Below are positions 1 to 64,000 of a stretch of 64,000 nucleotides of DNA, piece after piece (the stretch's first letter is position 1; every line of letters begins with the position of its first letter). The stretch is from Cohaesibacter intestini. GTDB taxonomy: Bacteria > Pseudomonadota > Alphaproteobacteria > Rhizobiales > Cohaesibacteraceae. The stretch is taken from assembly GCF_003324485.1 (NCBI RefSeq), contig NZ_QODK01000002.1, forward strand, positions 868,001 to 932,000, read 5' to 3'. The notes beneath the pieces are model-generated. The model was given only the letters and a program-made list of their open reading frames with translations, was not told the origin of the DNA and searched no databases. The position numbers were made by a program, and so were the translations under genes.

Positions 1-1140
1 GTCGAGATCTTCCATATCCAGAACATCGGCACCGATATTGCCTTTGGCTGCCACAATGTCATCGTTCGGAGCAATTGCGCTGTCTGCCATCATGGCATCG
101 ATGTCGTCCTGCCCGGCTTCGGCAGACAGGTCCGGTGCACCGGGGACGGCAACATCATCAACTGCCTCGGCAGGCGCCGCATCAAACATTGCGTCGATGT
201 CATCCTGATCGGCCTCTTCAGGTGCCGCATCAAACATCGCATCGATATCACCCTGATCGGATTCTTCAGGTGCCGCATCAAACATCGCATCGATGTCATC
301 CTGATCGGCCTCTTCAGGTGCCGCATCAAACATCGCGTCGATGTCACCCTGATCGGCCTCTTCAGGTGCTGCATCAAACATCGCATCGATATCACCCTGA
401 TCGGCAGGGCCATGATCGGCATTATTCAGCAGAAGATCGACATCGCTCTGTTCGACGCCTTCGCCTGCAAATTGCGGACCATTGAGCAAATGCGCATCCG
501 GGCGCTCGTCATGCGACCGGTGGTGGTTAGCATCCACTTCGACCGTGTGGGATTCAAATCCCCAGATATCGATCATCGAATTGATGCGGCTTTCTACATA
601 GCGCATCGCATCGACAATTTTCTTGATCCGCTGACCGGTCAGATCCTGGAAGGAGCAAGACATGTAAATATTGGTTGCTTCCATATCCAGTTCATTGCAC
701 TTGTCTTCATCAGCGCCCATTTCCCGCAGGGTCCAGGCATATTCCTGGATTTTCTCTGCTGCGCCAAGGATTTCGCCCGTCGCAGATTCGGTCTGGGACA
801 CAATGGCATCCAGCTCGAGCGAAGCCCGCTCAAACCGTTCTGAACCATCATTATTTTCATGCTTGATTTGGGCGATTTCCCGTTTGGTCCGTTCAATGGC
901 GCCGGCCATGTCGGCCAAATCCACCTTGACCCGGTCCATAACGGTTGCCGGTGCCCGCTCACGGACAACGGTTTTTTCCAGTTTATCTATCGCCGCCAAT
1001 AGAGTATCTGTATCGGAGTTCCGGTTTCTGCGTGCATATTCAGACAGAAACCACCGTCCTCTGGCTGTTTCCATAACAGCGGCTTCGATGGCCAGATAGT
1101 CTTCTTGTCTCAGGGGCGTCGGAGGCATAGCGTTGCTCAT
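1..1140 (-). CDS. CheZ-like chemotaxis protein phosphatase with C-terminal repeat array (3' end cut off)
   Basis: At least 380 residues, running off the left edge of the window. Residues 163-175 hold the CheZ signature SFQDLTGQRIKKI. D166 and Q170 match the acidic residue and catalytic Gln used by enteric CheZ to dephosphorylate CheY-P. Residues 45-200 look helical, as expected for the long four-helix bundle. From residue 231 on, the acidic tail repeats a Q-x-D-[IV]-D-x-[ML]-[FLM] motif seven times, five of them in a 16-residue tandem repeat. The motif resembles the CheY-binding N-terminus of FliM (SQxEIDALL). Enteric CheZ is about 214 residues, so this tail is extra. The start is ATG at 1140; a second ATG four codons on is possible. 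The phosphatase role is inferred from the motif; CheY binding by the repeats is my inference. Confidence 0.8.
   Translation of the reverse strand, partial: MSNAMPPTPLRQEDYLAIEAAVMETARGRWFLSEYARRNRNSDTDTLLAAIDKLEKTVVRERAPATVMDRVKVDLADMAGAIERTKREIAQIKHENNDGSERFERASLELDAIVSQTESATGEILGAAEKIQEYAWTLREMGADEDKCNELDMEATNIYMSCSFQDLTGQRIKKIVDAMRYVESRINSMIDIWGFESHTVEVDANHHRSHDERPDAHLLNGPQFAGEGVEQSDVDLLLNNADHGPADQGDIDAMFDAAPEEADQGDIDAMFDAAPEEADQDDIDAMFDAAPEESDQGDIDAMFDAAPEEADQDDIDAMFDAAPAEAVDDVAVPGAPDLSAEAGQDDIDAMMADSAIAPNDDIVAAKGNIGADVLDMEDLD
181..420 (-). repeat. Five tandem 48-bp units within the cheZ-like gene
   Basis: Units lie at 181-228, 229-276, 277-324, 325-372 and 373-420. The first four are nearly identical and the fifth keeps only the half that encodes DQGDIDAMFD. 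Each unit encodes 16 residues of the form AAPEEADQGDIDAMFD, with G/D and A/S variation. The length is a multiple of three, so unit gain or loss would keep the frame. Diverged single copies of the motif flank the block at about 88-111 and 424-450. Confidence 0.95.
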
Positions 1141-1259
1141 CGGTCAGACCGGGTCCCTATCCTGCATGGCGCGAATCAGTGCCAAAATACGTAGATATTC
1201 CCTTCCTATGCTACAGCCGAAATCTTAACGGTTGTTTACTCTATTCAAGGCCATTTCTT

Positions 1260-2477
1260 ATGTATTCTGCCCCTCCTCCACACTATGCAACCCGCATATC
1301 CCTTTTCTTTGGGGCATTCTTCTTTCCCTATGGCATTTACATCCCTTTTGCCGGGATATGGCTAAAAAGCTTGGGTCTGAGCCCGGAATCCATCGGCATC
1401 GTGCTGATGGTGCCGCTGATTGCCCGCGTCGTTTTCACCCCGGTAATGGCAGCGATGGCCGACAAGATCGGAGATCGGCGGTTAACCCTTCAGATCTATT
1501 GCACCCTCTTCGCGTTAACCTTCGCCTTCATAACCATTGATGATAGCCTGGGCTGGATTTTGGCGGTGATGGCCATCTCCCACATCACCCAAGGGGCCAT
1601 CGTACCGATTGCCGATTCTCTCGCCATGGCAGGCACCCGTCGCTATGATCTCGACTATGGCCGGATGCGCCGCTGGGGTTCGCTGGCCTTTGTTGTCGCC
1701 AACTTGGCTGGTGGATTTTGCCTTGATCTGTTGGGCGCCAACAAGATCATCTGGCTGATGATTGGAGGCAATCTGCTGCAGATCGTCTTCTCCCTCACTC
1801 TGCCCAAGGACCCTCGCCTGATCGACCACCAGCGCATGAGCAAGGGCAACAAACTTGACTGGACCCAGCTCAAACAGTTCGGCCAGACCGGCTTCTGGAT
1901 CGTCTTGGCCAGCATCAGTCTCATTCAGGCCTCCCACGCGCTGCTCTACACCTTCGGCACCATCTATTGGGAACAGCGCGGCGTCGCCGCCAGCATGACC
2001 GGCATTTTCTGGTCCGTCTCTGTCTTTGCCGAAGTCTTGGTCTTCAGTTTCTCAAAACGCATTTCCGGTCGCGCTGACTGGAAGGCACTGATCTTTATCA
2101 GCGGCCTGCTGGCCACCTTGCGCTGGGCCTTGATGCCATTCGACATGCCAGAAGCGGGCTACCTGCTCCTTCAATTGCTCCATGCAGGCAGCTTTGCCTG
2201 CTCCCATCTGGGCACCATGTTCTTCATTGCAGCGATGGTCGACGATGACCTCTCGGGCACAGCACAGGGCCTCTATACAATGCTCACCGGACTGTTGATG
2301 GCAATCGCCACCTACGCATCGGGCATTCTTTATGGTGATCTGGGCGGCAATGGCTTTGTCATTATGGCAGGCATTTCCACCACCGCTCTGTTCCTGCTCG
2401 CCACCAGTCACCTGTTCCCTGTTGGCTATATCGCCAGTGACAGAGCGAGCGAAGCACAAAACGAACAACCAAAATGA
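1260..2477 (+). CDS. MFS transporter, HcaT/PPP-like family
   Basis: A protein of 405 residues made almost entirely of hydrophobic segments, consistent with 12 membrane spans. The first span (SLFFGAFFFPYGIYIPFAGIW) and the following segment of about PESIGIVLMVPLIARVVFTP match the MFS_1-like group that includes the 3-phenylpropionate permease HcaT. A MADKIGDRR loop follows span 2, the usual place of the MFS conserved basic motif. I chose ATG 1260 because AAGG sits nine bases upstream and the protein then begins just before span 1; a longer frame back to 1179 adds 27 residues without a ribosome site. The substrate cannot be inferred. It is divergent from the cheZ-like gene. Confidence 0.85.
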   Translation: MYSAPPPHYATRISLFFGAFFFPYGIYIPFAGIWLKSLGLSPESIGIVLMVPLIARVVFTPVMAAMADKIGDRRLTLQIYCTLFALTFAFITIDDSLGWILAVMAISHITQGAIVPIADSLAMAGTRRYDLDYGRMRRWGSLAFVVANLAGGFCLDLLGANKIIWLMIGGNLLQIVFSLTLPKDPRLIDHQRMSKGNKLDWTQLKQFGQTGFWIVLASISLIQASHALLYTFGTIYWEQRGVAASMTGIFWSVSVFAEVLVFSFSKRISGRADWKALIFISGLLATLRWALMPFDMPEAGYLLLQLLHAGSFACSHLGTMFFIAAMVDDDLSGTAQGLYTMLTGLLMAIATYASGILYGDLGGNGFVIMAGISTTALFLLATSHLFPVGYIASDRASEAQNEQPK

Positions 2478-2645
2478 CACAAGCAGGCGCTTTTCTCCTT
2501 GAAATCCGGGATTAACCCTTGTGCATAATGGTCAAATAAGGCCATTTAGGCAAACGGATGGAGACTGACGTCACGCAAGCCGGCAATGCATCCCTGCCCT
2601 CGCGGCAGCGCAACCGACCAGCGGACCAAAGCAGATGACTGGACG

Positions 2646-3794
2646 ATGACCCAATCGCACGCGCAACTGACCCAAATGACGGTGGCTCCGGCGCTGACGC
2701 TGGATCAGAGCCGGAACATACTGGTCGCGGACGGCGATTGGACCATCGACACCATCCGTGATGCGGACCGACTGGTGACGGCCCTGATCGAAGCAGGCAA
2801 GCGCCCCGATGGCCTGGACCTCACCCGCGTGTGCTCGTTTGATACATCCGGAGCCTGGACCATCATCCGCCTGATCCGCGGGTTCCAACTGGACCAGAAC
2901 GTGGTTGAAATGACCGATCCGGACCATCAAACCCTGTTTGAAGCCGTCTGCGAAACCAATCTGCACAAACCTGAGCTTACCCCGCAACCCGGGACTTTCC
3001 TGCAGGCAGCCGAACAGACGGGACGCGACGTCGTCGAAGTCTATAACGACACCAAGATCCTCGCTCATCTGATGGGGGGCGTGATTTCGAGCCTGCTGGA
3101 GAGCCTTCTCAGTCCAAAGAAACTGCGCTTCACGGCGATTGCCCATCATCTGGAGCAAACGGGCCTCAAGGCCGTGCCGATTGTTGCCCTGATGTCTTTC
3201 CTCGTCGGGGCCATTGTTGCCCAGCAGGGCGCATTCCAGTTGCGCCAGTTCGGGGCGGAACCGTTCGTCATTGACCTTGTCGGCATTCTTGTCCTGCGCG
3301 AAGTGGGTATTTTGCTAACCGCCATTCTGGTGGCGGGTCGATCCGGTAGCGCCTTCACCGCTGAAATCGGTTCGATGAAGATGCGTGAAGAGGTTGACGC
3401 CATGACGGTGATGGGCCTCAATGTCATTCAGGTGCTGATTGCGCCTCGTGTCATTGCTTTGGTCATTGCCCTGCCCCTGCTGGGCATGGTGGCAAACGTC
3501 TCGGCCCTGATTGGCGGCGGCATGCTGCTCTGGGTCTATTCCGACATCACGCCTGCGGCCTATATCAACTGGCTGCGCGATGCTGTGGCAGTCAATACCT
3601 TCATGGTTGGCGTCATCAAGGCCCCCTTCATGGCGCTGATCATCGCCCTCATTTCCTGTGCCGAAGGGTTGCAGGTAGGGGGCAGCGCCGAATCTTTGGG
3701 CAAACGCACGACGGCAGCGGTCGTCAAATCCATCTTCCTGATGGTGCTGATTGACGGTATTTTCGCCATTTTCTTCGCTGCAATCGGATATTAG
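2646..3794 (+). CDS. mlaE: MlaE-type lipid ABC transporter permease with N-terminal STAS domain
   Basis: A protein of 382 residues. About the first 100 form a soluble STAS/MlaB-like domain (around LTRVCSFDTSGAWTIIRLIR), and residues from about 130 on are the MlaE permease with five or six spans. Visible family signatures are the RQFGAEPFVIDLVGILVLREVGILLTAI region and the EIGSMKMREEVDAMTVMG loop. E. coli makes the STAS part (MlaB) as a separate protein; here it is fused, as is common in alphaproteobacteria. It is the first gene of mlaE-mlaF-mlaD plus lipoprotein, which moves phospholipids between the inner and outer membrane. ATG 2646 was preferred; an in-frame ATG at 2586 would add 20 polar residues. 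Confidence 0.9.
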   Translation: MTQSHAQLTQMTVAPALTLDQSRNILVADGDWTIDTIRDADRLVTALIEAGKRPDGLDLTRVCSFDTSGAWTIIRLIRGFQLDQNVVEMTDPDHQTLFEAVCETNLHKPELTPQPGTFLQAAEQTGRDVVEVYNDTKILAHLMGGVISSLLESLLSPKKLRFTAIAHHLEQTGLKAVPIVALMSFLVGAIVAQQGAFQLRQFGAEPFVIDLVGILVLREVGILLTAILVAGRSGSAFTAEIGSMKMREEVDAMTVMGLNVIQVLIAPRVIALVIALPLLGMVANVSALIGGGMLLWVYSDITPAAYINWLRDAVAVNTFMVGVIKAPFMALIIALISCAEGLQVGGSAESLGKRTTAAVVKSIFLMVLIDGIFAIFFAAIGY

Positions 3795-3809
3795 GGGGCA
3801 CGATTGGTT

Positions 3810-4613
3810 ATGTCAGATCACACCATCACGTCGCCTATCATCCATTCTGACGAACCGCCCCTTTTGTCTGTGCGCGGCCTGACCGTCGGCTTTGGCGAGC
3901 GCACCATCATCGAAAATCTCGATCTCGATGTCATGCGCGGCGAAATTCTCGGCATTGTTGGCGCATCCGGCACCGGCAAGTCCGTCCTGCTGCGCAGCAT
4001 CCTTGGTCTCATTCCCAAACGCGCAGGTGCCTTCATCATTTTCGGCAATGACATGGAAAAGATGTCCCGTGCCGAGCAGAAGCGCATCGAGCGCAAGGTC
4101 GGCGTGCTGTTCCAGCATGGAGCGCTCTTCTCGTCCCTCACGGTGATGCAGAATATTCAGGTGCCGATGCGCGAATATTATTCCCTGCCCCAGCGGCTGA
4201 TGGATGAGCTGGCCATTTCCAAGATCGAACTGGTCGGCCTGCCCCCCGACGCAGCCCACAAATATCCGTCCGAATTGTCCGGCGGCATGATCAAACGCGC
4301 CGCCATGGCCCGCGCTCTGGCTCTCGATCCGGAGATCGTCCTTCTGGACGAGCCAACGTCCGGCCTCGACCCGATCAGTGCGGAAGAATTCGACGACTTG
4401 ATTTCGACGCTCAGAACAACTTTGGGACTGACCGTTTTTATGGTAACCCATGACTTGGACAGCCTGAATGACGCCTGTGACCGGATTGCCGTTTTGGCAG
4501 AGCGGCGGGTTCTCGTATCTGGTACCATTGAGCAAATGCGATCAAACGACCATCCTTGGGTGAAGCAATATTTCACCGGCAAACGCGCCATGCGCCAAGG
4601 GAACAGGAACTGA
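3810..4613 (+). CDS. mlaF: MlaF-type lipid ABC transporter ATPase
   Basis: A protein of 267 residues with all the motifs of an ABC ATPase: Walker A GASGTGKS, signature LSGGM, Walker B IVLLDEPTSGLDP and switch His in VTHDLDS. It should pair with the MlaE permease just upstream and power lipid transfer through the MlaD ring. AGGGGG at 3793-3798 serves as ribosome site for ATG 3810; a TTG six bases earlier is in frame and cannot be excluded. It lies 15 bases after mlaE and three bases before mlaD, so the genes are surely cotranscribed. Confidence 0.92.
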   Translation: MSDHTITSPIIHSDEPPLLSVRGLTVGFGERTIIENLDLDVMRGEILGIVGASGTGKSVLLRSILGLIPKRAGAFIIFGNDMEKMSRAEQKRIERKVGVLFQHGALFSSLTVMQNIQVPMREYYSLPQRLMDELAISKIELVGLPPDAAHKYPSELSGGMIKRAAMARALALDPEIVLLDEPTSGLDPISAEEFDDLISTLRTTLGLTVFMVTHDLDSLNDACDRIAVLAERRVLVSGTIEQMRSNDHPWVKQYFTGKRAMRQGNRN

Positions 4614-4616
4614 CAA

Positions 4617-6014
4617 ATGGAAACCAAAGCCAATTTTGTTGCAATCGGCCTGTTCACGCTGATCCTCACCGCTGTCGGCTTCGGCTTCATCTACTGGATT
4701 GCCCGCTATGATGACGTCCGACCAACCCGTGAGATGATCGTGCGCTTTGAAGGCTCCGTGGCCGGACTTTACAAGGGCGGACAGGTTCAGTTCAACGGCA
4801 TCAAGGTCGGCGAGGTTTCGCGCCTGAATTACGATCCGAAAAATCCCCGCTACGTCAAAGCCCATTTGACCGTCTTTTCCGACATTCCGCTGAAAAAGGA
4901 CAGCCGGGTGGAGCTCGCCTACAAGGGTCTGACCGGCGTCGGCAATGTCGAGATCACGGGCGGAGATCCCAAGCTGCCCGACTTGCTGGATCAAGAGGAT
5001 GTCCCGGTCTTGACCGCGAGCAATTCTGCCCTTCAGGACCTGATGACCGGTGCCCGCCGTATCATGTCACGCGTTGACAATGTCCTTTTGAAGGTGGAAA
5101 AGCTGGTTGACACCAATGAAGCCAGCATTTCCAACTCTGTTGCCAATGTCGAGACCTTCACCGATGCGCTCAAAAACAATTCCGGCAACATCGACACCTT
5201 TCTTGCCGATGCGTCCAGTGCGGCCAAGGGTCTGACCTCACTCTCTGCCAAACTCGAAACACTCAGCACCAAAGCCGAAAGCCTGATTGGCGCAGTTGAC
5301 CCGCAAAGCGTCAAGAATAGCGTCGCCAATGTCGAGAAGTTCAGCCAGGACCTTGCCAAAGCCTCTGACAAGTTTGATGTCGTCGTCGATGATGCATCGC
5401 AGGCAGCCAAGGGCATCAACGAGTTCTCAGCCAGCCTGAGCACGTCTTTGACCAAGGTTGACACGCTGATTGCCAGTGTGGATCCGGACGCCGTGCGCGG
5501 CGCAATCTCGTCCCTGACGAGCTTTGCCAAGTCCCTCGATGACAATTCGGACGACATTGCCGGCATTATCAATGAGGCCAAGGCCGCTGCAGGCAACATC
5601 AACAAATTCTCCCAGACCATGTCCACGCGGACCGAAGACTTCAATCAGATCATCACCGACGCAAAGAATATTGCCTCACGCCTGAATGAAGCCTCCAAAC
5701 GTGTCGACAAGATCATGGGCAAGGTGGACGGCATCCTCTCCAACGAAGAGGGCGGCAAGGGCCTGATCGAGGAAGCTACGGCAGCGGCCCGCTCGATCCG
5801 CAAGGTCTCCGAGCGGTTTGAAGCCCGGGCAGACGAGATTTCCAACGGCCTTGCCCGTTTCTCCGGCAAAGGCCTGCGTGATGTCGAAGGCATGGTTTCG
5901 GAAGCCCGCAACACGTTGCGCCGTCTGGAAAGCGCCGTGGGCAAGCTTGAGGACAACCCATCCAGCCTGATCTTTGGCGGCAACAAGGTGAAGACCTACA
6001 ATCGCCGCTACTAG
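4617..6014 (+). CDS. mlaD: MlaD-type MCE-domain lipid-binding protein
   Basis: A protein of 465 residues. One N-terminal membrane span (residues 6-28, AIGLFTLILTAVGFGFIYWI) anchors it in the inner membrane. One MCE domain follows at about residues 38-118, with FEGSVAGLYKGGQVQFNGIKVGEV. The remaining 340 residues are helical, rich in Ser/Ala/Asp/Lys, and repeat a 'SVANVEKFSQDLAKAS... AAKGINEFSASLST' theme about every 75 residues, probably a long coiled-coil shaft. E. coli MlaD is about 183 residues, so this is the long form that could reach across the periplasm. Three bases separate it from mlaF. Confidence 0.9.
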   Translation: METKANFVAIGLFTLILTAVGFGFIYWIARYDDVRPTREMIVRFEGSVAGLYKGGQVQFNGIKVGEVSRLNYDPKNPRYVKAHLTVFSDIPLKKDSRVELAYKGLTGVGNVEITGGDPKLPDLLDQEDVPVLTASNSALQDLMTGARRIMSRVDNVLLKVEKLVDTNEASISNSVANVETFTDALKNNSGNIDTFLADASSAAKGLTSLSAKLETLSTKAESLIGAVDPQSVKNSVANVEKFSQDLAKASDKFDVVVDDASQAAKGINEFSASLSTSLTKVDTLIASVDPDAVRGAISSLTSFAKSLDDNSDDIAGIINEAKAAAGNINKFSQTMSTRTEDFNQIITDAKNIASRLNEASKRVDKIMGKVDGILSNEEGGKGLIEEATAAARSIRKVSERFEARADEISNGLARFSGKGLRDVEGMVSEARNTLRRLESAVGKLEDNPSSLIFGGNKVKTYNRRY

Positions 6015-6113
6015 TCAGCCCCTTTTCTGATCGATCTGATGTCATGGCCCCGCCAGTCACAAGCTTTGTAATCTCTCAGAGCGAGGCCGATTTTGTCCCT
6101 CGGAGCTCCATGA

Positions 6114-6134
6114 TTTGTGACAAATTGGCACAAA
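6114..6134. promoter_or_regulatory. 21-bp near-perfect palindrome upstream of the Mla auxiliary lipoprotein
   Basis: The two halves, TTTGTGACAA and TTGGCACAAA around a central A, match at nine of ten positions. It sits in the 221-base gap between mlaD and the lipoprotein gene. The shape suggests an operator for a dimeric regulator, but no family can be named. A second pair, TTGGCAC at 6125-6131 and GTGCCAA about 30 bases on, overlaps it. Confidence 0.4.
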
Positions 6135-6235
6135 GAGGCCAAAAAACTGCGCAAAGTGCCAAAAACTGGTTGGCATGGTCAGCCACTCGATTAGAGTATG
6201 GCCAAATCGGTAGATTTGGGAACTGGGGTACGAAT

Positions 6236-6838
6236 TTGTTGCGATCATCGTCCGTAAAGCGGGTTTTTGCGTTGGCTGGCTTGTGTCTGACACTCGCGGC
6301 TTGCTCAGTGGTGGGCGGCAAGCAGCTGACCACCTATGATCTCAGCGCTCCGACCAACTTTGATGACATATCCGGACGCAGCAATGCGCAGGTCCTTGTC
6401 GCAGCCCCGACCGCGCTCAAGTCTCTTGACAGTGAAATGATTGTCGTGCGTCCCAACGCTTCCGAAATCACTTATTTTGGTGATGCGCAATGGAGCGACC
6501 GGCTGAGCCGCGTTGTGCAGGAAAAACTGATCCAGACCTTTGAGAATTCCGGACGCATCCGATCGGTTGCCAAACCCGGTGACGGCGTTGTCGTCGACTA
6601 CAAGGTCGTCACCACCATTCGGGCCTTTGAGCTGATTGATGCCAATGGGGCTCAGGCACGCGTTGCCCTGTCGGTCAAGATCATCAATGATCGCAACGGA
6701 CGCGTCCGTGCAAGCCGCCAGTTCAGCGCCACGGCACCCGCCAACCTGTCAAGCTCCGCCAAGGGCGTTGCGGGCATTGATGCTGCCTCTCAGGCCGTGC
6801 TAAAAGACGTGCTCTCCTGGGTCGTCCGTGTCATCTGA
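6236..6838 (+). CDS. ABC-type transport auxiliary lipoprotein (Mla system)
   Basis: About 200 residues from a proposed TTG start. The first 20 form a lipoprotein signal: basic SSVKR, hydrophobic VFALAGLCLTL, then the lipobox LAAC, so the mature protein begins at Cys and should be lipidated in the periplasm. The rest resembles the ABC_trans_aux family (YmbA/PqiC-like), which accompanies MCE transporters; the fold is suggested by YDLSAPTNF and by a region on IRSVAKPGDGVVVDYKVVTTIRAFE. GGGG at 6225-6228 lies seven bases before TTG 6236; a second TTG at 6239 follows. A longer frame from ATG 6044 puts 64 polar residues before the signal and is unlikely. It completes the mla operon. Confidence 0.8.
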   Translation: MLRSSSVKRVFALAGLCLTLAACSVVGGKQLTTYDLSAPTNFDDISGRSNAQVLVAAPTALKSLDSEMIVVRPNASEITYFGDAQWSDRLSRVVQEKLIQTFENSGRIRSVAKPGDGVVVDYKVVTTIRAFELIDANGAQARVALSVKIINDRNGRVRASRQFSATAPANLSSSAKGVAGIDAASQAVLKDVLSWVVRVI

Positions 6839-6900
6839 CCCCACGAACCTCTGAAACCGGCATCCAACCAGAACTGTTCCGGCCAACTTAACCGTTGCTG

Positions 6901-8094
6901 TCAGCCCTTGGCCTCATCCAGAAATTTGTTGAAGACCTTGGAAAATTCCAGATCGCTGCGAAATGGAGGCTCGATCCCGGCTTCATGTTGCTGGCGGCGC
7001 GGGGCAGCATCGATGGCCGAAAGCATATCCGCTTCCTTGCAAAAAGACGCACCATCAAATGCCTCGGCAATCATTCGGGCATTGTCGAGCTCATGCGGCA
7101 TGGTTCCGGCATTGACTTCCAAGACCGTGCGCACACCCTTTGCCACAGCCTCAAAAGCCGATCCTGGCCCCGGCTTGCCGATCATCACGTCGGACAGCTC
7201 CATCAGCAAACCTATGTTGCGCACAAAGCCGAAGACACGCTTCTGATAGCCCATTTCAACCGCAGCCAGCTCCTGCTTCAAAGCCTTGTTGTGACCACAG
7301 ACGAAAATGACATTCAACGGCTCTGAAAGCTGCTCCAGCGCCTGCGCAATCCTGATCATTTTCGGAGACCCGTTGCCACCGTAGAAAACCAGAACCGTTT
7401 TGGCATCGGGGAACAAGCCCAACCGCCGCTTCAAGGCTGCGGCATGGTCCGGCGACCGACGGAAAAAGGCGCGCCGCAAAACCGGGCCACTGATCCGCGT
7501 CACATGGGTGATGGCCCTATCCCTGCCCTGATGATAGCCACGCTCAGAAAAAGCCACCAGATGCGTACCTGAGGCCGGAATCCAGCTGTTGCGATAGGTC
7601 TCGGAATGATCTGTCACCACCATCATGTTGGGCAATCCAGCCCGCTCTGCTTCCTCGATCACATCGATGCCGATGAAAGGCAACACACAGATCACCAGAT
7701 CCGGTTTGGCTTCCGCATAAAAAGCCTGAAACAGTCGGGAGATTGCCTTGCCACGAATGGTGCGGAAAACCAGAGGCAACCACGACATGACACGCCAGGC
7801 AAATTGCGGCAGGCGCGAATGCTTCAAAAGAAAATTATAGTGCGCTTCACTATGGTTCGCGACAATGCGCTCAAACCAGCTGCCACGGGACAGAACATCC
7901 TTGTAGGGATTGGCGAAGACCAGCTCGACATCTTGATCCTCCGGCAGATATTCCCGTATGGCATTCGCCGTCGCTCGATGCCCGGCGCCCGCGTCGATCA
8001 CGAACAGGCAAACCTTGATGGCATTTTCGCTTTTGAACAGGGAGGCACGATCAGCCTCGACACTTGCACGCATGGTCATCCTCGATTGCGTCAT
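6901..8094 (-). CDS. Glycosyltransferase, GT28 / MGDG-synthase-like
   Basis: A protein of 397 residues. The N-terminus has the nucleotide-sugar glycolipid synthase pattern FVIDAGAGHRATANAIREYL, as in MGDG synthases and related diacylglycerol glycosyltransferases. The C-terminal half has FYGGNGSPKMIRIAQAL and GKPGPGSAFEAVAKGVRTVLE, the donor-binding region of GT-B enzymes such as MurG. It probably transfers a sugar onto diacylglycerol at the inner membrane. The ATG at 8094 overlaps the stop of the upstream gene (ATGA), which fixes both start and operon; an earlier start would overlap by 72 bases. Order of transcription: metallophosphoesterase, GT4, this gene. Confidence 0.78.
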   Translation of the reverse strand: MTQSRMTMRASVEADRASLFKSENAIKVCLFVIDAGAGHRATANAIREYLPEDQDVELVFANPYKDVLSRGSWFERIVANHSEAHYNFLLKHSRLPQFAWRVMSWLPLVFRTIRGKAISRLFQAFYAEAKPDLVICVLPFIGIDVIEEAERAGLPNMMVVTDHSETYRNSWIPASGTHLVAFSERGYHQGRDRAITHVTRISGPVLRRAFFRRSPDHAAALKRRLGLFPDAKTVLVFYGGNGSPKMIRIAQALEQLSEPLNVIFVCGHNKALKQELAAVEMGYQKRVFGFVRNIGLLMELSDVMIGKPGPGSAFEAVAKGVRTVLEVNAGTMPHELDNARMIAEAFDGASFCKEADMLSAIDAAPRRQQHEAGIEPPFRSDLEFSKVFNKFLDEAKG

Positions 8095-9110
8095 GAAGGT
8101 CTGCCAACAAACTTGGCCAGCGGTGCCAGATTGTCGAGGAACTGATTCAGGCTCTTGTCCCATGTCCGCTCAAGCGCAAAGGCGCGACAGCCAGACTTGT
8201 CGATTTCCAGAGCCGCAAGACAGGCCTGCTGCAAATCCTCATGAAGAGCCCCAACGCCACTATCCTCCAACAGGTCAAGCGGTCCTGTGACGGGAAAGGC
8301 AGCAACCGGAACACCGCAGGCAAGCGCCTCTTGCTGGGTGTTGCCGAATGTGTCGGTCTTGCTTGGGAAGACGAACACGTCAGCAGCAGCCAGATGGCGT
8401 GCCAACTCCTTGCCAACCTTCTCGCCCAGAAAATGCGCGTCGGGATACTTCTTTTCCAAAAACGCCTTGTCCGGCCCCTTGCCAATCACGACCTTGCTAC
8501 CGGGCAGATCGAGCGACAGAAATGCCTCGAGATTCTTCTCGATCGCAACCCGGCCCATGCTCATAAAAATCGGCCTTGGCAAATCGAGCGCCACCGGATC
8601 CTCTGGCGTGAACAACTCGGTATCGACACCGCGCCCCCAACGAACCAGATTCTCGAACCCTCGGGTCTGCAACTCCAACTCCAGCGACTTGGTCGCCACC
8701 ATCACCCGTTCCCCGCGATTGTGAAAGCGCCGCAGCACAGAATAACTCCAAGAGACCGGAACACGGAAACGCTTGGCGATATATTCGGGAAATTTGGTGG
8801 TATAGCTGGTGGTGAAGGGCAGCCCCTGCTCAATGCAGACCGAGCGGGCGAAAAAGCCGATACTGCCCTCCGTCGCAACATGGATCGCATCGGGCTTGAA
8901 GGCAGCGATCCTGTCACGGATGATCCGTTTGCTCGGTAGGGCAAGGGGTATTTCGGGATAGCTCGGCAGCGGAATTGTTCGAAAGTCGTTTGGGCTGACA
9001 AAATCAAACACAATGCCACGCTCGGCGGCCAAGGCACCGACTGTGCTCAGGGTGCGGACGACCCCGTTGACCTGCGGATGCCATGCATCGGTTGCGACAA
9101 GAACCTTCAT
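8091..9110 (-). CDS. Glycosyltransferase family 4 protein
   Basis: A protein of 339 residues of GT-B fold. The N-terminal signature is VATDAWHPQVNGVVRTLSTV, typical of GT4 enzymes acting on lipid acceptors (mannosyl-, glucosyl- or sulfoquinovosyl-transferases). The C-terminal donor site is visible as SMGRVAIEKNLEAFL, and as KTDTFGNTQQEALACGVPVAAF with the ExxxxxxxE pair. It overlaps the next gene by four bases and lies 42 bases after the metallophosphoesterase. The acceptor and sugar are not known. In marine alphaproteobacteria a glycosyltransferase next to PlcP makes glycolipids that replace phospholipids, which is the role I infer. Confidence 0.8.
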   Translation of the reverse strand: MKVLVATDAWHPQVNGVVRTLSTVGALAAERGIVFDFVSPNDFRTIPLPSYPEIPLALPSKRIIRDRIAAFKPDAIHVATEGSIGFFARSVCIEQGLPFTTSYTTKFPEYIAKRFRVPVSWSYSVLRRFHNRGERVMVATKSLELELQTRGFENLVRWGRGVDTELFTPEDPVALDLPRPIFMSMGRVAIEKNLEAFLSLDLPGSKVVIGKGPDKAFLEKKYPDAHFLGEKVGKELARHLAAADVFVFPSKTDTFGNTQQEALACGVPVAAFPVTGPLDLLEDSGVGALHEDLQQACLAALEIDKSGCRAFALERTWDKSLNQFLDNLAPLAKFVGRPS

Positions 9111-9152
9111 CGAAACACCTGTCCCGGTTGTTCTGATATGCGTGGTGAAATG

Positions 9153-9962
9153 TCAGGCCATCGCCTGCGATGGTTGGACCGTCACGGAAACCGGCGCAAC
9201 GCCGCTTTCCTCACTCCAGCGGATCAGCTCGAACCGACCATCCTCATGCTCGACGATTGCCGTGCAGCTCTCCACCCAGTCCCCGGTATTGTAGTAGGTG
9301 ATGCCGAACTTATCGTGCATCTCCGCATGGTGGATGTGACCGCAAATGACGCCGTCCACGTCGAACTTTCTGGCTTCCTGACAGAGGGTCTCCTCAAAGG
9401 TGCCAATGAAGTTGACCGCATTTTTCACTTTCATCTTCGCCCAGGCCGACAAGGACCAATAGCGAAAGCCCAGCTTGCGACGCACAAAATTGAAGACGGT
9501 ATTGAGCGCCAGTGCGAAGGAATAGGCCCAGTCACCGAAATGGGCGAGCCATTTGGCATGACGGACCACCATGTCATATTGATCGCCGTGGATCACCAGC
9601 ATGCGCTTGCCATCAGCGGTCTCGTGAATGTCATGTTCAAGCACTTCGACACCACCGAAATGGGCGCCGTAATAGCTGCGCAGAAACTCATCGTGATTGC
9701 CGGGAACATAAATGATCCGAGCACCCTTGCGCGCCTTGCGCAACAGCTTCTGCACCACATCATTGTGCGCCTGCGGCCAATACCAGCGGCTTTGCAGACG
9801 CCAGCCATCCACGATATCCCCGACCAGATAGATCGTGTCCGCATCGTGATATTTGAGGAAGTCCAGCAACATGTCTGCCTGACAGCCGCGGGAGCCCAAA
9901 TGAACATCGGAGAGGAACATGGTCCGGTGTTTGTATTGTCCTTCATCGTTCGACTGCGTCAT
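9153..9962 (-). CDS. Calcineurin-like metallophosphoesterase, PlcP / LpxH-like
   Basis: A protein of 269 residues with the complete metallophosphoesterase set: SDVHLGS, GDIVDGW, PGNHDE, VIHGDQYD and CGHIHH, which bind two metal ions. Databases usually call the family 'UDP-2,3-diacylglucosamine diphosphatase'. A close relative in Sinorhizobium meliloti, PlcP, is instead a phospholipase C that releases diacylglycerol under phosphate starvation. The two glycosyltransferases that follow in the operon favour the PlcP role here. ATG 9962 was chosen; a GTG six codons earlier is also possible. Function confidence is lower than family confidence. Confidence 0.82.
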   Translation of the reverse strand: MTQSNDEGQYKHRTMFLSDVHLGSRGCQADMLLDFLKYHDADTIYLVGDIVDGWRLQSRWYWPQAHNDVVQKLLRKARKGARIIYVPGNHDEFLRSYYGAHFGGVEVLEHDIHETADGKRMLVIHGDQYDMVVRHAKWLAHFGDWAYSFALALNTVFNFVRRKLGFRYWSLSAWAKMKVKNAVNFIGTFEETLCQEARKFDVDGVICGHIHHAEMHDKFGITYYNTGDWVESCTAIVEHEDGRFELIRWSEESGVAPVSVTVQPSQAMA

Positions 9963-10017
9963 GGGTCTGCTCTGATTCACTGTCGCGTTAAGAGATGCGC
10001 CACCTTTTAAGAACAGC

Positions 10018-10035
10018 CTGTCTCACTTTTGTGAC
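10018..10035 (+). promoter_or_regulatory. Possible PHO-box-like site upstream of the PlcP-like gene
   Basis: Two imperfect 7-base repeats, CTGTCTC and TTGTGAC, start exactly 11 bases apart, the spacing of a PhoB box. Each matches the CTGTCA(T/C) consensus at about five of seven positions. The site lies about 56 bases upstream of the PlcP-like start. The match is weak and only the gene context makes it worth noting. Confidence 0.25.
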
Positions 10036-10070
10036 AATGAGGGAAAAAGCCACCCATACGCTTGCAGACA

Positions 10071-10100
10071 TAAACAAAAGGAGGGCCGAATGGCCCTCCT
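10071..10100 (-). terminator. Intrinsic terminator of the FadL-like gene
   Basis: A 9-bp perfect stem (AGGAGGGCC / GGCCCTCCT) with a four-base loop, followed on the minus strand by TTTTGTTTA. It begins 32 bases after the stop of the FadL-like gene. Confidence 0.85.
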
Positions 10101-10131
10101 CTACACAGTCAAAATCGCATGAAAGCAAAGA

Positions 10132-11433
10132 TCAGTATTTACGATCGATTGGATCGTCATTGGCGAACAGTGGGTCCGGTTTCCACTTGTACCGCATGGC
10201 GACACTGACGATATCGGCAGCGGAATCCGCGGTGCCGGCATAGCTGATTGCGCCACCACCGATCGCACCGGAAACTTTGACGTCATCCTTGATGAAGAGA
10301 TGGCTATAGCCGACATCAACCGAGAATTTGTCGCTGACATTGTAGGACGCACCAAGGCTGGCCCACAGACGATCCGCATCCGGCAGACGCAGGTTGCGGT
10401 GATTGTCTGGAATAGGAGATTTCTCCCAACCAAGACCACCACGCAGCGTCAGATTTTCATTATGCTTATATTCGCCGCCAACAGACGCATACCAGCCATC
10501 CTTATAGCCGAAATGCAGTGAAGTCCCTGCAGGGCTGCCGTTGATCGGAATCGGGTCCTTGAGCTCGCTCCAGCGGGTATATTCAAAGCCAGCGAGGAAA
10601 GCAAAGCGATCCGAGATTTCCTGACGCAAGCCAACGGTGACCGATGTCGGCAACGTCAGATTGGCAGTAATTGGTGCAGTGAAGGTAGCAGCTGGCAATG
10701 GAGCAGCGGTGTTCAGATATTGGGTGCCCGCCAGATTGAACTTGGTTTCGTGCCGATAGCCGATACCGATGGTGGTGCCTTTGCGTGGCGTGATGGTGAT
10801 ACCGGCACTGAGGGTTGGAGCCCAGTCATCCCCTTTAAGCTCTTGTGCCAGAACGCCAGGCTGAGCCGCAGTCATACGCACATCAGTATACATGGCACCG
10901 ACGCCAACACCGACGCTGAAAGCATCGTTGATGCGGTAAGCAATATTCACCTTGGCGTCCATGGTGAAGATCTTGGACGTCGCGGCATGGAAGGAAGATC
11001 CTGATGGGTTCCGGGCTTTGGTGGCCATGCCATAAGGCGCGTTCACACTCAGACCGACAAACAAATCATCGGTCAACTGCGCACCCATATAGGAAGCAGG
11101 CACAAGCGCATCCAGACCGACATCGCCGGGATCAGCAGTACCAAAAGAGCCGGAGGTCAAATTCACGTCGGTGCGTGGGATGACGAAGCTGGCAACGCTT
11201 TCGGTGCTTATGCCGCCAACCTGCGTCAGGGTGGCCGGGTTCCAGAACATCGAAGACAGGCCGCCACCCGCCGCGATACCGGCGAAGGACGCCCCTTGCC
11301 CGATAGCACTCTGCTCGCGCAGAGCGAAGCCGCCGGCTTCAGCGCTGGTTGTCGATACAGAAGCAACTGCGCCAACCAGCGCAACAGACGCAACAGTGCT
11401 TCTGAGAAGCTTTTTATACTTTTGCTGAGACAC
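10132..11433 (-). CDS. FadL/OmpP1-family outer membrane transporter
   Basis: About 433 residues. A signal peptide covers roughly residues 1-32 (KYKKLL, hydrophobic STVASVALVGAVASV, cut near SAEAG). The mature N-terminus GGFALREQSAIGQGASFAG followed by FWNPATLT is the FadL hatch with its conserved NPA. The rest alternates like a beta-barrel and ends in an aromatic strand (VAMRYKW). It should take up long-chain fatty acids or other hydrophobic compounds across the outer membrane. I chose GTG 11433 because GGAGGA lies five bases upstream; ATG 11445 sits on top of that ribosome site. It has its own terminator and no operon partner. Confidence 0.88.
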   Translation of the reverse strand: MSQQKYKKLLRSTVASVALVGAVASVSTTSAEAGGFALREQSAIGQGASFAGIAAGGGLSSMFWNPATLTQVGGISTESVASFVIPRTDVNLTSGSFGTADPGDVGLDALVPASYMGAQLTDDLFVGLSVNAPYGMATKARNPSGSSFHAATSKIFTMDAKVNIAYRINDAFSVGVGVGAMYTDVRMTAAQPGVLAQELKGDDWAPTLSAGITITPRKGTTIGIGYRHETKFNLAGTQYLNTAAPLPAATFTAPITANLTLPTSVTVGLRQEISDRFAFLAGFEYTRWSELKDPIPINGSPAGTSLHFGYKDGWYASVGGEYKHNENLTLRGGLGWEKSPIPDNHRNLRLPDADRLWASLGASYNVSDKFSVDVGYSHLFIKDDVKVSGAIGGGAISYAGTADSAADIVSVAMRYKWKPDPLFANDDPIDRKY

Positions 11434-11874
11434 GAATTCCTCCATCACCCATATGTGTTCTTGTGCCAATTGTGGCATTTTGGTGAAATGTCACACAGGC
11501 AAATTCCCCAAATCAAGCCCCTCGAAAGGCCCTGCGCGGCGGAATGCGGCAAATTGTCAGGGAAATGGACATTCCGATCCGGCAAAAAACTAACACCCGT
11601 TCTTTGAGTGACAGCACTGTCCAAAAATGAGCTGAAATTTCATGAAAACTATCATGCACTTACAAAGCGCCAAGTTGCATCCAATGCCCTGTGCGGAACC
11701 TCCTTCCCTAAGGAGATACCCTTACGTCACTGAAAAGCTTAACTTTTTGTGAAAAATCGGGGATAACTTTACCAAGCGACCAAAATCGTCACATCTGTTT
11801 CACCAGAAACAAAGTCTTACCTTTACGTAAGTCTAGATTCTTCCCGATAGCCTGATACCGATCCGCCCGGTCTA
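11434..11874. other. 441-base intergenic region
   Basis: No plausible gene. It lies between the FadL-like gene start and the end of the EamA gene, both on the minus strand, so it must hold the FadL-like promoter and its control sites. CTTACGT occurs twice (11723 and 11828 regions) and CTTAC-N6-GTAAG forms a small inverted repeat near 11818-11833. No operator can be named. Confidence 0.5.
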
Positions 11875-12780
11875 CTAAAGCGCCTTGCTGCGATTTTCGG
11901 CCTTGCGGGCGACGCCCAGTCGCCTCTCGCGTTCAACCACGAACAAACCGGCCAAAATCACGATGGTACCGCCAAGCAGAACGGTGTTTGAGGGATATTC
12001 ATCAAACAGCAAAATGCCCATCAGAACCGCCCAGACCATGTTGATATAGTCGAACGACGCCAACAGCGAGGCTTCCGTCAAACGGAACGCCTGCGTGGTC
12101 AGGATTTGCGCCACACCGCCCAGCAACCCTGCAAAGACGAGCAGGAGAATGGTCTGCCAATCCGGCAAGACCCATCCCCAATAGAGACTGATCAGCGAAA
12201 AGGCCGAGGCGGTGACGAAGAAATAGAACATGATCGCCGCATTCTTCTCGGTCTTTGTCATCTTGCGCACGAGGATCGCGGCAAAGGCCATGAAGACCGT
12301 GGATATCGCCGCCAGCATTGCTCCCAGCATGCCGGTCTCACCAATCGGTTGCCCCAGCCGCGGATACAGAATAACCAGCACCCCGACAAACCCGACACCC
12401 ACCGCACTCCAGCGATAGATCCCGACATCTTCCTTCAGGACAATCGCCGCCAGCGCCACAATCATCAATGGCGTCAGAAAGGATATCGCCGTGGCTTCGG
12501 GCAGTGGCAACATGCTGATAGCTGTGAACCAGGTGAACATCGCCGAGGCACCGATCACCGACCGGCGCACATGCATCCACGGATTGGCGGTGCGAATACA
12601 ATCACGCCAATCCCCCTGCATAACCGCCATCACCGCCAGAGGGATCAATGCAAAAAAGCTTCTGGCAAAGACGATCTCTCCGGTGGGAACCACCGTCGCA
12701 GCATGTTTGACAATGGCGATCATCACCGCGAACAACATTGTCGCCAAGAGCTTTAATCCGATACCAACAAGCGAAGTCAT
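11875..12780 (-). CDS. EamA/DMT-family transporter
   Basis: A protein of 301 residues with ten predicted membrane spans in two EamA repeats, as usual for the drug/metabolite transporter superfamily. The first repeat holds GEIVFARSFFALIPLAV and a span of about LPLPEATAISFLTPLMIVAL. The second ends with LLFDEYPSNTVLLGGTIVILAGL, and a basic tail follows. The substrate is unknown. GGTAGGA lies eight bases before the ATG. It is divergent from a second EamA gene at 13157, with which it shares architecture but modest identity; both keep the 'E-A-T-(S/T)-F' motif. Confidence 0.88.
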   Translation of the reverse strand: MTSLVGIGLKLLATMLFAVMIAIVKHAATVVPTGEIVFARSFFALIPLAVMAVMQGDWRDCIRTANPWMHVRRSVIGASAMFTWFTAISMLPLPEATAISFLTPLMIVALAAIVLKEDVGIYRWSAVGVGFVGVLVILYPRLGQPIGETGMLGAMLAAISTVFMAFAAILVRKMTKTEKNAAIMFYFFVTASAFSLISLYWGWVLPDWQTILLLVFAGLLGGVAQILTTQAFRLTEASLLASFDYINMVWAVLMGILLFDEYPSNTVLLGGTIVILAGLFVVERERRLGVARKAENRSKAL

Positions 12781-13156
12781 GAATACATCCTACCAACACG
12801 CGCAAAGCGATCCTGTTGGTTCACAAAGGCCGGTTTATGAAATGGTCAAGACGCAATGGAATGCCGTATCAACACCATCGCCAATGAAGGGACATACAAC
12901 CTCTCGCTTTTGCATGCGGAAATCAAGGCAAAAAATCGGCCATCCATTCAGGCCTTACCCACGCCTTGTCCCACGGTATCGGTAAAGACAAATCCCTATA
13001 GCCTTTTGCTTTTCCATTCCGGACCTGATAGTTTGAAGCCATTCCCAGTTCGGCGCGCAACCGACACCGACGATCCCCCGCATTTGATATCCTTCTCAGA
13101 CTTCTGACAAAGTCGTGAGTCAGGCGCGCGTCATCAACGCAAAAACTCGGCCCCCT
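12781..13156. other. Intergenic region between two divergent EamA genes
   Basis: About 375 bases with no supported gene. Promoters for both divergent transporters must lie here. I see no convincing -35/-10 pair or operator. Confidence 0.4.
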
Positions 13157-14095
13157 ATGCCCCATACGCAAGATATGATCCGGCGTTTCAACGCCAGCTC
13201 GGACCCGGTCAGAGCTCTGCTGATGCTATTTGTTTCCATGATATGCTTCGCCATCTGCGTTGCGATGATCAAGCAACTCGGTCAGCGGATGCATGTTGCT
13301 GAGATTATTGCCCTGAGACAAATCTTCATGGTGCTGGCGCTGGTGCCTGCGGTCCGACAGGCCCGCCTTCACAGCTGGATGCTCCATCGGCCGGGCTTGC
13401 TAATGCTGCGCAGTTCGATTGCCTTTTTCTCGATCCTGTGCGGCTTCACAGCAATCATCAACCTGCCGCTTGCCACCGCAACGACCCTGAGCTTCAGCCG
13501 TACCTTCTTCATCACCGTCTTTGCCGTTCTGATCCTCAAGGAAACAGTCGGTCCGCGCCGGATCGGCGCTCTGCTGATCGGCTTTCTGGGTATTCTGATC
13601 ATTGCCCGCCCGCTGGATCTGGTCAGCCAGGGCCTTTCAGGCATCGACGTCAATATCCTGCTGGCAGTCATTTCGGCGGCAGGCATTGGCATTGGCCAGA
13701 TCATTGTCCGCATTCAGGCCCGCGCAGACTCACCGGTTCTGATGGTGACCTGGCAGGCCATTCTGATCGGTCTTGCCATGGCTCCGATCGCCTATTGGAA
13801 CTGGGTGACCCCGACATGGGCAGAATGGGGCATCCTGATCATGGTTGGAATCCTGACCAGCTTTGCCCAATGGACGATGGTCAATGCGTTCAAGCTGACC
13901 GAGGCCACGTTCCTTGCCCCCTTTGACTATTTCCGGCTGATCCTGTCCGCCCTGATCGGTTGGCTGGTTTTCAATGAATGGCCAGATTCCTACACATGGC
14001 TGGGTGCGGCCATCATCTTCCTCTCCACCTTCTACATCATGCGCCGGGAAGCCAGCCTGAAACGAAAGCGCCCCGAACCTGTCAGCCTGAAATGA
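13157..14095 (+). CDS. EamA/DMT-family transporter
   Basis: About 312 residues with ten membrane spans in two EamA repeats. Signatures are RQIFMVLALVPAVRQ, the span LPLATATTLSFSRTFFITVFAVLIL, and in the second repeat FKLTEATFLAPFDYFRLILSAL. The C-terminus is polar and basic. The start is uncertain: GTG 13115, ATG 13157 and ATG 13175 are all in frame and none has a strong ribosome site. I took 13157. The substrate is unknown. A hairpin 30 bases after the stop could help end transcription, though its T-run faces the other strand. Confidence 0.85.
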   Translation: MPHTQDMIRRFNASSDPVRALLMLFVSMICFAICVAMIKQLGQRMHVAEIIALRQIFMVLALVPAVRQARLHSWMLHRPGLLMLRSSIAFFSILCGFTAIINLPLATATTLSFSRTFFITVFAVLILKETVGPRRIGALLIGFLGILIIARPLDLVSQGLSGIDVNILLAVISAAGIGIGQIIVRIQARADSPVLMVTWQAILIGLAMAPIAYWNWVTPTWAEWGILIMVGILTSFAQWTMVNAFKLTEATFLAPFDYFRLILSALIGWLVFNEWPDSYTWLGAAIIFLSTFYIMRREASLKRKRPEPVSLK

Positions 14096-14116
14096 AAGAT
14101 GAAAGTCCCAGCTGAC

Positions 14117-14141
14117 ACAAAAATGCCGGACATTGTCCGGC
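14117..14141 (-). terminator. Hairpin, terminator for the minus strand
   Basis: GCCGGAC-ATT-GTCCGGC stem (14125-14141), followed on the minus strand by ATTTTTG. It would stop transcription from the DUF465 gene about 200 bases upstream, and may shield the convergent EamA gene. Confidence 0.6.
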
Positions 14142-14335
14142 TTGCACGATCCATCCAAACCGAACAAGAGGCAACCTGCAAAACAAGGTCAAACTCCCCC
14201 GCCCCGAGCTTCCTCTCAGGGTTGGCATTCACATCGAAAAGTCAGGGGGCCATCGCGCCTGTTTTGCAGTAAATCGGTCCGAGCGGCTCAACGACAAACC
14301 GTCCTCCCACGCGAGGCCTCCCTTTTCGCATTCTA

Positions 14336-14572
14336 TTATTGTTGCAATCGCGCAGAAACCTGATCCAGAAGCGTAAGGCGTGTTTTTTTCAAGTCCTCCA
14401 AGTGGAAGTCAGAAGCATGTTTTTCCTCATGCTCGATTCTAATAATCGCGTCATTCACTTTCGAATATTCAGCTGCAAGCCTCAAGAAATCGTCGTCCTC
14501 GACCAGAAGGGCTTGCAATTTCTCAACATCCTCGGGAAACTCTTCCCGAAGCTTGTGCGTTTCGTGAAACAT
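14336..14572 (-). CDS. DUF465 (YdcH-family) small helical protein
   Basis: A protein of 78 residues, highly charged and helical. It fits the DUF465/YdcH pattern: F at the N-terminus, a central FLRLAAEYSKVNDAIIRIE helix (the L...H/YxxlxxxIxrlE motif), and the C-terminal LEDLKKTRLTLLDQVSARL helix (LKKxRLxLkDqi). The family's function is unknown. GGGAGAAGAAG precedes the ATG. It stands alone. Confidence 0.85.
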   Translation of the reverse strand: MFHETHKLREEFPEDVEKLQALLVEDDDFLRLAAEYSKVNDAIIRIEHEEKHASDFHLEDLKKTRLTLLDQVSARLQQ

Positions 14573-14800
14573 TGTCTTCTTCTCCCTATTGCTGCCCTTT
14601 GAGTGTGCGCCCCCCCTACCGGACGGACTTTGAAGCAGATCAATATGAGGGGAAATTTCAAAAAAACTAAAGTATATATCCCAGTCTGTTTTTGGGTTCT
14701 ATCTGTCCAAAAGACCAGTTAGCCATGCACATTCCTGATAGCTTGAAAAATGCCCTGCAAAAAACAACAAACCCCAGCCTTTTCCGGTGGTTTGGGCGAT

Positions 14801-15172
14801 ATGGCAAACTGCCCGACAGACGGCGGGATCTATGTCCTGCTGGCACGATTGGAGCAACCTTTGACGATCACCCGGCCGCGTTTGGCAGAGCTGGAGCCGG
14901 GACTGTATGTCTATGTCGGCAGCGCTTATGGGCCGGGTGGCCTGCGATCCCGTCTGGCCCGTCATTTGCGACCCAACAAGCCCCTGCGCTGGCACATTGA
15001 CCAGATCACCACCAGAGCTGAAACAAAATATGCCATTGGCTGGACGGATGGTAAGGAGTGCGAATTGCAGGCTGCTCTGGCGGCAGGTGGCAACATCACC
15101 TACCCATTGCCGGTCTTTGGCAGCTCGGATTGCCGCAGCTGCCCCTCGCACCTGCTCAGGATCATCCTCTGA
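14801..15172 (+). CDS. GIY-YIG nuclease-like protein, DUF123 family
   Basis: About 123 residues. It holds the GIY-YIG-type elements of the DUF123 group: GGIYVLLARL, the LYVYVGSAYGPGG strand-loop, RLARHL, WHIDQI, the conserved ECELQ glutamate, and a C-terminal FGSSDCRSCPSHL with the Cys/His pattern. The family is found near DNA-repair genes in some organisms, but its substrate is not established. ATG 14801 begins shortly before the domain; ATG 14750 in the same frame would add 17 polar residues. It converges on the MOSC gene, seven bases away. Confidence 0.82.
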   Translation: MANCPTDGGIYVLLARLEQPLTITRPRLAELEPGLYVYVGSAYGPGGLRSRLARHLRPNKPLRWHIDQITTRAETKYAIGWTDGKECELQAALAAGGNITYPLPVFGSSDCRSCPSHLLRIIL

Positions 15173-15178
15173 TCGTCA

Positions 15179-15730
15179 TCAGACCCGTTCAAGCGGTTTG
15201 TGCGGTTCGGGCGGCAGGATAAAACTGATCCTGTCACCGGGCTTGACCACACCACCCGCACGGACAATGCCCATCACCCCGGCCTTGCGAATAAGGCCTC
15301 CCTCGTCCCCCTTGACCAGCATCACCGACAGCAGTCCCGGCTGCCAGTCATTGATCTGCTGGCAGGGATTGCGCAAGCCAGTCAATGTCACCTCGGCCGT
15401 CGCACCAATCCGCAACAAGGTGCCTGTCGGCAGAGACAAAAGGTCAATGCCGGACGTGGTGATATTCTCCCCCAAATCCCCGGCCTCGACGCTAAATCCC
15501 TTCCCTGCGGCCTCATCAAACAGCTCGCTATGGATCAGGTGCACCTGCCTGAGGTTAGGCTGCGTGGGATCAACCCGCACCCGCGAGCGATGCTTCACCG
15601 TCTCCCCCATGTGAGCATCTCCTTCCACCCCCAATCCCTCAAGCAGTCGGATCTCGGTTTGGAGGGCTTTGGAAAAACCATGATGATCACTGGAAGCGAC
15701 GGCAAGAATGGTTCCGTTGGGGCGGGGCAT
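15179..15730 (-). CDS. MOSC domain-containing protein
   Basis: A protein of 183 residues that is essentially one MOSC domain. Visible features are GLGVEGDAHMGETVKHR, the QVHLIHSELFDE strand, the GDLGENITTSGIDL motif that surrounds the active region, and the conserved Cys in TGLRNPCQQIN. MOSC proteins are thought to handle sulfur or bind a molybdenum cofactor; standalone ones like this resemble YiiM and have no assigned substrate. ATG 15730 is preceded by GGAG at a good distance; a longer frame to 15820 would run into the leuA terminator. Confidence 0.88.
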   Translation of the reverse strand: MPRPNGTILAVASSDHHGFSKALQTEIRLLEGLGVEGDAHMGETVKHRSRVRVDPTQPNLRQVHLIHSELFDEAAGKGFSVEAGDLGENITTSGIDLLSLPTGTLLRIGATAEVTLTGLRNPCQQINDWQPGLLSVMLVKGDEGGLIRKAGVMGIVRAGGVVKPGDRISFILPPEPHKPLERV

Positions 15731-15764
15731 GAGGCACGTCTCCAATGAAAAAACTGACGGGAAA

Positions 15765-15795
15765 GAAAAAGGGCGGGATGTCTCCCGCCCTTTTT
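15765..15795. terminator. Bidirectional intrinsic terminator
   Basis: GGGCGGGA (15771-15778), four-base loop, TCCCGCCC (15783-15790), with A-run before and T-run after. It ends leuA transcription on the minus strand. Confidence 0.85.
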
Positions 15796-15816
15796 CGCAT
15801 GGGATTGATCTGTTGA

Positions 15817-17361
15817 TCAATTCAAACTTGTTTGTGCATTCTGAATCTGCTTTTCGCGGCGGGTCATCAGCTTGTTCAAGGCCGACACATACGCCTTGGC
15901 AGAAGACACCATCGTGTCGGTATCGGCCGAGCGTCCAGTCACGCGATTGCCATTCTCATTCAGACGGCACGCCACTTCAGCCTGTGCATCGGTTCCTTCA
16001 GTCACCGCACTGACCTGATACAATTCCAGCCGTCCTTCATGATCGATCATCTGTTTGATGGCATTGAAGATGGCATCCACCGGACCATCGCCCGTTGCTT
16101 CCTTGGTTACATGGCTGCCGTCGATATCCAGCGTCACAATCGCCTTCTGCACGCCACCCGTGCCAGCAATAACGGTCAAAGCGATCACCTTGATCTTCTC
16201 GGATGCCCCGGCCACTTCGGTATCGACCAGAGCCTCGATATCCTCGTCGAAAACATGCTTCTTCTTGTCTGCCAGATCCTTGAAGCGATTGAAGGCATCC
16301 TGCAAGGCATTCTCGCCCAACTCATAGCCCAATTCTTCCAGCTTCTTCTTGAAGGCATGGCGGCCGGAATGTTTGCCCATCACCAAATCAGTGCCAACAA
16401 CACCCACATCTTCCGGCTTCATGATCTCGTAGGTTTCGGCATTCTTCAGCATGCCGTCCTGATGGATGCCGGACTCATGGGCAAAGGCATTCTTGCCGAC
16501 AATCGCCTTGTTATACTGCACCGGGAAGGCAGAGACCGCCGACACCAGCTTTGAAGCACGCGTCAGGAATTTCGGTTTGATATTGTTGGCATATGGATAT
16601 TCGTCATTGCGGGTACGGATCGCCATCACGATCTCTTCCAATGCCGCATTGCCGGCCCGCTCGCCCAACCCGTTGATGGTGCACTCGATCTGACGCGCCC
16701 CACCCTTGACCGCAGCCAGAGAGTTGGCCACAGCCATGCCCAGATCATTGTGGTTATGGGTCGAGAAGACCGCCTTGTCGGAATTTGGCACCGTCTCGAT
16801 CACCCGCGAGAACAGCGACCGGATCTCGTCCGGCGTGGTGTAACCGACAGTGTCGGGAATGTTGATGGTGGTAGCGCCCGCATTGATCGCGGCTTCCACA
16901 CAACGGCACATGAAATCGAATTCCGTCCGGGTACCGTCCTCACAGGACCATTCCACGTCATCAGTCCAGTTGCGGGCACGGGTGACAGATTCGATCACCT
17001 TTTCATAGACCCGGTCCGGCTCCATCTGCAGCTTGTATTTCATATGCAGCGGGCTGGTGGAAATGAAGGTGTGAATGCGACCGCGCTTGGCATGCTTGAT
17101 CGCCTCCCCTGCTCGATCAATATCCTTGGCCCCGGCACGCGCCAAGCCGCAGACCACGGCATTTTTCACCGCTTTGGCAATTTCGGATACGGCTTCAAAA
17201 TCACCATTGGAAGCGATTGGAAAACCCGCCTCGATCACATCGACACCCATCTCGTCGAGGATGCGCGCCACCTGCAACTTTTCTTCCAGCGTCATGGACG
17301 CGCCGGGAGATTGTTCGCCATCGCGCAAGGTGGTGTCAAAAATGATAATATTGTCAGTCAT
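15817..17361 (-). CDS. leuA: 2-isopropylmalate synthase
   Basis: A protein of 514 residues, normal for bacterial LeuA. It condenses acetyl-CoA with 2-ketoisovalerate, the first committed step of leucine synthesis. The catalytic TIM-barrel opens with FDTTLRDGEQSPGAS and contains the metal-binding HNHNDLGMAVANS and the GLGERAGNAALEE loop. From about residue 390 the C-terminal regulatory domain for leucine feedback follows. The start is ATG 17361 with AGGA upstream. A probable Leu-rich leader peptide lies 135 bases before it. leuA stands alone here, unlike leuABCD operons in enterics, but three ilv genes are within 9 kb. Confidence 0.97.
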   Translation of the reverse strand: MTDNIIIFDTTLRDGEQSPGASMTLEEKLQVARILDEMGVDVIEAGFPIASNGDFEAVSEIAKAVKNAVVCGLARAGAKDIDRAGEAIKHAKRGRIHTFISTSPLHMKYKLQMEPDRVYEKVIESVTRARNWTDDVEWSCEDGTRTEFDFMCRCVEAAINAGATTINIPDTVGYTTPDEIRSLFSRVIETVPNSDKAVFSTHNHNDLGMAVANSLAAVKGGARQIECTINGLGERAGNAALEEIVMAIRTRNDEYPYANNIKPKFLTRASKLVSAVSAFPVQYNKAIVGKNAFAHESGIHQDGMLKNAETYEIMKPEDVGVVGTDLVMGKHSGRHAFKKKLEELGYELGENALQDAFNRFKDLADKKKHVFDEDIEALVDTEVAGASEKIKVIALTVIAGTGGVQKAIVTLDIDGSHVTKEATGDGPVDAIFNAIKQMIDHEGRLELYQVSAVTEGTDAQAEVACRLNENGNRVTGRSADTDTMVSSAKAYVSALNKLMTRREKQIQNAQTSLN

Positions 17362-17439
17362 CGAATTCGTCCTGATTTGGCCGCCCCAGTGGAAATGCAG
17401 ATCTGAAAACTGGTCACGCGGCGAGAAAGTATCTGGCTG

Positions 17440-17502
17440 CTTGAAAAGTCATCCCCTGAAGATCCGCCGCCGATCGTTTCGGCGCCTGTCGATGTTCAGG
17501 GG
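17440..17502 (-). promoter_or_regulatory. Leader hairpin between the leu leader ORF and leuA
   Basis: A perfect 8-bp outer stem (CCCCTGAA at minus 17502-17495 with TTCAGGGG at 17460-17453) encloses a smaller CGCCG-AAACGAT-CGGCG hairpin. On the minus strand it is followed by ATGACTTTTC, a weak T-run. The 5' arm overlaps the stop codon of the leader ORF, so a ribosome there would affect folding. Whether it works as terminator or antiterminator is not resolved. Confidence 0.5.
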
Positions 17503-17600
17503 CAGATTAGGAGGAGACCGGACTGAAGACGTGCGAGAGCGCTGGGAGCCTGCAGCTCAACCAAGGCAGTCTGACCAATTTTGCTCATCTGAGCGGTCAT
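17496..17600 (-). CDS. Probable leuA leader peptide
   Basis: A short ORF of 34 residues in the leuA upstream region. Seven residues are Leu, and it ends SGLLLICP with three consecutive Leu codons (CTC CTC CTA) just before the stop. Two earlier or later Met codons (17639, 17588) share the frame; GAGAG upstream favours 17600. The position, Leu run and the hairpin overlapping the stop suggest ribosome-mediated control of leuA by leucine supply. This is inference from sequence only. Confidence 0.5.
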   Translation of the reverse strand: MTAQMSKIGQTALVELQAPSALARLQSGLLLICP

Positions 17601-17657
17601 ATTGTCTCTCACGGTCTGTCGACCACCAATCGTGGTCATTCATAGTCTGATGGCAAA

Positions 17658-17686
17658 GTTCTAACCGAACAATAACAACACCACAA
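17658..17686 (-). promoter_or_regulatory. leuA: Possible leuA promoter
   Basis: TTGTGG (17686-17681) and TAGAAC (17663-17658) are 17 bases apart upstream of the leader ORF. Both boxes are imperfect, so this is a weak call. Confidence 0.25.
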
Positions 17687-18032
17687 GCATGAATTTTGAA
17701 ATATTCCAATAGAAAATGCTGCCAAAAGCGATATGGGGCTGCAATCAATACAAAAAGGCAACGAGGGTTATGGCAATCAAGCGCACTGCGATCCAATCCC
17801 TCCGTAACCACAAGTAGGCCTCCCGGACGCGTGCAACAACCGCATTAACCTCTCAACAAGCATTCTGCAAAAATGTTTGATTATAAGTGCTTGGCAATAT
17901 TCTCCCGCAAGTTTCCCTTAACTCTTAGTTAGTACGATAATTCGAAAATAAAAACAAATTTGCTCAAAAAAATTGGGCACTGACGACCAGAAGACAATAC
18001 AAACCAGCCAATGACCACAAGGACCACCAATC
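17687..18032. other. Intergenic region upstream of the chemoreceptor gene
   Basis: About 345 AT-rich bases between the divergent leuA leader and the chemoreceptor gene. No gene is supported. It must hold the chemoreceptor promoter, but no clear sigma-70 or sigma-28 sequence stands out. Confidence 0.4.
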
Positions 18033-19745
18033 ATGCAGCTCCTTGCAAATCTCAGGATGACCCAAAAGGTCACCTTCATGATCACGGCAGCCGTTCTGGT
18101 TTCCATGATCTCCCTCGCGACTGTCACTTGGGTTATCATCGACGGAAAGGTCCGATCCGATGTTGTGGAACGGCAAGCTGCCAGCATTCGCGCTGCCGCC
18201 CAGATTTTCGAATCCAACGTTTCCGGCGCATCGATTTCTCGTGATAGCAAAGGCGACATCACGCGAATTTCCATGGACGCCCTTCCGACCTTTGAAAATC
18301 ATGACATGATCGATTTGGTTGGCTCGGTCACTGGTGAAACCGCGACGGTCTTTGCATGGGATGAAGAAAGTCGCGATTTCTGGCGCAAGACCACCAACAT
18401 TAAGAAAGATGGAGGGGCGCGCGCCGTGGGCACACCACTGGGTCAGAAGGGTGCTGTCTATCCGGTGATCATGGCCGGCAAGGCCTTCAATGGCGAAGCC
18501 ATCATTTTGGGCAAAGCCTACTACACGCTCTATCAACCCATTTTCGATAACAGTGGCAAAGCCATCGGTATTCTTTATGTCGGCATCGAACGGGCCAACG
18601 TCGACGCTGTGCTCTATGACATCACCACAGCTCTGCTGATTGGCTCCCTGATTGTTGCTGCCGTCATTCTTGCCTTCGCCTTCGTCGTCGTCAGCCGCAT
18701 GATGAAACCATTGCCAAAGCTGACTGGCATTCTGGTTGGTCTGGCGCGCGATGAAGAGGCCTCGCATATTCCGTTCCGCGATCGCAAGGACGAAATCGGT
18801 GATATGGCCGCCGCCATCGAAGTGCTCAACCAGCACAACATCCACCGCCATTCCCTCGAAGCCGAGAAGAGCAAGGACGAGAAGGCGCGCGCAGAGCGCG
18901 AGCAGTCCATCCTGCGTATGATCGGTGATTTCGACGCCAACATTCAGTCAGCACTGAAAGTGACCCGCGAAAACACCCAAACCATGGAAGGCACCGCAGA
19001 GCGGTTGTCATCCATCGCGGAAAGCACGTCCAGTCAGACCAACGAAGCGTCCAGCATTTCCCATGAGGCTGCCAGCAATGTGCAGGCCGTGGCATCTGCC
19101 GCTGAAGAGATGGCTGCATCGATCGAGGAAATCACCCGTCAGCTGGGTCAGACCCAGATCGTGGTCAACCAGACCACCGAAGAAGCCCGTATGACCAACG
19201 ACAAGGTTTCAAGCCTTGATGCCGCAGCCCAGAAAATCGGCGTCGTGGTCAGCCTCATTCAGGATATTGCCGAACAGACCAACCTGCTGGCGCTCAACGC
19301 CACCATCGAAGCGGCCCGCGCCGGAGAGATGGGCAAGGGCTTTGCGGTTGTGGCAGCGGAAGTCAAGGAGTTGGCCAACCAGACCTCCAAGGCAACCGAG
19401 GAAATCTCGTCTCAGATCAGCGGCATTCAGAATTCCTCGAAGGAAGCCGTCTCTGCGATTGCCAAGATTGCCACGACGATGGATCAGGTCAATGAATATA
19501 CCAATTCCATCGCCGTTGCCGTCGAGCAACAGAGTTCGGCAACCTCCGAGATTTCGAGCAATGTTCAGCAGGCTTCACAGGGCACGCAATTGGTGACCGA
19601 ACGGATTGCCTCGGTCAATGGGTCAGTCACCGAGACCCACCAGTCCGCCACCAGCGTTCTGAACGCGTCTCGCTCGTCGGCAGAACAGACAGCCCTGCTC
19701 AATCAACGCATAGAGGCCTTCCTGAAAGACATTCAGGCAGCCTGA
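18033..19745 (+). CDS. Methyl-accepting chemotaxis protein with periplasmic Cache-type sensor
   Basis: A protein of 570 residues. An N-terminal span (residues 13-36) and a second span at about 199-223 flank a periplasmic sensor of about 160 residues that resembles the single Cache family (region [20 protein letters not shown]). A HAMP domain follows (about 224-275). The cytoplasmic signalling tip is the invariant hairpin [20 protein letters not shown] at about 409-428, then [18 protein letters not shown], which contacts CheA and CheW. No C-terminal CheR pentapeptide is present. The ligand is unknown. It is monocistronic and ends at a strong terminator. Confidence 0.95.
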
Positions 19746-19784
19746 TCCAACAGTTGGAAACGGAAAGCAATCAGACAAACAAAG

Positions 19785-19815
19785 GCCCCGCTTCCCTTGA
19801 AGAGCGGGGCTTTTT
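19785..19815. terminator. Intrinsic terminator after the chemoreceptor gene
   Basis: GCCCCGCT (19785-19792), ten-base loop, AGCGGGGC (19803-19810), then TTTTT. It may also serve the convergent racemase-like gene. Confidence 0.85.
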
Positions 19816-19837
19816 CATGGCTTCATCCCGAGCCGGA

Positions 19838-20515
19838 TCAATCTTGCGTCAGACTGGAGAGATAGGCCGCTGTAGCGGACGGAATGGTCCATAGAGATGC
19901 CTGCCCGGAGTCGACACCGTCCGCAGCTTTGGCCATCGAGGCCTGTGCCAGTGCAATATGGCTATAGGTAGGATTGTCTGATCGGAAAGAGGCAATAGCC
20001 TCATTCAGACGCGCCAGATATCGATCCATATCGCCCGCCAGAAAATGATCCCAAACCTTAGGCACCAGAATGACGTCAAGCGGCACATTGTCAGCCTTCA
20101 TCGCGCCTTGACGCGCCTTGAACAAAGCCGTTGTCGGGTCAACACTGCTCGGAGCAACCACCAAAACCGCCACTGAAGTCGCTTTGGACAAAGCAATCGC
20201 ATCAGCCAGAACCGCGTCAGCCAGAATCTGATCGGTACGCAACACGGCCTGACCGGACGAATGCATCTTGTCTGCCACCGCACCAATGCTCGAGCAGGTC
20301 AGCAACACCAGATCCGCCTCAGCCAGCCCCTCATTCAAGGCAGCAGCAACATCGTCTTCAAGCGCAGGGCTGACGCCACCCTCGTCCGTTGCACGTGCCA
20401 ACAAATCCGGGCGCACCTGATGACAGGAAACATCAAAGCCAGCAGCCACAGCTGCCGCATCAAAAGGCGCAACATTGCTCTCCACCGTATGCAGAAAAGC
20501 CAAACGGTCAACCAT
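19838..20515 (-). CDS. Asp/Glu racemase-family protein with one visible catalytic Cys
   Basis: A protein of 225 residues. The opening FLHTVESNVAPFD and the central VLLTCSSIG with a Cys are typical of the Asp/Glu/hydantoin racemase superfamily. At the place of the second catalytic Cys near the C-terminus the sequence is IALAQASMAK, with no Cys. A two-base racemase needs both Cys residues, so this may be an isomerase or decarboxylase-type relative or a binding protein. ATG 20515 has GGGAGGG upstream. It lies 18 bases after the PhzF-family gene, so the two are probably an operon acting on a common amino-acid-like substrate. Confidence 0.75.
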   Translation of the reverse strand: MVDRLAFLHTVESNVAPFDAAAVAAGFDVSCHQVRPDLLARATDEGGVSPALEDDVAAALNEGLAEADLVLLTCSSIGAVADKMHSSGQAVLRTDQILADAVLADAIALSKATSVAVLVVAPSSVDPTTALFKARQGAMKADNVPLDVILVPKVWDHFLAGDMDRYLARLNEAIASFRSDNPTYSHIALAQASMAKAADGVDSGQASLWTIPSATAAYLSSLTQD

Positions 20516-20533
20516 CAAATCCCTCCCCTGAGG

Positions 20534-21457
20534 TCAGATATAAAGTGCGCCGGATGCAACCCGCACGGCCTTGCCGCCGATCCGCGCTGCCTTGATGGCT
20601 TCCCCTTCCACATCCAGTTCAAGATGGATGATCGATGGCCGCTCCATCTCGAAGCCCTGCTCGATGATGTAGGCGTTGGACCCTTTCATCGGTCTGTCAA
20701 ATTTCCGAATGACGCCGCTGAAGGCCGCAACAGCCGACCCGGTGGCAGGATCCTCGACAATCCCCATACCGGGCGCAAACATCCGCGTATGAAAATTCGA
20801 GGTGTGTTTGACGGTCTCCCGGCTGTAGACAAAGGCATCATTATGGGCATGAGACCCAAAGGCGGTGTTCCAACTCGGTATCACCGGCTTGGCCCGCTGA
20901 ACCGCATCAAGGTTTTTCAGCGGCACCATGGCAAAAGGAACACCGGCGGAATAAACCGTCGGCACGTGATTTTCGAAGCCGATATCCTCGATATGCAGCC
21001 CCAGAGCGGCCGCAATCTCGTCTTTCGAACCAAGCGCCATGGCCACCGGTTCAGCCTCCTTGGGCAGTTCAAACACCGCCTCCCCGCAGCCATCAGGATC
21101 GATTTTGACAGCACAGCGCACCAGCCCGATTTTCTCCTCGAGCACCACCATGCAATCCATTTCCTTTTTCACTTCGGCGCATTTTTCCAGCCCCAGAAGC
21201 ACTGCCGTGCCCACCGTGGGATGCCCGGCAAAAGGTAACTCAAGCTGAGGCGTGAAGATACGCAAGGACGCATTGTGCGCCGGATTGCTGGGAGCGCAGA
21301 CAAACACTGTTTCAGAGAGATTGAACTCTTTGGCGATTTTCAGCATCTGCTCATCCGACAGGCCTTCGCTGTCCAGAACCACCGCCAGCGGATTGCCCGC
21401 CAACGCCTCATCAGTGAAGACATCAAGGATAGAATAGCGTCGTGCAGATTTGGACAT
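20534..21457 (-). CDS. PhzF-family isomerase/epimerase
   Basis: A protein of 307 residues of the PhzF (diaminopimelate-epimerase-like) fold. Diagnostic segments are YSILDVFTDEALAGNPLAVVLD near the N-terminus, LSETVFV with the catalytic Glu, FAGHPTVGTAVLL, and the C-terminal EDPATGSAVAAF. It usually catalyses proton transfer on hydroxy- or amino-acid-like compounds; only a few members act in phenazine synthesis and there are no phenazine genes here. ATG 21457 has AGGA seven bases upstream; a longer frame adds only five residues. It is followed by the racemase-like gene. Confidence 0.88.
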   Translation of the reverse strand: MSKSARRYSILDVFTDEALAGNPLAVVLDSEGLSDEQMLKIAKEFNLSETVFVCAPSNPAHNASLRIFTPQLELPFAGHPTVGTAVLLGLEKCAEVKKEMDCMVVLEEKIGLVRCAVKIDPDGCGEAVFELPKEAEPVAMALGSKDEIAAALGLHIEDIGFENHVPTVYSAGVPFAMVPLKNLDAVQRAKPVIPSWNTAFGSHAHNDAFVYSRETVKHTSNFHTRMFAPGMGIVEDPATGSAVAAFSGVIRKFDRPMKGSNAYIIEQGFEMERPSIIHLELDVEGEAIKAARIGGKAVRVASGALYI

Positions 21458-21600
21458 GGCAAGATCCTGCAATCATGAAAACGGGGAATTTACAGCTTAG
21501 GCGCAAAGGCGCTCTTGTACCAGCGCTCAGCCCCTTGCTTGGCTTATTTCAGCCCATCAAATCAAGCTAGTTTGAATCAATCCTTAACAAGGCACAAATC

Positions 21601-21630
21601 AAAAATCCCGGCCACGTGGACCGGGATTTT
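21601..21630 (-). terminator. Intrinsic terminator of ilvC
   Basis: AAAATCCCGG and CCGGGATTTT form a 10-bp stem around a nine-base loop that itself contains CCACGTGG. The T-run follows on the minus strand. It is 26 bases past the ilvC stop. Confidence 0.85.
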
Positions 21631-21655
21631 CCAAAAGTGTCTCAGCAGAAAAAGC

Positions 21656-22788
<1,133 letters not shown>

Positions 22789-22875
22789 GTCCAAACCATG
22801 TGAGACGACACCGAAAGGCGTCGCGAATTTTGTGTTTGCGGCTCGGCCATCAGCCTTCGCCGCAGAAATGAGAGC

Positions 22876-23625
22876 CTAACTCTCTCCCATAGAGACCTGA
22901 AAGCGTTTGACGCTTTCGGCAAAGCCGTAAATCAGCGCATCCGCCACAAAACCATGACCGATCGAGACTTCCTCGATATAGGGCACCCGTTCGATCAGAG
23001 CAGGCAGATTGTCCGGTGTCAGGTCATGCCCCGCATTAACCAGCAGTCCAGCCGCACGCGCGGCCTCGGCGGTTTCCACCAACACATCAAGGCAGGCCTT
23101 TTCTGCCGCCTGATCGTCATAGCAGGCCCCGTAAGGACCGGTATAGATCTCGATCCGATCCGCCCCGACAGCAGCCGCCTTGGCAGGCTGGGCCGGATCC
23201 GGGTCAACAAACAGCGACACCCGCATCCCGGCCTTTTTCATCCGCATAACACAAGCACGCAACAAAGCGTCATTGGCTTCGAAATCCCAGCCATGGTCCG
23301 AGGTCGTCTGCACCGGATCATCGGGCACGAACAACACCTGATCGGGCTTGGCTTCCTCGCACAGGGCAAGAAAGCGCTCGTCCGGATAGCCTTCAAGACA
23401 CAGTTCCTTGGCAGGAAAATCGCCTCTAATCATCTCTGCCAGATCCCGCACATCCTGTCGGCGAATATGGCGCTCATCGGGGCGAGGATGCACCGTGATG
23501 CCCTTGGCTCCCGCCTCCAGCGCCAGCCGGGACAGCCCCGTCACACTTGGCCATGGCAGGTCGCGTCGGTTGCGCAGCATGGCAACCGCATTCACATTGA
23601 CACTCAGTCGCGTTTTCATTGGCAT
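22876..23625 (-). CDS. pdxJ: Pyridoxine 5'-phosphate synthase
   Basis: A protein of 249 residues that closes the ring of vitamin B6 from 1-deoxyxylulose 5-phosphate and 3-amino-2-oxopropyl phosphate. It has the family's N-terminal [15 protein letters not shown], the active-site [21 protein letters not shown], and the C-terminal [11 protein letters not shown] plus [14 protein letters not shown], which bind phosphate. It ends FAESV as in other PdxJ proteins. It lies 36 bases after ilvH on the same strand, so it may be transcribed with ilvIH, an unusual partner for pdxJ, which is often next to acpS. Confidence 0.95.
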
Positions 23626-23660
23626 TCATTCCATGATCAAAGCTTCATCGGCGACCCGGA

Positions 23661-24203
23661 TCAGGTCTTGTCCCGTCCGCGCCTTAGAGCAATCACCCCG
23701 GTCCGGCACACCTCGACAAGGCCGAGCGGTTCCATGATGGTGATGAATTGCTCAATCTTCTGTGTCCGTCCGGTCAGCTCGAAGACGAAATGCTCCTGTG
23801 TCGCATCGATTACCGAAGCGCGGAAGGCATCTGCCAGACGCAGGGCTTCCACCCGCTGTTCGCCAAGGCCGGTCACCTTGACCAGAGCCAGTTCGCGCTC
23901 CAACGGCTTGATTTCACTCAACGACAGATCAGCCACCTCGTGAACTGGAATGAGCCGTCCCAGCTGGGAGCGGATCTGTTGCAGGACCTGAGGCGTTGCG
24001 GTGGTCACGATGGTGATACGGGAGATATGCTCCTCGTGTGAGGTTTCCGAAACAGTCAACGAGTCAATGTTATAGCCCCGTCCGGAGAAAAGGCCAATAA
24101 CACGCGCCAGCACGCCGGGCTCGTTATCAACGAGCACCGACAAAGTGTGAGTTTCTTCCACAGTCGAGACTTCTTCGATGAAATAGGCAGATCCTTGTTG
24201 CAT
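23661..24203 (-). CDS. ilvH: Acetolactate synthase small (regulatory) subunit
   Basis: A protein of 180 residues. The N-terminal ACT domain, TLSVLVDNEPGVLARVIGLFSGRGYNIDSL, binds valine and carries feedback inhibition to the large subunit; the C-terminal domain (about 85-165) ends with GLVEVCRTGVIALRRG. It is the second gene of the operon, 44 bases after ilvI. AAGGAACGG lies upstream of the ATG. Expression should follow the ilv attenuator. Confidence 0.96.
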   Translation of the reverse strand: MQQGSAYFIEEVSTVEETHTLSVLVDNEPGVLARVIGLFSGRGYNIDSLTVSETSHEEHISRITIVTTATPQVLQQIRSQLGRLIPVHEVADLSLSEIKPLERELALVKVTGLGEQRVEALRLADAFRASVIDATQEHFVFELTGRTQKIEQFITIMEPLGLVEVCRTGVIALRRGRDKT

Positions 24204-24247
24204 CTTGCCGTTCCTTCTCTTGAATTCAAATGTCGGTGATACAGCGA

Positions 24248-26017
24248 TCAGACCAGCTTCTTGCCAGCGTCTCCGATTGCGGTTGCGATTTTCTCTGCAT
24301 CCTCTGCTTCGTCAGACAGCAGCATGTCATTATGCGCCCGACCCGACGGGATCATCGGGAAGCAGTTGGCAAGCTTGGCCACACGGCAATCGAACAGAAC
24401 CGGCCCATCATAGGCAATCATTTCATCGATGGCTGCATCCAGATCATCGGGATGATCACACATGATGCCATGGGCACCATAGGCGTCCGCCAGCTTGACG
24501 AAATCCGGCATAGCCTCAACATAGGAGTTCGACATCCGGTTGCCATGCAGCAGCTGCTGCCACTGGCGCACCATGCCCATATATTCGTTATTGAGGATCA
24601 TCACCTTGACCGGCAGGTTATACTGCACACAGCAGGACAGTTCCTGAATGGTCATCTGGATCGACGCATCCCCGGCAATGTCAATCACCAGACTGTCGCG
24701 ATGTGCGGTCTGCACGCCCATTGCCGCCGGGAAGCCATAGCCCATGGTGCCAAGCCCACCGGAGGTCATCCAGCGATGCGGCTCTTCAAAGCCGAGGAAC
24801 TGCGCTGCCCACATCTGGTGCTGGCCCACCTCGGTGGTGATATAGGTATCCTTGCCCTTGATCTTTTCATTCAGACGCTGCAACGCATATTGCGGCATGA
24901 TCACATCGTCATTCGGGCGATAGGCAAGGCAGTTGCGCTTGCGCCAGATCTTGATCTGCTCCCACCAGTCGGCGGTTTCCGACTTGGCCGGTTTCTTGCC
25001 ACTGGCCCGCCAGATGCGGACCATGTCTTCGAGCACATGACCGACATCGCCGACAATCGCCAGATCCACCCGGACGATCTTGTTGATCGAGGAGGGGTCG
25101 ATATCGATATGGATCTTTTTCGAATTGGGCGAGAAGGCATCAAGACGCCCGGTGATGCGGTCATCGAACCGTGCCCCGATACACAGCATGACGTCACATT
25201 CATGCATGGCCATATTGGCTTCATACGTGCCGTGCATCCCCAACATCCCGAGCCATTCGTCACCAGAGGCCGGATAAGCCCCCAGCCCCATCAGGGTCGA
25301 GGTGATCGGATAACCGGTCAGGGAAATCAGCTCCCGCAGCATCTGACAGGCTTCAGTACCAGAATTGATGACGCCGCCGCCGGAATAGATGACGGGTCTC
25401 TTGGCGCTCAGCAACATATCAACGGCTTTGCGAACGCTTTCCAAGTCCCCCTTGACCTGCGGATGGTAGGTCTTGTGGCTGATGTTGGACGGACCATGAT
25501 AGGTGCCGGTCGCGAACTGAACATCCTTTGGAATATCGACAACAACCGGCCCCGGACGCCCCGAACGGGCAACATAGAAGGCTTCATGCAGAATGCGCGG
25601 CAGATCCTCGATATGACGGACCAGATAATTGTGCTTGGTGCAGGGACGAGTGACACCGGACGTATCGCATTCCTGAAAGGCATCGCTGCCGATCAGTGCA
25701 GTGGGCACCTGCCCGGTGATGCAGACCAGTGGAATGGAGTCCATCAGCGCATCGGCCAACGGGGTCACGGCATTGGTGGCACCCGGACCGGAGGTTACCA
25801 ATAGCACGCCAACTTTGCCGGTGGAGCGAGCATAGCCTTCGGCCGCATGGCCTGCACCCTGTTCATGGCGCACCAGAATATGCTCAATGTCTTCCTGCTG
25901 AAAAATCTCGTCATAAATCGGGAGAACCGCTCCCCCGGGATAGCCAAAGATATGGTCAACGCCCTGATCTCTCAGAGCTTGGATAACCATTTCAGCACCA
26001 GTCATCTGACGTGTCAT
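24248..26017 (-). CDS. ilvI: Acetolactate synthase large (catalytic) subunit
   Basis: A protein of 589 residues, typical for the thiamine-diphosphate enzyme that makes acetolactate and acetohydroxybutyrate for valine, leucine and isoleucine. The N-terminal domain has HIFGYPGGAVLPIYDEIF and the catalytic Glu in EQGAGHAAEGYARS. The central FAD-binding part and the C-terminal ThDP motif GDASIQMTIQELSCCVQYNLPVKVMILNN (GDG/A...NN) are intact. AAGGAATGG precedes the ATG. It is the first gene of ilvI-ilvH and is headed by a leader peptide and terminator. The symbol could equally be ilvB; the pairing with ilvH sets my choice. Confidence 0.95.
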   Translation of the reverse strand: MTRQMTGAEMVIQALRDQGVDHIFGYPGGAVLPIYDEIFQQEDIEHILVRHEQGAGHAAEGYARSTGKVGVLLVTSGPGATNAVTPLADALMDSIPLVCITGQVPTALIGSDAFQECDTSGVTRPCTKHNYLVRHIEDLPRILHEAFYVARSGRPGPVVVDIPKDVQFATGTYHGPSNISHKTYHPQVKGDLESVRKAVDMLLSAKRPVIYSGGGVINSGTEACQMLRELISLTGYPITSTLMGLGAYPASGDEWLGMLGMHGTYEANMAMHECDVMLCIGARFDDRITGRLDAFSPNSKKIHIDIDPSSINKIVRVDLAIVGDVGHVLEDMVRIWRASGKKPAKSETADWWEQIKIWRKRNCLAYRPNDDVIMPQYALQRLNEKIKGKDTYITTEVGQHQMWAAQFLGFEEPHRWMTSGGLGTMGYGFPAAMGVQTAHRDSLVIDIAGDASIQMTIQELSCCVQYNLPVKVMILNNEYMGMVRQWQQLLHGNRMSNSYVEAMPDFVKLADAYGAHGIMCDHPDDLDAAIDEMIAYDGPVLFDCRVAKLANCFPMIPSGRAHNDMLLSDEAEDAEKIATAIGDAGKKLV

Positions 26018-26106
26018 TTATCCATTCCTTAAACTGACTTTGGTCCTGCCGAACACTTCGACTTTGCTTGAACACACATAACAGTCTTGTGTTTCCTGCG
26101 GGCAAT

Positions 26107-26129
26107 AAAAAAGGGCCCTCAAAGGCCCC
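26107..26129 (-). terminator. ilvI attenuator terminator
   Basis: On the minus strand GGGGCC-TTTGA-GGGCCC followed directly by six T residues, an intrinsic terminator 90 bases before the ilvI start and 26 bases after the leader peptide stop. Its position after an Ile/Leu/Val-rich ORF marks it as an attenuator. Confidence 0.88.
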
Positions 26130-26154
26130 AGATGCGCACCACCATTTGCAACGG

Positions 26155-26211
26155 TCAATCAACCATCGCAGCGGCGCGCCTTCCCACTAGAATCACAAGA
26201 ATATTTCGCAT
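26155..26211 (-). CDS. ilvIH leader peptide
   Basis: An 18-residue ORF, MRNILVILVGRRAAAMVD. Six consecutive codons (ATT CTT GTG ATT CTA GTG) spell ILVILV, the three end-products of the pathway. It starts about 28 bases after the predicted transcription start and ends 26 bases before a T6 terminator. When charged tRNA for these amino acids is scarce, a ribosome stalled here should prevent terminator folding and let ilvIH be expressed. This is the standard attenuation logic; the competing RNA fold was not worked out in detail. Confidence 0.88.
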   Translation of the reverse strand: MRNILVILVGRRAAAMVD

Positions 26212-26245
26212 AATAAGCTCAGTCTTTTCGTTCGTTTCGCGTGGC

Positions 26246-26274
26246 ACGTTAGTCCCTCCCCTCCATTAGGTCAA
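26246..26274 (-). promoter_or_regulatory. ilvI: Likely ilvIH promoter
   Basis: TTGACC (26274-26269) and TAACGT (26251-26246) with a 17-base spacer, placed correctly before the leader peptide. Confidence 0.5.
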
Positions 26275-26313
26275 CCCGCTTTAAACAGGATTCTTAATTC
26301 TTAGGGTAATTTT

Positions 26314-27282
26314 CTACACTCTTTCCTCGCCTTTGCTTTTCAATTCTATCAAAAAATGCGCAATGGCAGCCTCGGCAGTCTCAAAATGCGGCCATTTGTC
26401 CATCTGATTGCGGATCCATGTCATTTGCCGTTTGGCATAGCGACGTGTGTCCCGTTTGCAAAGGGCGATCGCTTCGTCATACGAGATGCGACCGTCTGCA
26501 AAGGCATTGAGATGCGCCACCCCGATGGCCTTCATGGCGGGCAGGTCCGGGTCGATCCCCAAAGAGGCCAGATGTCGCGCCTCCTCAATGCCGCCCAGCT
26601 CCACCATTTGGTCAAAGCGCTTCTCGATCTTGCCATAGACCAGTTCGCGCGGTGGCAGCAGCACCATCCGCATCGCATCCTCCACGATGGAGGTGTCATG
26701 ACGCATGGCATCCTCCGCCTGCCAGTCGAGCAGGGATTTGCCAGTCTCCTCAAGAATTTCCAGTGCCCGCAGGATTCGCTGCCCGTCGGCCGCCTTCAGG
26801 GTCGCTGCCATCGCTGGATCACGGTCGGCAAGAATGGCATGCAGTGCCTCCGGGCTACCGAGGCGGTGAAGCTCTCCCGCCCAATGGGCCCGCACTGCAT
26901 CGGACACCTCGGGAATGGCATTCAATCCCTCAAGCAACGCCTTGTAATAGAGCCCCGTGCCGCCAACAAGGATCGGGCAGCGGCCGCTCGCGCGCACATC
27001 CTTGATCGCCGCCACCGCGTCATCCAGCCAGCGTCCCACCGAATAACGCTCGGATGGATGCACATAGCCATAGAGCCGATGCTCGATGCCCCCCATTTCA
27101 TCGGCTGTCGGACGGGCGGACAGGATCAGCATTTCGTCGTAAATCTGCATGGAATCGGCGTTGATAATCACCCCGTCCACCATTTCCGCCAGACGCACCG
27201 CAAGAGAAGACTTGCCGCTTGCCGTTGGCCCAGCTATCAACACCGCAGAAGGCGCAGAAGAGAATTTTGTTCCGTCTGTCAT
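26314..27282 (-). CDS. miaA: tRNA dimethylallyltransferase
   Basis: A protein of 322 residues that adds an isopentenyl group to A37 of tRNAs reading UNN codons. The P-loop is IAGPTASGKSSLA, followed by INADSMQIYDEMLILSARPT, which contacts substrate, then HRLYGYVHPSERYSVGRW and VGGTGLYYKALLEG. The C-terminal part has the tRNA-binding KRDTRRYAKRQMTWIRNQ. It is divergent from serB, 57 bases away. It ends upstream of the ilvI promoter, so it may run into the ilv leader region. Confidence 0.96.
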   Translation of the reverse strand: MTDGTKFSSAPSAVLIAGPTASGKSSLAVRLAEMVDGVIINADSMQIYDEMLILSARPTADEMGGIEHRLYGYVHPSERYSVGRWLDDAVAAIKDVRASGRCPILVGGTGLYYKALLEGLNAIPEVSDAVRAHWAGELHRLGSPEALHAILADRDPAMAATLKAADGQRILRALEILEETGKSLLDWQAEDAMRHDTSIVEDAMRMVLLPPRELVYGKIEKRFDQMVELGGIEEARHLASLGIDPDLPAMKAIGVAHLNAFADGRISYDEAIALCKRDTRRYAKRQMTWIRNQMDKWPHFETAEAAIAHFLIELKSKGEERV

Positions 27283-27339
27283 CGTCCGATCATTGCCGCC
27301 TCCTCAAATAGGGAGGCACCAATCCTTGCTGGGGGATCC

Positions 27340-28233
27340 ATGTCTTTCACTCTGACCGTCATCAGCGCACCGGCAAAGCCTGCCGTCACCACCGACCTCG
27401 TGGCCAAGATCCGCTCTGTCATCAGGGTCGATACAGACTTTACATGGCTTATGGAAGGGGTTGCATGCGATTTTGTCATCCCGGCCCACCCTGATTATGC
27501 CAATTTGCGGGCCGAACTGCGTGTTGCCCTCAGCAATGCGGGCGTCGACATGGCCCTGCAGCCCAGCGAAGGCCGCAAGAAAAAGCTGCTGCTGGCCGAC
27601 ATGGATTCCACCATGATCCAGCAGGAATGCATCGACGAGCTGGCCGACGAAGTGGGCCTGAAAGACAAGGTCTCCGCCATTACGGCACGCGCCATGCGCG
27701 GCGAGATTGACTTTGATCCCGCGCTGAAGGAACGCGTTGCCCTGCTCAAGGGGCTGGACCTTGCTGTCGTCGATCAGCTATTTGCCAAGCGCATCACCTT
27801 CACCCCCGGCGGCAAAAGCCTGATCCAGACCATGAAGGCCAATGGCGCCTATTGCGCTTTGGTCTCTGGTGGTTTTACCCATTTCACCGCCAAGGTCCGC
27901 GAAAGCCTCGGCTTTGACGAAGACCGCGCCAACATCCTGCTCGAAGCAGGAGGCAAATTGACCGGCGAGGTCGGCATACCGATCCTTGGCAAGGATGCCA
28001 AAAAGCAGCGCCTTCATGAATTGATCGCCGAGCTGAACATCACCGCAGCCGACAGCCTCGCGGTTGGCGATGGTGCCAATGATCTGGCCATGATCCAGGA
28101 TGCGGGCATGGGCGTGGCTTTGCATGCCAAGCCGAATGTCGCCGCGCAGGCCGAGTTTGTCATCGACCATGGCGACCTGACCGCGCTTCTCTTCCTGCAA
28201 GGCTATAAGGCCTCGGACTTCATCACCACCTGA
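27340..28233 (+). CDS. serB: Phosphoserine phosphatase
   Basis: A protein of 297 residues of the HAD superfamily, catalysing the last step of serine synthesis. Motif I is LLLADMDSTMIQQECIDE with nucleophile Asp, motif II is LVSGGFTHF, and motif III covers GKDAKKQ with VGDGANDLAMI. About 80 residues precede the HAD core and form a small N-terminal domain. ATG 27340 has GGGGGATCC directly upstream. A much longer open frame running back to 26356 overlaps miaA on the other strand and is rejected as the start. It converges on the Lrp gene, 16 bases away. Confidence 0.96.
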   Translation: MSFTLTVISAPAKPAVTTDLVAKIRSVIRVDTDFTWLMEGVACDFVIPAHPDYANLRAELRVALSNAGVDMALQPSEGRKKKLLLADMDSTMIQQECIDELADEVGLKDKVSAITARAMRGEIDFDPALKERVALLKGLDLAVVDQLFAKRITFTPGGKSLIQTMKANGAYCALVSGGFTHFTAKVRESLGFDEDRANILLEAGGKLTGEVGIPILGKDAKKQRLHELIAELNITAADSLAVGDGANDLAMIQDAGMGVALHAKPNVAAQAEFVIDHGDLTALLFLQGYKASDFITT

Positions 28234-28249
28234 GAGACAAAGCCGCTGC

Positions 28250-28693
28250 CTATCCGCGTTCATCCTTGGGAGACGACATCACCGCATAGCTAGTGATGGA
28301 CGTCACCTGAGGCAGCGCCCCCAGCACATCTGTGTGAAACCGTTTGTAGGCCGCCAGATCAGCAACCTCGACCCGCAGCATATATTCAATCGTGCCGGTG
28401 ACATTGTGGCATTCCTTGACCTCCCGCGCCGCCAGAATGGACCGCTCAAACGCCAGCTGTGATGCCTTGGTGTGATCCTTCAGCCCCACCCCGATCAGCG
28501 CCACAAAGCTGTTGCCAATCTTGGCCGGGTCAATCACCGCCCGATAGCCTGTGATCACCCCCTTCTGCTCCAGATCCTGCACCCGGCGCAAAACAGCCGA
28601 GGCTGACAGCCCGACCCGCTTGCCCAGTTCGGTATGCGTCATCCGGCCATCGCGGCTTAACGCACGCAAGATTTTTTCGTCAAAATGGTCCAT
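28250..28693 (-). CDS. Lrp/AsnC-family transcriptional regulator
   Basis: A protein of 147 residues. The N-terminal winged helix-turn-helix spans about residues 3-55 (DEKILRALSRDGRMTHTELGKRVGLSASAVLRRVQDLE). The rest is an RAM/ACT-like ligand domain with the conserved VKECHNVTGTIEYMLRV. It is divergent from a LysE exporter gene with only 82 bases between, which strongly suggests that it senses an amino acid and controls that exporter. Confidence 0.92.
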   Translation of the reverse strand: MDHFDEKILRALSRDGRMTHTELGKRVGLSASAVLRRVQDLEQKGVITGYRAVIDPAKIGNSFVALIGVGLKDHTKASQLAFERSILAAREVKECHNVTGTIEYMLRVEVADLAAYKRFHTDVLGALPQVTSITSYAVMSSPKDERG

Positions 28694-28775
28694 AGATCAC
28701 AAACTATGCGATTTACGATCCAGCTGCACGTAATTTTGCAGAAATTCTCCATCAAATCGCCGCTAATCTTGCGCC

Positions 28776-29381
28776 ATGACATATGAAACGCTCTTTCCGC
28801 TGGTGCTTTACGCCTTCTCAACCTCCATCACCCCCGGTCCCAACAATCTGATGCTTATGTCGTCAGGGGCCAATTTTGGCCTGACCCGAACCCTGCCCCA
28901 TCTGGCAGGAATTTCATTCGGCTTCACCTTGATGACGGTGGTAATCGGCGTCGCCTTGATGGATGTGCTGGCAGCCCATCCCGCCATTCTTCAATGGCTG
29001 AAAGTGATCTGCTTTGGCTTTGTGCTTTATCTGGCATGGCGCATTCTCACCTCTTCCGCCCCAGATCCAGAGCACAGCAAACGCGCCCGACCGCTGGCCT
29101 TTCACGAGGCCGCTGCCTTCCAGTGGCTCAATCCCAAGGCCATAGCCATGGCACTGACCACCATCACCGCCTATACCCAGCAGCAGTCCGTCTGGTCGAT
29201 CTTGTTGGCGGCAAGCATATTCGGGCTGATCAATGCGCCCTCTTGCAGCGTTTGGATTCTGCTTGGTCAAAGCCTGCGCAGAGTTCTGCAGCGCCCCGCA
29301 ACCCTGCGATTGTTCAATGCCGCAATGGCCAGCCTTCTGGTGCTATCAATGGTGCCTTTGCTGCTCAGTCTGGGCACCTGA
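28776..29381 (+). CDS. LysE-family amino-acid exporter
   Basis: A protein of 201 residues with about six spans. The N-terminal SITPGPNNLMLMSSGANFG is the LysE/RhtB signature, and FQWLNPKAIAMAL is the second conserved segment. It should export an amino acid or derivative. The divergent Lrp-type gene is the probable regulator. The substrate cannot be read from the sequence. Confidence 0.92.
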   Translation: MTYETLFPLVLYAFSTSITPGPNNLMLMSSGANFGLTRTLPHLAGISFGFTLMTVVIGVALMDVLAAHPAILQWLKVICFGFVLYLAWRILTSSAPDPEHSKRARPLAFHEAAAFQWLNPKAIAMALTTITAYTQQQSVWSILLAASIFGLINAPSCSVWILLGQSLRRVLQRPATLRLFNAAMASLLVLSMVPLLLSLGT

Positions 29382-29393
29382 TAGGCTCTCGCC

Positions 29394-30884
29394 CTACTCC
29401 AGCTTGAGCGGCACAAAGACCAACTCACCGCCATCGGGCCGCGCCAGCAGCAACACGATGGTGGTCTTGCCCTCGGCCTTCAGCGCCTCGACCCGCTCGA
29501 TCACCCCTTCGGGCGTCGAGACAATTTCCTGATTGATCTCGACAATCACCATCCCCGGCACAATGCCCTTCTGGGCTGCAAGGCTGTCAGGCGCGACCTG
29601 ATGCACAACCACGCCTTCCACCTGATCCCCCAGATTGTGCCTCTTGCGTTCAGCTTCCGTGAGGTCCGTCAGCGCCATACCGAACAGAGAGGCCTGCATT
29701 GCCGGTGCTTGCTTCAGTCTGGGCAGAGACGTCTGGTTTGCTTCCAAATGTCCCACCACAATCGGCAACACCATTGTGTGCCCTTTGCGCACCAGACGCA
29801 CCTTCACCTGATCGCCAATAGCGCTTTCAGCCACCAGCCGGGTCAGATCGCGCACTTCATGGATGGCCTTGCCATCATAGGAAAGAATGACGTCGCCGGG
29901 CTTCAGGCCGGCTTTTTGTGCCGGGCCGTCCTGATTGACCCAGGAGACCAGAACGCCACTATCCTGCGACAGGCCAAGCCCCTCGGCCAGATCTTGTGAA
30001 ATCTGCTGAATGCGAATCCCGAGCCAGCCACGGCGTGTTTCGCCGAAGGATTTGAGCTGATCCACCACCCGGCGTGCAATGTCTGCCGGAATGGCAAAAC
30101 CAAGGCCGATAGAGGAACCGGTCGGCGAGATGATCGCCGTATTGACCCCGACCACATTGCCATACATGTCGAACAGGGGACCGCCGGAATTGCCCCGGTT
30201 GATTGCGGCGTCGGTCTGGATGAAGCTGTCATAAGGTCCGGTATTGATGTCCCGATTGCGGGCCGAGACAATGCCGACAGACACCGAGCTGCCAAGACCG
30301 AACGGATTGCCAATCGCCATCACCCAGTCACCAACCCGCACATCTTCATCAGTCGCAAAGGAAACGACTGCCAGTGGTTCGGTCACTTCGATCTTCAGAA
30401 GCGCCAGATCGGTTTTGGTATCGCGTCCGACAAGCCGCGCCTCGTGCCGCGATCCGTCGGCCAACTTGATGGTGATCTCATCGGCTTCGGAAATCACATG
30501 ATGGTTGGTGACAATCAACCCTGAAGCGTCGATGACAAAGCCAGATCCGAGCGACTGCACACTTTGCTTGCGGCTGCCCCCCTCACCATTCTGTTCGAAG
30601 AAATCCTCGAAAAATTCCTGAAAGGGAGAGCCATCAGGGACCCGTGGAATGGGAATGCTCGATTTGGCATCCACCACCGAACGGGTCGATATATTGACCA
30701 CCGCCGGCATCAAACGGTCTGCCAGATCGGCCACGGAACGCGGGCCGGTCGCTGTCTTGTGCCCGGCCTTGGCCAGATCTGCACAAGCAAGCGAGACCAA
30801 AGCAGCCAGCAGAACCACCGATAGCGAAGGAATTTGGCGGGCAACCGGCCTCAGTCCCTCGCTGACAAACGCGCGAAAAATCAT
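29394..30884 (-). CDS. Do-family periplasmic serine protease (DegP/HtrA)
   Basis: About 496 residues. A signal or anchor segment lies at residues 20-40 (SLSVVLLAALVSLACADLAKA). The trypsin-like domain has all three catalytic residues: His129 in TNHHVI, Asp159 in TKTDLALL, and Ser233 in GNSGGPL. Two PDZ domains follow (from about residues 285 and 395). It degrades or holds misfolded envelope proteins. ATG 30884 was chosen because GGGGACTGG lies just before; a frame to 31010 adds 42 residues in front of the signal. It ends the hflK-hflC-DUF2065 operon, a common arrangement in this group. Confidence 0.93.
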   Translation of the reverse strand: MIFRAFVSEGLRPVARQIPSLSVVLLAALVSLACADLAKAGHKTATGPRSVADLADRLMPAVVNISTRSVVDAKSSIPIPRVPDGSPFQEFFEDFFEQNGEGGSRKQSVQSLGSGFVIDASGLIVTNHHVISEADEITIKLADGSRHEARLVGRDTKTDLALLKIEVTEPLAVVSFATDEDVRVGDWVMAIGNPFGLGSSVSVGIVSARNRDINTGPYDSFIQTDAAINRGNSGGPLFDMYGNVVGVNTAIISPTGSSIGLGFAIPADIARRVVDQLKSFGETRRGWLGIRIQQISQDLAEGLGLSQDSGVLVSWVNQDGPAQKAGLKPGDVILSYDGKAIHEVRDLTRLVAESAIGDQVKVRLVRKGHTMVLPIVVGHLEANQTSLPRLKQAPAMQASLFGMALTDLTEAERKRHNLGDQVEGVVVHQVAPDSLAAQKGIVPGMVIVEINQEIVSTPEGVIERVEALKAEGKTTIVLLLARPDGGELVFVPLKLE

Positions 30885-31030
30885 CCCAGTCCCCCTCGCC
30901 AAACCGGTTGATCGCATCAACCCAAAGCAAAAAACGCCCCGGCCTGCATCCCACAGAGCCTCAACCAAAGCCAGCCCCAGCCTTGTCAGAGCTAAGCTTA
31001 CCAGATTCAATGCGTTAGAAAAGTCGCGAC

Positions 31031-31216
31031 TTAGCCGCGGATAAGATAGATGATCACCACACCAATCAGCATGGCCATCAGGCCGCCCGAGCGCAAACTG
31101 TTGCTGGGCAGGGTCAGAACCTCAAAGATCATGCGCTTCATCAGATCGGGGAAAGCCGCATAGACCAGCCCCTCAAGAACCAGAACAAGGCCAATTGCGA
31201 CGAAAAAGTCAGACAT
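31031..31216 (-). CDS. DUF2065 small membrane protein
   Basis: A protein of 61 residues with two hydrophobic segments (about 5-22 and 43-59), matching the YjeT/DUF2065 family found next to hflC in many proteobacteria. The first span has LVLVLEGLVYAAFPDLMKRM and the second SGGLMAMLIGVVIIYLI. Function unknown, probably linked to membrane proteolysis. GGAG precedes the ATG. Confidence 0.9.
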   Translation of the reverse strand: MSDFFVAIGLVLVLEGLVYAAFPDLMKRMIFEVLTLPSNSLRSGGLMAMLIGVVIIYLIRG

Positions 31217-31268
31217 GGAGGTCCTTCATAGTCTTTATTCTTCGGATCTGAAAAGACCCTGAATGCAG

Positions 31269-31293
31269 CTGCGGCCCCTTTTGAGGGCCGCAG
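31269..31293 (-). promoter_or_regulatory. Strong RNA hairpin between hflC and the DUF2065 gene
   Basis: CTGCGGCCC and GGGCCGCAG form a perfect 9-bp stem with a seven-base loop. No T-run follows on the minus strand, so it is more likely an mRNA processing or stabilising element, or a partial terminator, than a full stop. Confidence 0.5.
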
Positions 31294-31308
31294 ACTTGAT
31301 CATTATTA

Positions 31309-32187
31309 TTACTGAGGCTTGGCAGCACCGTCAGCACCACCAAAGTAGCTGAAGAATTCCCCATCCGGGGTCAGCACCAGGCGGGTGTCGCCTTTTGCAA
31401 GGCTGCGCTCATAGGCCTGCATCGTACGATAGAATTCGAAGAAGCTGGCATTCTTGCCATAGGCTTCCGCAAAGATATTGTTTCGCTGAGCATCGCCCTC
31501 ACCGCGAATGACCTCGGAATCACGCCGGGCATTGGCGATGATAACGGTGGCATTACGGTCAGCGATAGAGCGGATCTGCAAGGCGGCACGATCACCGTCG
31601 GCACGAATACCATTGGCTTCCTGCTGACGCTCGGTCTGCATCTGACGATAGACCGCTTCAGAGTTTTCCTTTGGAAGGTCTGCACGACGAACCCGGAAAT
31701 CAACCACTTCGACGCCGAAATTCTTGGTCTTTCCGTCGATATCCTTGCGGATTGCCTCGATCAGATCCTCACGCTTGTCACGCACAATGTCCTGAAAATC
31801 GAAGTTGGCAGCAGCTGCACGCAGGGACGAATCCATGAAGGTGCGCAACTGGTTTTCGAAGTTGGACATCACCTTCGCACGCTGTTTGAAGCGCAGCGGC
31901 TCGATGATCCGGTAACGGGTGAAGGAATCGATGATCAGACGTTTCTTGTCGGACGCGATGACCTCACGTTCGGACAGCTCGAGATATCGGGCGCGCTTGT
32001 CAAGATATTCCACATTCTGGATGAACGGGATCTTGAAATAGACACCAGGCTCACGCTCGGCATTGACGATCCGGCCAAACTGCGTCACCACAGCCTGCTC
32101 GTGCGGATAGACGAAATAGACCGACAGAAACAGCACAACGGCCACAATTGCGGTCAGAATGAGGGAAAAAATTGCTTTTACAGACAT
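31309..32187 (-). CDS. hflC: Protease modulator HflC
   Basis: A protein of 292 residues. One N-terminal span (about 6-25) anchors it, and the periplasmic SPFH/band-7 domain follows, with EREPGVYFKIPFIQNVEYLDKR and SFTRYRI. A coiled-coil segment with QMQTERQQEANGIRADGD is typical for HflC. With HflK it forms a cage around the FtsH protease and restrains it. It starts two bases after the hflK stop, and is followed by the DUF2065 and degP genes. Confidence 0.96.
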   Translation of the reverse strand: MSVKAIFSLILTAIVAVVLFLSVYFVYPHEQAVVTQFGRIVNAEREPGVYFKIPFIQNVEYLDKRARYLELSEREVIASDKKRLIIDSFTRYRIIEPLRFKQRAKVMSNFENQLRTFMDSSLRAAAANFDFQDIVRDKREDLIEAIRKDIDGKTKNFGVEVVDFRVRRADLPKENSEAVYRQMQTERQQEANGIRADGDRAALQIRSIADRNATVIIANARRDSEVIRGEGDAQRNNIFAEAYGKNASFFEFYRTMQAYERSLAKGDTRLVLTPDGEFFSYFGGADGAAKPQ

Positions 32188-32189
32188 GA

Positions 32190-33329
32190 TTAGTTCCCCG
32201 CTTTCTTGGTCAATTCATTCAAGGGCAGGTACGGCACGACGCCGGAGCCATCCTTGCCGCCATTGTCGAGAATGATCTTCTCGGACTGGCCCATGACCTT
32301 TTCCATGGTTTCAAGATAAAGACGCTTGCGGGTGATTTCCGGCGCCTTTTCATATTCCCCAAGAACTTTGGAGAAGCGATCGGCCTGACCGCGTGCTTCG
32401 GCCACCGTCTGTTCACGATAGGCATTGGCAGCTTCCAGAATCTGGGCAGCCTGACCCTGTGCCTGTGGCACGACCTTGTTGGCATAGGCCTGTGCTTCGT
32501 TCTGCAAACGCACATTATCGGCCTTCGCCGCCTGCACGTCACGGAACGCGGCCACCACCTCTTGCGGAGGCTCGACACCCTCAAGCTGAATCTCGACGAT
32601 GGTCACGCCGGTCTTGTAATCATTCAGCATCTTCTGGGACAATTCCTGAACGGCCAGCTCAACCGCGGTACGGTTACCGGTCTGGATCTCATCCATGGTA
32701 TTGCGGCCAACGATTTCGCGCATCGCGCTTTCGACGACCTGCTTCACCGCGACTTCTGGCTCTGCCACATTAAACAGATATTGCGCAGGATCGCTGATAT
32801 TCCACTGAACCTTGAAATCCACGTCGATGATATTCTCATCCCCGGTCAGCATCAGGCTTTCTTCAGGCACGTCCTGCACGCGGGTACCGCGCGAAGACGA
32901 AAACTGCCGAGCACCGACATTGATTTCGCGGATCTGTTCCACATTGACGATTTCCGTGCGACCGACGGGATAAGGGAAATTGTAGTTCAGACCGGAGCCG
33001 GACACTGCCGACGTCTGACCGAGCATCAGTTCAACACCGAGCTCACCCTCTTTGACCGAGTAGAAACCGGTCAGCATCCACACAGCAATGGCACCAAGCC
33101 CGAGGAGGCCAATACCTTTGGCGCCGAGAGAACCGCCGCCCGAACCGCCACCACCGGGGAAGGCTTGCCGGAGACGTTCCTGGCCTTTGCGGATCATGTC
33201 TTCCAGATCAGGCGGATTGGATCCCGGTTTCTGAGGGCCTTGCCCCCATGGTCCGCCATTCCGTCCGCCGCCGCCGTTGCCCCAAGGGCCACCGCTGCCG
33301 CCACCACCATTCTGATTGCTCCAAGGCAT
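32190..33329 (-). CDS. hflK: FtsH protease activity modulator HflK
   Basis: A protein of 379 residues. The N-terminal tail to about residue 40 is rich in Gly/Asn/Pro (SGGPWGNGGGGRNGG), typical for HflK. One span lies at about 73-90, then the SPFH domain with GSGLNYNFPYPVGRTEIV and VQWNISDPAQYLFNV. A coiled-coil region (EAQAYANKVVPQAQGQAAQI) precedes the C-terminus. It heads the operon; 324 bases of upstream region before the divergent TfoX-domain gene hold its promoter. Confidence 0.96.
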   Translation of the reverse strand: MPWSNQNGGGGSGGPWGNGGGGRNGGPWGQGPQKPGSNPPDLEDMIRKGQERLRQAFPGGGGSGGGSLGAKGIGLLGLGAIAVWMLTGFYSVKEGELGVELMLGQTSAVSGSGLNYNFPYPVGRTEIVNVEQIREINVGARQFSSSRGTRVQDVPEESLMLTGDENIIDVDFKVQWNISDPAQYLFNVAEPEVAVKQVVESAMREIVGRNTMDEIQTGNRTAVELAVQELSQKMLNDYKTGVTIVEIQLEGVEPPQEVVAAFRDVQAAKADNVRLQNEAQAYANKVVPQAQGQAAQILEAANAYREQTVAEARGQADRFSKVLGEYEKAPEITRKRLYLETMEKVMGQSEKIILDNGGKDGSGVVPYLPLNELTKKAGN

Positions 33330-33653
33330 AGTCTATCCTTATTCTAGGAACCGATTGAGCGAAACTTCGCCCAGTTGATCATCCAAGCCCTCCCGGACTT
33401 TGACAACATATGGGGAGAATTACGCAACTCTTCAAACTCGACTTTGGTGACAAATTGGGAAGCAACTGCCGTAAAATCAAGGCTTAACTCGCGATTTTCA
33501 GCCCTTGGACCGAATTAAGTGAGGAAAGCCGGTTTAATTTCCCTTACCATCGCCAAAACGGGCAAAAGTAGCGCACACTTCTTTGCCCTTTGTTACGGTC
33601 TGTCAGGACAGTCAGACCACCCCTGTCACACGCCACCTTCGGAAGCTGCATCC
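33330..33653. other. Intergenic region between divergent hflK and the TfoX-domain gene
   Basis: About 324 bases without a supported gene. Promoters for both divergent genes should be here; none stands out. Confidence 0.4.
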
Positions 33654-33923
33654 ATGAACAAAACGGACCGCCCCATTGCCGAGCTGAAAAATATGGGGCC
33701 GAAAACCAGCGTCTGGCTGGCGGAAATCGGCATCCATACGGAGCGGGACTTGCGCCAACGCGGCATCATCGACGCCTATATCGAGGTGAAGGCCCGCAAT
33801 CCGCGTATCGTCAACCTGATGATGCTCTGGGCCTTGCAAGGCGCACTGATGGATATCAATTGCCTGCATTTGCCTGATGAGATCAAGGCAGCACTGAAAC
33901 AGGATCTGATAAACCACACCTGA
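33654..33923 (+). CDS. Small protein with TfoX/Sxy C-terminal domain
   Basis: An 89-residue protein. It matches the TfoX C-terminal domain, with its opening IAELKNMGPKTSVWLAEIGIHTERDL (helix-hairpin-helix-like), then YIEVKARNPRIVNLMMLWALQGALMDINCLHLP. The N-terminal half of full TfoX is absent, as in many alphaproteobacteria. A competence role is not established for such short forms. ATG 33654 has GGAAG upstream. It converges on folA, 11 bases away. Confidence 0.85.
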   Translation: MNKTDRPIAELKNMGPKTSVWLAEIGIHTERDLRQRGIIDAYIEVKARNPRIVNLMMLWALQGALMDINCLHLPDEIKAALKQDLINHT

Positions 33924-33934
33924 CTGACAAGAAA

Positions 33935-34459
33935 TCAGGCCCGGCGCTCATAGATCGCAAACCGCATCGGCGCACTGTCCTTCTCCCCCTGCACCGGATC
34001 TTCGATGCTCACCTGACGCCACACCGCTGCATCAATCAACGGCAGGAAGGTATCCCCGTCCGGTTCGGCCTCGATATGGGTCACATAGAGGCGATCCGCC
34101 CGCCCCCAGAGCGCGTTATAGATCGTTCCACCGCCAATCACCGCAATTTCATCGACCTGATCGTCAGACGCGATGGTCTGGGCCATGGCAAGGGCTTCTT
34201 CGATATCCCTTGCGACCCGGATGCCTTCGGCGGCAAAGGTTGGATCTCGCGTCACCACGATGTTGGTCCGTCCAGGCAAAGGTCGCCCGATCGAGGCAAA
34301 GGTCTTGCGGCCCATGATCAATGGCTTGCCCATCGTCATCGCCTTGAAGCGCTTCAAATCGCTTGAGACATGCCAAGGCATGTCATTGTCTTTGCCAATC
34401 ACCCCATTGCTGGCAACCGCATAATGAAAGACCAGCTTCGCTGCCTTTGGCTCCACCAT
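33935..34459 (-). CDS. folA: Dihydrofolate reductase
   Basis: A protein of 174 residues that reduces dihydrofolate with NADPH. The core shows FHYAVASNGVIGKDNDMPWHVSSDLKRFKAMTMG with the substrate-binding Asp in MPWHVSSDLKRFK, the MGRKTFASIGRPLPGR NADPH loop, and VIGGGTIYNAL. ATG 34459 has AAAGGTTGG upstream; a longer frame to 34606 overlaps thyA and is rejected. It lies 16 bases after thyA, whose product supplies its dihydrofolate substrate. Confidence 0.96.
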   Translation of the reverse strand: MVEPKAAKLVFHYAVASNGVIGKDNDMPWHVSSDLKRFKAMTMGKPLIMGRKTFASIGRPLPGRTNIVVTRDPTFAAEGIRVARDIEEALAMAQTIASDDQVDEIAVIGGGTIYNALWGRADRLYVTHIEAEPDGDTFLPLIDAAVWRQVSIEDPVQGEKDSAPMRFAIYERRA

Positions 34460-34475
34460 AGCCCAACCTTTCTGT

Positions 34476-35270
34476 TTACACCGCCACAGGCGCTGCAATA
34501 TGTGCATGGGGATCATAATCAACCAGTTCGAAATCTTCGAATGTGAAGCTGAAAATGTCTTTCCGATCCGGATTGATTCGCATCTTGGGCAAAGCCCGTG
34601 GCGCACGGGTCATTTGCGCGCGGGCCTGCTCGAAATGGTTCGAATAGAGATGAGTATCGCCAAAGGAATGGACAAAGTCACCCGGCTCCAGATCACAGAC
34701 CTGCGCCACCATCATGGTCAACAGCGCATAGGAGGCGATGTTGAACGGCACGCCGAGAAACACATCCGCTGAACGCTGATAGAGCTGGCAGGACAGGCGG
34801 CCATTGGCCACATAGAACTGGAACAGACAGTGGCAGGGAGGCAACGCCATCCGCTCCACATCGGCAGGGTTCCACGCGGTGACCATCAGGCGGCGGCTGT
34901 CCGGGTTGGTCTTGATCTGGTCAATCAACTGGCTGATCTGATCGATCGTGCCCCCGTCCCGCGCCGGCCAGGAGCACCACTGATGGCCGTAGACCGGCCC
35001 CAGATCGCCATTCTCATCGGCCCAGTCATCCCAGATTCGAACCTTGTTGTCCTTCAAATAGCCGATATTGGTATCCCCCGACAGGAACCACAACAACTCA
35101 TGGATGATCGAGCGCAGATGCAGCTTCTTGGTGGTCAGCAGCGGAAAGCCTTCCGAGAGATCAAAGCGCATTTGATAGCCAAAGACCGAGCGCGTACCAG
35201 TGCCGGTCCGGTCGCCCTTGTCGACGCCAGTGTCAAGAATATGCTGCAAGAGATCGAGATAGGACTGCAT
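34476..35270 (-). CDS. thyA: Thymidylate synthase
   Basis: A protein of 264 residues, the size of the short bacterial enzyme, making dTMP from dUMP with methylene-tetrahydrofolate. The N-terminal [19 protein letters not shown] carries a phosphate-contacting Arg, and the catalytic Cys is in [35 protein letters not shown] follows, and [12 protein letters not shown] closes the active site. It is cotranscribed with folA, and is divergent from the tmRNA gene. Confidence 0.97.
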
Positions 35271-35442
35271 GGCAAAGGGCTCCCGGGAGATGTGTCTTTA
35301 AAAAAGGGTGTTATCCGATTCTGACACATAGAGCGAAGCCCTTGTTTTCGCCGCCTTTGCATTGCGTTAAAAACAAACCATGCACAGGATGGTGCGAAAC
35401 CGCTCTTCCCTCTTTAAATTCACGCACTTGATCCTTATATTC

Positions 35443-35790
35443 AGGCTGTTGCTTCGGCAACTATGGCAATAAATGGCCTTTGTAATAAGCCTATCGGACC
35501 CGGGGGCGGTACCCGGCGCCTCCACCACAAGCACCGTTGAGTTCATTTGACAGCGGTGTTTTTGATGGGGGCGAAACAGGATCGACGAGGGTGTAAAGAT
35601 TGTGTTTTTGCTCGGCATTGTACCACCGTTATCGGGCTAATTTAGTAGTTGCAAACGACAACTATGCAGGCTCCCGTCTCGCTGCTGCCTAAGCAGTGCG
35701 ACAAGCCACTTAAAGCCCTAGCCGGTATGCTCGGTTAGGCGGGGTCCTGGGGGCACCTGGCAACAGAAGCCCTCGCCTTACAGCCTTCCC
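35443..35790 (+). ncRNA. ssrA: Permuted two-piece tmRNA
   Basis: The gene is circularly permuted, as in alphaproteobacteria. The acceptor piece comes first and ends CGCCTCCACCA at 35527. After a 39-base spacer the coding piece begins GGGGGCG at 35567, pairing with the acceptor end to form the tRNA-like stem. The tag reading frame is 35651-35692: GCA AAC GAC ... GCC TAA, encoding ANDNYAGSRLAAA. AGGCTGT (35443-35449) at the start is complementary to ACAGCCT (35780-35786) at the end, which I used for approximate boundaries. It rescues stalled ribosomes and marks proteins for ClpXP. The adaptor gene sspB follows at once. Confidence 0.92.
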
Positions 35791-35952
35791 GGCACAATAA
35801 AAATGGATCGTCGGCCAAGGCAATGACGGCTTCCCAATCCCGGCAATGGTTGATATCTCCAACGCATTCAGCTATTCACGATTTGGCTTGCTTGACTCCA
35901 AGCCCAAGCCACTGACACAGTGGCAGAATACAGGACAATTCTCGGAGGCCCT

Positions 35953-36540
35953 ATGAGCGAAGACCTGATCCGGTACGACATTCTCGCACAGGATGCACTC
36001 AGAGGTGTGGTGAAAACCGTACTCACCGAGGTAGCGCGCACTGGCTTGCCCGGCGAGCATCATTTCTACATCACCTTCAACACCCAGGCACAGGGCGTTC
36101 GCATTTCCCCACGGCTTCTGGAGAAATATCCAGATGACATGACCATTGTCCTCCAGCATCAATTCTGGGACCTGCAGGCCAACGAGCAGGCAATCGAAAT
36201 CGGCCTGTCTTTTGATGGCATCCCGGAAAAGCTTTACATTCCCTACACCGCGATCATCACCTTCATCGACCCGTCGGTGCATTTCTCGCTGCAGTTCGAA
36301 GTAACCGGCGAGATGGATGAGGATGATGAGGACTTTGACGGCGAGATGCTGATACCGATCGATGAGAATGACGATGGCGTCATTGCGGTCATTGCACCCA
36401 GCGAGGAAACCGGTGATCTTGAAACGTCAGATGGAACAGACATCGACGAGAAAGCTGCCAACGAGAGCGAAGACGACAGCAAGCCGGCCAAACCCGAAGG
36501 AGCAGAAGTCGTCTCCCTTGATTCCTTCCGCAAGAAATAG
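35953..36540 (+). CDS. sspB: ClpXP adaptor SspB, alphaproteobacterial type
   Basis: A protein of 195 residues. The folded substrate-binding domain is residues 1-120, with IRYDILAQDALRGVVKTVLTEV, GLPGEHHFYITFNTQAQGV and MTIVLQHQFWDL. An acidic linker follows (EDDEDFDGE, then EESEDD-like stretch). The C-terminus VVSLDSFRKK is the short peptide that docks to ClpX. It recognises the ssrA tag and hands proteins to ClpXP. ATG 35953 has GGAGG just upstream. It sits 160 bases after the tmRNA gene that makes its substrate tag. Confidence 0.94.
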   Translation: MSEDLIRYDILAQDALRGVVKTVLTEVARTGLPGEHHFYITFNTQAQGVRISPRLLEKYPDDMTIVLQHQFWDLQANEQAIEIGLSFDGIPEKLYIPYTAIITFIDPSVHFSLQFEVTGEMDEDDEDFDGEMLIPIDENDDGVIAVIAPSEETGDLETSDGTDIDEKAANESEDDSKPAKPEGAEVVSLDSFRKK

Positions 36541-36588
36541 TCGGGGAGCAGTCAGCCTGCGGCAGACACAGCCAGCAATGGGGCGTAC

Positions 36589-36813
36589 ATGACCGAAATC
36601 ATCAATCTGCGTCAGGCGAGAAAAGCCCGCAATCGGCAGGAAAAGGAAAAGCAGGCCGAAGCCAACCGCGCCCTGTTTGGCCGCACCAAGGGTCAGAAAG
36701 CCAAAGACAAGGCAGAAGCGGACAAGCTCAATCGTCATTTGGATGGTCACAAGCTGACCACGCTGACCAGACCCGATAAGGACCCCGAAGATGGGTCTGA
36801 AGCGGCGACATGA
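36589..36813 (+). CDS. DUF4169 small basic protein
   Basis: A protein of 74 residues, strongly basic and helical (INLRQARKARNRQEKEKQAEANRALFGRTK), matching DUF4169, a family confined to alphaproteobacteria. Function unknown. It overlaps the next gene by four bases (ATGA), so the two are translationally coupled, downstream of sspB. Confidence 0.85.
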   Translation: MTEIINLRQARKARNRQEKEKQAEANRALFGRTKGQKAKDKAEADKLNRHLDGHKLTTLTRPDKDPEDGSEAAT

Positions 36814-37070
36814 AGAAACACTCTGTCACCATTTCCGGCCACCGCACCTCCATTTCGCTGGAAGATGAGTTCTGGACTGGCCTGAAAGAGATTGCTGACC
36901 ACCGCAGCAAGGCACTGGCCGATATCATCCGCCAGATCGACAAAGACCGCGGCAATCACAATCTCTCCTCGGCCATTCGGATCGCTGTGCTCGATCACTA
37001 CAAATCCCGGATCCCCACGACAGACCAAGGCAAGGACATCGACTTGCACCGCTCTATTCGAGCTGAATGA
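36810..37070 (+). CDS. Ribbon-helix-helix domain protein
   Basis: An 86-residue protein. The ribbon is KKHSVTISGHRTSISLEDEFW and the two helices are TGLKEIADHRSKALADIIRQI and LSSAIRIAVLDHYKS, as in the RHH_4 family of small DNA-binding proteins. Its target is unknown. It is coupled to the DUF4169 gene, and its 3' end overlaps the end of the convergent AsmA gene by 17 bases. Confidence 0.86.
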   Translation: MKKHSVTISGHRTSISLEDEFWTGLKEIADHRSKALADIIRQIDKDRGNHNLSSAIRIAVLDHYKSRIPTTDQGKDIDLHRSIRAE

Positions 37071-40000
37071 TCCGATCCGGAGAATTGCGGAACTCTTCCA
37101 TCAATTCATTGAAGGTTGGCCGATTGTCATTGGCTGGCTCAGACGCTGGCGCCTGTTTCTCGCCAATGGCAGGCGCGACCCGAATGCGTGGCAACACCGA
37201 CAGATTGTCCGGCAAGGGTTGCGATGCGAGGCTTTCGGGACCTGCTGCTGCACCACTGAGCAAACCGGATTCGGTTGCCAGATCCTCGCTGCCATTGCCC
37301 GTGGCATTCGTCTCATTGGGCACAAGATCGCCAAGCGGACGCACTTCGATCTGTCCATTGCTCTGGTTTGGCAACGGCGCAATAACGCTGGCAGGCTGCT
37401 GGCTTTGTTCCAGCTGCCGAGCGGCTTCTTCGGCTGCACGGGCCTCTGCTGCCAGACGCTCGGCTTCCTTGCGGGCGGCTTCCACCTTGCGGGCTTCTTC
37501 ATCGGCACGGGCTTGGGCTTCGGCTGCCAGACGGGCCTTTTCGGCGGCGGCTTTGCGGGCTTCCTCGGCCAAACGCTTTTGCTCAGCCAGTCTCTTTTCT
37601 TCTGCCTTGCGGGCCGCCTCGGCCTCCGGCCTTGCCTTCTCAGCAGCCTTACGGGCCTTTTCCGCCTTGCGCTTGGCTTCGGCCTCTGCCGCTTTGCGCG
37701 CCGCTTCAGCTTCCAGACGAGCCTTTTCTTCCTCGGCCTTGCGCTTCGCTGCCTTTTTGGCATCTTCAACGGCCTGCAGCTTTAACCGCTCTGCTTCCTG
37801 TTCAGCGGCCAGCGCCTCCGCCTCACGATGCCGCGCCTGCTCACGATAGAGCCGCAACAGTCGGCGCATCCGTTCCTTTTCCAGAATATCGGCCTGCAAG
37901 CGTTCGACCCGATCCACCTCGCGTTCAAAGGCGCGAATACTCAGATAACCGGTGAAAGGCGCCACATCAACAACACGTTTTGGTGCCTCCAGATCACCGG
38001 AAAAGACCAGCCCGACCTCAGGCTGCGCACCCGTCACCGCATCTTCCTCATTCGGCTCGACCTTGATCGACCAGTCCCCTTTCAGGGTCTGGGCGGACAG
38101 ATCCAGCATCAAAGAGCCGCGCGACTGCAAAATGTCGGCTTCCGCATTGATATTGTTGGCCCTGAGCGCTCCACCTGCAATCTGGAAGGCCCCCGACAGG
38201 CTTTTGACACGCGTTGAGCCAGCGTCCATATGGGCAATGAAGGTTCTTTTGATATCCGCTTCCTTCAGGTCCAACCCCGCATCAACCGCGCGCACGACCT
38301 GCTCGAAAGCCAATGGATTGACATATTTCAACTCCGCATCCCTGAGCGCGAATGTGCCATCACCAGTCAGCCCGGACACCAGCCCCGCATAGGAGCGCCC
38401 CTGGCTCTCAAGCGTTACATTGAGATCCATCAGCCCCGTGGCAACCGAGCGGCCATCCCGCTCCCAAATGAATGGTTCAAGCGCCATGCCATCGGCCCGC
38501 AAGTGAGATTTCACAACCCCTTCGCCAGCCACATTCTCGAACTGCAGACCACCCGTAACCTTACCCCCTTGCAACAAGGCCTTAAAGTTACTGATCACCA
38601 GACTGTCGTCGCGCCAGATCATCGAAAAACGCGGTTGCTGGAAAATGGTAGGGGCTATCAGCTCAAGGCTGCGCGCCTTGACATCAAGCGCCAGTTTGAC
38701 CGGCAGGGTTTCGCCTTTCTCGAGCGGTTGCTGGAACGGCAGATCCGGCCAGGCGCGACTGGTGGCCGTCAGGCGTCCCGGCCCGACAATGCTCTCCCCC
38801 AACCATAGACCATCGAGATCGCCAAGTTCCAGAGAACCAGACACCACACGGTCCGTCACCGTCCGCTCAAGACGCAAGGTCCCAACCACCGGCTGGTCAT
38901 CCCATGTGCCTTTGAGGTCGGACAGATTGCTCGCCTCATCCATATGGGCCAAATGCGCTGTCAGAGCGACCGGAAGAGCAAGGCCGGGATTGGATAAAGA
39001 TATGCCAGATGCCATCAGATAAGGCGCCAGATCCTGCGAGCGGAGCGCCAACGCGCCATCAGCAACCAGACGATCCCGGTTATCGAGCGCCAGTGTGCCT
39101 TGATAGCTCAACGCCCCATCGTCGGCATCAAGCGAGACGGACAATTGCGCTGTCTCACGCGGCGTTCCCTGCAAATTCACTTTGGCCGCCAATGGTGGCA
39201 GGCCGATCATGTCGCCCCCTAGCCCCACAAGACCAAGCAGTTTTGCGCCATCGGGATTGTCAATCGCCAGATCAAGCGCCAGAGGCTTCTCGCGCCATGT
39301 GACCAGTGAGCCTTCCATCGCCGCGTCAAGGGCAACAGCACCACCACTCATCTGCCCCTTCAGCTTGGCCGACAGACCATTGCCATCGGGATTGCCCTCC
39401 AGCGAAAAGGCAACATCTGCCGGAGCCAACGCCCCTTTGGCGCTCTGGAACCAGTCAGCAACCGGCTGATCGGGCAACAACCATTGCGCCGCCGACGCCA
39501 AACCATCCAGATGCTTCGCCTTGATCCGCCCGGACAGGGTTCCGCTCGGTCGCCCGGCCAAATCACGCAAGGACCCGGTCGCCTCAATCGACGCTCCGGC
39601 AAAATCATCCACCTTGAAGCTGTCAATCGCCAGATCCCCATCCATCAGACGGATCTTGGCAGCAAGGCTCTGGCCCTCGAACTCGCCAAGCGACAGCCGG
39701 TCGGTTTTAACATCCACATCAATGCTACCCAGCGGCGACGCCGCCCCATTGGTGTTGGCAAGCAGCAGCGAGCCAATGCCACGCACCGCGTCGAGATCGA
39801 TCCGGTCAGCATCCAGTTTGATGGTCAAAGATCCATCCGTCTTTTTGGCGTCATCACCGATATACCAGTCGATCCGTCCCGTTGCCCGATCTCCATTCAT
39901 GTCGAGATCAAGGGAGGAGACCTGCAACCGGTCTGCCTTGGCCAGCACCTGACCACTCAAGTCAAACGGCTGCAATTGCCCATTGGCAGGCGCATCCTTC

Positions 40001-41253
40001 AGCCACCATTTGGCAAAGACTGAAGGTTGCTCGGACCGCATCCGCGCTTCACCCTCAAAGGCATGTTCCAAACTGCCGGCGTCGAAACGACGGGCAAACA
40101 TCCCGGCCATGGCAAAGCGGGTCTGCCCCGGCAGATCTGCTTCCAGCGTCTCGATCTGCCAGCCCTGATCCACCAGCATGGCATCCAGCTGGACATTGCG
40201 CACAATGCCGCCGCCCAGAATGATCCCCGGCACATCAAAGCCCACATGCCCGGGCATTGGCGGCAATGGCATTTTGGTCAGGGCCGAGGCCAGCTTGCTA
40301 ACCCCAACTTTGAGGTCAATCGGCGCATTTGGCCCTTCGCCTAGCGCGCGATCGAGATCCAGCTGGCGCGACGAGACCACGATGTCAAACTGCGGCTTGG
40401 CTCCGAAATTCACCGTCCCGGCGCCGCTCAAGCGATAGGCCTGTTCAACATCGCCATGGGAGAAGTCAAATTTCGGCATGACCAGAGAAGTCGCTGTCAG
40501 GTTGCTCTCACCGGTCAATTCCCAAGGTGTCACCTGCTGCTCCAACCCCTCGATGGCATTGGTCAGCTTCAGCACACCCATATAATGGAAGCGCTCATCG
40601 GATCCTTCCTTGACTTCACCGTCAATCGACAGGGTCACCGGATGGTTGGCTGGCGTCAAAAGGCTTTTCAGCCGCATGCCCGCTTCACTCGCCGAACCAG
40701 TTGACAGCATCAGCGAATAGGGCTCCCCTTCCATCAGAAAGGAGGTTTCGATCTTGTAGGGACCAATCAGACTGCGGGCTTCAAGGGTGCCATTGAGATT
40801 GGAAACCTCTTTGTGTCGGCCAGTGCTTTCATCGTCAAATTCGATCCGACCATCGGCAATTCGCACGTCATTGAGGCGGATTTTCTCCAGATCCAGATCC
40901 CAAAGCTTGCCCGTGTCCCGACGCCAGGCAAATTTCCCCTCCTGATCAAGCCGAATCTTGAGAACCGGTGACCTGAGGGTCATGTCGACCACTTCAATCT
41001 TCTTTTGCAACAGTGGCATCAGCTCGATGCGCATGTCGAACTCATCAACGACGAGGATAGGCGCCTGATCGTCCGGCCCGACATGGATGCTTTCAAAATG
41101 CAAATGCGGCAAAGGCAGGATTTGCATGTCCGCATCGCCGAGCACCCGCACCGGTTGCCCCAACGCCAACGTGGCTTCGCGCTCGAAGGCGGCGCGATAG
41201 GAAGTCCAGTCAACAAAGAGAGGTCCGACCAGCGCCACGATCAGCGCCAGCAA
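37054..41253 (-). CDS. Giant AsmA-family protein with TolA-like C-terminal tail
   Basis: About 1399 residues from a TTG at 41253, or 1411 from a CTG at 41289. One N-terminal span (LALIVALVGPLFV) is followed by DWTSYRAAFEREATLALGQPVRVLGDADMQILPLPHL, the AsmA signature. A very long beta-rich region follows to about residue 1110, with a second AsmA part (GTFALRDAELKYVNPLAFEQVVRAVDAG). AsmA-like proteins are thought to bridge the periplasm and carry phospholipids. Residues 1120-1285 are an Ala/Lys/Glu/Arg helix (KRKAEEEKARLEAEAARKAA) like the TolA stalk, and the C-terminus is Pro/Asn-rich. The CTG has AGGGGG eight bases upstream, better placed than any site for the TTG. Confidence 0.85.
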   Translation of the reverse strand: MLALIVALVGPLFVDWTSYRAAFEREATLALGQPVRVLGDADMQILPLPHLHFESIHVGPDDQAPILVVDEFDMRIELMPLLQKKIEVVDMTLRSPVLKIRLDQEGKFAWRRDTGKLWDLDLEKIRLNDVRIADGRIEFDDESTGRHKEVSNLNGTLEARSLIGPYKIETSFLMEGEPYSLMLSTGSASEAGMRLKSLLTPANHPVTLSIDGEVKEGSDERFHYMGVLKLTNAIEGLEQQVTPWELTGESNLTATSLVMPKFDFSHGDVEQAYRLSGAGTVNFGAKPQFDIVVSSRQLDLDRALGEGPNAPIDLKVGVSKLASALTKMPLPPMPGHVGFDVPGIILGGGIVRNVQLDAMLVDQGWQIETLEADLPGQTRFAMAGMFARRFDAGSLEHAFEGEARMRSEQPSVFAKWWLKDAPANGQLQPFDLSGQVLAKADRLQVSSLDLDMNGDRATGRIDWYIGDDAKKTDGSLTIKLDADRIDLDAVRGIGSLLLANTNGAASPLGSIDVDVKTDRLSLGEFEGQSLAAKIRLMDGDLAIDSFKVDDFAGASIEATGSLRDLAGRPSGTLSGRIKAKHLDGLASAAQWLLPDQPVADWFQSAKGALAPADVAFSLEGNPDGNGLSAKLKGQMSGGAVALDAAMEGSLVTWREKPLALDLAIDNPDGAKLLGLVGLGGDMIGLPPLAAKVNLQGTPRETAQLSVSLDADDGALSYQGTLALDNRDRLVADGALALRSQDLAPYLMASGISLSNPGLALPVALTAHLAHMDEASNLSDLKGTWDDQPVVGTLRLERTVTDRVVSGSLELGDLDGLWLGESIVGPGRLTATSRAWPDLPFQQPLEKGETLPVKLALDVKARSLELIAPTIFQQPRFSMIWRDDSLVISNFKALLQGGKVTGGLQFENVAGEGVVKSHLRADGMALEPFIWERDGRSVATGLMDLNVTLESQGRSYAGLVSGLTGDGTFALRDAELKYVNPLAFEQVVRAVDAGLDLKEADIKRTFIAHMDAGSTRVKSLSGAFQIAGGALRANNINAEADILQSRGSLMLDLSAQTLKGDWSIKVEPNEEDAVTGAQPEVGLVFSGDLEAPKRVVDVAPFTGYLSIRAFEREVDRVERLQADILEKERMRRLLRLYREQARHREAEALAAEQEAERLKLQAVEDAKKAAKRKAEEEKARLEAEAARKAAEAEAKRKAEKARKAAEKARPEAEAARKAEEKRLAEQKRLAEEARKAAAEKARLAAEAQARADEEARKVEAARKEAERLAAEARAAEEAARQLEQSQQPASVIAPLPNQSNGQIEVRPLGDLVPNETNATGNGSEDLATESGLLSGAAAGPESLASQPLPDNLSVLPRIRVAPAIGEKQAPASEPANDNRPTFNELMEEFRNSPDRIIQLE

Positions 41254-41500
41254 GATTGCGCCACCGACGGTGAAATACAGACTATTCAGAACCCAGTCCC
41301 CCTATGGCCTTGACGCACTACCAACCAAGCCAGCAGACATCGACGGGTTGCCACGCTCACCCCAATGGCAAACAGACACCCACGCCCCAAACCGGCTCTT
41401 GTCTGACGCAGGTTATTGAAACCATTCCAGAAAGAACCGGCTATTTTATGACCAAGAAGCTAGCAAATTTCAGCCCTAAGCGGCAAATGCCCGTTAAGGA

Positions 41501-42916
41501 TTAGTCAACACTTGGAAGGATTTTCCCCGGATTCATGATGTTTTTCGGGTCGATAGCCTGTTTGATCGCGGCCATGTAGGTCAGGGCTGGACCATATTCT
41601 TCAACCATATACTTCATTTTGCCCTGCCCGATGCCATGTTCACCGGTACAGGTGCCGCCCATTGCGATGGCGCGATGGGCGAGTCGCCCAAGGAAGGTTT
41701 CGGCTTTTGCCTGTTCTTCCGCGCTGTCCGGGTCAAGCAGCAACAGGACATGAAAATTGCCGTCGCCCACATGGCCAACCACCGGGGCGATAAAGCCGGT
41801 TTCCTCAATATCCTTCTGGGTTTCAGCCACACATTCCGCCAGCCGAGAAATCGGCACGCAAGCATCCGTCGACAGCCCCTTGGCACCCGGCCGCAATTCA
41901 TGCGCAGCCCAATAGGCATTATGCCGCGCGGTCCAAAGCTTGTTGCGCTCTTCAGCCTTTGAGGCCCAACGGAAATCAGACCCACCGCAATCATTCACGA
42001 TGTCGGAAAACAGCTCCACCTGTTCGGCAACGCTGCCTTCGGTGCCGTGGAATTCAACCAGCAAAGTCGGGCGCTCGGCCAGATCGAGCTTGGAATAGCC
42101 ATTGCAAGCCTTGACCTGCAACTCATCCAGCAGCTCGATCCGGGCAACCGGAATGCCGCACTGGATGGTCAGGATCACCGCATTGCAGGCGCTTTCCAGA
42201 TCCGGAAAATTGCAAATCCCGCCCGTCACGCTCTGCGGAATACCGGACAATTTCAGCGTCACTTCGGTGATGATGCCTAGCGTGCCTTCCGAGCCAACCA
42301 GCAGGCGCGTCAGATCATAGCCGGCAGAGCTTTTCTTGGCCCGGCTGGCGGTGGTGATGATCTGCCCGTCGGGCATAACTGCCTTCAGACACACCACATT
42401 GTCCTTCATTGTGCCATAGCGCACCGCATTGGTGCCCGATGCCCGCGTTGCCGCCATGCCGCCAATCGAGGCATCCGCACCGGGGTCAATCGGAAAGAAC
42501 AGGCCGGTATCGCGCAAATAGGAATTGAGCATTTCCCTCGTCACCCCCGCTTGCACCGTACAGGTTAAATCCTCGGCCTGCACATCGACAATGGCATTCA
42601 TCCGCGCCAGATCGATCGAGATGCCACCATAGGGGGCATTCAGATGCCCTTCCAGCGACGATCCGGTGCCGAACGGGATCACCGGCACATCATGGCTGTG
42701 GCACAGTTTGACCACCTCGGACACATCTTCAGAGCTTTGAGCAAAAACCACCCCGTCAGGGATCTGGTTCTTCATCGAGGTCGTGGTATGGCCATGTTGT
42801 TCGCGCAGAGCCTGCCCTGTGGTGAACCGATCACCAAACCGGTCGGCCAGTGCATCACAAACGCGCTTCACCGCTGCGTCATCCTTGGTGCGTGCAAATT
42901 GCGGTTGAATGGCCAT
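41501..42916 (-). CDS. FAD-linked oxidase, D-lactate dehydrogenase (cytochrome)-like
   Basis: A protein of 471 residues. The N-terminal FAD-binding part has PVIPFGTGSSLEGHLNAPYGGISIDLARMNAI, DPGADASIGGMAATRASGTNAVRYGTMKDNVV and LLVGSEGTLGIITEVTLKL. The C-terminal oxidase domain ends with HVGDGNFH and TCTGEHGIGQGK, where the His residues bind metal and substrate. The family includes D-lactate, glycolate and D-2-hydroxyglutarate dehydrogenases, so the substrate remains open. ATG 42916 has GGGAGA upstream; a longer frame to 43120 is rejected. It is divergent from the ClC gene. Confidence 0.88.
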   Translation of the reverse strand: MAIQPQFARTKDDAAVKRVCDALADRFGDRFTTGQALREQHGHTTTSMKNQIPDGVVFAQSSEDVSEVVKLCHSHDVPVIPFGTGSSLEGHLNAPYGGISIDLARMNAIVDVQAEDLTCTVQAGVTREMLNSYLRDTGLFFPIDPGADASIGGMAATRASGTNAVRYGTMKDNVVCLKAVMPDGQIITTASRAKKSSAGYDLTRLLVGSEGTLGIITEVTLKLSGIPQSVTGGICNFPDLESACNAVILTIQCGIPVARIELLDELQVKACNGYSKLDLAERPTLLVEFHGTEGSVAEQVELFSDIVNDCGGSDFRWASKAEERNKLWTARHNAYWAAHELRPGAKGLSTDACVPISRLAECVAETQKDIEETGFIAPVVGHVGDGNFHVLLLLDPDSAEEQAKAETFLGRLAHRAIAMGGTCTGEHGIGQGKMKYMVEEYGPALTYMAAIKQAIDPKNIMNPGKILPSVD

Positions 42917-43291
42917 TGATCTTGTCTCCCTTGAACCTGCTGTCCTTGATCTTGCTGACAGCGTGCCAAATAAACCGAATGCGCAGACTGAAGCAAACAA
43001 AAAGTGCTTCCTTTGTATTGCCGGAGGCGGCAACAAGCGAACCGGCGCCAAGACCCCGAACGCCACATACCTAAGCCAATCCCGGTCCCTTAGCCTGTTT
43101 CCGGGCAAAAAAACCGACAAAGCCTTGTGTATCTTTGTGTATCATGGCGCTGACAAGGGAAAGGCGGGTGGGATCGCGGCGAATCTTTATTTACTGTGGG
43201 CTGAGAAAAGGGCCAAAATGTCGCGCCCCCTCAAGAGGGCTGACATCGCCACGGTCAGGAACAGCCCATTCAACGAAAGCGGTCAGAAGGC
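42917..43291. other. Intergenic region between the FAD oxidase and ClC genes
   Basis: 375 bases between divergent genes, with no supported gene. A direct repeat GTGTATCTTTGTGTATC at about 43127-43143 is the only feature that stands out. Confidence 0.4.
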
Positions 43292-44920
43292 ATGCGCTGG
43301 TTAAATCCAATACAGATCTCGAAAAGCTGGATCGAACCCAACTGGCGCACCTATCTTGGCACCCAACAGCCGAAAATCTGGTTCCTGTCAATGATTATCG
43401 GCCTGCTGGTGTCATTGGCCGCCATTCTGTTCCGGCTTGGCATCGGCGCTGTGCAATGGCTCTGGCTTGGCACATCGGGGGAAATCATCATCGACAAGGT
43501 CGCGGCGACTCCCTTCTGGATTGTTGTGTTGGCCCCGACCATTGGTGGCCTGTTTGTCGGCATCTTCCTTGACAAAATCCATCCGATCAAGCGGGCCGAA
43601 GGAGTGGCGGACGTCATCGAAGCCCGGGCCCATTCCGGCAAGGGACTGAAATTCTGGCAAGGGCTAGACAGCGCTGCGGTCACCATCGTCTCGCTCGGAT
43701 CAGGCGGCAGCGGTGGCCGCGAGGGACCAATTGTCCATCTCGGTGCCAGTCTTGCCAACATTGTTTGCGCCATCTTCTCGCTGACACCGGCCTCCAAGAA
43801 AACCCTTCTGGCCTGCGGCGTTGCCAGTGCCGTATCGGCCTCCTTTAACGCCCCCATAGCGGGTGTCCTGTTTGCCCACGAGGTCATTCTCGGCCATTAT
43901 GCGATGACCGCCTTTGTGCCCATCGTGCTCGCCTCGGCCATGGGCACGCTTTTATCGCGGCTTTATTTCGGCAACATTGCTGCTTTCGAAATTCCGGCCT
44001 ATCAGATCACCTCCTATTGGGAAATGCCAGCCTTTGCGCTGCTTGGCATCACCTGTGCCATTGTCGCGGTCTGCTTCCAGTTTTCCTTGATGAGCACTGA
44101 CTGGATTGCCCGCCATATCAAAATGCCGCTCATCGTCCGCCCGGTCATTGGCGGCTTCATCATTGGCTGCATGGCTCTGGTTTTCCCCGAAATTCTCGGC
44201 GTCGGCTATGAAGCGACCGACAAGGCCCTGCATCAGCAATTGCCAATCGCCCTGATGGCCAGCCTGATTGTCGCCAAGACAGCCGCCACCGCCATCACAT
44301 TGGCCTCACGCTTTGGCGGCGGTATCTTTTCCCCCTCACTTTATATCGGAGCGATGACCGGCGGCACCTTCGGCCTGATCGCAGCGCAAATCTTCCCCGA
44401 GCTGGCCTCCAGCCACGGCCTTTATGCCATTCTGGGCATGGGCGCCGTAGCCGCAGCCGTCCTCGGCGCGCCGGTCTCCACCACCATGATTGTCTTTGAG
44501 TTGACCGGCGGCTATGCCCTCTCCATTGCCCTGTTGCTGACCGTCTCGATTGCCACCGGCCTGACGCTGGCCCTGCATGGCCGCTCCTATTTCCACTGGC
44601 AGCTGGAAATGCGCGGCATTTTCCTGCAAAAGGGTGCCCATAAATTCCTCGTCACGACGGTCAAGGTCGGCAGCTTCTTCACGCCCTTGCGCACCGATGT
44701 GCCCGACGAAGACCGGATTCTCAAAGACAACACGCCAACCATTCAGTTGATGGACACACTGGAAAAGGCACTCAAAGCCTTCGATGCATCAGGTGGGGCG
44801 GACCTTGCCGTCATCGACCCGGCAGACCCCAAGCGCATTGTTGGCTATGCCAAACAGGTCAATGCCCTTCGCTATTTCAACAAACAGCTGATCGACACTC
44901 ACGCCGAAGAGCATCGCTAG
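43292..44920 (+). CDS. ClC-family chloride channel or antiporter
   Basis: A protein of 542 residues with the ClC membrane fold over about residues 30-430. The gating region is GSGGSGGREGPIVHLGA with the conserved Glu; FNAPIAGVLFAHEVIL and GGGIFSPSLYIGAMTGG match the other ion-path motifs. The first motif, normally GSGIP, reads AEGVADVIEAR, as in a bacterial subgroup. The last 60 residues resemble a single CBS-like module (TIQLMDTLEKALKAFDASG). Whether it is a channel or a proton antiporter cannot be told here. The ribosome site (AGAAGG) is close to the ATG. Confidence 0.9.
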   Translation: MRWLNPIQISKSWIEPNWRTYLGTQQPKIWFLSMIIGLLVSLAAILFRLGIGAVQWLWLGTSGEIIIDKVAATPFWIVVLAPTIGGLFVGIFLDKIHPIKRAEGVADVIEARAHSGKGLKFWQGLDSAAVTIVSLGSGGSGGREGPIVHLGASLANIVCAIFSLTPASKKTLLACGVASAVSASFNAPIAGVLFAHEVILGHYAMTAFVPIVLASAMGTLLSRLYFGNIAAFEIPAYQITSYWEMPAFALLGITCAIVAVCFQFSLMSTDWIARHIKMPLIVRPVIGGFIIGCMALVFPEILGVGYEATDKALHQQLPIALMASLIVAKTAATAITLASRFGGGIFSPSLYIGAMTGGTFGLIAAQIFPELASSHGLYAILGMGAVAAAVLGAPVSTTMIVFELTGGYALSIALLLTVSIATGLTLALHGRSYFHWQLEMRGIFLQKGAHKFLVTTVKVGSFFTPLRTDVPDEDRILKDNTPTIQLMDTLEKALKAFDASGGADLAVIDPADPKRIVGYAKQVNALRYFNKQLIDTHAEEHR

Positions 44921-45066
44921 GGTACTTTCGACATCCATGTGGCATTTTTGCTCCAGATATTCACATGACAAGCCACATTTGTTGCTATAATGTTCTTCAA
45001 TTGGATTCGACCACCCCGTGAGCTTGTCGATCTACCCCACACGAACAACCGGACCCGTTTGCCTCC

Positions 45067-47472
<2,406 letters not shown>

Positions 47473-47640
47473 CCTGCAGCTTGGCAAGACGGGCAACCAA
47501 TCAAAGACCGGGGCGCATGCGCCCTGCTCTTGCCTTCTGACACCAGCCGCGCTATCGAACAGTTCACACTATCATTGGCCGTGCAGATACAATCCAGACC
47601 GAAGCAGTCTGCCTGCAGACAGGCACAAAAGAGACCGACC

Positions 47641-48513
47641 ATGTCCCATTATCTCTATGCCGAAGGCACAGTCGCCGACATCAAGAAGGCTGCCCAACAT
47701 CTCGAACTGGTATTTGACGAAGACGGCTTTGCCATCTCCTACTTCGAAATCGACGAAGACAAGGGCGTCTGGGCCCTCTCGCTTTATCCGCAGGAGGAAG
47801 ATCTGGCAGACGTCCATGCCCGCGCCAAATCAGAGCTTGCCAACCTGTCGGTCAGTCTGGATTTGACCGAACAAAAACTGGATGACGTCGACTGGGTCAC
47901 CAAATCACTCGAAGGCTTATCAACGGTGGAAGCGGGTCGCTTCATCATCCATGGCTCGCACGATGCAGACCTTGACATGCGCGGTCATATCCCGGTGCAG
48001 ATCAATGCAGGTCAGGCCTTTGGCACCGGCCATCATGGCACCACCGCCGGCTGCCTGAAGGTCATCAGCGAAGAGTTGCGCAGCTTCAAGCCTATGCGCG
48101 TGCTCGACTTGGGCACAGGCTCGGCGGTTCTCGCCATCGGCCTTGCCAAATTGCTGAAACAGGAAGTCATTGCAACCGACATCGATCCAATCTCGATTGA
48201 AACGGCAAAGGACAATATCCGCATCAACAAGGTCCATCCCTTTGTCAAACTGGCGGTTGCCCCCGGCTTCAAACATCCGATTTTTGCGGAAAAAGGTCCG
48301 TTCGACCTGATCGTTGCCAATATTCTGGCGGGCCCGCTTTGCAGCATGGCGCCCGAACTGGCGCTACATACCAGCCTTGGTGGCCGTATCATTTTGTCTG
48401 GCCTGTTGCCGCACCAACGCGCTCGCGTCATCGCGGCCTATCGCCAGCAAGGCATAAAACTGCTCAGAACAATCGAGGAAGATGGCTGGCTGGTGCTGGT
48501 CTTCGAAGGATAA
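47641..48513 (+). CDS. prmA: 50S ribosomal protein L11 methyltransferase
   Basis: A protein of 290 residues. The N-terminal substrate domain (about 1-95) precedes the SAM-dependent methyltransferase, with NAGQAFGTGHHGTTAGCLKVI, motif I VLDLGTGSAVLAIGLAKL, DIDPISIETAKDN and the catalytic region DLIVANILAGPLCSMAPELA. It methylates ribosomal protein L11. ATG 47641 was chosen; a frame to 47530 adds 37 unrelated residues. It is followed by a strong terminator. Confidence 0.94.
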   Translation: MSHYLYAEGTVADIKKAAQHLELVFDEDGFAISYFEIDEDKGVWALSLYPQEEDLADVHARAKSELANLSVSLDLTEQKLDDVDWVTKSLEGLSTVEAGRFIIHGSHDADLDMRGHIPVQINAGQAFGTGHHGTTAGCLKVISEELRSFKPMRVLDLGTGSAVLAIGLAKLLKQEVIATDIDPISIETAKDNIRINKVHPFVKLAVAPGFKHPIFAEKGPFDLIVANILAGPLCSMAPELALHTSLGGRIILSGLLPHQRARVIAAYRQQGIKLLRTIEEDGWLVLVFEG

Positions 48514-48540
48514 TATCCCCCAAAGGCAGATAAAAAAGAA

Positions 48541-48563
48541 GCGGGCCGTAGCCCGCTTTTTTT
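48541..48563 (+). terminator. Intrinsic terminator of prmA
   Basis: GCGGGC-CGTA-GCCCGC stem followed by seven T residues. Confidence 0.93.
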
Positions 48564-48636
48564 GTGTCATCGGGCAAAGTCCGATGCGCTTTGTTCCATT
48601 CGTTCAATCCGGTCCACCATGGGGGGACCTGACATC

Positions 48637-48780
48637 TTAGAATGGCAGGTCTTTGTTCCGGTCGATACGGAAATCGGCCATATCAGCGTCGATAAGATGA
48701 TCATATTCAGCGACGTGACGACGCGCTTCCATCAGACGACCAGCAACCATGCGATCAAAAATGCGGCTAAATGCAGACAT
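48637..48780 (-). CDS. Unlisted small ORF, 47 residues
   Basis: A 47-residue ORF beginning MSAFSRIFDRMVAGRLMEAR and ending DRNKDLPF. AGGATAGGA lies six to nine bases before the ATG. The first 20 residues are an amphipathic basic helix reminiscent of small DUF1127-like proteins of this group, but the full DUF1127 pattern is absent. The sense codons are GC-rich at third positions, unlike the AT-rich surrounding region. It shares the area with a second small ORF at 49052-49189. Function unknown. Confidence 0.65.
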   Translation of the reverse strand: MSAFSRIFDRMVAGRLMEARRHVAEYDHLIDADMADFRIDRNKDLPF

Positions 48781-48989
48781 ATTCGTTCCTATCCTTAACA
48801 CAGAGGCTCTCGGATCAAATCGGAGCCTAATAAGTAGACATCCGTAATATGGTGCGGCGCAATAGAAATGAAAATAGACAGTTGAGCAACACAGTCATTC
48901 CATAAACGCATATCAAATAAATGAGACTTGCATTTTACGCAACATTCCTGTCACCGCTCACCGGTGCTCAGTTGCCTTTCCTTTCTGAC

Positions 48990-49026
48990 AAAAATGACAA
49001 AGCCTCTCACCGGGGGACGAGAGGCT
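48990..49026 (-). terminator. Probable terminator of the 45-residue ORF
   Basis: AGCCTCTC (49001-49008), ten-base loop, GAGAGGCT (49019-49026), followed on the minus strand by TTTGTCATTTTTG. It begins 25 bases after the stop. Confidence 0.65.
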
Positions 49027-49051
49027 CTGAGCATTACAGATGGGTCAGGAC

Positions 49052-49189
49052 TTATTTGCCCTGATATTCCCAAGTCATGTCCAAGTAGCGTTCCATACCA
49101 CGGTTAGTCATGTAGTTACGGACATAGGACTCAACAGAGCCATCGATATGTTGAACGTCCTTGCCGACAAGCATGGAGAAAAAGCTCAT
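49052..49189 (-). CDS. Unlisted small ORF, 45 residues
   Basis: A 45-residue ORF starting MSFFSMLVGKDVQHIDGS and ending MTWEYQGK. AAAGGACAGAAA precedes the ATG as a good ribosome site, and a hairpin terminator follows the stop. Upstream in-frame codons to 49291 have no such site. I recognise no family. The pairing of ribosome site and terminator makes it a credible gene rather than chance. Confidence 0.6.
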   Translation of the reverse strand: MSFFSMLVGKDVQHIDGSVESYVRNYMTNRGMERYLDMTWEYQGK

Positions 49190-49679
49190 TTTCTGTCCTT
49201 TCAAAATGTCCCGAACGATGCCAAGCCAAACAACTTGCCTTGTGGGATACAGCGATCGGTCAATATGCTGGGGCTGGCTGCTTGAGAACAACGTCGAAAC
49301 ATCTTCGCTGTCACCACCCTTACGCGATGGAATAGACCACTTATATGGGTCTTTACTTATTTCATAAAAGTCCGGAAACTCGAAAATTCTGAAAAAAGTT
49401 TTTACGGCACCCGGTTCGATGATTATGGCGCCTTGACATGCTTGATTTAAGTATTTGGATTAATTATCCAATCAGCCCTATCACAAACAATTAGGCAAAT
49501 TTGCCATTTGCAAGAGATCGAATTCATTACGCATCTTTCCCTATTTTGACGGCAATCTTCAATTACAATTCCGACATCGCCGACATGACCGCAAAGCCAG
49601 CAAAAGGCACCCTTGCCCCCCCTCCTGAAAACTGGCACAGTCGCAGCACAAGACACTTCCAGCCCACAGGATCTCATTG
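49190..49679. other. Intergenic region upstream of the aminopeptidase gene
   Basis: About 490 bases, AT-rich, with only poor ORFs. It should hold promoters for the divergent small ORF and aminopeptidase genes. I see no structure I can name. Confidence 0.4.
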
Positions 49680-51497
49680 ATGTTTCAAGACTTCGCCGAT
49701 CAGGCCTGCCCGGATCAGGGCCGCGTACGCATTCCGCTCCTCAGAGAAGAATTGCAAGAGCAAGGCCTGACCGGCTTCATTGTCCCACGTGCCGATGAGT
49801 TCGGGGGTGAAAATCTTGCTGCCTATGCGGAACGCCTGAGTTGGCTGACCGGTTTTACAGGCTCGGCAGGTGCCGCCGTCATCCTGAAAACATCAGCCGC
49901 CATTTTCATTGATGGGCGCTATACGTTACAAGTGAAGGATCAAGTGGATACCGATCTTTTAGACCCGATCTCCATCCCGCAAAATTCTGTCGCGGGATGG
50001 CTCAAGGAAAACACGACGGCCGGACAGGTGATCGGGTTTGACCCATGGCTTCACAGCGCCAACGATACAAGGCGCCTGTTCAAGGCCTGTGCGGCGACCG
50101 GAGCGGAGCTGCGCCCCTGCACAACCAATCCGATTGACGCCATTTGGTCCGATCAACCAGCCCGCCCAACAGGCCAGCTGCGCCTCCATCCCCCCAAATT
50201 GGCGGGCCAAACAGCGGAAGACAAACTCGCCGCCATTGTCAAAATCCTCAAAGGCAAGGCGACAGCCACCTTCATCACGCAAGGCGATAGCATCGCATGG
50301 CTGTTCAACATCCGTGGCAACGATGTGCCCTGTGCCCCTCTGCCTCTGGCGTTTGCCATTATCACCGCCAGTGGCGACGCCTTCCTGATCATCGATCCTG
50401 CCAAGGTGTCACCGGAAGTCAACAAGGCCCTACCTGCCAATGTGACGCTGATGGCACCCAGCGGCCTTGCCAGCACGATTGAAGGTCTTTCCAGTGACGA
50501 CACCACCTGGATGCTCGACGAAAGCCTCGTGCCCTATGCGGTCAAGCAGATGATCGAGGCGACTGGCGCGGCCATCATTCCCGGCACCGATCCTTGCCTG
50601 AAGCCCAAGGCCGCCAAGAATGCAGCAGAACTTGACGGCATGCGCGCCGCCCACCTGCGTGATGGGGTCGCCATGTGCCGGTTTCTGGCCTGGTTCGACA
50701 CCATGGTGCCGAAGGACAGCCTCGACGAAATCGCCACGGCCCGGGCTCTGGAGCAATTCCGAGCCACCACAGGAAAGCTGCAAGACATTTCGTTCGAAAC
50801 CATTTCCGGCGCAGGTCCCAACGGAGCCATCGTGCATTATCGCGTGACGGAAAGCACCAATCGCAAGCTCGATCAGAATTCCCTCTATCTGGTGGATTCC
50901 GGCGCTCAATATCCCGACGGCACCACGGATATAACCCGCACATTGGCGGTGGGCACGCCGACCGCCGAGATGAAGGACCGCTTCACCCGCGTGCTCAAGG
51001 GCATGATTGCCATCTCACTCGCCCGCTTCCCCAAAGGCAGCACAGGCGCCCAGCTCGACACGCTGGCCCGGATGCCCCTTTGGCAGGCAGGGCTTGACTA
51101 TGCCCACGGCACCGGCCACGGGGTCGGGTCCTTCCTGTGCGTTCATGAGGGCCCGCAGCGCATTGCCAAGACCGGCACCACCCCGCTTGAGGCGGGCAAC
51201 ATCCTGTCCAACGAGCCGGGTTACTACAAGGCCGGCCACTGGGGCATTCGCATCGAAAATCTGGTGATTGTAACAGAGCCGAGTTTGGTGGAAGGGGGCG
51301 AAGAGCCGCTTCACGCCTTTGAAACCCTCACCCTTTGCCCGATAGACCAGCGCCTGATCGATGTCAGCCTGCTTGATGACCGCGAATTGAACTGGCTGAA
51401 CGATTATCACGAGCGGGTCTTTGCCGAACTGTCCGACGCACTTGAGGAAGACACGCGCAGCTGGCTGGCGGAAGCCACCAAGCCCCTGCATCGGTAA
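49680..51497 (+). CDS. Aminopeptidase P-family (Xaa-Pro) metallopeptidase
   Basis: About 605 residues, the long three-domain form. Domains 1 and 2 (about 1-310) are creatinase-like, with IVPRADEFGGENLAAYAERLSWLTGFTGSAG at the start. The C-terminal pita-bread catalytic domain has LVDSGAQYPDGTTDITRTLAVG, GTGHGVGSFLCVHEGPQ and NEPGYYKAGHWGIRIENL, holding the two metal-binding Asp/His/Glu residues. It should remove N-terminal residues before proline. ATG 49680 has AGGA upstream; the TTG before it is also in frame. It converges on ligA at a shared terminator. Confidence 0.94.
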   Translation: MFQDFADQACPDQGRVRIPLLREELQEQGLTGFIVPRADEFGGENLAAYAERLSWLTGFTGSAGAAVILKTSAAIFIDGRYTLQVKDQVDTDLLDPISIPQNSVAGWLKENTTAGQVIGFDPWLHSANDTRRLFKACAATGAELRPCTTNPIDAIWSDQPARPTGQLRLHPPKLAGQTAEDKLAAIVKILKGKATATFITQGDSIAWLFNIRGNDVPCAPLPLAFAIITASGDAFLIIDPAKVSPEVNKALPANVTLMAPSGLASTIEGLSSDDTTWMLDESLVPYAVKQMIEATGAAIIPGTDPCLKPKAAKNAAELDGMRAAHLRDGVAMCRFLAWFDTMVPKDSLDEIATARALEQFRATTGKLQDISFETISGAGPNGAIVHYRVTESTNRKLDQNSLYLVDSGAQYPDGTTDITRTLAVGTPTAEMKDRFTRVLKGMIAISLARFPKGSTGAQLDTLARMPLWQAGLDYAHGTGHGVGSFLCVHEGPQRIAKTGTTPLEAGNILSNEPGYYKAGHWGIRIENLVIVTEPSLVEGGEEPLHAFETLTLCPIDQRLIDVSLLDDRELNWLNDYHERVFAELSDALEEDTRSWLAEATKPLHR

Positions 51498-51526
51498 GAC
51501 CAATACAGCACAAAGCCATGCAAACG

Positions 51527-51552
51527 AAAGCCGTGCAATGCGCGGCTTTTCT
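51527..51552. terminator. Bidirectional terminator between aminopeptidase P and ligA
   Basis: AAAGCCGTGC and GCGCGGCTTT form a stem with one mismatch around AAT, with T-rich sequence on both sides. Confidence 0.7.
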
Positions 51553-51555
51553 ATT

Positions 51556-55358
<3,803 letters not shown>

Positions 55359-55538
55359 CAGTCCCCCATGGATCAGTCGGCCCGCATGGCCGAAAGCCTG
55401 ATTCAGATTTGGAGGTCATGCTATGCCAAACAAGGTCGACAAGGCAATCAGGCAGAACGGGACCACACAGAACAAATCGTGATCATTTCCCCAGAAATCG
55501 CAAACCGGGGAAACGAGTTTCATCAAATCACACTGGTC

Positions 55539-56357
55539 TTAGCTGAAGACATTGCTAATCCAGGACCCTTTCTGGATCTGAGGCTGAAGACCGCCCTCAT
55601 TCAGCATGTTATAACCACGCTTGTACCATGGGCTGTCGGGGAAATTGTGCCCCAGAACGGCAATCGCAGTTTGGGCTTCGTGGGCAATGCCCATCGCCAG
55701 ATAGGATTCAGCCAATCGCATCAAGGCTTCTTCGATGTGACGGGTATTCTGGAAATCGGACACCACCACCTTGAAGCGGTTGATGGCGGCGATATATTCG
55801 CGCCGTTCCTGATAGTAACGACCGATCTGCATTTCCTTGCCCGCCAACTGGTCGAGCGTGATGCGGACTTTCCGGCGCGCATCATCGGCATATTCCGAAT
55901 CCGGGTATCGCTGCACCAGTTCGTTCATCGCACCCATGGCGCGTTCGGCGGCTTCCTGATCGCGTGTGACGTCCGGGATCTGACGATAATAGCTTTCACC
56001 AATCAGATAATACGCATAAGGCACATCCTCATCGCCGGGATACAGCGCGATGAAGCGCTTGGCAGCCGTAACGGTTTCGGTATAGTTGCCGTTCCGAAAA
56101 TTCTGGTAAGCGGTCAGCAGCATCGATTTGCGCGCAAAGCTCGAATAAGGATGCTGGCGATCGATTTCCTCAAACTTCTTCTTGGCTTCCTTGCTATCGC
56201 CGGTCTCCATTGCACGAAGACCTTCAGCATAGAGCTTCTCCGCAGGCACTTCTTCGAAGGCAAGTTCGGATGGATCTTTGCTTGCGCAGGCAGCCACGCC
56301 CAGTGTCAGCAGCAGAGCAAACCCGATACGGCTCTGTTTTGCAGAAAGAAAACCCAT
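55539..56357 (-). CDS. bamD: Outer membrane assembly lipoprotein BamD
   Basis: A protein of 272 residues. The signal IGFALLLTLGVAAC ends in a lipobox Cys, so it is anchored in the outer membrane. TPR-like repeats follow (LYAEGLRAMETGDSKEAKKKFEEIDRQHPYSSFARKS, then YYLIGESYYRQI), as in BamD/ComL. It binds BamA and helps insert outer membrane proteins. ATG 56357 was chosen since the lipobox is then about 25 residues in; a longer frame to 56399 adds 14. It lies between lpxC and recN, as in related genomes. Confidence 0.94.
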   Translation of the reverse strand: MGFLSAKQSRIGFALLLTLGVAACASKDPSELAFEEVPAEKLYAEGLRAMETGDSKEAKKKFEEIDRQHPYSSFARKSMLLTAYQNFRNGNYTETVTAAKRFIALYPGDEDVPYAYYLIGESYYRQIPDVTRDQEAAERAMGAMNELVQRYPDSEYADDARRKVRITLDQLAGKEMQIGRYYQERREYIAAINRFKVVVSDFQNTRHIEEALMRLAESYLAMGIAHEAQTAIAVLGHNFPDSPWYKRGYNMLNEGGLQPQIQKGSWISNVFS

Positions 56358-56720
56358 CTGTACTGTTACCCTTCCATCAGACGGCGAGTGGTGCCCCACT
56401 CAGTCCTGTCTCTTCTGACCGGATGCTCCCGGCTTGCTTGCACGCAATGAATTCATGCGCGGAAAATGTCATACCTTGCCCGTCACCCAAAAGCGAAAGG
56501 CTTTTTGCCTAGTGGCTCATTCTGTCTTTACAAGAAAGCAACCAAATTTGCCAACAGTCTCGTGACAAATAGGGACAAAATGTGTCCGTCACTACGTGAA
56601 AAGCACCAGTCTCAACAGTCTTGCACCTTCTATCTGTACCAGGACCGCAAGAGGGACGCCAAATATGCGAAAGGGCGACCGAAGCCGCCCCGAATAAACT
56701 CACACTGTCTCTTTTGACTT
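56358..56720. other. Region between lpxC and bamD
   Basis: 363 bases without a supported gene. It holds the lpxC terminator hairpin at 56673-56690 and presumably the bamD promoter. Confidence 0.4.
56673..56690 (-). terminator. UUCG-capped hairpin after lpxC
   Basis: On the minus strand GGGCGGC-TTCG-GTCGCCC, then TTTCGCATATTT. A stable tetraloop stem 30 bases past the lpxC stop; the T-run is short. Confidence 0.6.
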
Positions 56721-57686
56721 TCAGTTGGTCTCAGGACCCATCGCTGCCTGAATGGAGGAGTTGGCATGAGACACATCCACCCGCGCCGCATTGCGCTTGG
56801 TGATGGAGGCTTCCACCCACTCCCAGTTGCTGTCATCAGCGAACAGGGCTTCGAGCATATTGAAATTCAGCTTATGACCACCTTTGTAAGACCGGAAATG
56901 GGCCAACAGCTGCGCGCCAGCCAGCGCCAGATCGCCAACAGCATCCAACGTTTTGTGACGCACAAACTCGTCTTCATAACGCAGACCGTCCGGATTGACG
57001 ATTTTCTGATCGTCACCAATGACGACGGAATTTTCTAAAGACGACCCGAGCGCATAACCCGCAGCCCAAAGCCGCTCGACATCCGACATGAAGCCGAAGG
57101 TGCGCGCAAGACTGACGTCGCGCTTGAAGACTGCAGGGGTCATTTCTTCATTAAAGGTCTGAACGCCGATGGTCTCACAATCGAAATCGATGGTGACATC
57201 AAAGCGTGTGCCATCATGAGGAAGCAGCTCACCGACGGAATCGCCATTCTGCACACGCACTGGCTTGAGCACACGAATGTAACGGCGCGGTGCCGACAAG
57301 TCCTTGAGACCAACCTGGTCAATGGCATCGATATAGGCACGAGAGCTGCCGTCCATGACCGGCACTTCGTCCGCATCCACTTCCACCAACACATTGTCGA
57401 CCCCATAACCGACCAAAGCCGCCATCAAATGTTCGATGGTGGCGATCATGCCTTTTTCCGGGTGACCGATGATGGTGCAGAGGCGGGTGTCAATAACCGA
57501 CTGATAGGTGCCTTTGATTTCCAGCTCAGTGCCTTTTTCACGGTTCGTCCGTAGGAAGGTGATGCCTGTGTTGGCATCGGCTGGATGGAGGATCATCTCC
57601 ACTGGCTTGCCGCTATGCACACCAACTCCGGAGACAACAACGCGTTCACGCAGAGTGGTTTGCTTGGCATTCAGCAGGTTGGCCAT
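56721..57686 (-). CDS. lpxC: UDP-3-O-acyl-N-acetylglucosamine deacetylase
   Basis: A protein of 321 residues, the zinc enzyme for the committed step of lipid A synthesis. Sites visible: the N-terminal GVGVHSGKPVEMILHPADANTGI, TIEHLMAALVGYGVDN with a zinc His, DGSSRAYIDAI, RTFGFMSDVERLWAAGYALGSS, and DEFVRHKTLDAVGDLALAG with further zinc ligands. It lies downstream of ftsZ on the same strand but behind the ftsZ terminator, so it probably has its own promoter in 57687-57910. Confidence 0.97.
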   Translation of the reverse strand: MANLLNAKQTTLRERVVVSGVGVHSGKPVEMILHPADANTGITFLRTNREKGTELEIKGTYQSVIDTRLCTIIGHPEKGMIATIEHLMAALVGYGVDNVLVEVDADEVPVMDGSSRAYIDAIDQVGLKDLSAPRRYIRVLKPVRVQNGDSVGELLPHDGTRFDVTIDFDCETIGVQTFNEEMTPAVFKRDVSLARTFGFMSDVERLWAAGYALGSSLENSVVIGDDQKIVNPDGLRYEDEFVRHKTLDAVGDLALAGAQLLAHFRSYKGGHKLNFNMLEALFADDSNWEWVEASITKRNAARVDVSHANSSIQAAMGPETN

Positions 57687-57910
57687 AATTCTGCCCCTAA
57701 TCTTTTCATGCTGACTGACGTCTTCCCGGGGAAGTCTACGCGTCTCTGGCGGACAGCGTTAACAATACGTCAACAAGTTGAATTTAGGCCACAATAGCTT
57801 GTCGGCATCCCCTTTTCCAAATCACGCTTTCTTACCCAATGTTACGCGTTTCCGCAAAAGGAAGCTTGAACAGTAAATGGGAAAATTATAACTGTAATTC
57901 AAATAGTTAA

Positions 57911-57939
57911 AGCCGGATCTCACAGAGATCCGGCTTTTT
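57911..57939. terminator. Terminator after ftsZ
   Basis: AGCCGGATCTC-ACA-GAGATCCGGCT, an 11-bp perfect stem. The + strand has TTTT after it and the minus strand TTTAACTATTT. It ends ftsZ transcription before lpxC. Confidence 0.8.
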
Positions 57940-57974
57940 ACGTGGCGTTTAGAACTTGGCTTTGTAACAGACTG

Positions 57975-59816
57975 TTACCGGACCTGACGACGCAGGAAGG
58001 CGGGAATTTCAACCTGGTCTTCTTCACTGATTCCCTGCGGCTGCATGGGCGCTGCCGGGATTGCCCGACCCTGAGCATCCAGCTGGCCCTGCTGTGGCTG
58101 ATACATGCCATGCTGAGCAGGACGCTGCGGCCGTGGAGCGAACTCGTTCAGCGGAGAATCCTGCGCTGCCATCTGCGGCTGAGCCGACATCGGCGCTTGC
58201 GGTGCAGCAGGCGCATTCATCGTCGGCATAACAGGCAAATCCTGCTGCACTGGCTGATAGGCAGGCTGCTGTTGAACCGGTGCCGATGGCTGAGCCATGT
58301 CCGGCTCATCGTCACGGCGGCCCAGACCAACCGCGGCCAAGCGCTTCAACAGGCTCATCGGACGGCTGTCATCATCATGATGGTTTAGATTTTCACCATT
58401 GCGCAGAGCTTCCAGCTCACGCTGGATGATCGGAGGCAACTCGTCAACATTCGGCATCTGACGATGCAGATTTTCAGGCACTTCAGCGGTTGGCGGAATG
58501 AAAGGCTGCTCGGCAACCACCGGGCGCTCTTCCACGGCCACGCGTGGCGCTTCATATTCCTCTTCAACAACCGGCTCACTTGCTGCCTGTGGTGTGAAAG
58601 GAGCAATGGAGACTGCAGGATCCTGAACCGAAGGCTGTGCAAAGGTTGCCTGTGGCAATTCCATTTGACGCTCAACCGTTTCAACAGCTTCCGCGACAGC
58701 GGCTGCGGCTTCTTCCTCGAAGGCGACAGGTTCGGCAGGCTGGGATACGGTCTGTTCTGCTTCGGCCTCACCGGTGGGTGCGGCAACAGTGCGCAGACGC
58801 TCGGACAGCTCACGCATCCGCTGATCGGCAGGAACAACCTGCTCATACAGCACCTGATCAATTCCCGTGGCAACCACAGAAACGCGGATCATGCCATCCA
58901 TATTCTCATCGAATGTCGCGCCAAGAATGATGTTGGCATCTTCGTCGACTTCCTCACGAATACGGGTCGCAGCTTCGTCAACTTCAAAAAGGGTAAGGTC
59001 CTGACCACCGGTAATGGAAATCAGCAAGCCTTGCGCACCCTTCATCGAGATATCATCCAGCAGCGGGTTGGCAATCGCCGCTTCGGCAGCAGCCAGAGCA
59101 CGGTTTTCACCAGAGGCTTCACCCGTCCCCATCATCGCCTTGCCCATGGCGCGCATGACCGAACGCACGTCAGCAAAGTCCAGATTGATCAGACCTTCCT
59201 TGACCATAAGGTCGGTGATGCAGGCAACACCGGAATAGAGCACTTCGTCGGCCATCGAGAAGGCATCCGCAAAGGTGGTCTTCTCATTGGCAATGCGGAA
59301 CAAATTCTGGTTCGGAATGACGATCAGCGTGTCGACATTTTTCTGCAGATCTTCGATACCGGTTTCCGCAAGGCGCATGCGGCGCTGGCCTTCAAAGTGG
59401 AATGGCTTGGTCACAACACCGACGGTCAGGATCCCCTGATCGCGCGCGGTGCGGGCAATCACAGGCGCGGCGCCCGTGCCCGTGCCACCGCCCATACCGG
59501 CGGTGATAAAGACCATATGCGATCCATTGAGATGATCGTTGATCTCATCGATAACTTCCTCGGCAGCCGCACGGCCAACCTCGGGCTGCGACCCGGCACC
59601 GAGGCCTTCGGTCACTGCGATGCCCATCTGGATAATGCGTTCAGCCTTTGACAGGGTCAAGGCCTGAGCATCCGTATTGGCAACAACAAAATCCACGCCG
59701 TCAAGACCGGTTTCGATCATGTTGTTGACTGCGTTTCCACCAGCACCGCCGACACCGAACACCGTAATTCTCGGCTTCAATTCGGTAATGTCGGGCATCT
59801 TCAAATTGATGGTCAT
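57975..59816 (-). CDS. ftsZ: Cell division protein FtsZ
   Basis: A protein of 613 residues, much longer than the 383 of E. coli. The GTPase core has [13 protein letters not shown], the tubulin signature [13 protein letters not shown] and [11 protein letters not shown]. After about residue 330 comes a Pro/Gln/Ala/Glu-rich linker of roughly 260 residues, as in alphaproteobacteria. The C-terminus [11 protein letters not shown] is the conserved peptide that binds FtsA and other partners. GAGGGTACT precedes the ATG. It follows ftsA after a 204-base gap with three GANTC sites. Confidence 0.97.
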
Positions 59817-59937
59817 AGTACCCTCATCTCACTGCATGGATCGAATTGTTACCGATCTCAATTCGCATTAATCCAAGCCGCAATTGAACGCGCGGCTCCG
59901 TTTCCAATTGTCTTTTTTCCGATTGGGACAAAGCTGC

Positions 59938-59988
59938 GAATCACTTCCCAACAATATAACCCAACCCTTTGATTCTGATCAACGATTC
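59938..59988. promoter_or_regulatory. Three GANTC sites upstream of ftsZ
   Basis: GAATC at 59938-59942, and GATTC at 59971-59975 and 59984-59988. GANTC is the CcrM methylation site of alphaproteobacteria, expected about once in 256 bases. Three in 51 bases, in the ftsZ upstream region, suggest control by methylation state, as known for Caulobacter ftsZ. Confidence 0.5.
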
Positions 59989-60020
59989 ACGCATGTTTCA
60001 CGAAATCAATCCAATCAGGA

Positions 60021-61346
60021 TCAGAAACTCTCTCTCAGCCACTGCCCCATACGGGACAAATAGCCATCGGTGCCTGTCAAGCGTGGCTTGACCTGAACCC
60101 GTTCAAACTGCTCAATCTGGGCCACCTGCGGATAAATCAGCAAGCCCACCGCGGTGGCAAAGGCTGGGCCCTTGCCAAATTCCGGCAAGCCCGCCACCCC
60201 GAGCGGTCGACCTATGCGCACATTGCGCCCCAGGATCCGCCGGGCCGTTTCTGCCATCCCCGTCAACTGGCTCGCACCACCAGTGAGCACCACTCGTTTG
60301 CCGACATGGCCAGCAAAACCCGAGGCCTCGATGCGATCACGCACCAGCTCGAAAATCTCCTCAACCCGCGGCCGGATAATCCGGGTCAGCGCGGCCTGAG
60401 GCACCTGATTGAGCAAATCCCGATCATCATCCCCCACAGGCGGAATGGCGATCAGCTCCTGATCATCAGACAGGGACAGTAGCGCACTGCCATGCAGGGT
60501 CTTGATCCGTTCAGCATCCGCCAGACGGGTCGATAGCCCACGAGCCAAATCCATCGTCACATGATGCCCGCCAATGGTGATCGCGTCGGAATGGACAAAC
60601 TGGCCGTCGACAAAGATCGACACAGAGGTTGTCCCGCCGCCAAGATCAACGCAGGCAACACCAAGTTCGGCCTCGTCATCGACAAGACATGCCAACCCGG
60701 AGGCATAAGGAGTGGCCACCATCATCTCGGCTTCGAGGTGACAGCGATTGATGCACAATTCCAGATTCTTCAGTGGCGCGGTCTGGGCGGTGACCACATG
60801 CATATCGACAGCCAGATCATCGCCGATCATACCGCGTGGATCCTGAATGCCCTTGCCGCCATCCAGCGAATAGCCGATCGGCATCGAATGAACGACGGTG
60901 CGATCCATGGTCAGCAGATGCCCGGCCCCGGCCTGAAGCACCCGACGAATGTCCAGCTCATCCACCTCATGCCCATTCAGGGACACTGAAGCGCTGAGCG
61001 TATCACTCTTGATCCGACCGCAGGACACATTGACGATCAGCGACTGGACCATGATGTCAGCCTGCCGTTCGGCAGCGTCCACAGCCAGACGAATGGAATT
61101 CTCGGCCTGATCCAGATCCACAACCACGCCAGACTTGATGCCACGCGCCTGATGCAGTCCGAAGCCAAGCACCTCGATTGTGTGGGTACGGTGACGCAAG
61201 GCTTCGCCGGCAGGGCGCGGCACTAGGCGCGCAATCATGCAGCAGACCTTCGTCGAGCCGATATCCAGAATGGTAATGACCGAGGACCGCTTGCTGGTAA
61301 GATAGCGACCACGCATGTCTTTTTTGCCCCAAGGTGTTCCGATCAT
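60021..61346 (-). CDS. ftsA: Cell division protein FtsA
   Basis: A protein of 441 residues of the actin family, tethering FtsZ to the membrane. The phosphate-binding part has SVITILDIGSTKVCCMIARL, then VACVDLGGGTTSVSIFVDG and VVLTGGASQLTGMAETA. The C-terminus GYLSRMGQWLRESF is the amphipathic membrane-binding helix. The ATG overlaps the ftsQ stop (ATGA). Confidence 0.96.
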   Translation of the reverse strand: MIGTPWGKKDMRGRYLTSKRSSVITILDIGSTKVCCMIARLVPRPAGEALRHRTHTIEVLGFGLHQARGIKSGVVVDLDQAENSIRLAVDAAERQADIMVQSLIVNVSCGRIKSDTLSASVSLNGHEVDELDIRRVLQAGAGHLLTMDRTVVHSMPIGYSLDGGKGIQDPRGMIGDDLAVDMHVVTAQTAPLKNLELCINRCHLEAEMMVATPYASGLACLVDDEAELGVACVDLGGGTTSVSIFVDGQFVHSDAITIGGHHVTMDLARGLSTRLADAERIKTLHGSALLSLSDDQELIAIPPVGDDDRDLLNQVPQAALTRIIRPRVEEIFELVRDRIEASGFAGHVGKRVVLTGGASQLTGMAETARRILGRNVRIGRPLGVAGLPEFGKGPAFATAVGLLIYPQVAQIEQFERVQVKPRLTGTDGYLSRMGQWLRESF

Positions 61347-62275
61347 GTTTCCACCTCTTTGGGCAAATTGGCCCCAAGACCACGCAGGGTCGTGCGGCGG
61401 CGTTCGGCGGCATCCTTGCTCATCCGGACAAACATCCGGTCTGACAGGCGCATATCCACCAGCGTGATATCCTTGCGTGACAGGGAGCCATCTTCGTCAA
61501 ACACCAAAAGCTTCTCGAGCGCATCCTCGACATCGACTTCTGGCAATTTGGCCTGAACGCCATTCTTGAAATAGAGATCCCAGCGTCGTTCCGACACATA
61601 GACCACGGCCCGTGTCTTGCGGGCCAGAGACGGATATTGTGCCAGCACCTCGAAAATCTGTGCTGCCTTGCGCTGTGCCCCATGGCCAACAACCAGAGGC
61701 AGATCGGCAAATTCCGGATCAATGCGATTGGACAGAACCGAGCCGTCATAAGAAATCAACGAGACATATTGCCCACGTTGCCACAAGGCGAACGGCTTCT
61801 GCTCCTGAACCACCACCTGAATCTTGTTCGGATAGAGCTTCTGAACCGAGGCTTCAGCAATCCAACTGATGGCTTCAAGGTTCTTGCGCCCCTGATAGGC
61901 GTTGAATGTCAGCAGCGACGTATCGGCATTGATCCCCAGAGCAGTCAGAATCTCCGCTTCGCTCACTTCCTTCTGGCCGGTGATCAGCACGGCCTCGACC
62001 TTGAGACCAAAAACGGCGGAAGCCCGTTCCAAAGCAGACTGATTTCCACCACTGATGGTCGCGCCATACAGCGCCGTGACAGCCAGAAAGCCGATCGACA
62101 GTCCCCAGCCGATGCCCTTGGGCAACCAGGTTTCTGCCATTGGAATGATGCGACGATAAAATGGCAGACGGCGCTGTTCATAAGCGAACGCGCGCGGAAC
62201 CATCGAGTCCAACTGCATCTTGGATGCAGACCCGCGGTCCTTTCTCTTCTTCCATTTTTCGATCAACGCCCGCAC
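61343..62275 (-). CDS. ftsQ: Cell division protein FtsQ
   Basis: A protein of 310 residues. A basic cytoplasmic tail of about 50 residues precedes one span (GWGLSIGFLAVTALYG). The POTRA domain (FGLKVEAVLITGQKEVSEAEILTAL) and the beta domain follow in the periplasm, where it joins FtsB and FtsL. GTG 62275 is the start: GGAGG lies seven bases upstream and overlaps the end of ddlB by 13 bases. It is coupled to ftsA by ATGA. Confidence 0.95.
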   Translation of the reverse strand: MRALIEKWKKRKDRGSASKMQLDSMVPRAFAYEQRRLPFYRRIIPMAETWLPKGIGWGLSIGFLAVTALYGATISGGNQSALERASAVFGLKVEAVLITGQKEVSEAEILTALGINADTSLLTFNAYQGRKNLEAISWIAEASVQKLYPNKIQVVVQEQKPFALWQRGQYVSLISYDGSVLSNRIDPEFADLPLVVGHGAQRKAAQIFEVLAQYPSLARKTRAVVYVSERRWDLYFKNGVQAKLPEVDVEDALEKLLVFDEDGSLSRKDITLVDMRLSDRMFVRMSKDAAERRRTTLRGLGANLPKEVET

Positions 62276-63186
62276 GAAGCGTCCTCCACCATCCAGGTTA
62301 CCAATTGTTCAAAATCGAAGCCGGCCTCTGCTGCCAATTCAGGAACAAGAGAAGTCGGTGTCATGCCGGGTTGGGTATTCACTTCCAGACAGATCAACTC
62401 ACCATCCTCGCCAACGCTCTCGTCATAACGAAAATCGGCGCGGGAGATGCCTCGACAACCAAGCGCTTTATGCGCGGTTATGGTTAACGATTGTATATAT
62501 TCGTAAACATTCGGTTTAAGAATTGCCGGTAAAATGTGAGAAGAGCCACCGGGCGCATATTTTGCGTCAAAATCGTAGAAGCTATTGTTGTTGGAAACGA
62601 TGTCGATAACGTCAAGCGCCTTGTCGCCCATCGCAGCACAGGTCAATTCGCGACCGGCGATATAGCGCTCGACCATCACGATGTCACCATAGGGCCACTG
62701 ATCGGAATAAAGCTCTTGCGGTGGATGTTCCTGCCCCTGCTTGACGATCAGCACGCCAAAGCTGGAGCCTTCACAAACGGGCTTGATGACATAAGGGGTC
62801 GGCAAAGCATGCGCCTTGGCCGCTTCCAGCCGGTGCATCACCTTGGACTCAGCCACCGGGATACCCGCTGCACGCATGATATCTTTGGCTTTTTCCTTGT
62901 TCATCGCCACAGAAGAGCCCATCACCCCGGAATGAGTATAGGGAATATCAAGAACCTCCAGCACGCCCTGAATGCAGCCATCCTCGCCGAATGGACCATG
63001 CAGGGCATTGAAGGCAACGTCTGGTTTGAGGTCAGCAAGAAGCTGTGCAATGTCCCGCTGAACATCGACCCGCGTCACCTTGAAACCGGCACTTTCGAGC
63101 GCGTCGGCGCAGGCAGCTCCGGAACTCAAAGACACAGGACGCTCGGAAGACCATCCCCCCATCAGCACTGCAACATGCTTGACCAT
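62263..63186 (-). CDS. ddlB: D-alanine--D-alanine ligase
   Basis: A protein of 307 residues of ATP-grasp fold, joining two D-Ala for the cell-wall precursor. It has the N-terminal VLMGGWSSERPVSLSSG, NALHGPFGEDGCIQGVLEVLDIPYTHSG, YVIKPVCEGSSFGV, and the C-terminal CRGISRADFRYD with CLEVNTQPGMTPTSLVPE for metal and substrate. AAGGTGAAG precedes the ATG. It starts the ddlB-ftsQ-ftsA cluster. Confidence 0.96.
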   Translation of the reverse strand: MVKHVAVLMGGWSSERPVSLSSGAACADALESAGFKVTRVDVQRDIAQLLADLKPDVAFNALHGPFGEDGCIQGVLEVLDIPYTHSGVMGSSVAMNKEKAKDIMRAAGIPVAESKVMHRLEAAKAHALPTPYVIKPVCEGSSFGVLIVKQGQEHPPQELYSDQWPYGDIVMVERYIAGRELTCAAMGDKALDVIDIVSNNNSFYDFDAKYAPGGSSHILPAILKPNVYEYIQSLTITAHKALGCRGISRADFRYDESVGEDGELICLEVNTQPGMTPTSLVPELAAEAGFDFEQLVTWMVEDASCGR

Positions 63187-63397
63187 TTCACTTCACCTTT
63201 CATGTCAGACCGCAAGTGCGCGGCACTTTTCCCGTCTGACAGCAACTTTTCATGCAAGCAGGACCGGAACATGGCGAGAATCGCAGGTCATGCAAATTGC
63301 ACGGCTTCCTCCCATTTATGGTTAAAAATACCTAACAAAGTATGAGCGACCGTCACCGCCGATGATCGAGTGCACATAAAGCAGACAGCAAAAACGC

Positions 63398-63425
63398 AAA
63401 AAGCCGCCCCGAAATACGGGGCGGC
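63398..63425 (-). terminator. Intrinsic terminator of murB
   Basis: GCCGCCCCG-AAATA-CGGGGCGGC, 9-bp stem, followed on the minus strand by TTTTTGCGTTTTTG. It separates murB from ddlB, so ddlB probably has its own promoter in the 63187-63397 stretch. Confidence 0.9.
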
Positions 63426-63470
63426 CCATCCGAAAAGACAGTCTAAAAATATGTTGATGGCGTGCCTCGT

Positions 63471-64000
63471 CTATTCTGCAAGGAAAGGTTTCACCTCACC
63501 CCCCTCAACAAAGCGGCCAATGCGTTTGATTTCCCAATGCAGTTCAATGCCGGTCATCTCACGGACCTTGCCGCGCACCATTTCTCCCAGACGCTCAATG
63601 TCTTCTGCGGTGGCTGCGCCCGTATTGATCAGGAAGTTGGTGTGCTTGGGCGAGACTTGCGCCCCGCCAAGCTCAAAGCCCCGAAAGCCCGCGTCATCGA
63701 CCAGCTTCCAGGCGCTCATGCCATCGGGATTCTTAAAGGTCGACCCGCCGGTCCGTTCCTTGGTTGGCTGATTGTCCTCGCGATAGGCCGAAACCTCATC
63801 CATCTCGGCCTTCAGCGCAGTCGGATCCCCCGCTTCGCCCTGATAGGTAGCTTGGGTGAAAATAAAGTCAGCAGGTGCAGCACAGGAACGATAGGCATGA
63901 CCCAGATCAGCCGGGGTCAACACATGAATAGTGCCGTTGCGATCCACCGCCCGGGCCGAGATCAGCCGGTCCTTGGTCTCCGATCCGTGCGCCCCGGCAT
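63471..64000 (-). CDS. murB: UDP-N-acetylmuramate dehydrogenase (C-terminal part)
   Basis: The last 176 residues of MurB; the start lies beyond the right edge. AGAHGSETKDRL is the central FAD-domain region with the conserved HG. The C-terminal domain has GSTFKNP with the catalytic Ser, LVDDAGFRGFELGGAQVSPKHTNFLINTG, and the closing helix LGEMVRGKVREMTGIELHWEIKRIG. It makes UDP-N-acetylmuramate for peptidoglycan. The short GTG-initiated ORF at 63947 is just an internal part. Confidence 0.95.
   Translation of the reverse strand, partial: AGAHGSETKDRLISARAVDRNGTIHVLTPADLGHAYRSCAAPADFIFTQATYQGEAGDPTALKAEMDEVSAYREDNQPTKERTGGSTFKNPDGMSAWKLVDDAGFRGFELGGAQVSPKHTNFLINTGAATAEDIERLGEMVRGKVREMTGIELHWEIKRIGRFVEGGEVKPFLAE

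Follow-up and report, generated by a model that had tools for sequence, protein, structure and literature searches.

In models of chemotaxis, CheY-P diffuses freely, and both the motor and CheZ bind it one to one. In the CheZ dimer, long helical hairpins form a four-helix bundle, and the helix at the C-terminus lies on the alpha4-beta5-alpha5 face of CheY. The N-terminal helix of FliM binds the same face (PMC11528121), and CheY binds the EIDAL motif of FliM (PMC6946799). In E. coli CheZ the C-terminal helix comprises residues 199-214, the conserved C-terminal CheZ region is marked as CheY-binding and DXXXQ is named as the phosphatase motif (PMC7750401). The rhizobial CheZ of Azorhizobium caulinodans has ACNFQ next to DxxxQ, one C-terminal helix and a CheY-binding region at the C-terminal side, and it is polar in the absence of CheA; unlike the protein studied here it is of the short form, and no repeats are described for it in the accessible part of that source (PMC7750401). 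The same part of the paper states that ChePep of Helicobacter binds CheZ and is tied to the polar placement of CheZ (PMC7750401).

Here we describe a long CheZ-family gene of the marine bacterium Cohaesibacter intestini that encodes seven copies of a docking-type peptide and lies at the start of a stretch of 64,000 nucleotides, hereafter the window. The docking peptide is already known; strings of it appear to be undescribed in the open-licence PMC literature, in whose accessible parts we found no description of any, and the accessible parts of PMC8789113 and PMC9321776 held nothing bearing on the motif. We read the window protein as a CheZ-type CheY-P phosphatase in which a single ancestral docking peptide was copied into a multivalent string of seven peptides that would bind CheY, and we give this reading a probability of roughly 0.6. 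It is supported by Pfam membership, the catalytic residues, the homology of the motif to a solved helix, seven predicted helices and a recent expansion.

A long CheZ-family gene and its seven motifs

The reading frame of the gene is open at the window edge, and the last 92 residues and the stop codon lie beyond the window start. The complete gene is found in the assembly at L001:799-2217 on the minus strand and encodes 472 aa. The features of the region are the following.

1140..1 (-): long CheZ-family gene, ORF open at the window edge, 380 of 472 aa inside
424..714 (-): match to Pfam CheZ PF04344, residues 143-239
631..651 (-): FQDLTGQ, residues 164-170, with D166-x-x-x-Q170, the CheZ catalytic pair
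427..450 (-): motif 1, QSDVDLLL, residues 231-238, 60 residues past FQDLTGQ; AF2 helix 231-239
376..399 (-): motif 2, QGDIDAMF, residues 248-255; AF2 helix 248-256
328..351 (-): motif 3, QGDIDAMF, residues 264-271; AF2 helix 264-271
280..303 (-): motif 4, QDDIDAMF, residues 280-287; AF2 helix 280-288
232..255 (-): motif 5, QGDIDAMF, residues 296-303; AF2 helix 296-304
184..207 (-): motif 6, QDDIDAMF, residues 312-319; AF2 helix 312-320
88..111 (-): motif 7, QDDIDAMM, residues 344-351; AF2 helix 345-354, low confidence
164..405 (-): 48-bp tandem block; Tandem Repeats Finder, 5.0 copies, 90% matches, 0% indels
1260..2477 (+): MFS-type transporter gene, named by eye, divergent from the long CheZ gene

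The profile search placed the window protein above the PF04344 cut-off (44.5 bits against 30.7), and together with the DxxxQ catalytic motif this upholds, as family membership by sequence, the CheZ-like phosphatase identity proposed in the preliminary description. Against the NCBIfam CheZ equivalog NF008368 it reached 38.1 bits, below the cut-off of 257, and it is best classed as a divergent CheZ member that is not an equivalog by the NCBIfam standard. Enteric CheZ (1KMI) shares with it the CheZ profile, the FQDLTGQ active site and the docking helix pattern at a similar distance. The enteric protein, however, carries one peptide at its extreme C-terminus, whereas the window protein carries seven, falls below the equivalog cut-off and has an acidic tail that continues for about 120 residues beyond the last motif. 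The DxxxQ core pattern is present in 56 and absent from twelve of the 68 distinct long-type CheZ loci (L043-L112, 70 loci of which two repeat others). That D166 and Q170 are invariant in our alignment A1, and the motif residues conserved, was discounted, because the rows of A1 had been picked by these very patterns.

A pattern search returned Q-x-D-[IV]-D-x-[ML]-[FLM] at residues 231, 248, 264, 280, 296, 312 and 344, exactly the seven sites first reported, and the five units that Tandem Repeats Finder gave at 164-405 agree with the 48-bp block that had been said to hold five of them. All seven copies fit the FliM-type CheY-binding pattern Q-x-[DE]-[IV]-D-x-[LM]-[LFM], and the N-terminal EIDAL peptide of FliM shares Q-x-x-[IV]-D-x-L-[LF] with them. 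FliM has a single copy before its C-ring domain (in the window genome QEEIDNLL, at residue 58), whereas here many copies are found on other proteins. The tail of the long CheZ comprises 267 residues, 31% of them acidic; when it was shuffled 100,000 times, one match arose in 38 cases and two or more in none. Over the whole genome, a looser DNA pattern gave 42 matches compared with 9 for a reversed control. The shuffles and the control rule out a chance origin of the motifs.

The MFS-type gene was matched by tblastn at 63 of 90 CheZ loci, 62 of them within the 70 long-type loci; it is a conserved neighbour of the long CheZ in the order and stands outside the mechanism. On the other side, beyond the window start and convergent with the CheZ gene, lies P0005 (L004:370-5595), which encodes 1741 aa with a Pfam match to Apolipoprotein A1/A4/E. 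The C-terminus of P0005 adjoins CheZ at only 7 of the 90 loci, four of them in Cohaesibacter, and a pattern search over its 1741 aa found no docking motif. The window CheZ gene is outside any che cluster seen and the only CheA found is on a different contig, which counts against our reading, as do the 48 receiver matches in the genome, which are candidate CheY partners. That CheA lies in the only such cluster found (L282:8415-16226), together with CheW, CheY, CheB and CheR. A CheY of the strain is encoded at L282:12690-13055. By eye, a ChpT-like gene precedes the cluster and a CtrA-like gene follows it, an arrangement that hints at a connection of chemotaxis with the CtrA pathway.

The motif as a CheZ docking peptide

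Two other CheZ matches were found in the genome, P0002 and P0003. The single-copy paralogue P0002 ends in SQDDIDALFD, and P0003 in QNDVDAML...QDQIDALFD. In the comparison of P0002 with 1KMI chain Z, which we take to be E. coli CheZ (E 3.8e-6), ASQDDIDALFD aligns opposite ASQDQVDDLLD, ending at residue 210. Chain Z of 1KMI is also the best PDB match of the window protein, a weak one (E 0.012), with motif 1 at the place of the docking helix.

The distribution of the motif in the family was read from two samples. Among 20 further hand-picked CheZ loci the core pattern occurs in 18, and each of these 18 short CheZs has a single strict motif, whose end is one residue short of the C-terminus. Of the 56 long CheZs with the core, 33 lack a strict motif, 19 have a single one, three have two and one has seven. 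Only the last four of these orthologues, all from Cohaesibacter, carry more than one, which weighs against our reading, and the 33 proteins without a strict motif and the 19 with one indicate that the long string is dispensable for the function of the family. A relaxed motif located 50-80 residues past the core was detected in 44 of the 56, compared with 15 of 11,200 shuffles; motif 1 therefore stands where the docking peptide is usually found, and the other six have the look of copies of it.

Taken at the level of sequence, the motif is the CheZ family's own CheY-docking peptide, and by homology it would bind CheY. The preliminary description had called it a FliM-like CheY-binding motif. The shared pattern stands; its source need not be FliM, since the motif corresponds to the docking peptide of alphaproteobacterial CheZ, as seen from the one C-terminal copy in 18 of 18 short CheZs with the core and from motif 1 at the docking-helix position of 1KMI.

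P0003 represents a third CheZ type, with two motifs; a CheY gene (L006:8084-8464) precedes the P0003 gene at a distance of about 340 bp, and the pair spans L006:8084-9528. Of 13 loci of this type, nine have a same-strand CheY at most about 350 bp upstream, and the flank of the remaining four is too short for a judgement. The CheY beside P0003 matches the CheY of 1KMI with E 2.3e-41, and conservation is good from TAE through KPF and past it.

An AF2 model was computed from the 380 residues inside the window and 57 CheZ homologues, all taken from the tandem scan described below, so that the alignment rows were selected for the motif. The model (mean pLDDT 71.9, pTM 0.39) contains a long hairpin with helices 99-140 and 145-193, mostly at high pLDDT. 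One short helix is predicted for each of the seven motifs from these motif-selected rows, with low-confidence linkers between them; the motifs themselves are modelled with moderate to low confidence (about 49-78 in blocks of 10 residues), the seventh with low confidence. The predicted tail fits beads on a string. Foldseek with this model returned generic helical matches, and nothing in the PDB reached E 0.001.

The mechanism that we propose starts from a single ancestral CheY-docking peptide, which copying would have turned into seven peptides along a flexible, acidic string. On binding CheY, and preferentially CheY-P, each of them would form a short helix against the alpha4-beta5-alpha5 face, as the FliM helix does, and the string may keep several CheY molecules close to the helix that bears the catalytic D-x-x-x-Q. 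This would raise the local CheY-P concentration and rebinding and make the phosphatase output steeper or faster, while part of the CheY pool could be buffered by the string. We infer the CheY binding, the multivalency and the kinetic effect of the string alike.

Copy number and selection in the CheZ tail

Repeat number was compared across related strains, as proposed in the preliminary description, and it does differ: the long CheZ has seven copies in the window species, six in a sister species with 96% core identity to it, and two or three in nine congeners, the last count holding if QDEADALF is allowed. A long CheZ was found in 11 of the 13 Cohaesibacter genomes searched, the two others being 64% and 90% complete. 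Judged from these sequences, the high copy number in the window species is a recent expansion. The five repeat units of the window have pS 0.36 and pN 0.05, and within the block the linkers are as conserved as the motifs (pN 0.027 and 0.025), so that selection on the window copies is inseparable from recent duplication; this too counts against our reading. Three units of the sister species gave pS 1.18 and pN 0.10 for the motif and pN 0.23 for the linker.

To look beyond the genus, a public genome collection was scanned for two motifs in tandem, with CAGG needed at the start. The scan detected at least 118 loci, the tandem being in frame in at least 116, and the class counts drawn from it are lower bounds and not frequencies. 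A script assigned at least 70 loci to CheZ, with 2-7 copies, in Azospirillum, Asticcacaulis, Ponticaulis and others. The preliminary description knew of no CheZ with so many copies; multi-copy tails are in fact present in many other bacteria, so that the window protein is not unique, and L219 is another CheZ with seven. Motif spacing in the scanned CheZs varies, mostly between 13 and 36 residues, which argues against a rigid repeat.

These data bear on the strongest alternative, that only motif 1, at the ancestral position, works and that the 48-bp block is a passenger whose extra copies contribute little, left by slippage during replication in a disordered acidic tail that tolerates it. Within the genus a long string exists only in the window species (7) and its sister (6), the window units are near identical with linkers as conserved as motifs, and most long CheZ orthologues have one strict motif or none, all as a passenger would have it. 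Against it stand the multi-copy CheZ tails of other lineages, with varied spacing and 2-7 copies in at least 70 loci, the retention of six copies by the sister species despite diverged units, and the strong constraint on each copy of the ZitP-like arrays presented below. We consider a passenger repeat unlikely.

Strings of the peptide on other proteins

The preliminary description dealt with the motif on a phosphatase and missed a wider pattern, since phosphatases are not its only carriers: a ZitP-like protein of the same genus carries 5-9 copies that are better constrained. In Caulobacter, ZitP consists of a zinc ribbon, a membrane span and a C-terminal domain (PMC5182065). A genome-wide search with the motif pattern exposed in the window genome the gene of P0004 (L037:9542-10645; G000:C1:1.2126 Mb). 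At the N-terminus of this protein stands a zinc ribbon, which is followed by five SQDDID[AS]LFD repeats, then by a span that is hydrophobic by eye, and last by a C-terminal domain. P0004 has the same N-terminal ribbon, one hydrophobic span and C-terminal domain as ZitP; unlike Caulobacter ZitP, as far as that protein is described in the accessible part of the source, proteins of the P0004 type have 5-9 CheY-docking-type peptides between ribbon and membrane span (PMC5182065). The ribbon matches PDB 2NB9 (E 1.2e-8) and is of the PF13717/PF13719 kind (51.2 bits, cut-off 30.3, and 30.3 bits, cut-off 29.3). A profile search in P0004 for DUF3426, the C-terminal domain of ZitP, gave no match at E 0.01 or better, and we therefore call the protein ZitP-like only. 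Relatives of its C-terminal part are found in 113 of 150 genomes of the order. The gene adjoins an ABC ATPase gene, and its neighbours resemble ftsE and ftsX by eye.

ZitP-like arrays of 5-9 copies are present in all nine Cohaesibacter genomes read out of 13, of which four were reached through orthologues and five were picked as motif clusters showed among the matches listed (the nine include the window strain). Within a protein the copies differ with pS 0.30-1.03 and pN 0-0.053 in these nine genomes, and in one array of seven copies the pairwise comparisons add up to 68 synonymous differences without a single replacement. Many synonymous and almost no amino-acid changes indicate that selection keeps the peptide copies of the ZitP-like protein in Cohaesibacter. 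Thirty P0004 orthologues were taken and 28 could be read: arrays were seen in four, all from Cohaesibacter, a sister-genus protein has a single degenerate copy and 23 are without the motif. Outside the genus, zinc-ribbon arrays among the matches listed were L169, L182 and L186 from other Hyphomicrobiales and L208 from Nitrospinota. By the same reasoning as for CheZ, the string on the ZitP-like protein may recruit CheY to the cell pole.

Besides CheZ, the script sorted the tandem-scan loci into zinc-ribbon proteins (at least 11), a Desulfobacterales type that is FliL-like (at least 11), CheZ-like proteins with QDIT[SA]QQ (at least 3), the P0006 family (at least 2), an unnamed family (at least 2), PopZ (at least 1) and an apparent receiver tail (at least 1). 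The remaining 15 received no class from the script; by eye they include one CheZ fragment, one zinc-ribbon fragment, nine more of the Desulfobacterales type and a chance match, L197 from Streptomyces.

The Desulfobacterales type comprises membrane proteins with 4-12 copies (L170:5706-7247, L176, L191, L196, L228 and similar), whose likeness to FliL is weak and below cut-off (E 0.0012). In L170, from Desulfobacula, the array gene comes directly after those of FlhA, FlhF, a MinD-like ATPase and FliA, and its counterpart in L191 is about 4 kb away from FlgG. L250:428-1075 encodes a PopZ-family protein (151.7 bits, cut-off 125) with two QDDIDALF motifs. L198:1-453 appears by eye to encode the C-terminal half of a receiver domain followed by a tail of four QDDIDNMF, and an Hpt-domain gene adjoins it; no Pfam receiver match was obtained in this gene, which is cut by the contig start. 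A Verrucomicrobial protein of 1000 aa (L203:775-3774) has many QDEIDALL/QDDIDALL repeats, with receiver, HD and hybrid-kinase genes nearby. The unnamed family (L215:884-3190 and L255:884-3046) has 8-9 motifs and a long C-terminal part, and L215 has no match in Pfam.

A further family of 169 aa, represented by P0006 (L040:7292-7801, minus strand) and L360-L389, has a CheZ-like C-terminal peptide, for example AQDxVDxLF, and no match in Pfam or NCBIfam. The strict motif is present in 5 of the 25 members read, and the relatives L222 and L245 have 3-4 copies. The family occurs in 80 of the 150 genomes of the order, 71 with FliM and 9 without. The strict motif QDDID[AS]LF itself was detected in 69 of these 150 genomes and FliM in 101. 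All 69 have FliM and none of the 49 genomes without FliM has the motif (Fisher p 3.8e-18, a value that overstates independence, the genomes being related); the traced hits are CheZ in most cases, or ZitP-like, and the co-occurrence with FliM is partly that of CheZ with flagella.

Arrays on proteins without a phosphatase domain would also suit a string that acts as a CheY-P sink or buffer away from the motor, with the phosphatase domain secondary or dead, an explanation compatible with ours. Single-domain CheY sinks are known in rhizobia and count in its favour, and the paralogue P0002, with its canonical C-terminal peptide, could serve as the principal phosphatase. The window protein nevertheless has the catalytic D and Q, and the core pattern was found in 56 of the 68 distinct long-type loci, and we regard a mere sink as quite unlikely.

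It is very unlikely that the peptide is a polar address label bound by a polar hub, PopZ or another, in place of CheY. ZitP-like and PopZ-family proteins carry the motif and the A. caulinodans CheZ is polar without CheA (PMC7750401), which would favour such a label. However, the known contact between ZitP and PopZ is made through the zinc ribbon, according to the accessible part of PMC5182065, the motif corresponds to the docking helix of CheZ in 1KMI and to the EIDAL of FliM, and the PopZ-family protein L250 itself has the motif, which argues against PopZ as the receptor.

Shewanella FlhG reportedly uses the FliM EIDAL motif. That the peptide of the window protein binds this MinD-like ATPase is scarcely credible: the order of genes around the Desulfobacula array would favour it, but FlhF stays below cut-off in the window genome (best 80.4 bits against 174.15), which makes a FlhF-FlhG system unlikely there, and FlhG was set aside as a partner in this genome; it may be one in Desulfobacterales.

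The docking of CheY by strings thus remains our preferred reading for the window protein. Other flagellar and cell-pole proteins carry strings of the same peptide, and the CheY signal may therefore be gathered in a way that has been overlooked. More tentatively, and at somewhat less than even odds, strings of one CheY-docking peptide may be a general multivalent device of bacteria that stores, concentrates or condenses CheY-P at the pole and the basal body, with signal lifetime set by peptide number; the proposed carriers, unrelated to one another, would be CheZ tails, ZitP-like and PopZ organisers of the pole, FliL-like membrane proteins of flagellar operons, the apparent receiver tail and an unnamed helical family. 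Strings of 2-12 sites would give the textbook chemotaxis circuit avidity, a buffer and storage in space, and through the constrained strings on the ZitP-like pole protein the polarity of the cell would be linked with chemotaxis signalling. The natural series of 2, 3, 6 and 7 copies within one genus makes the effect of valency on signal lifetime directly testable.
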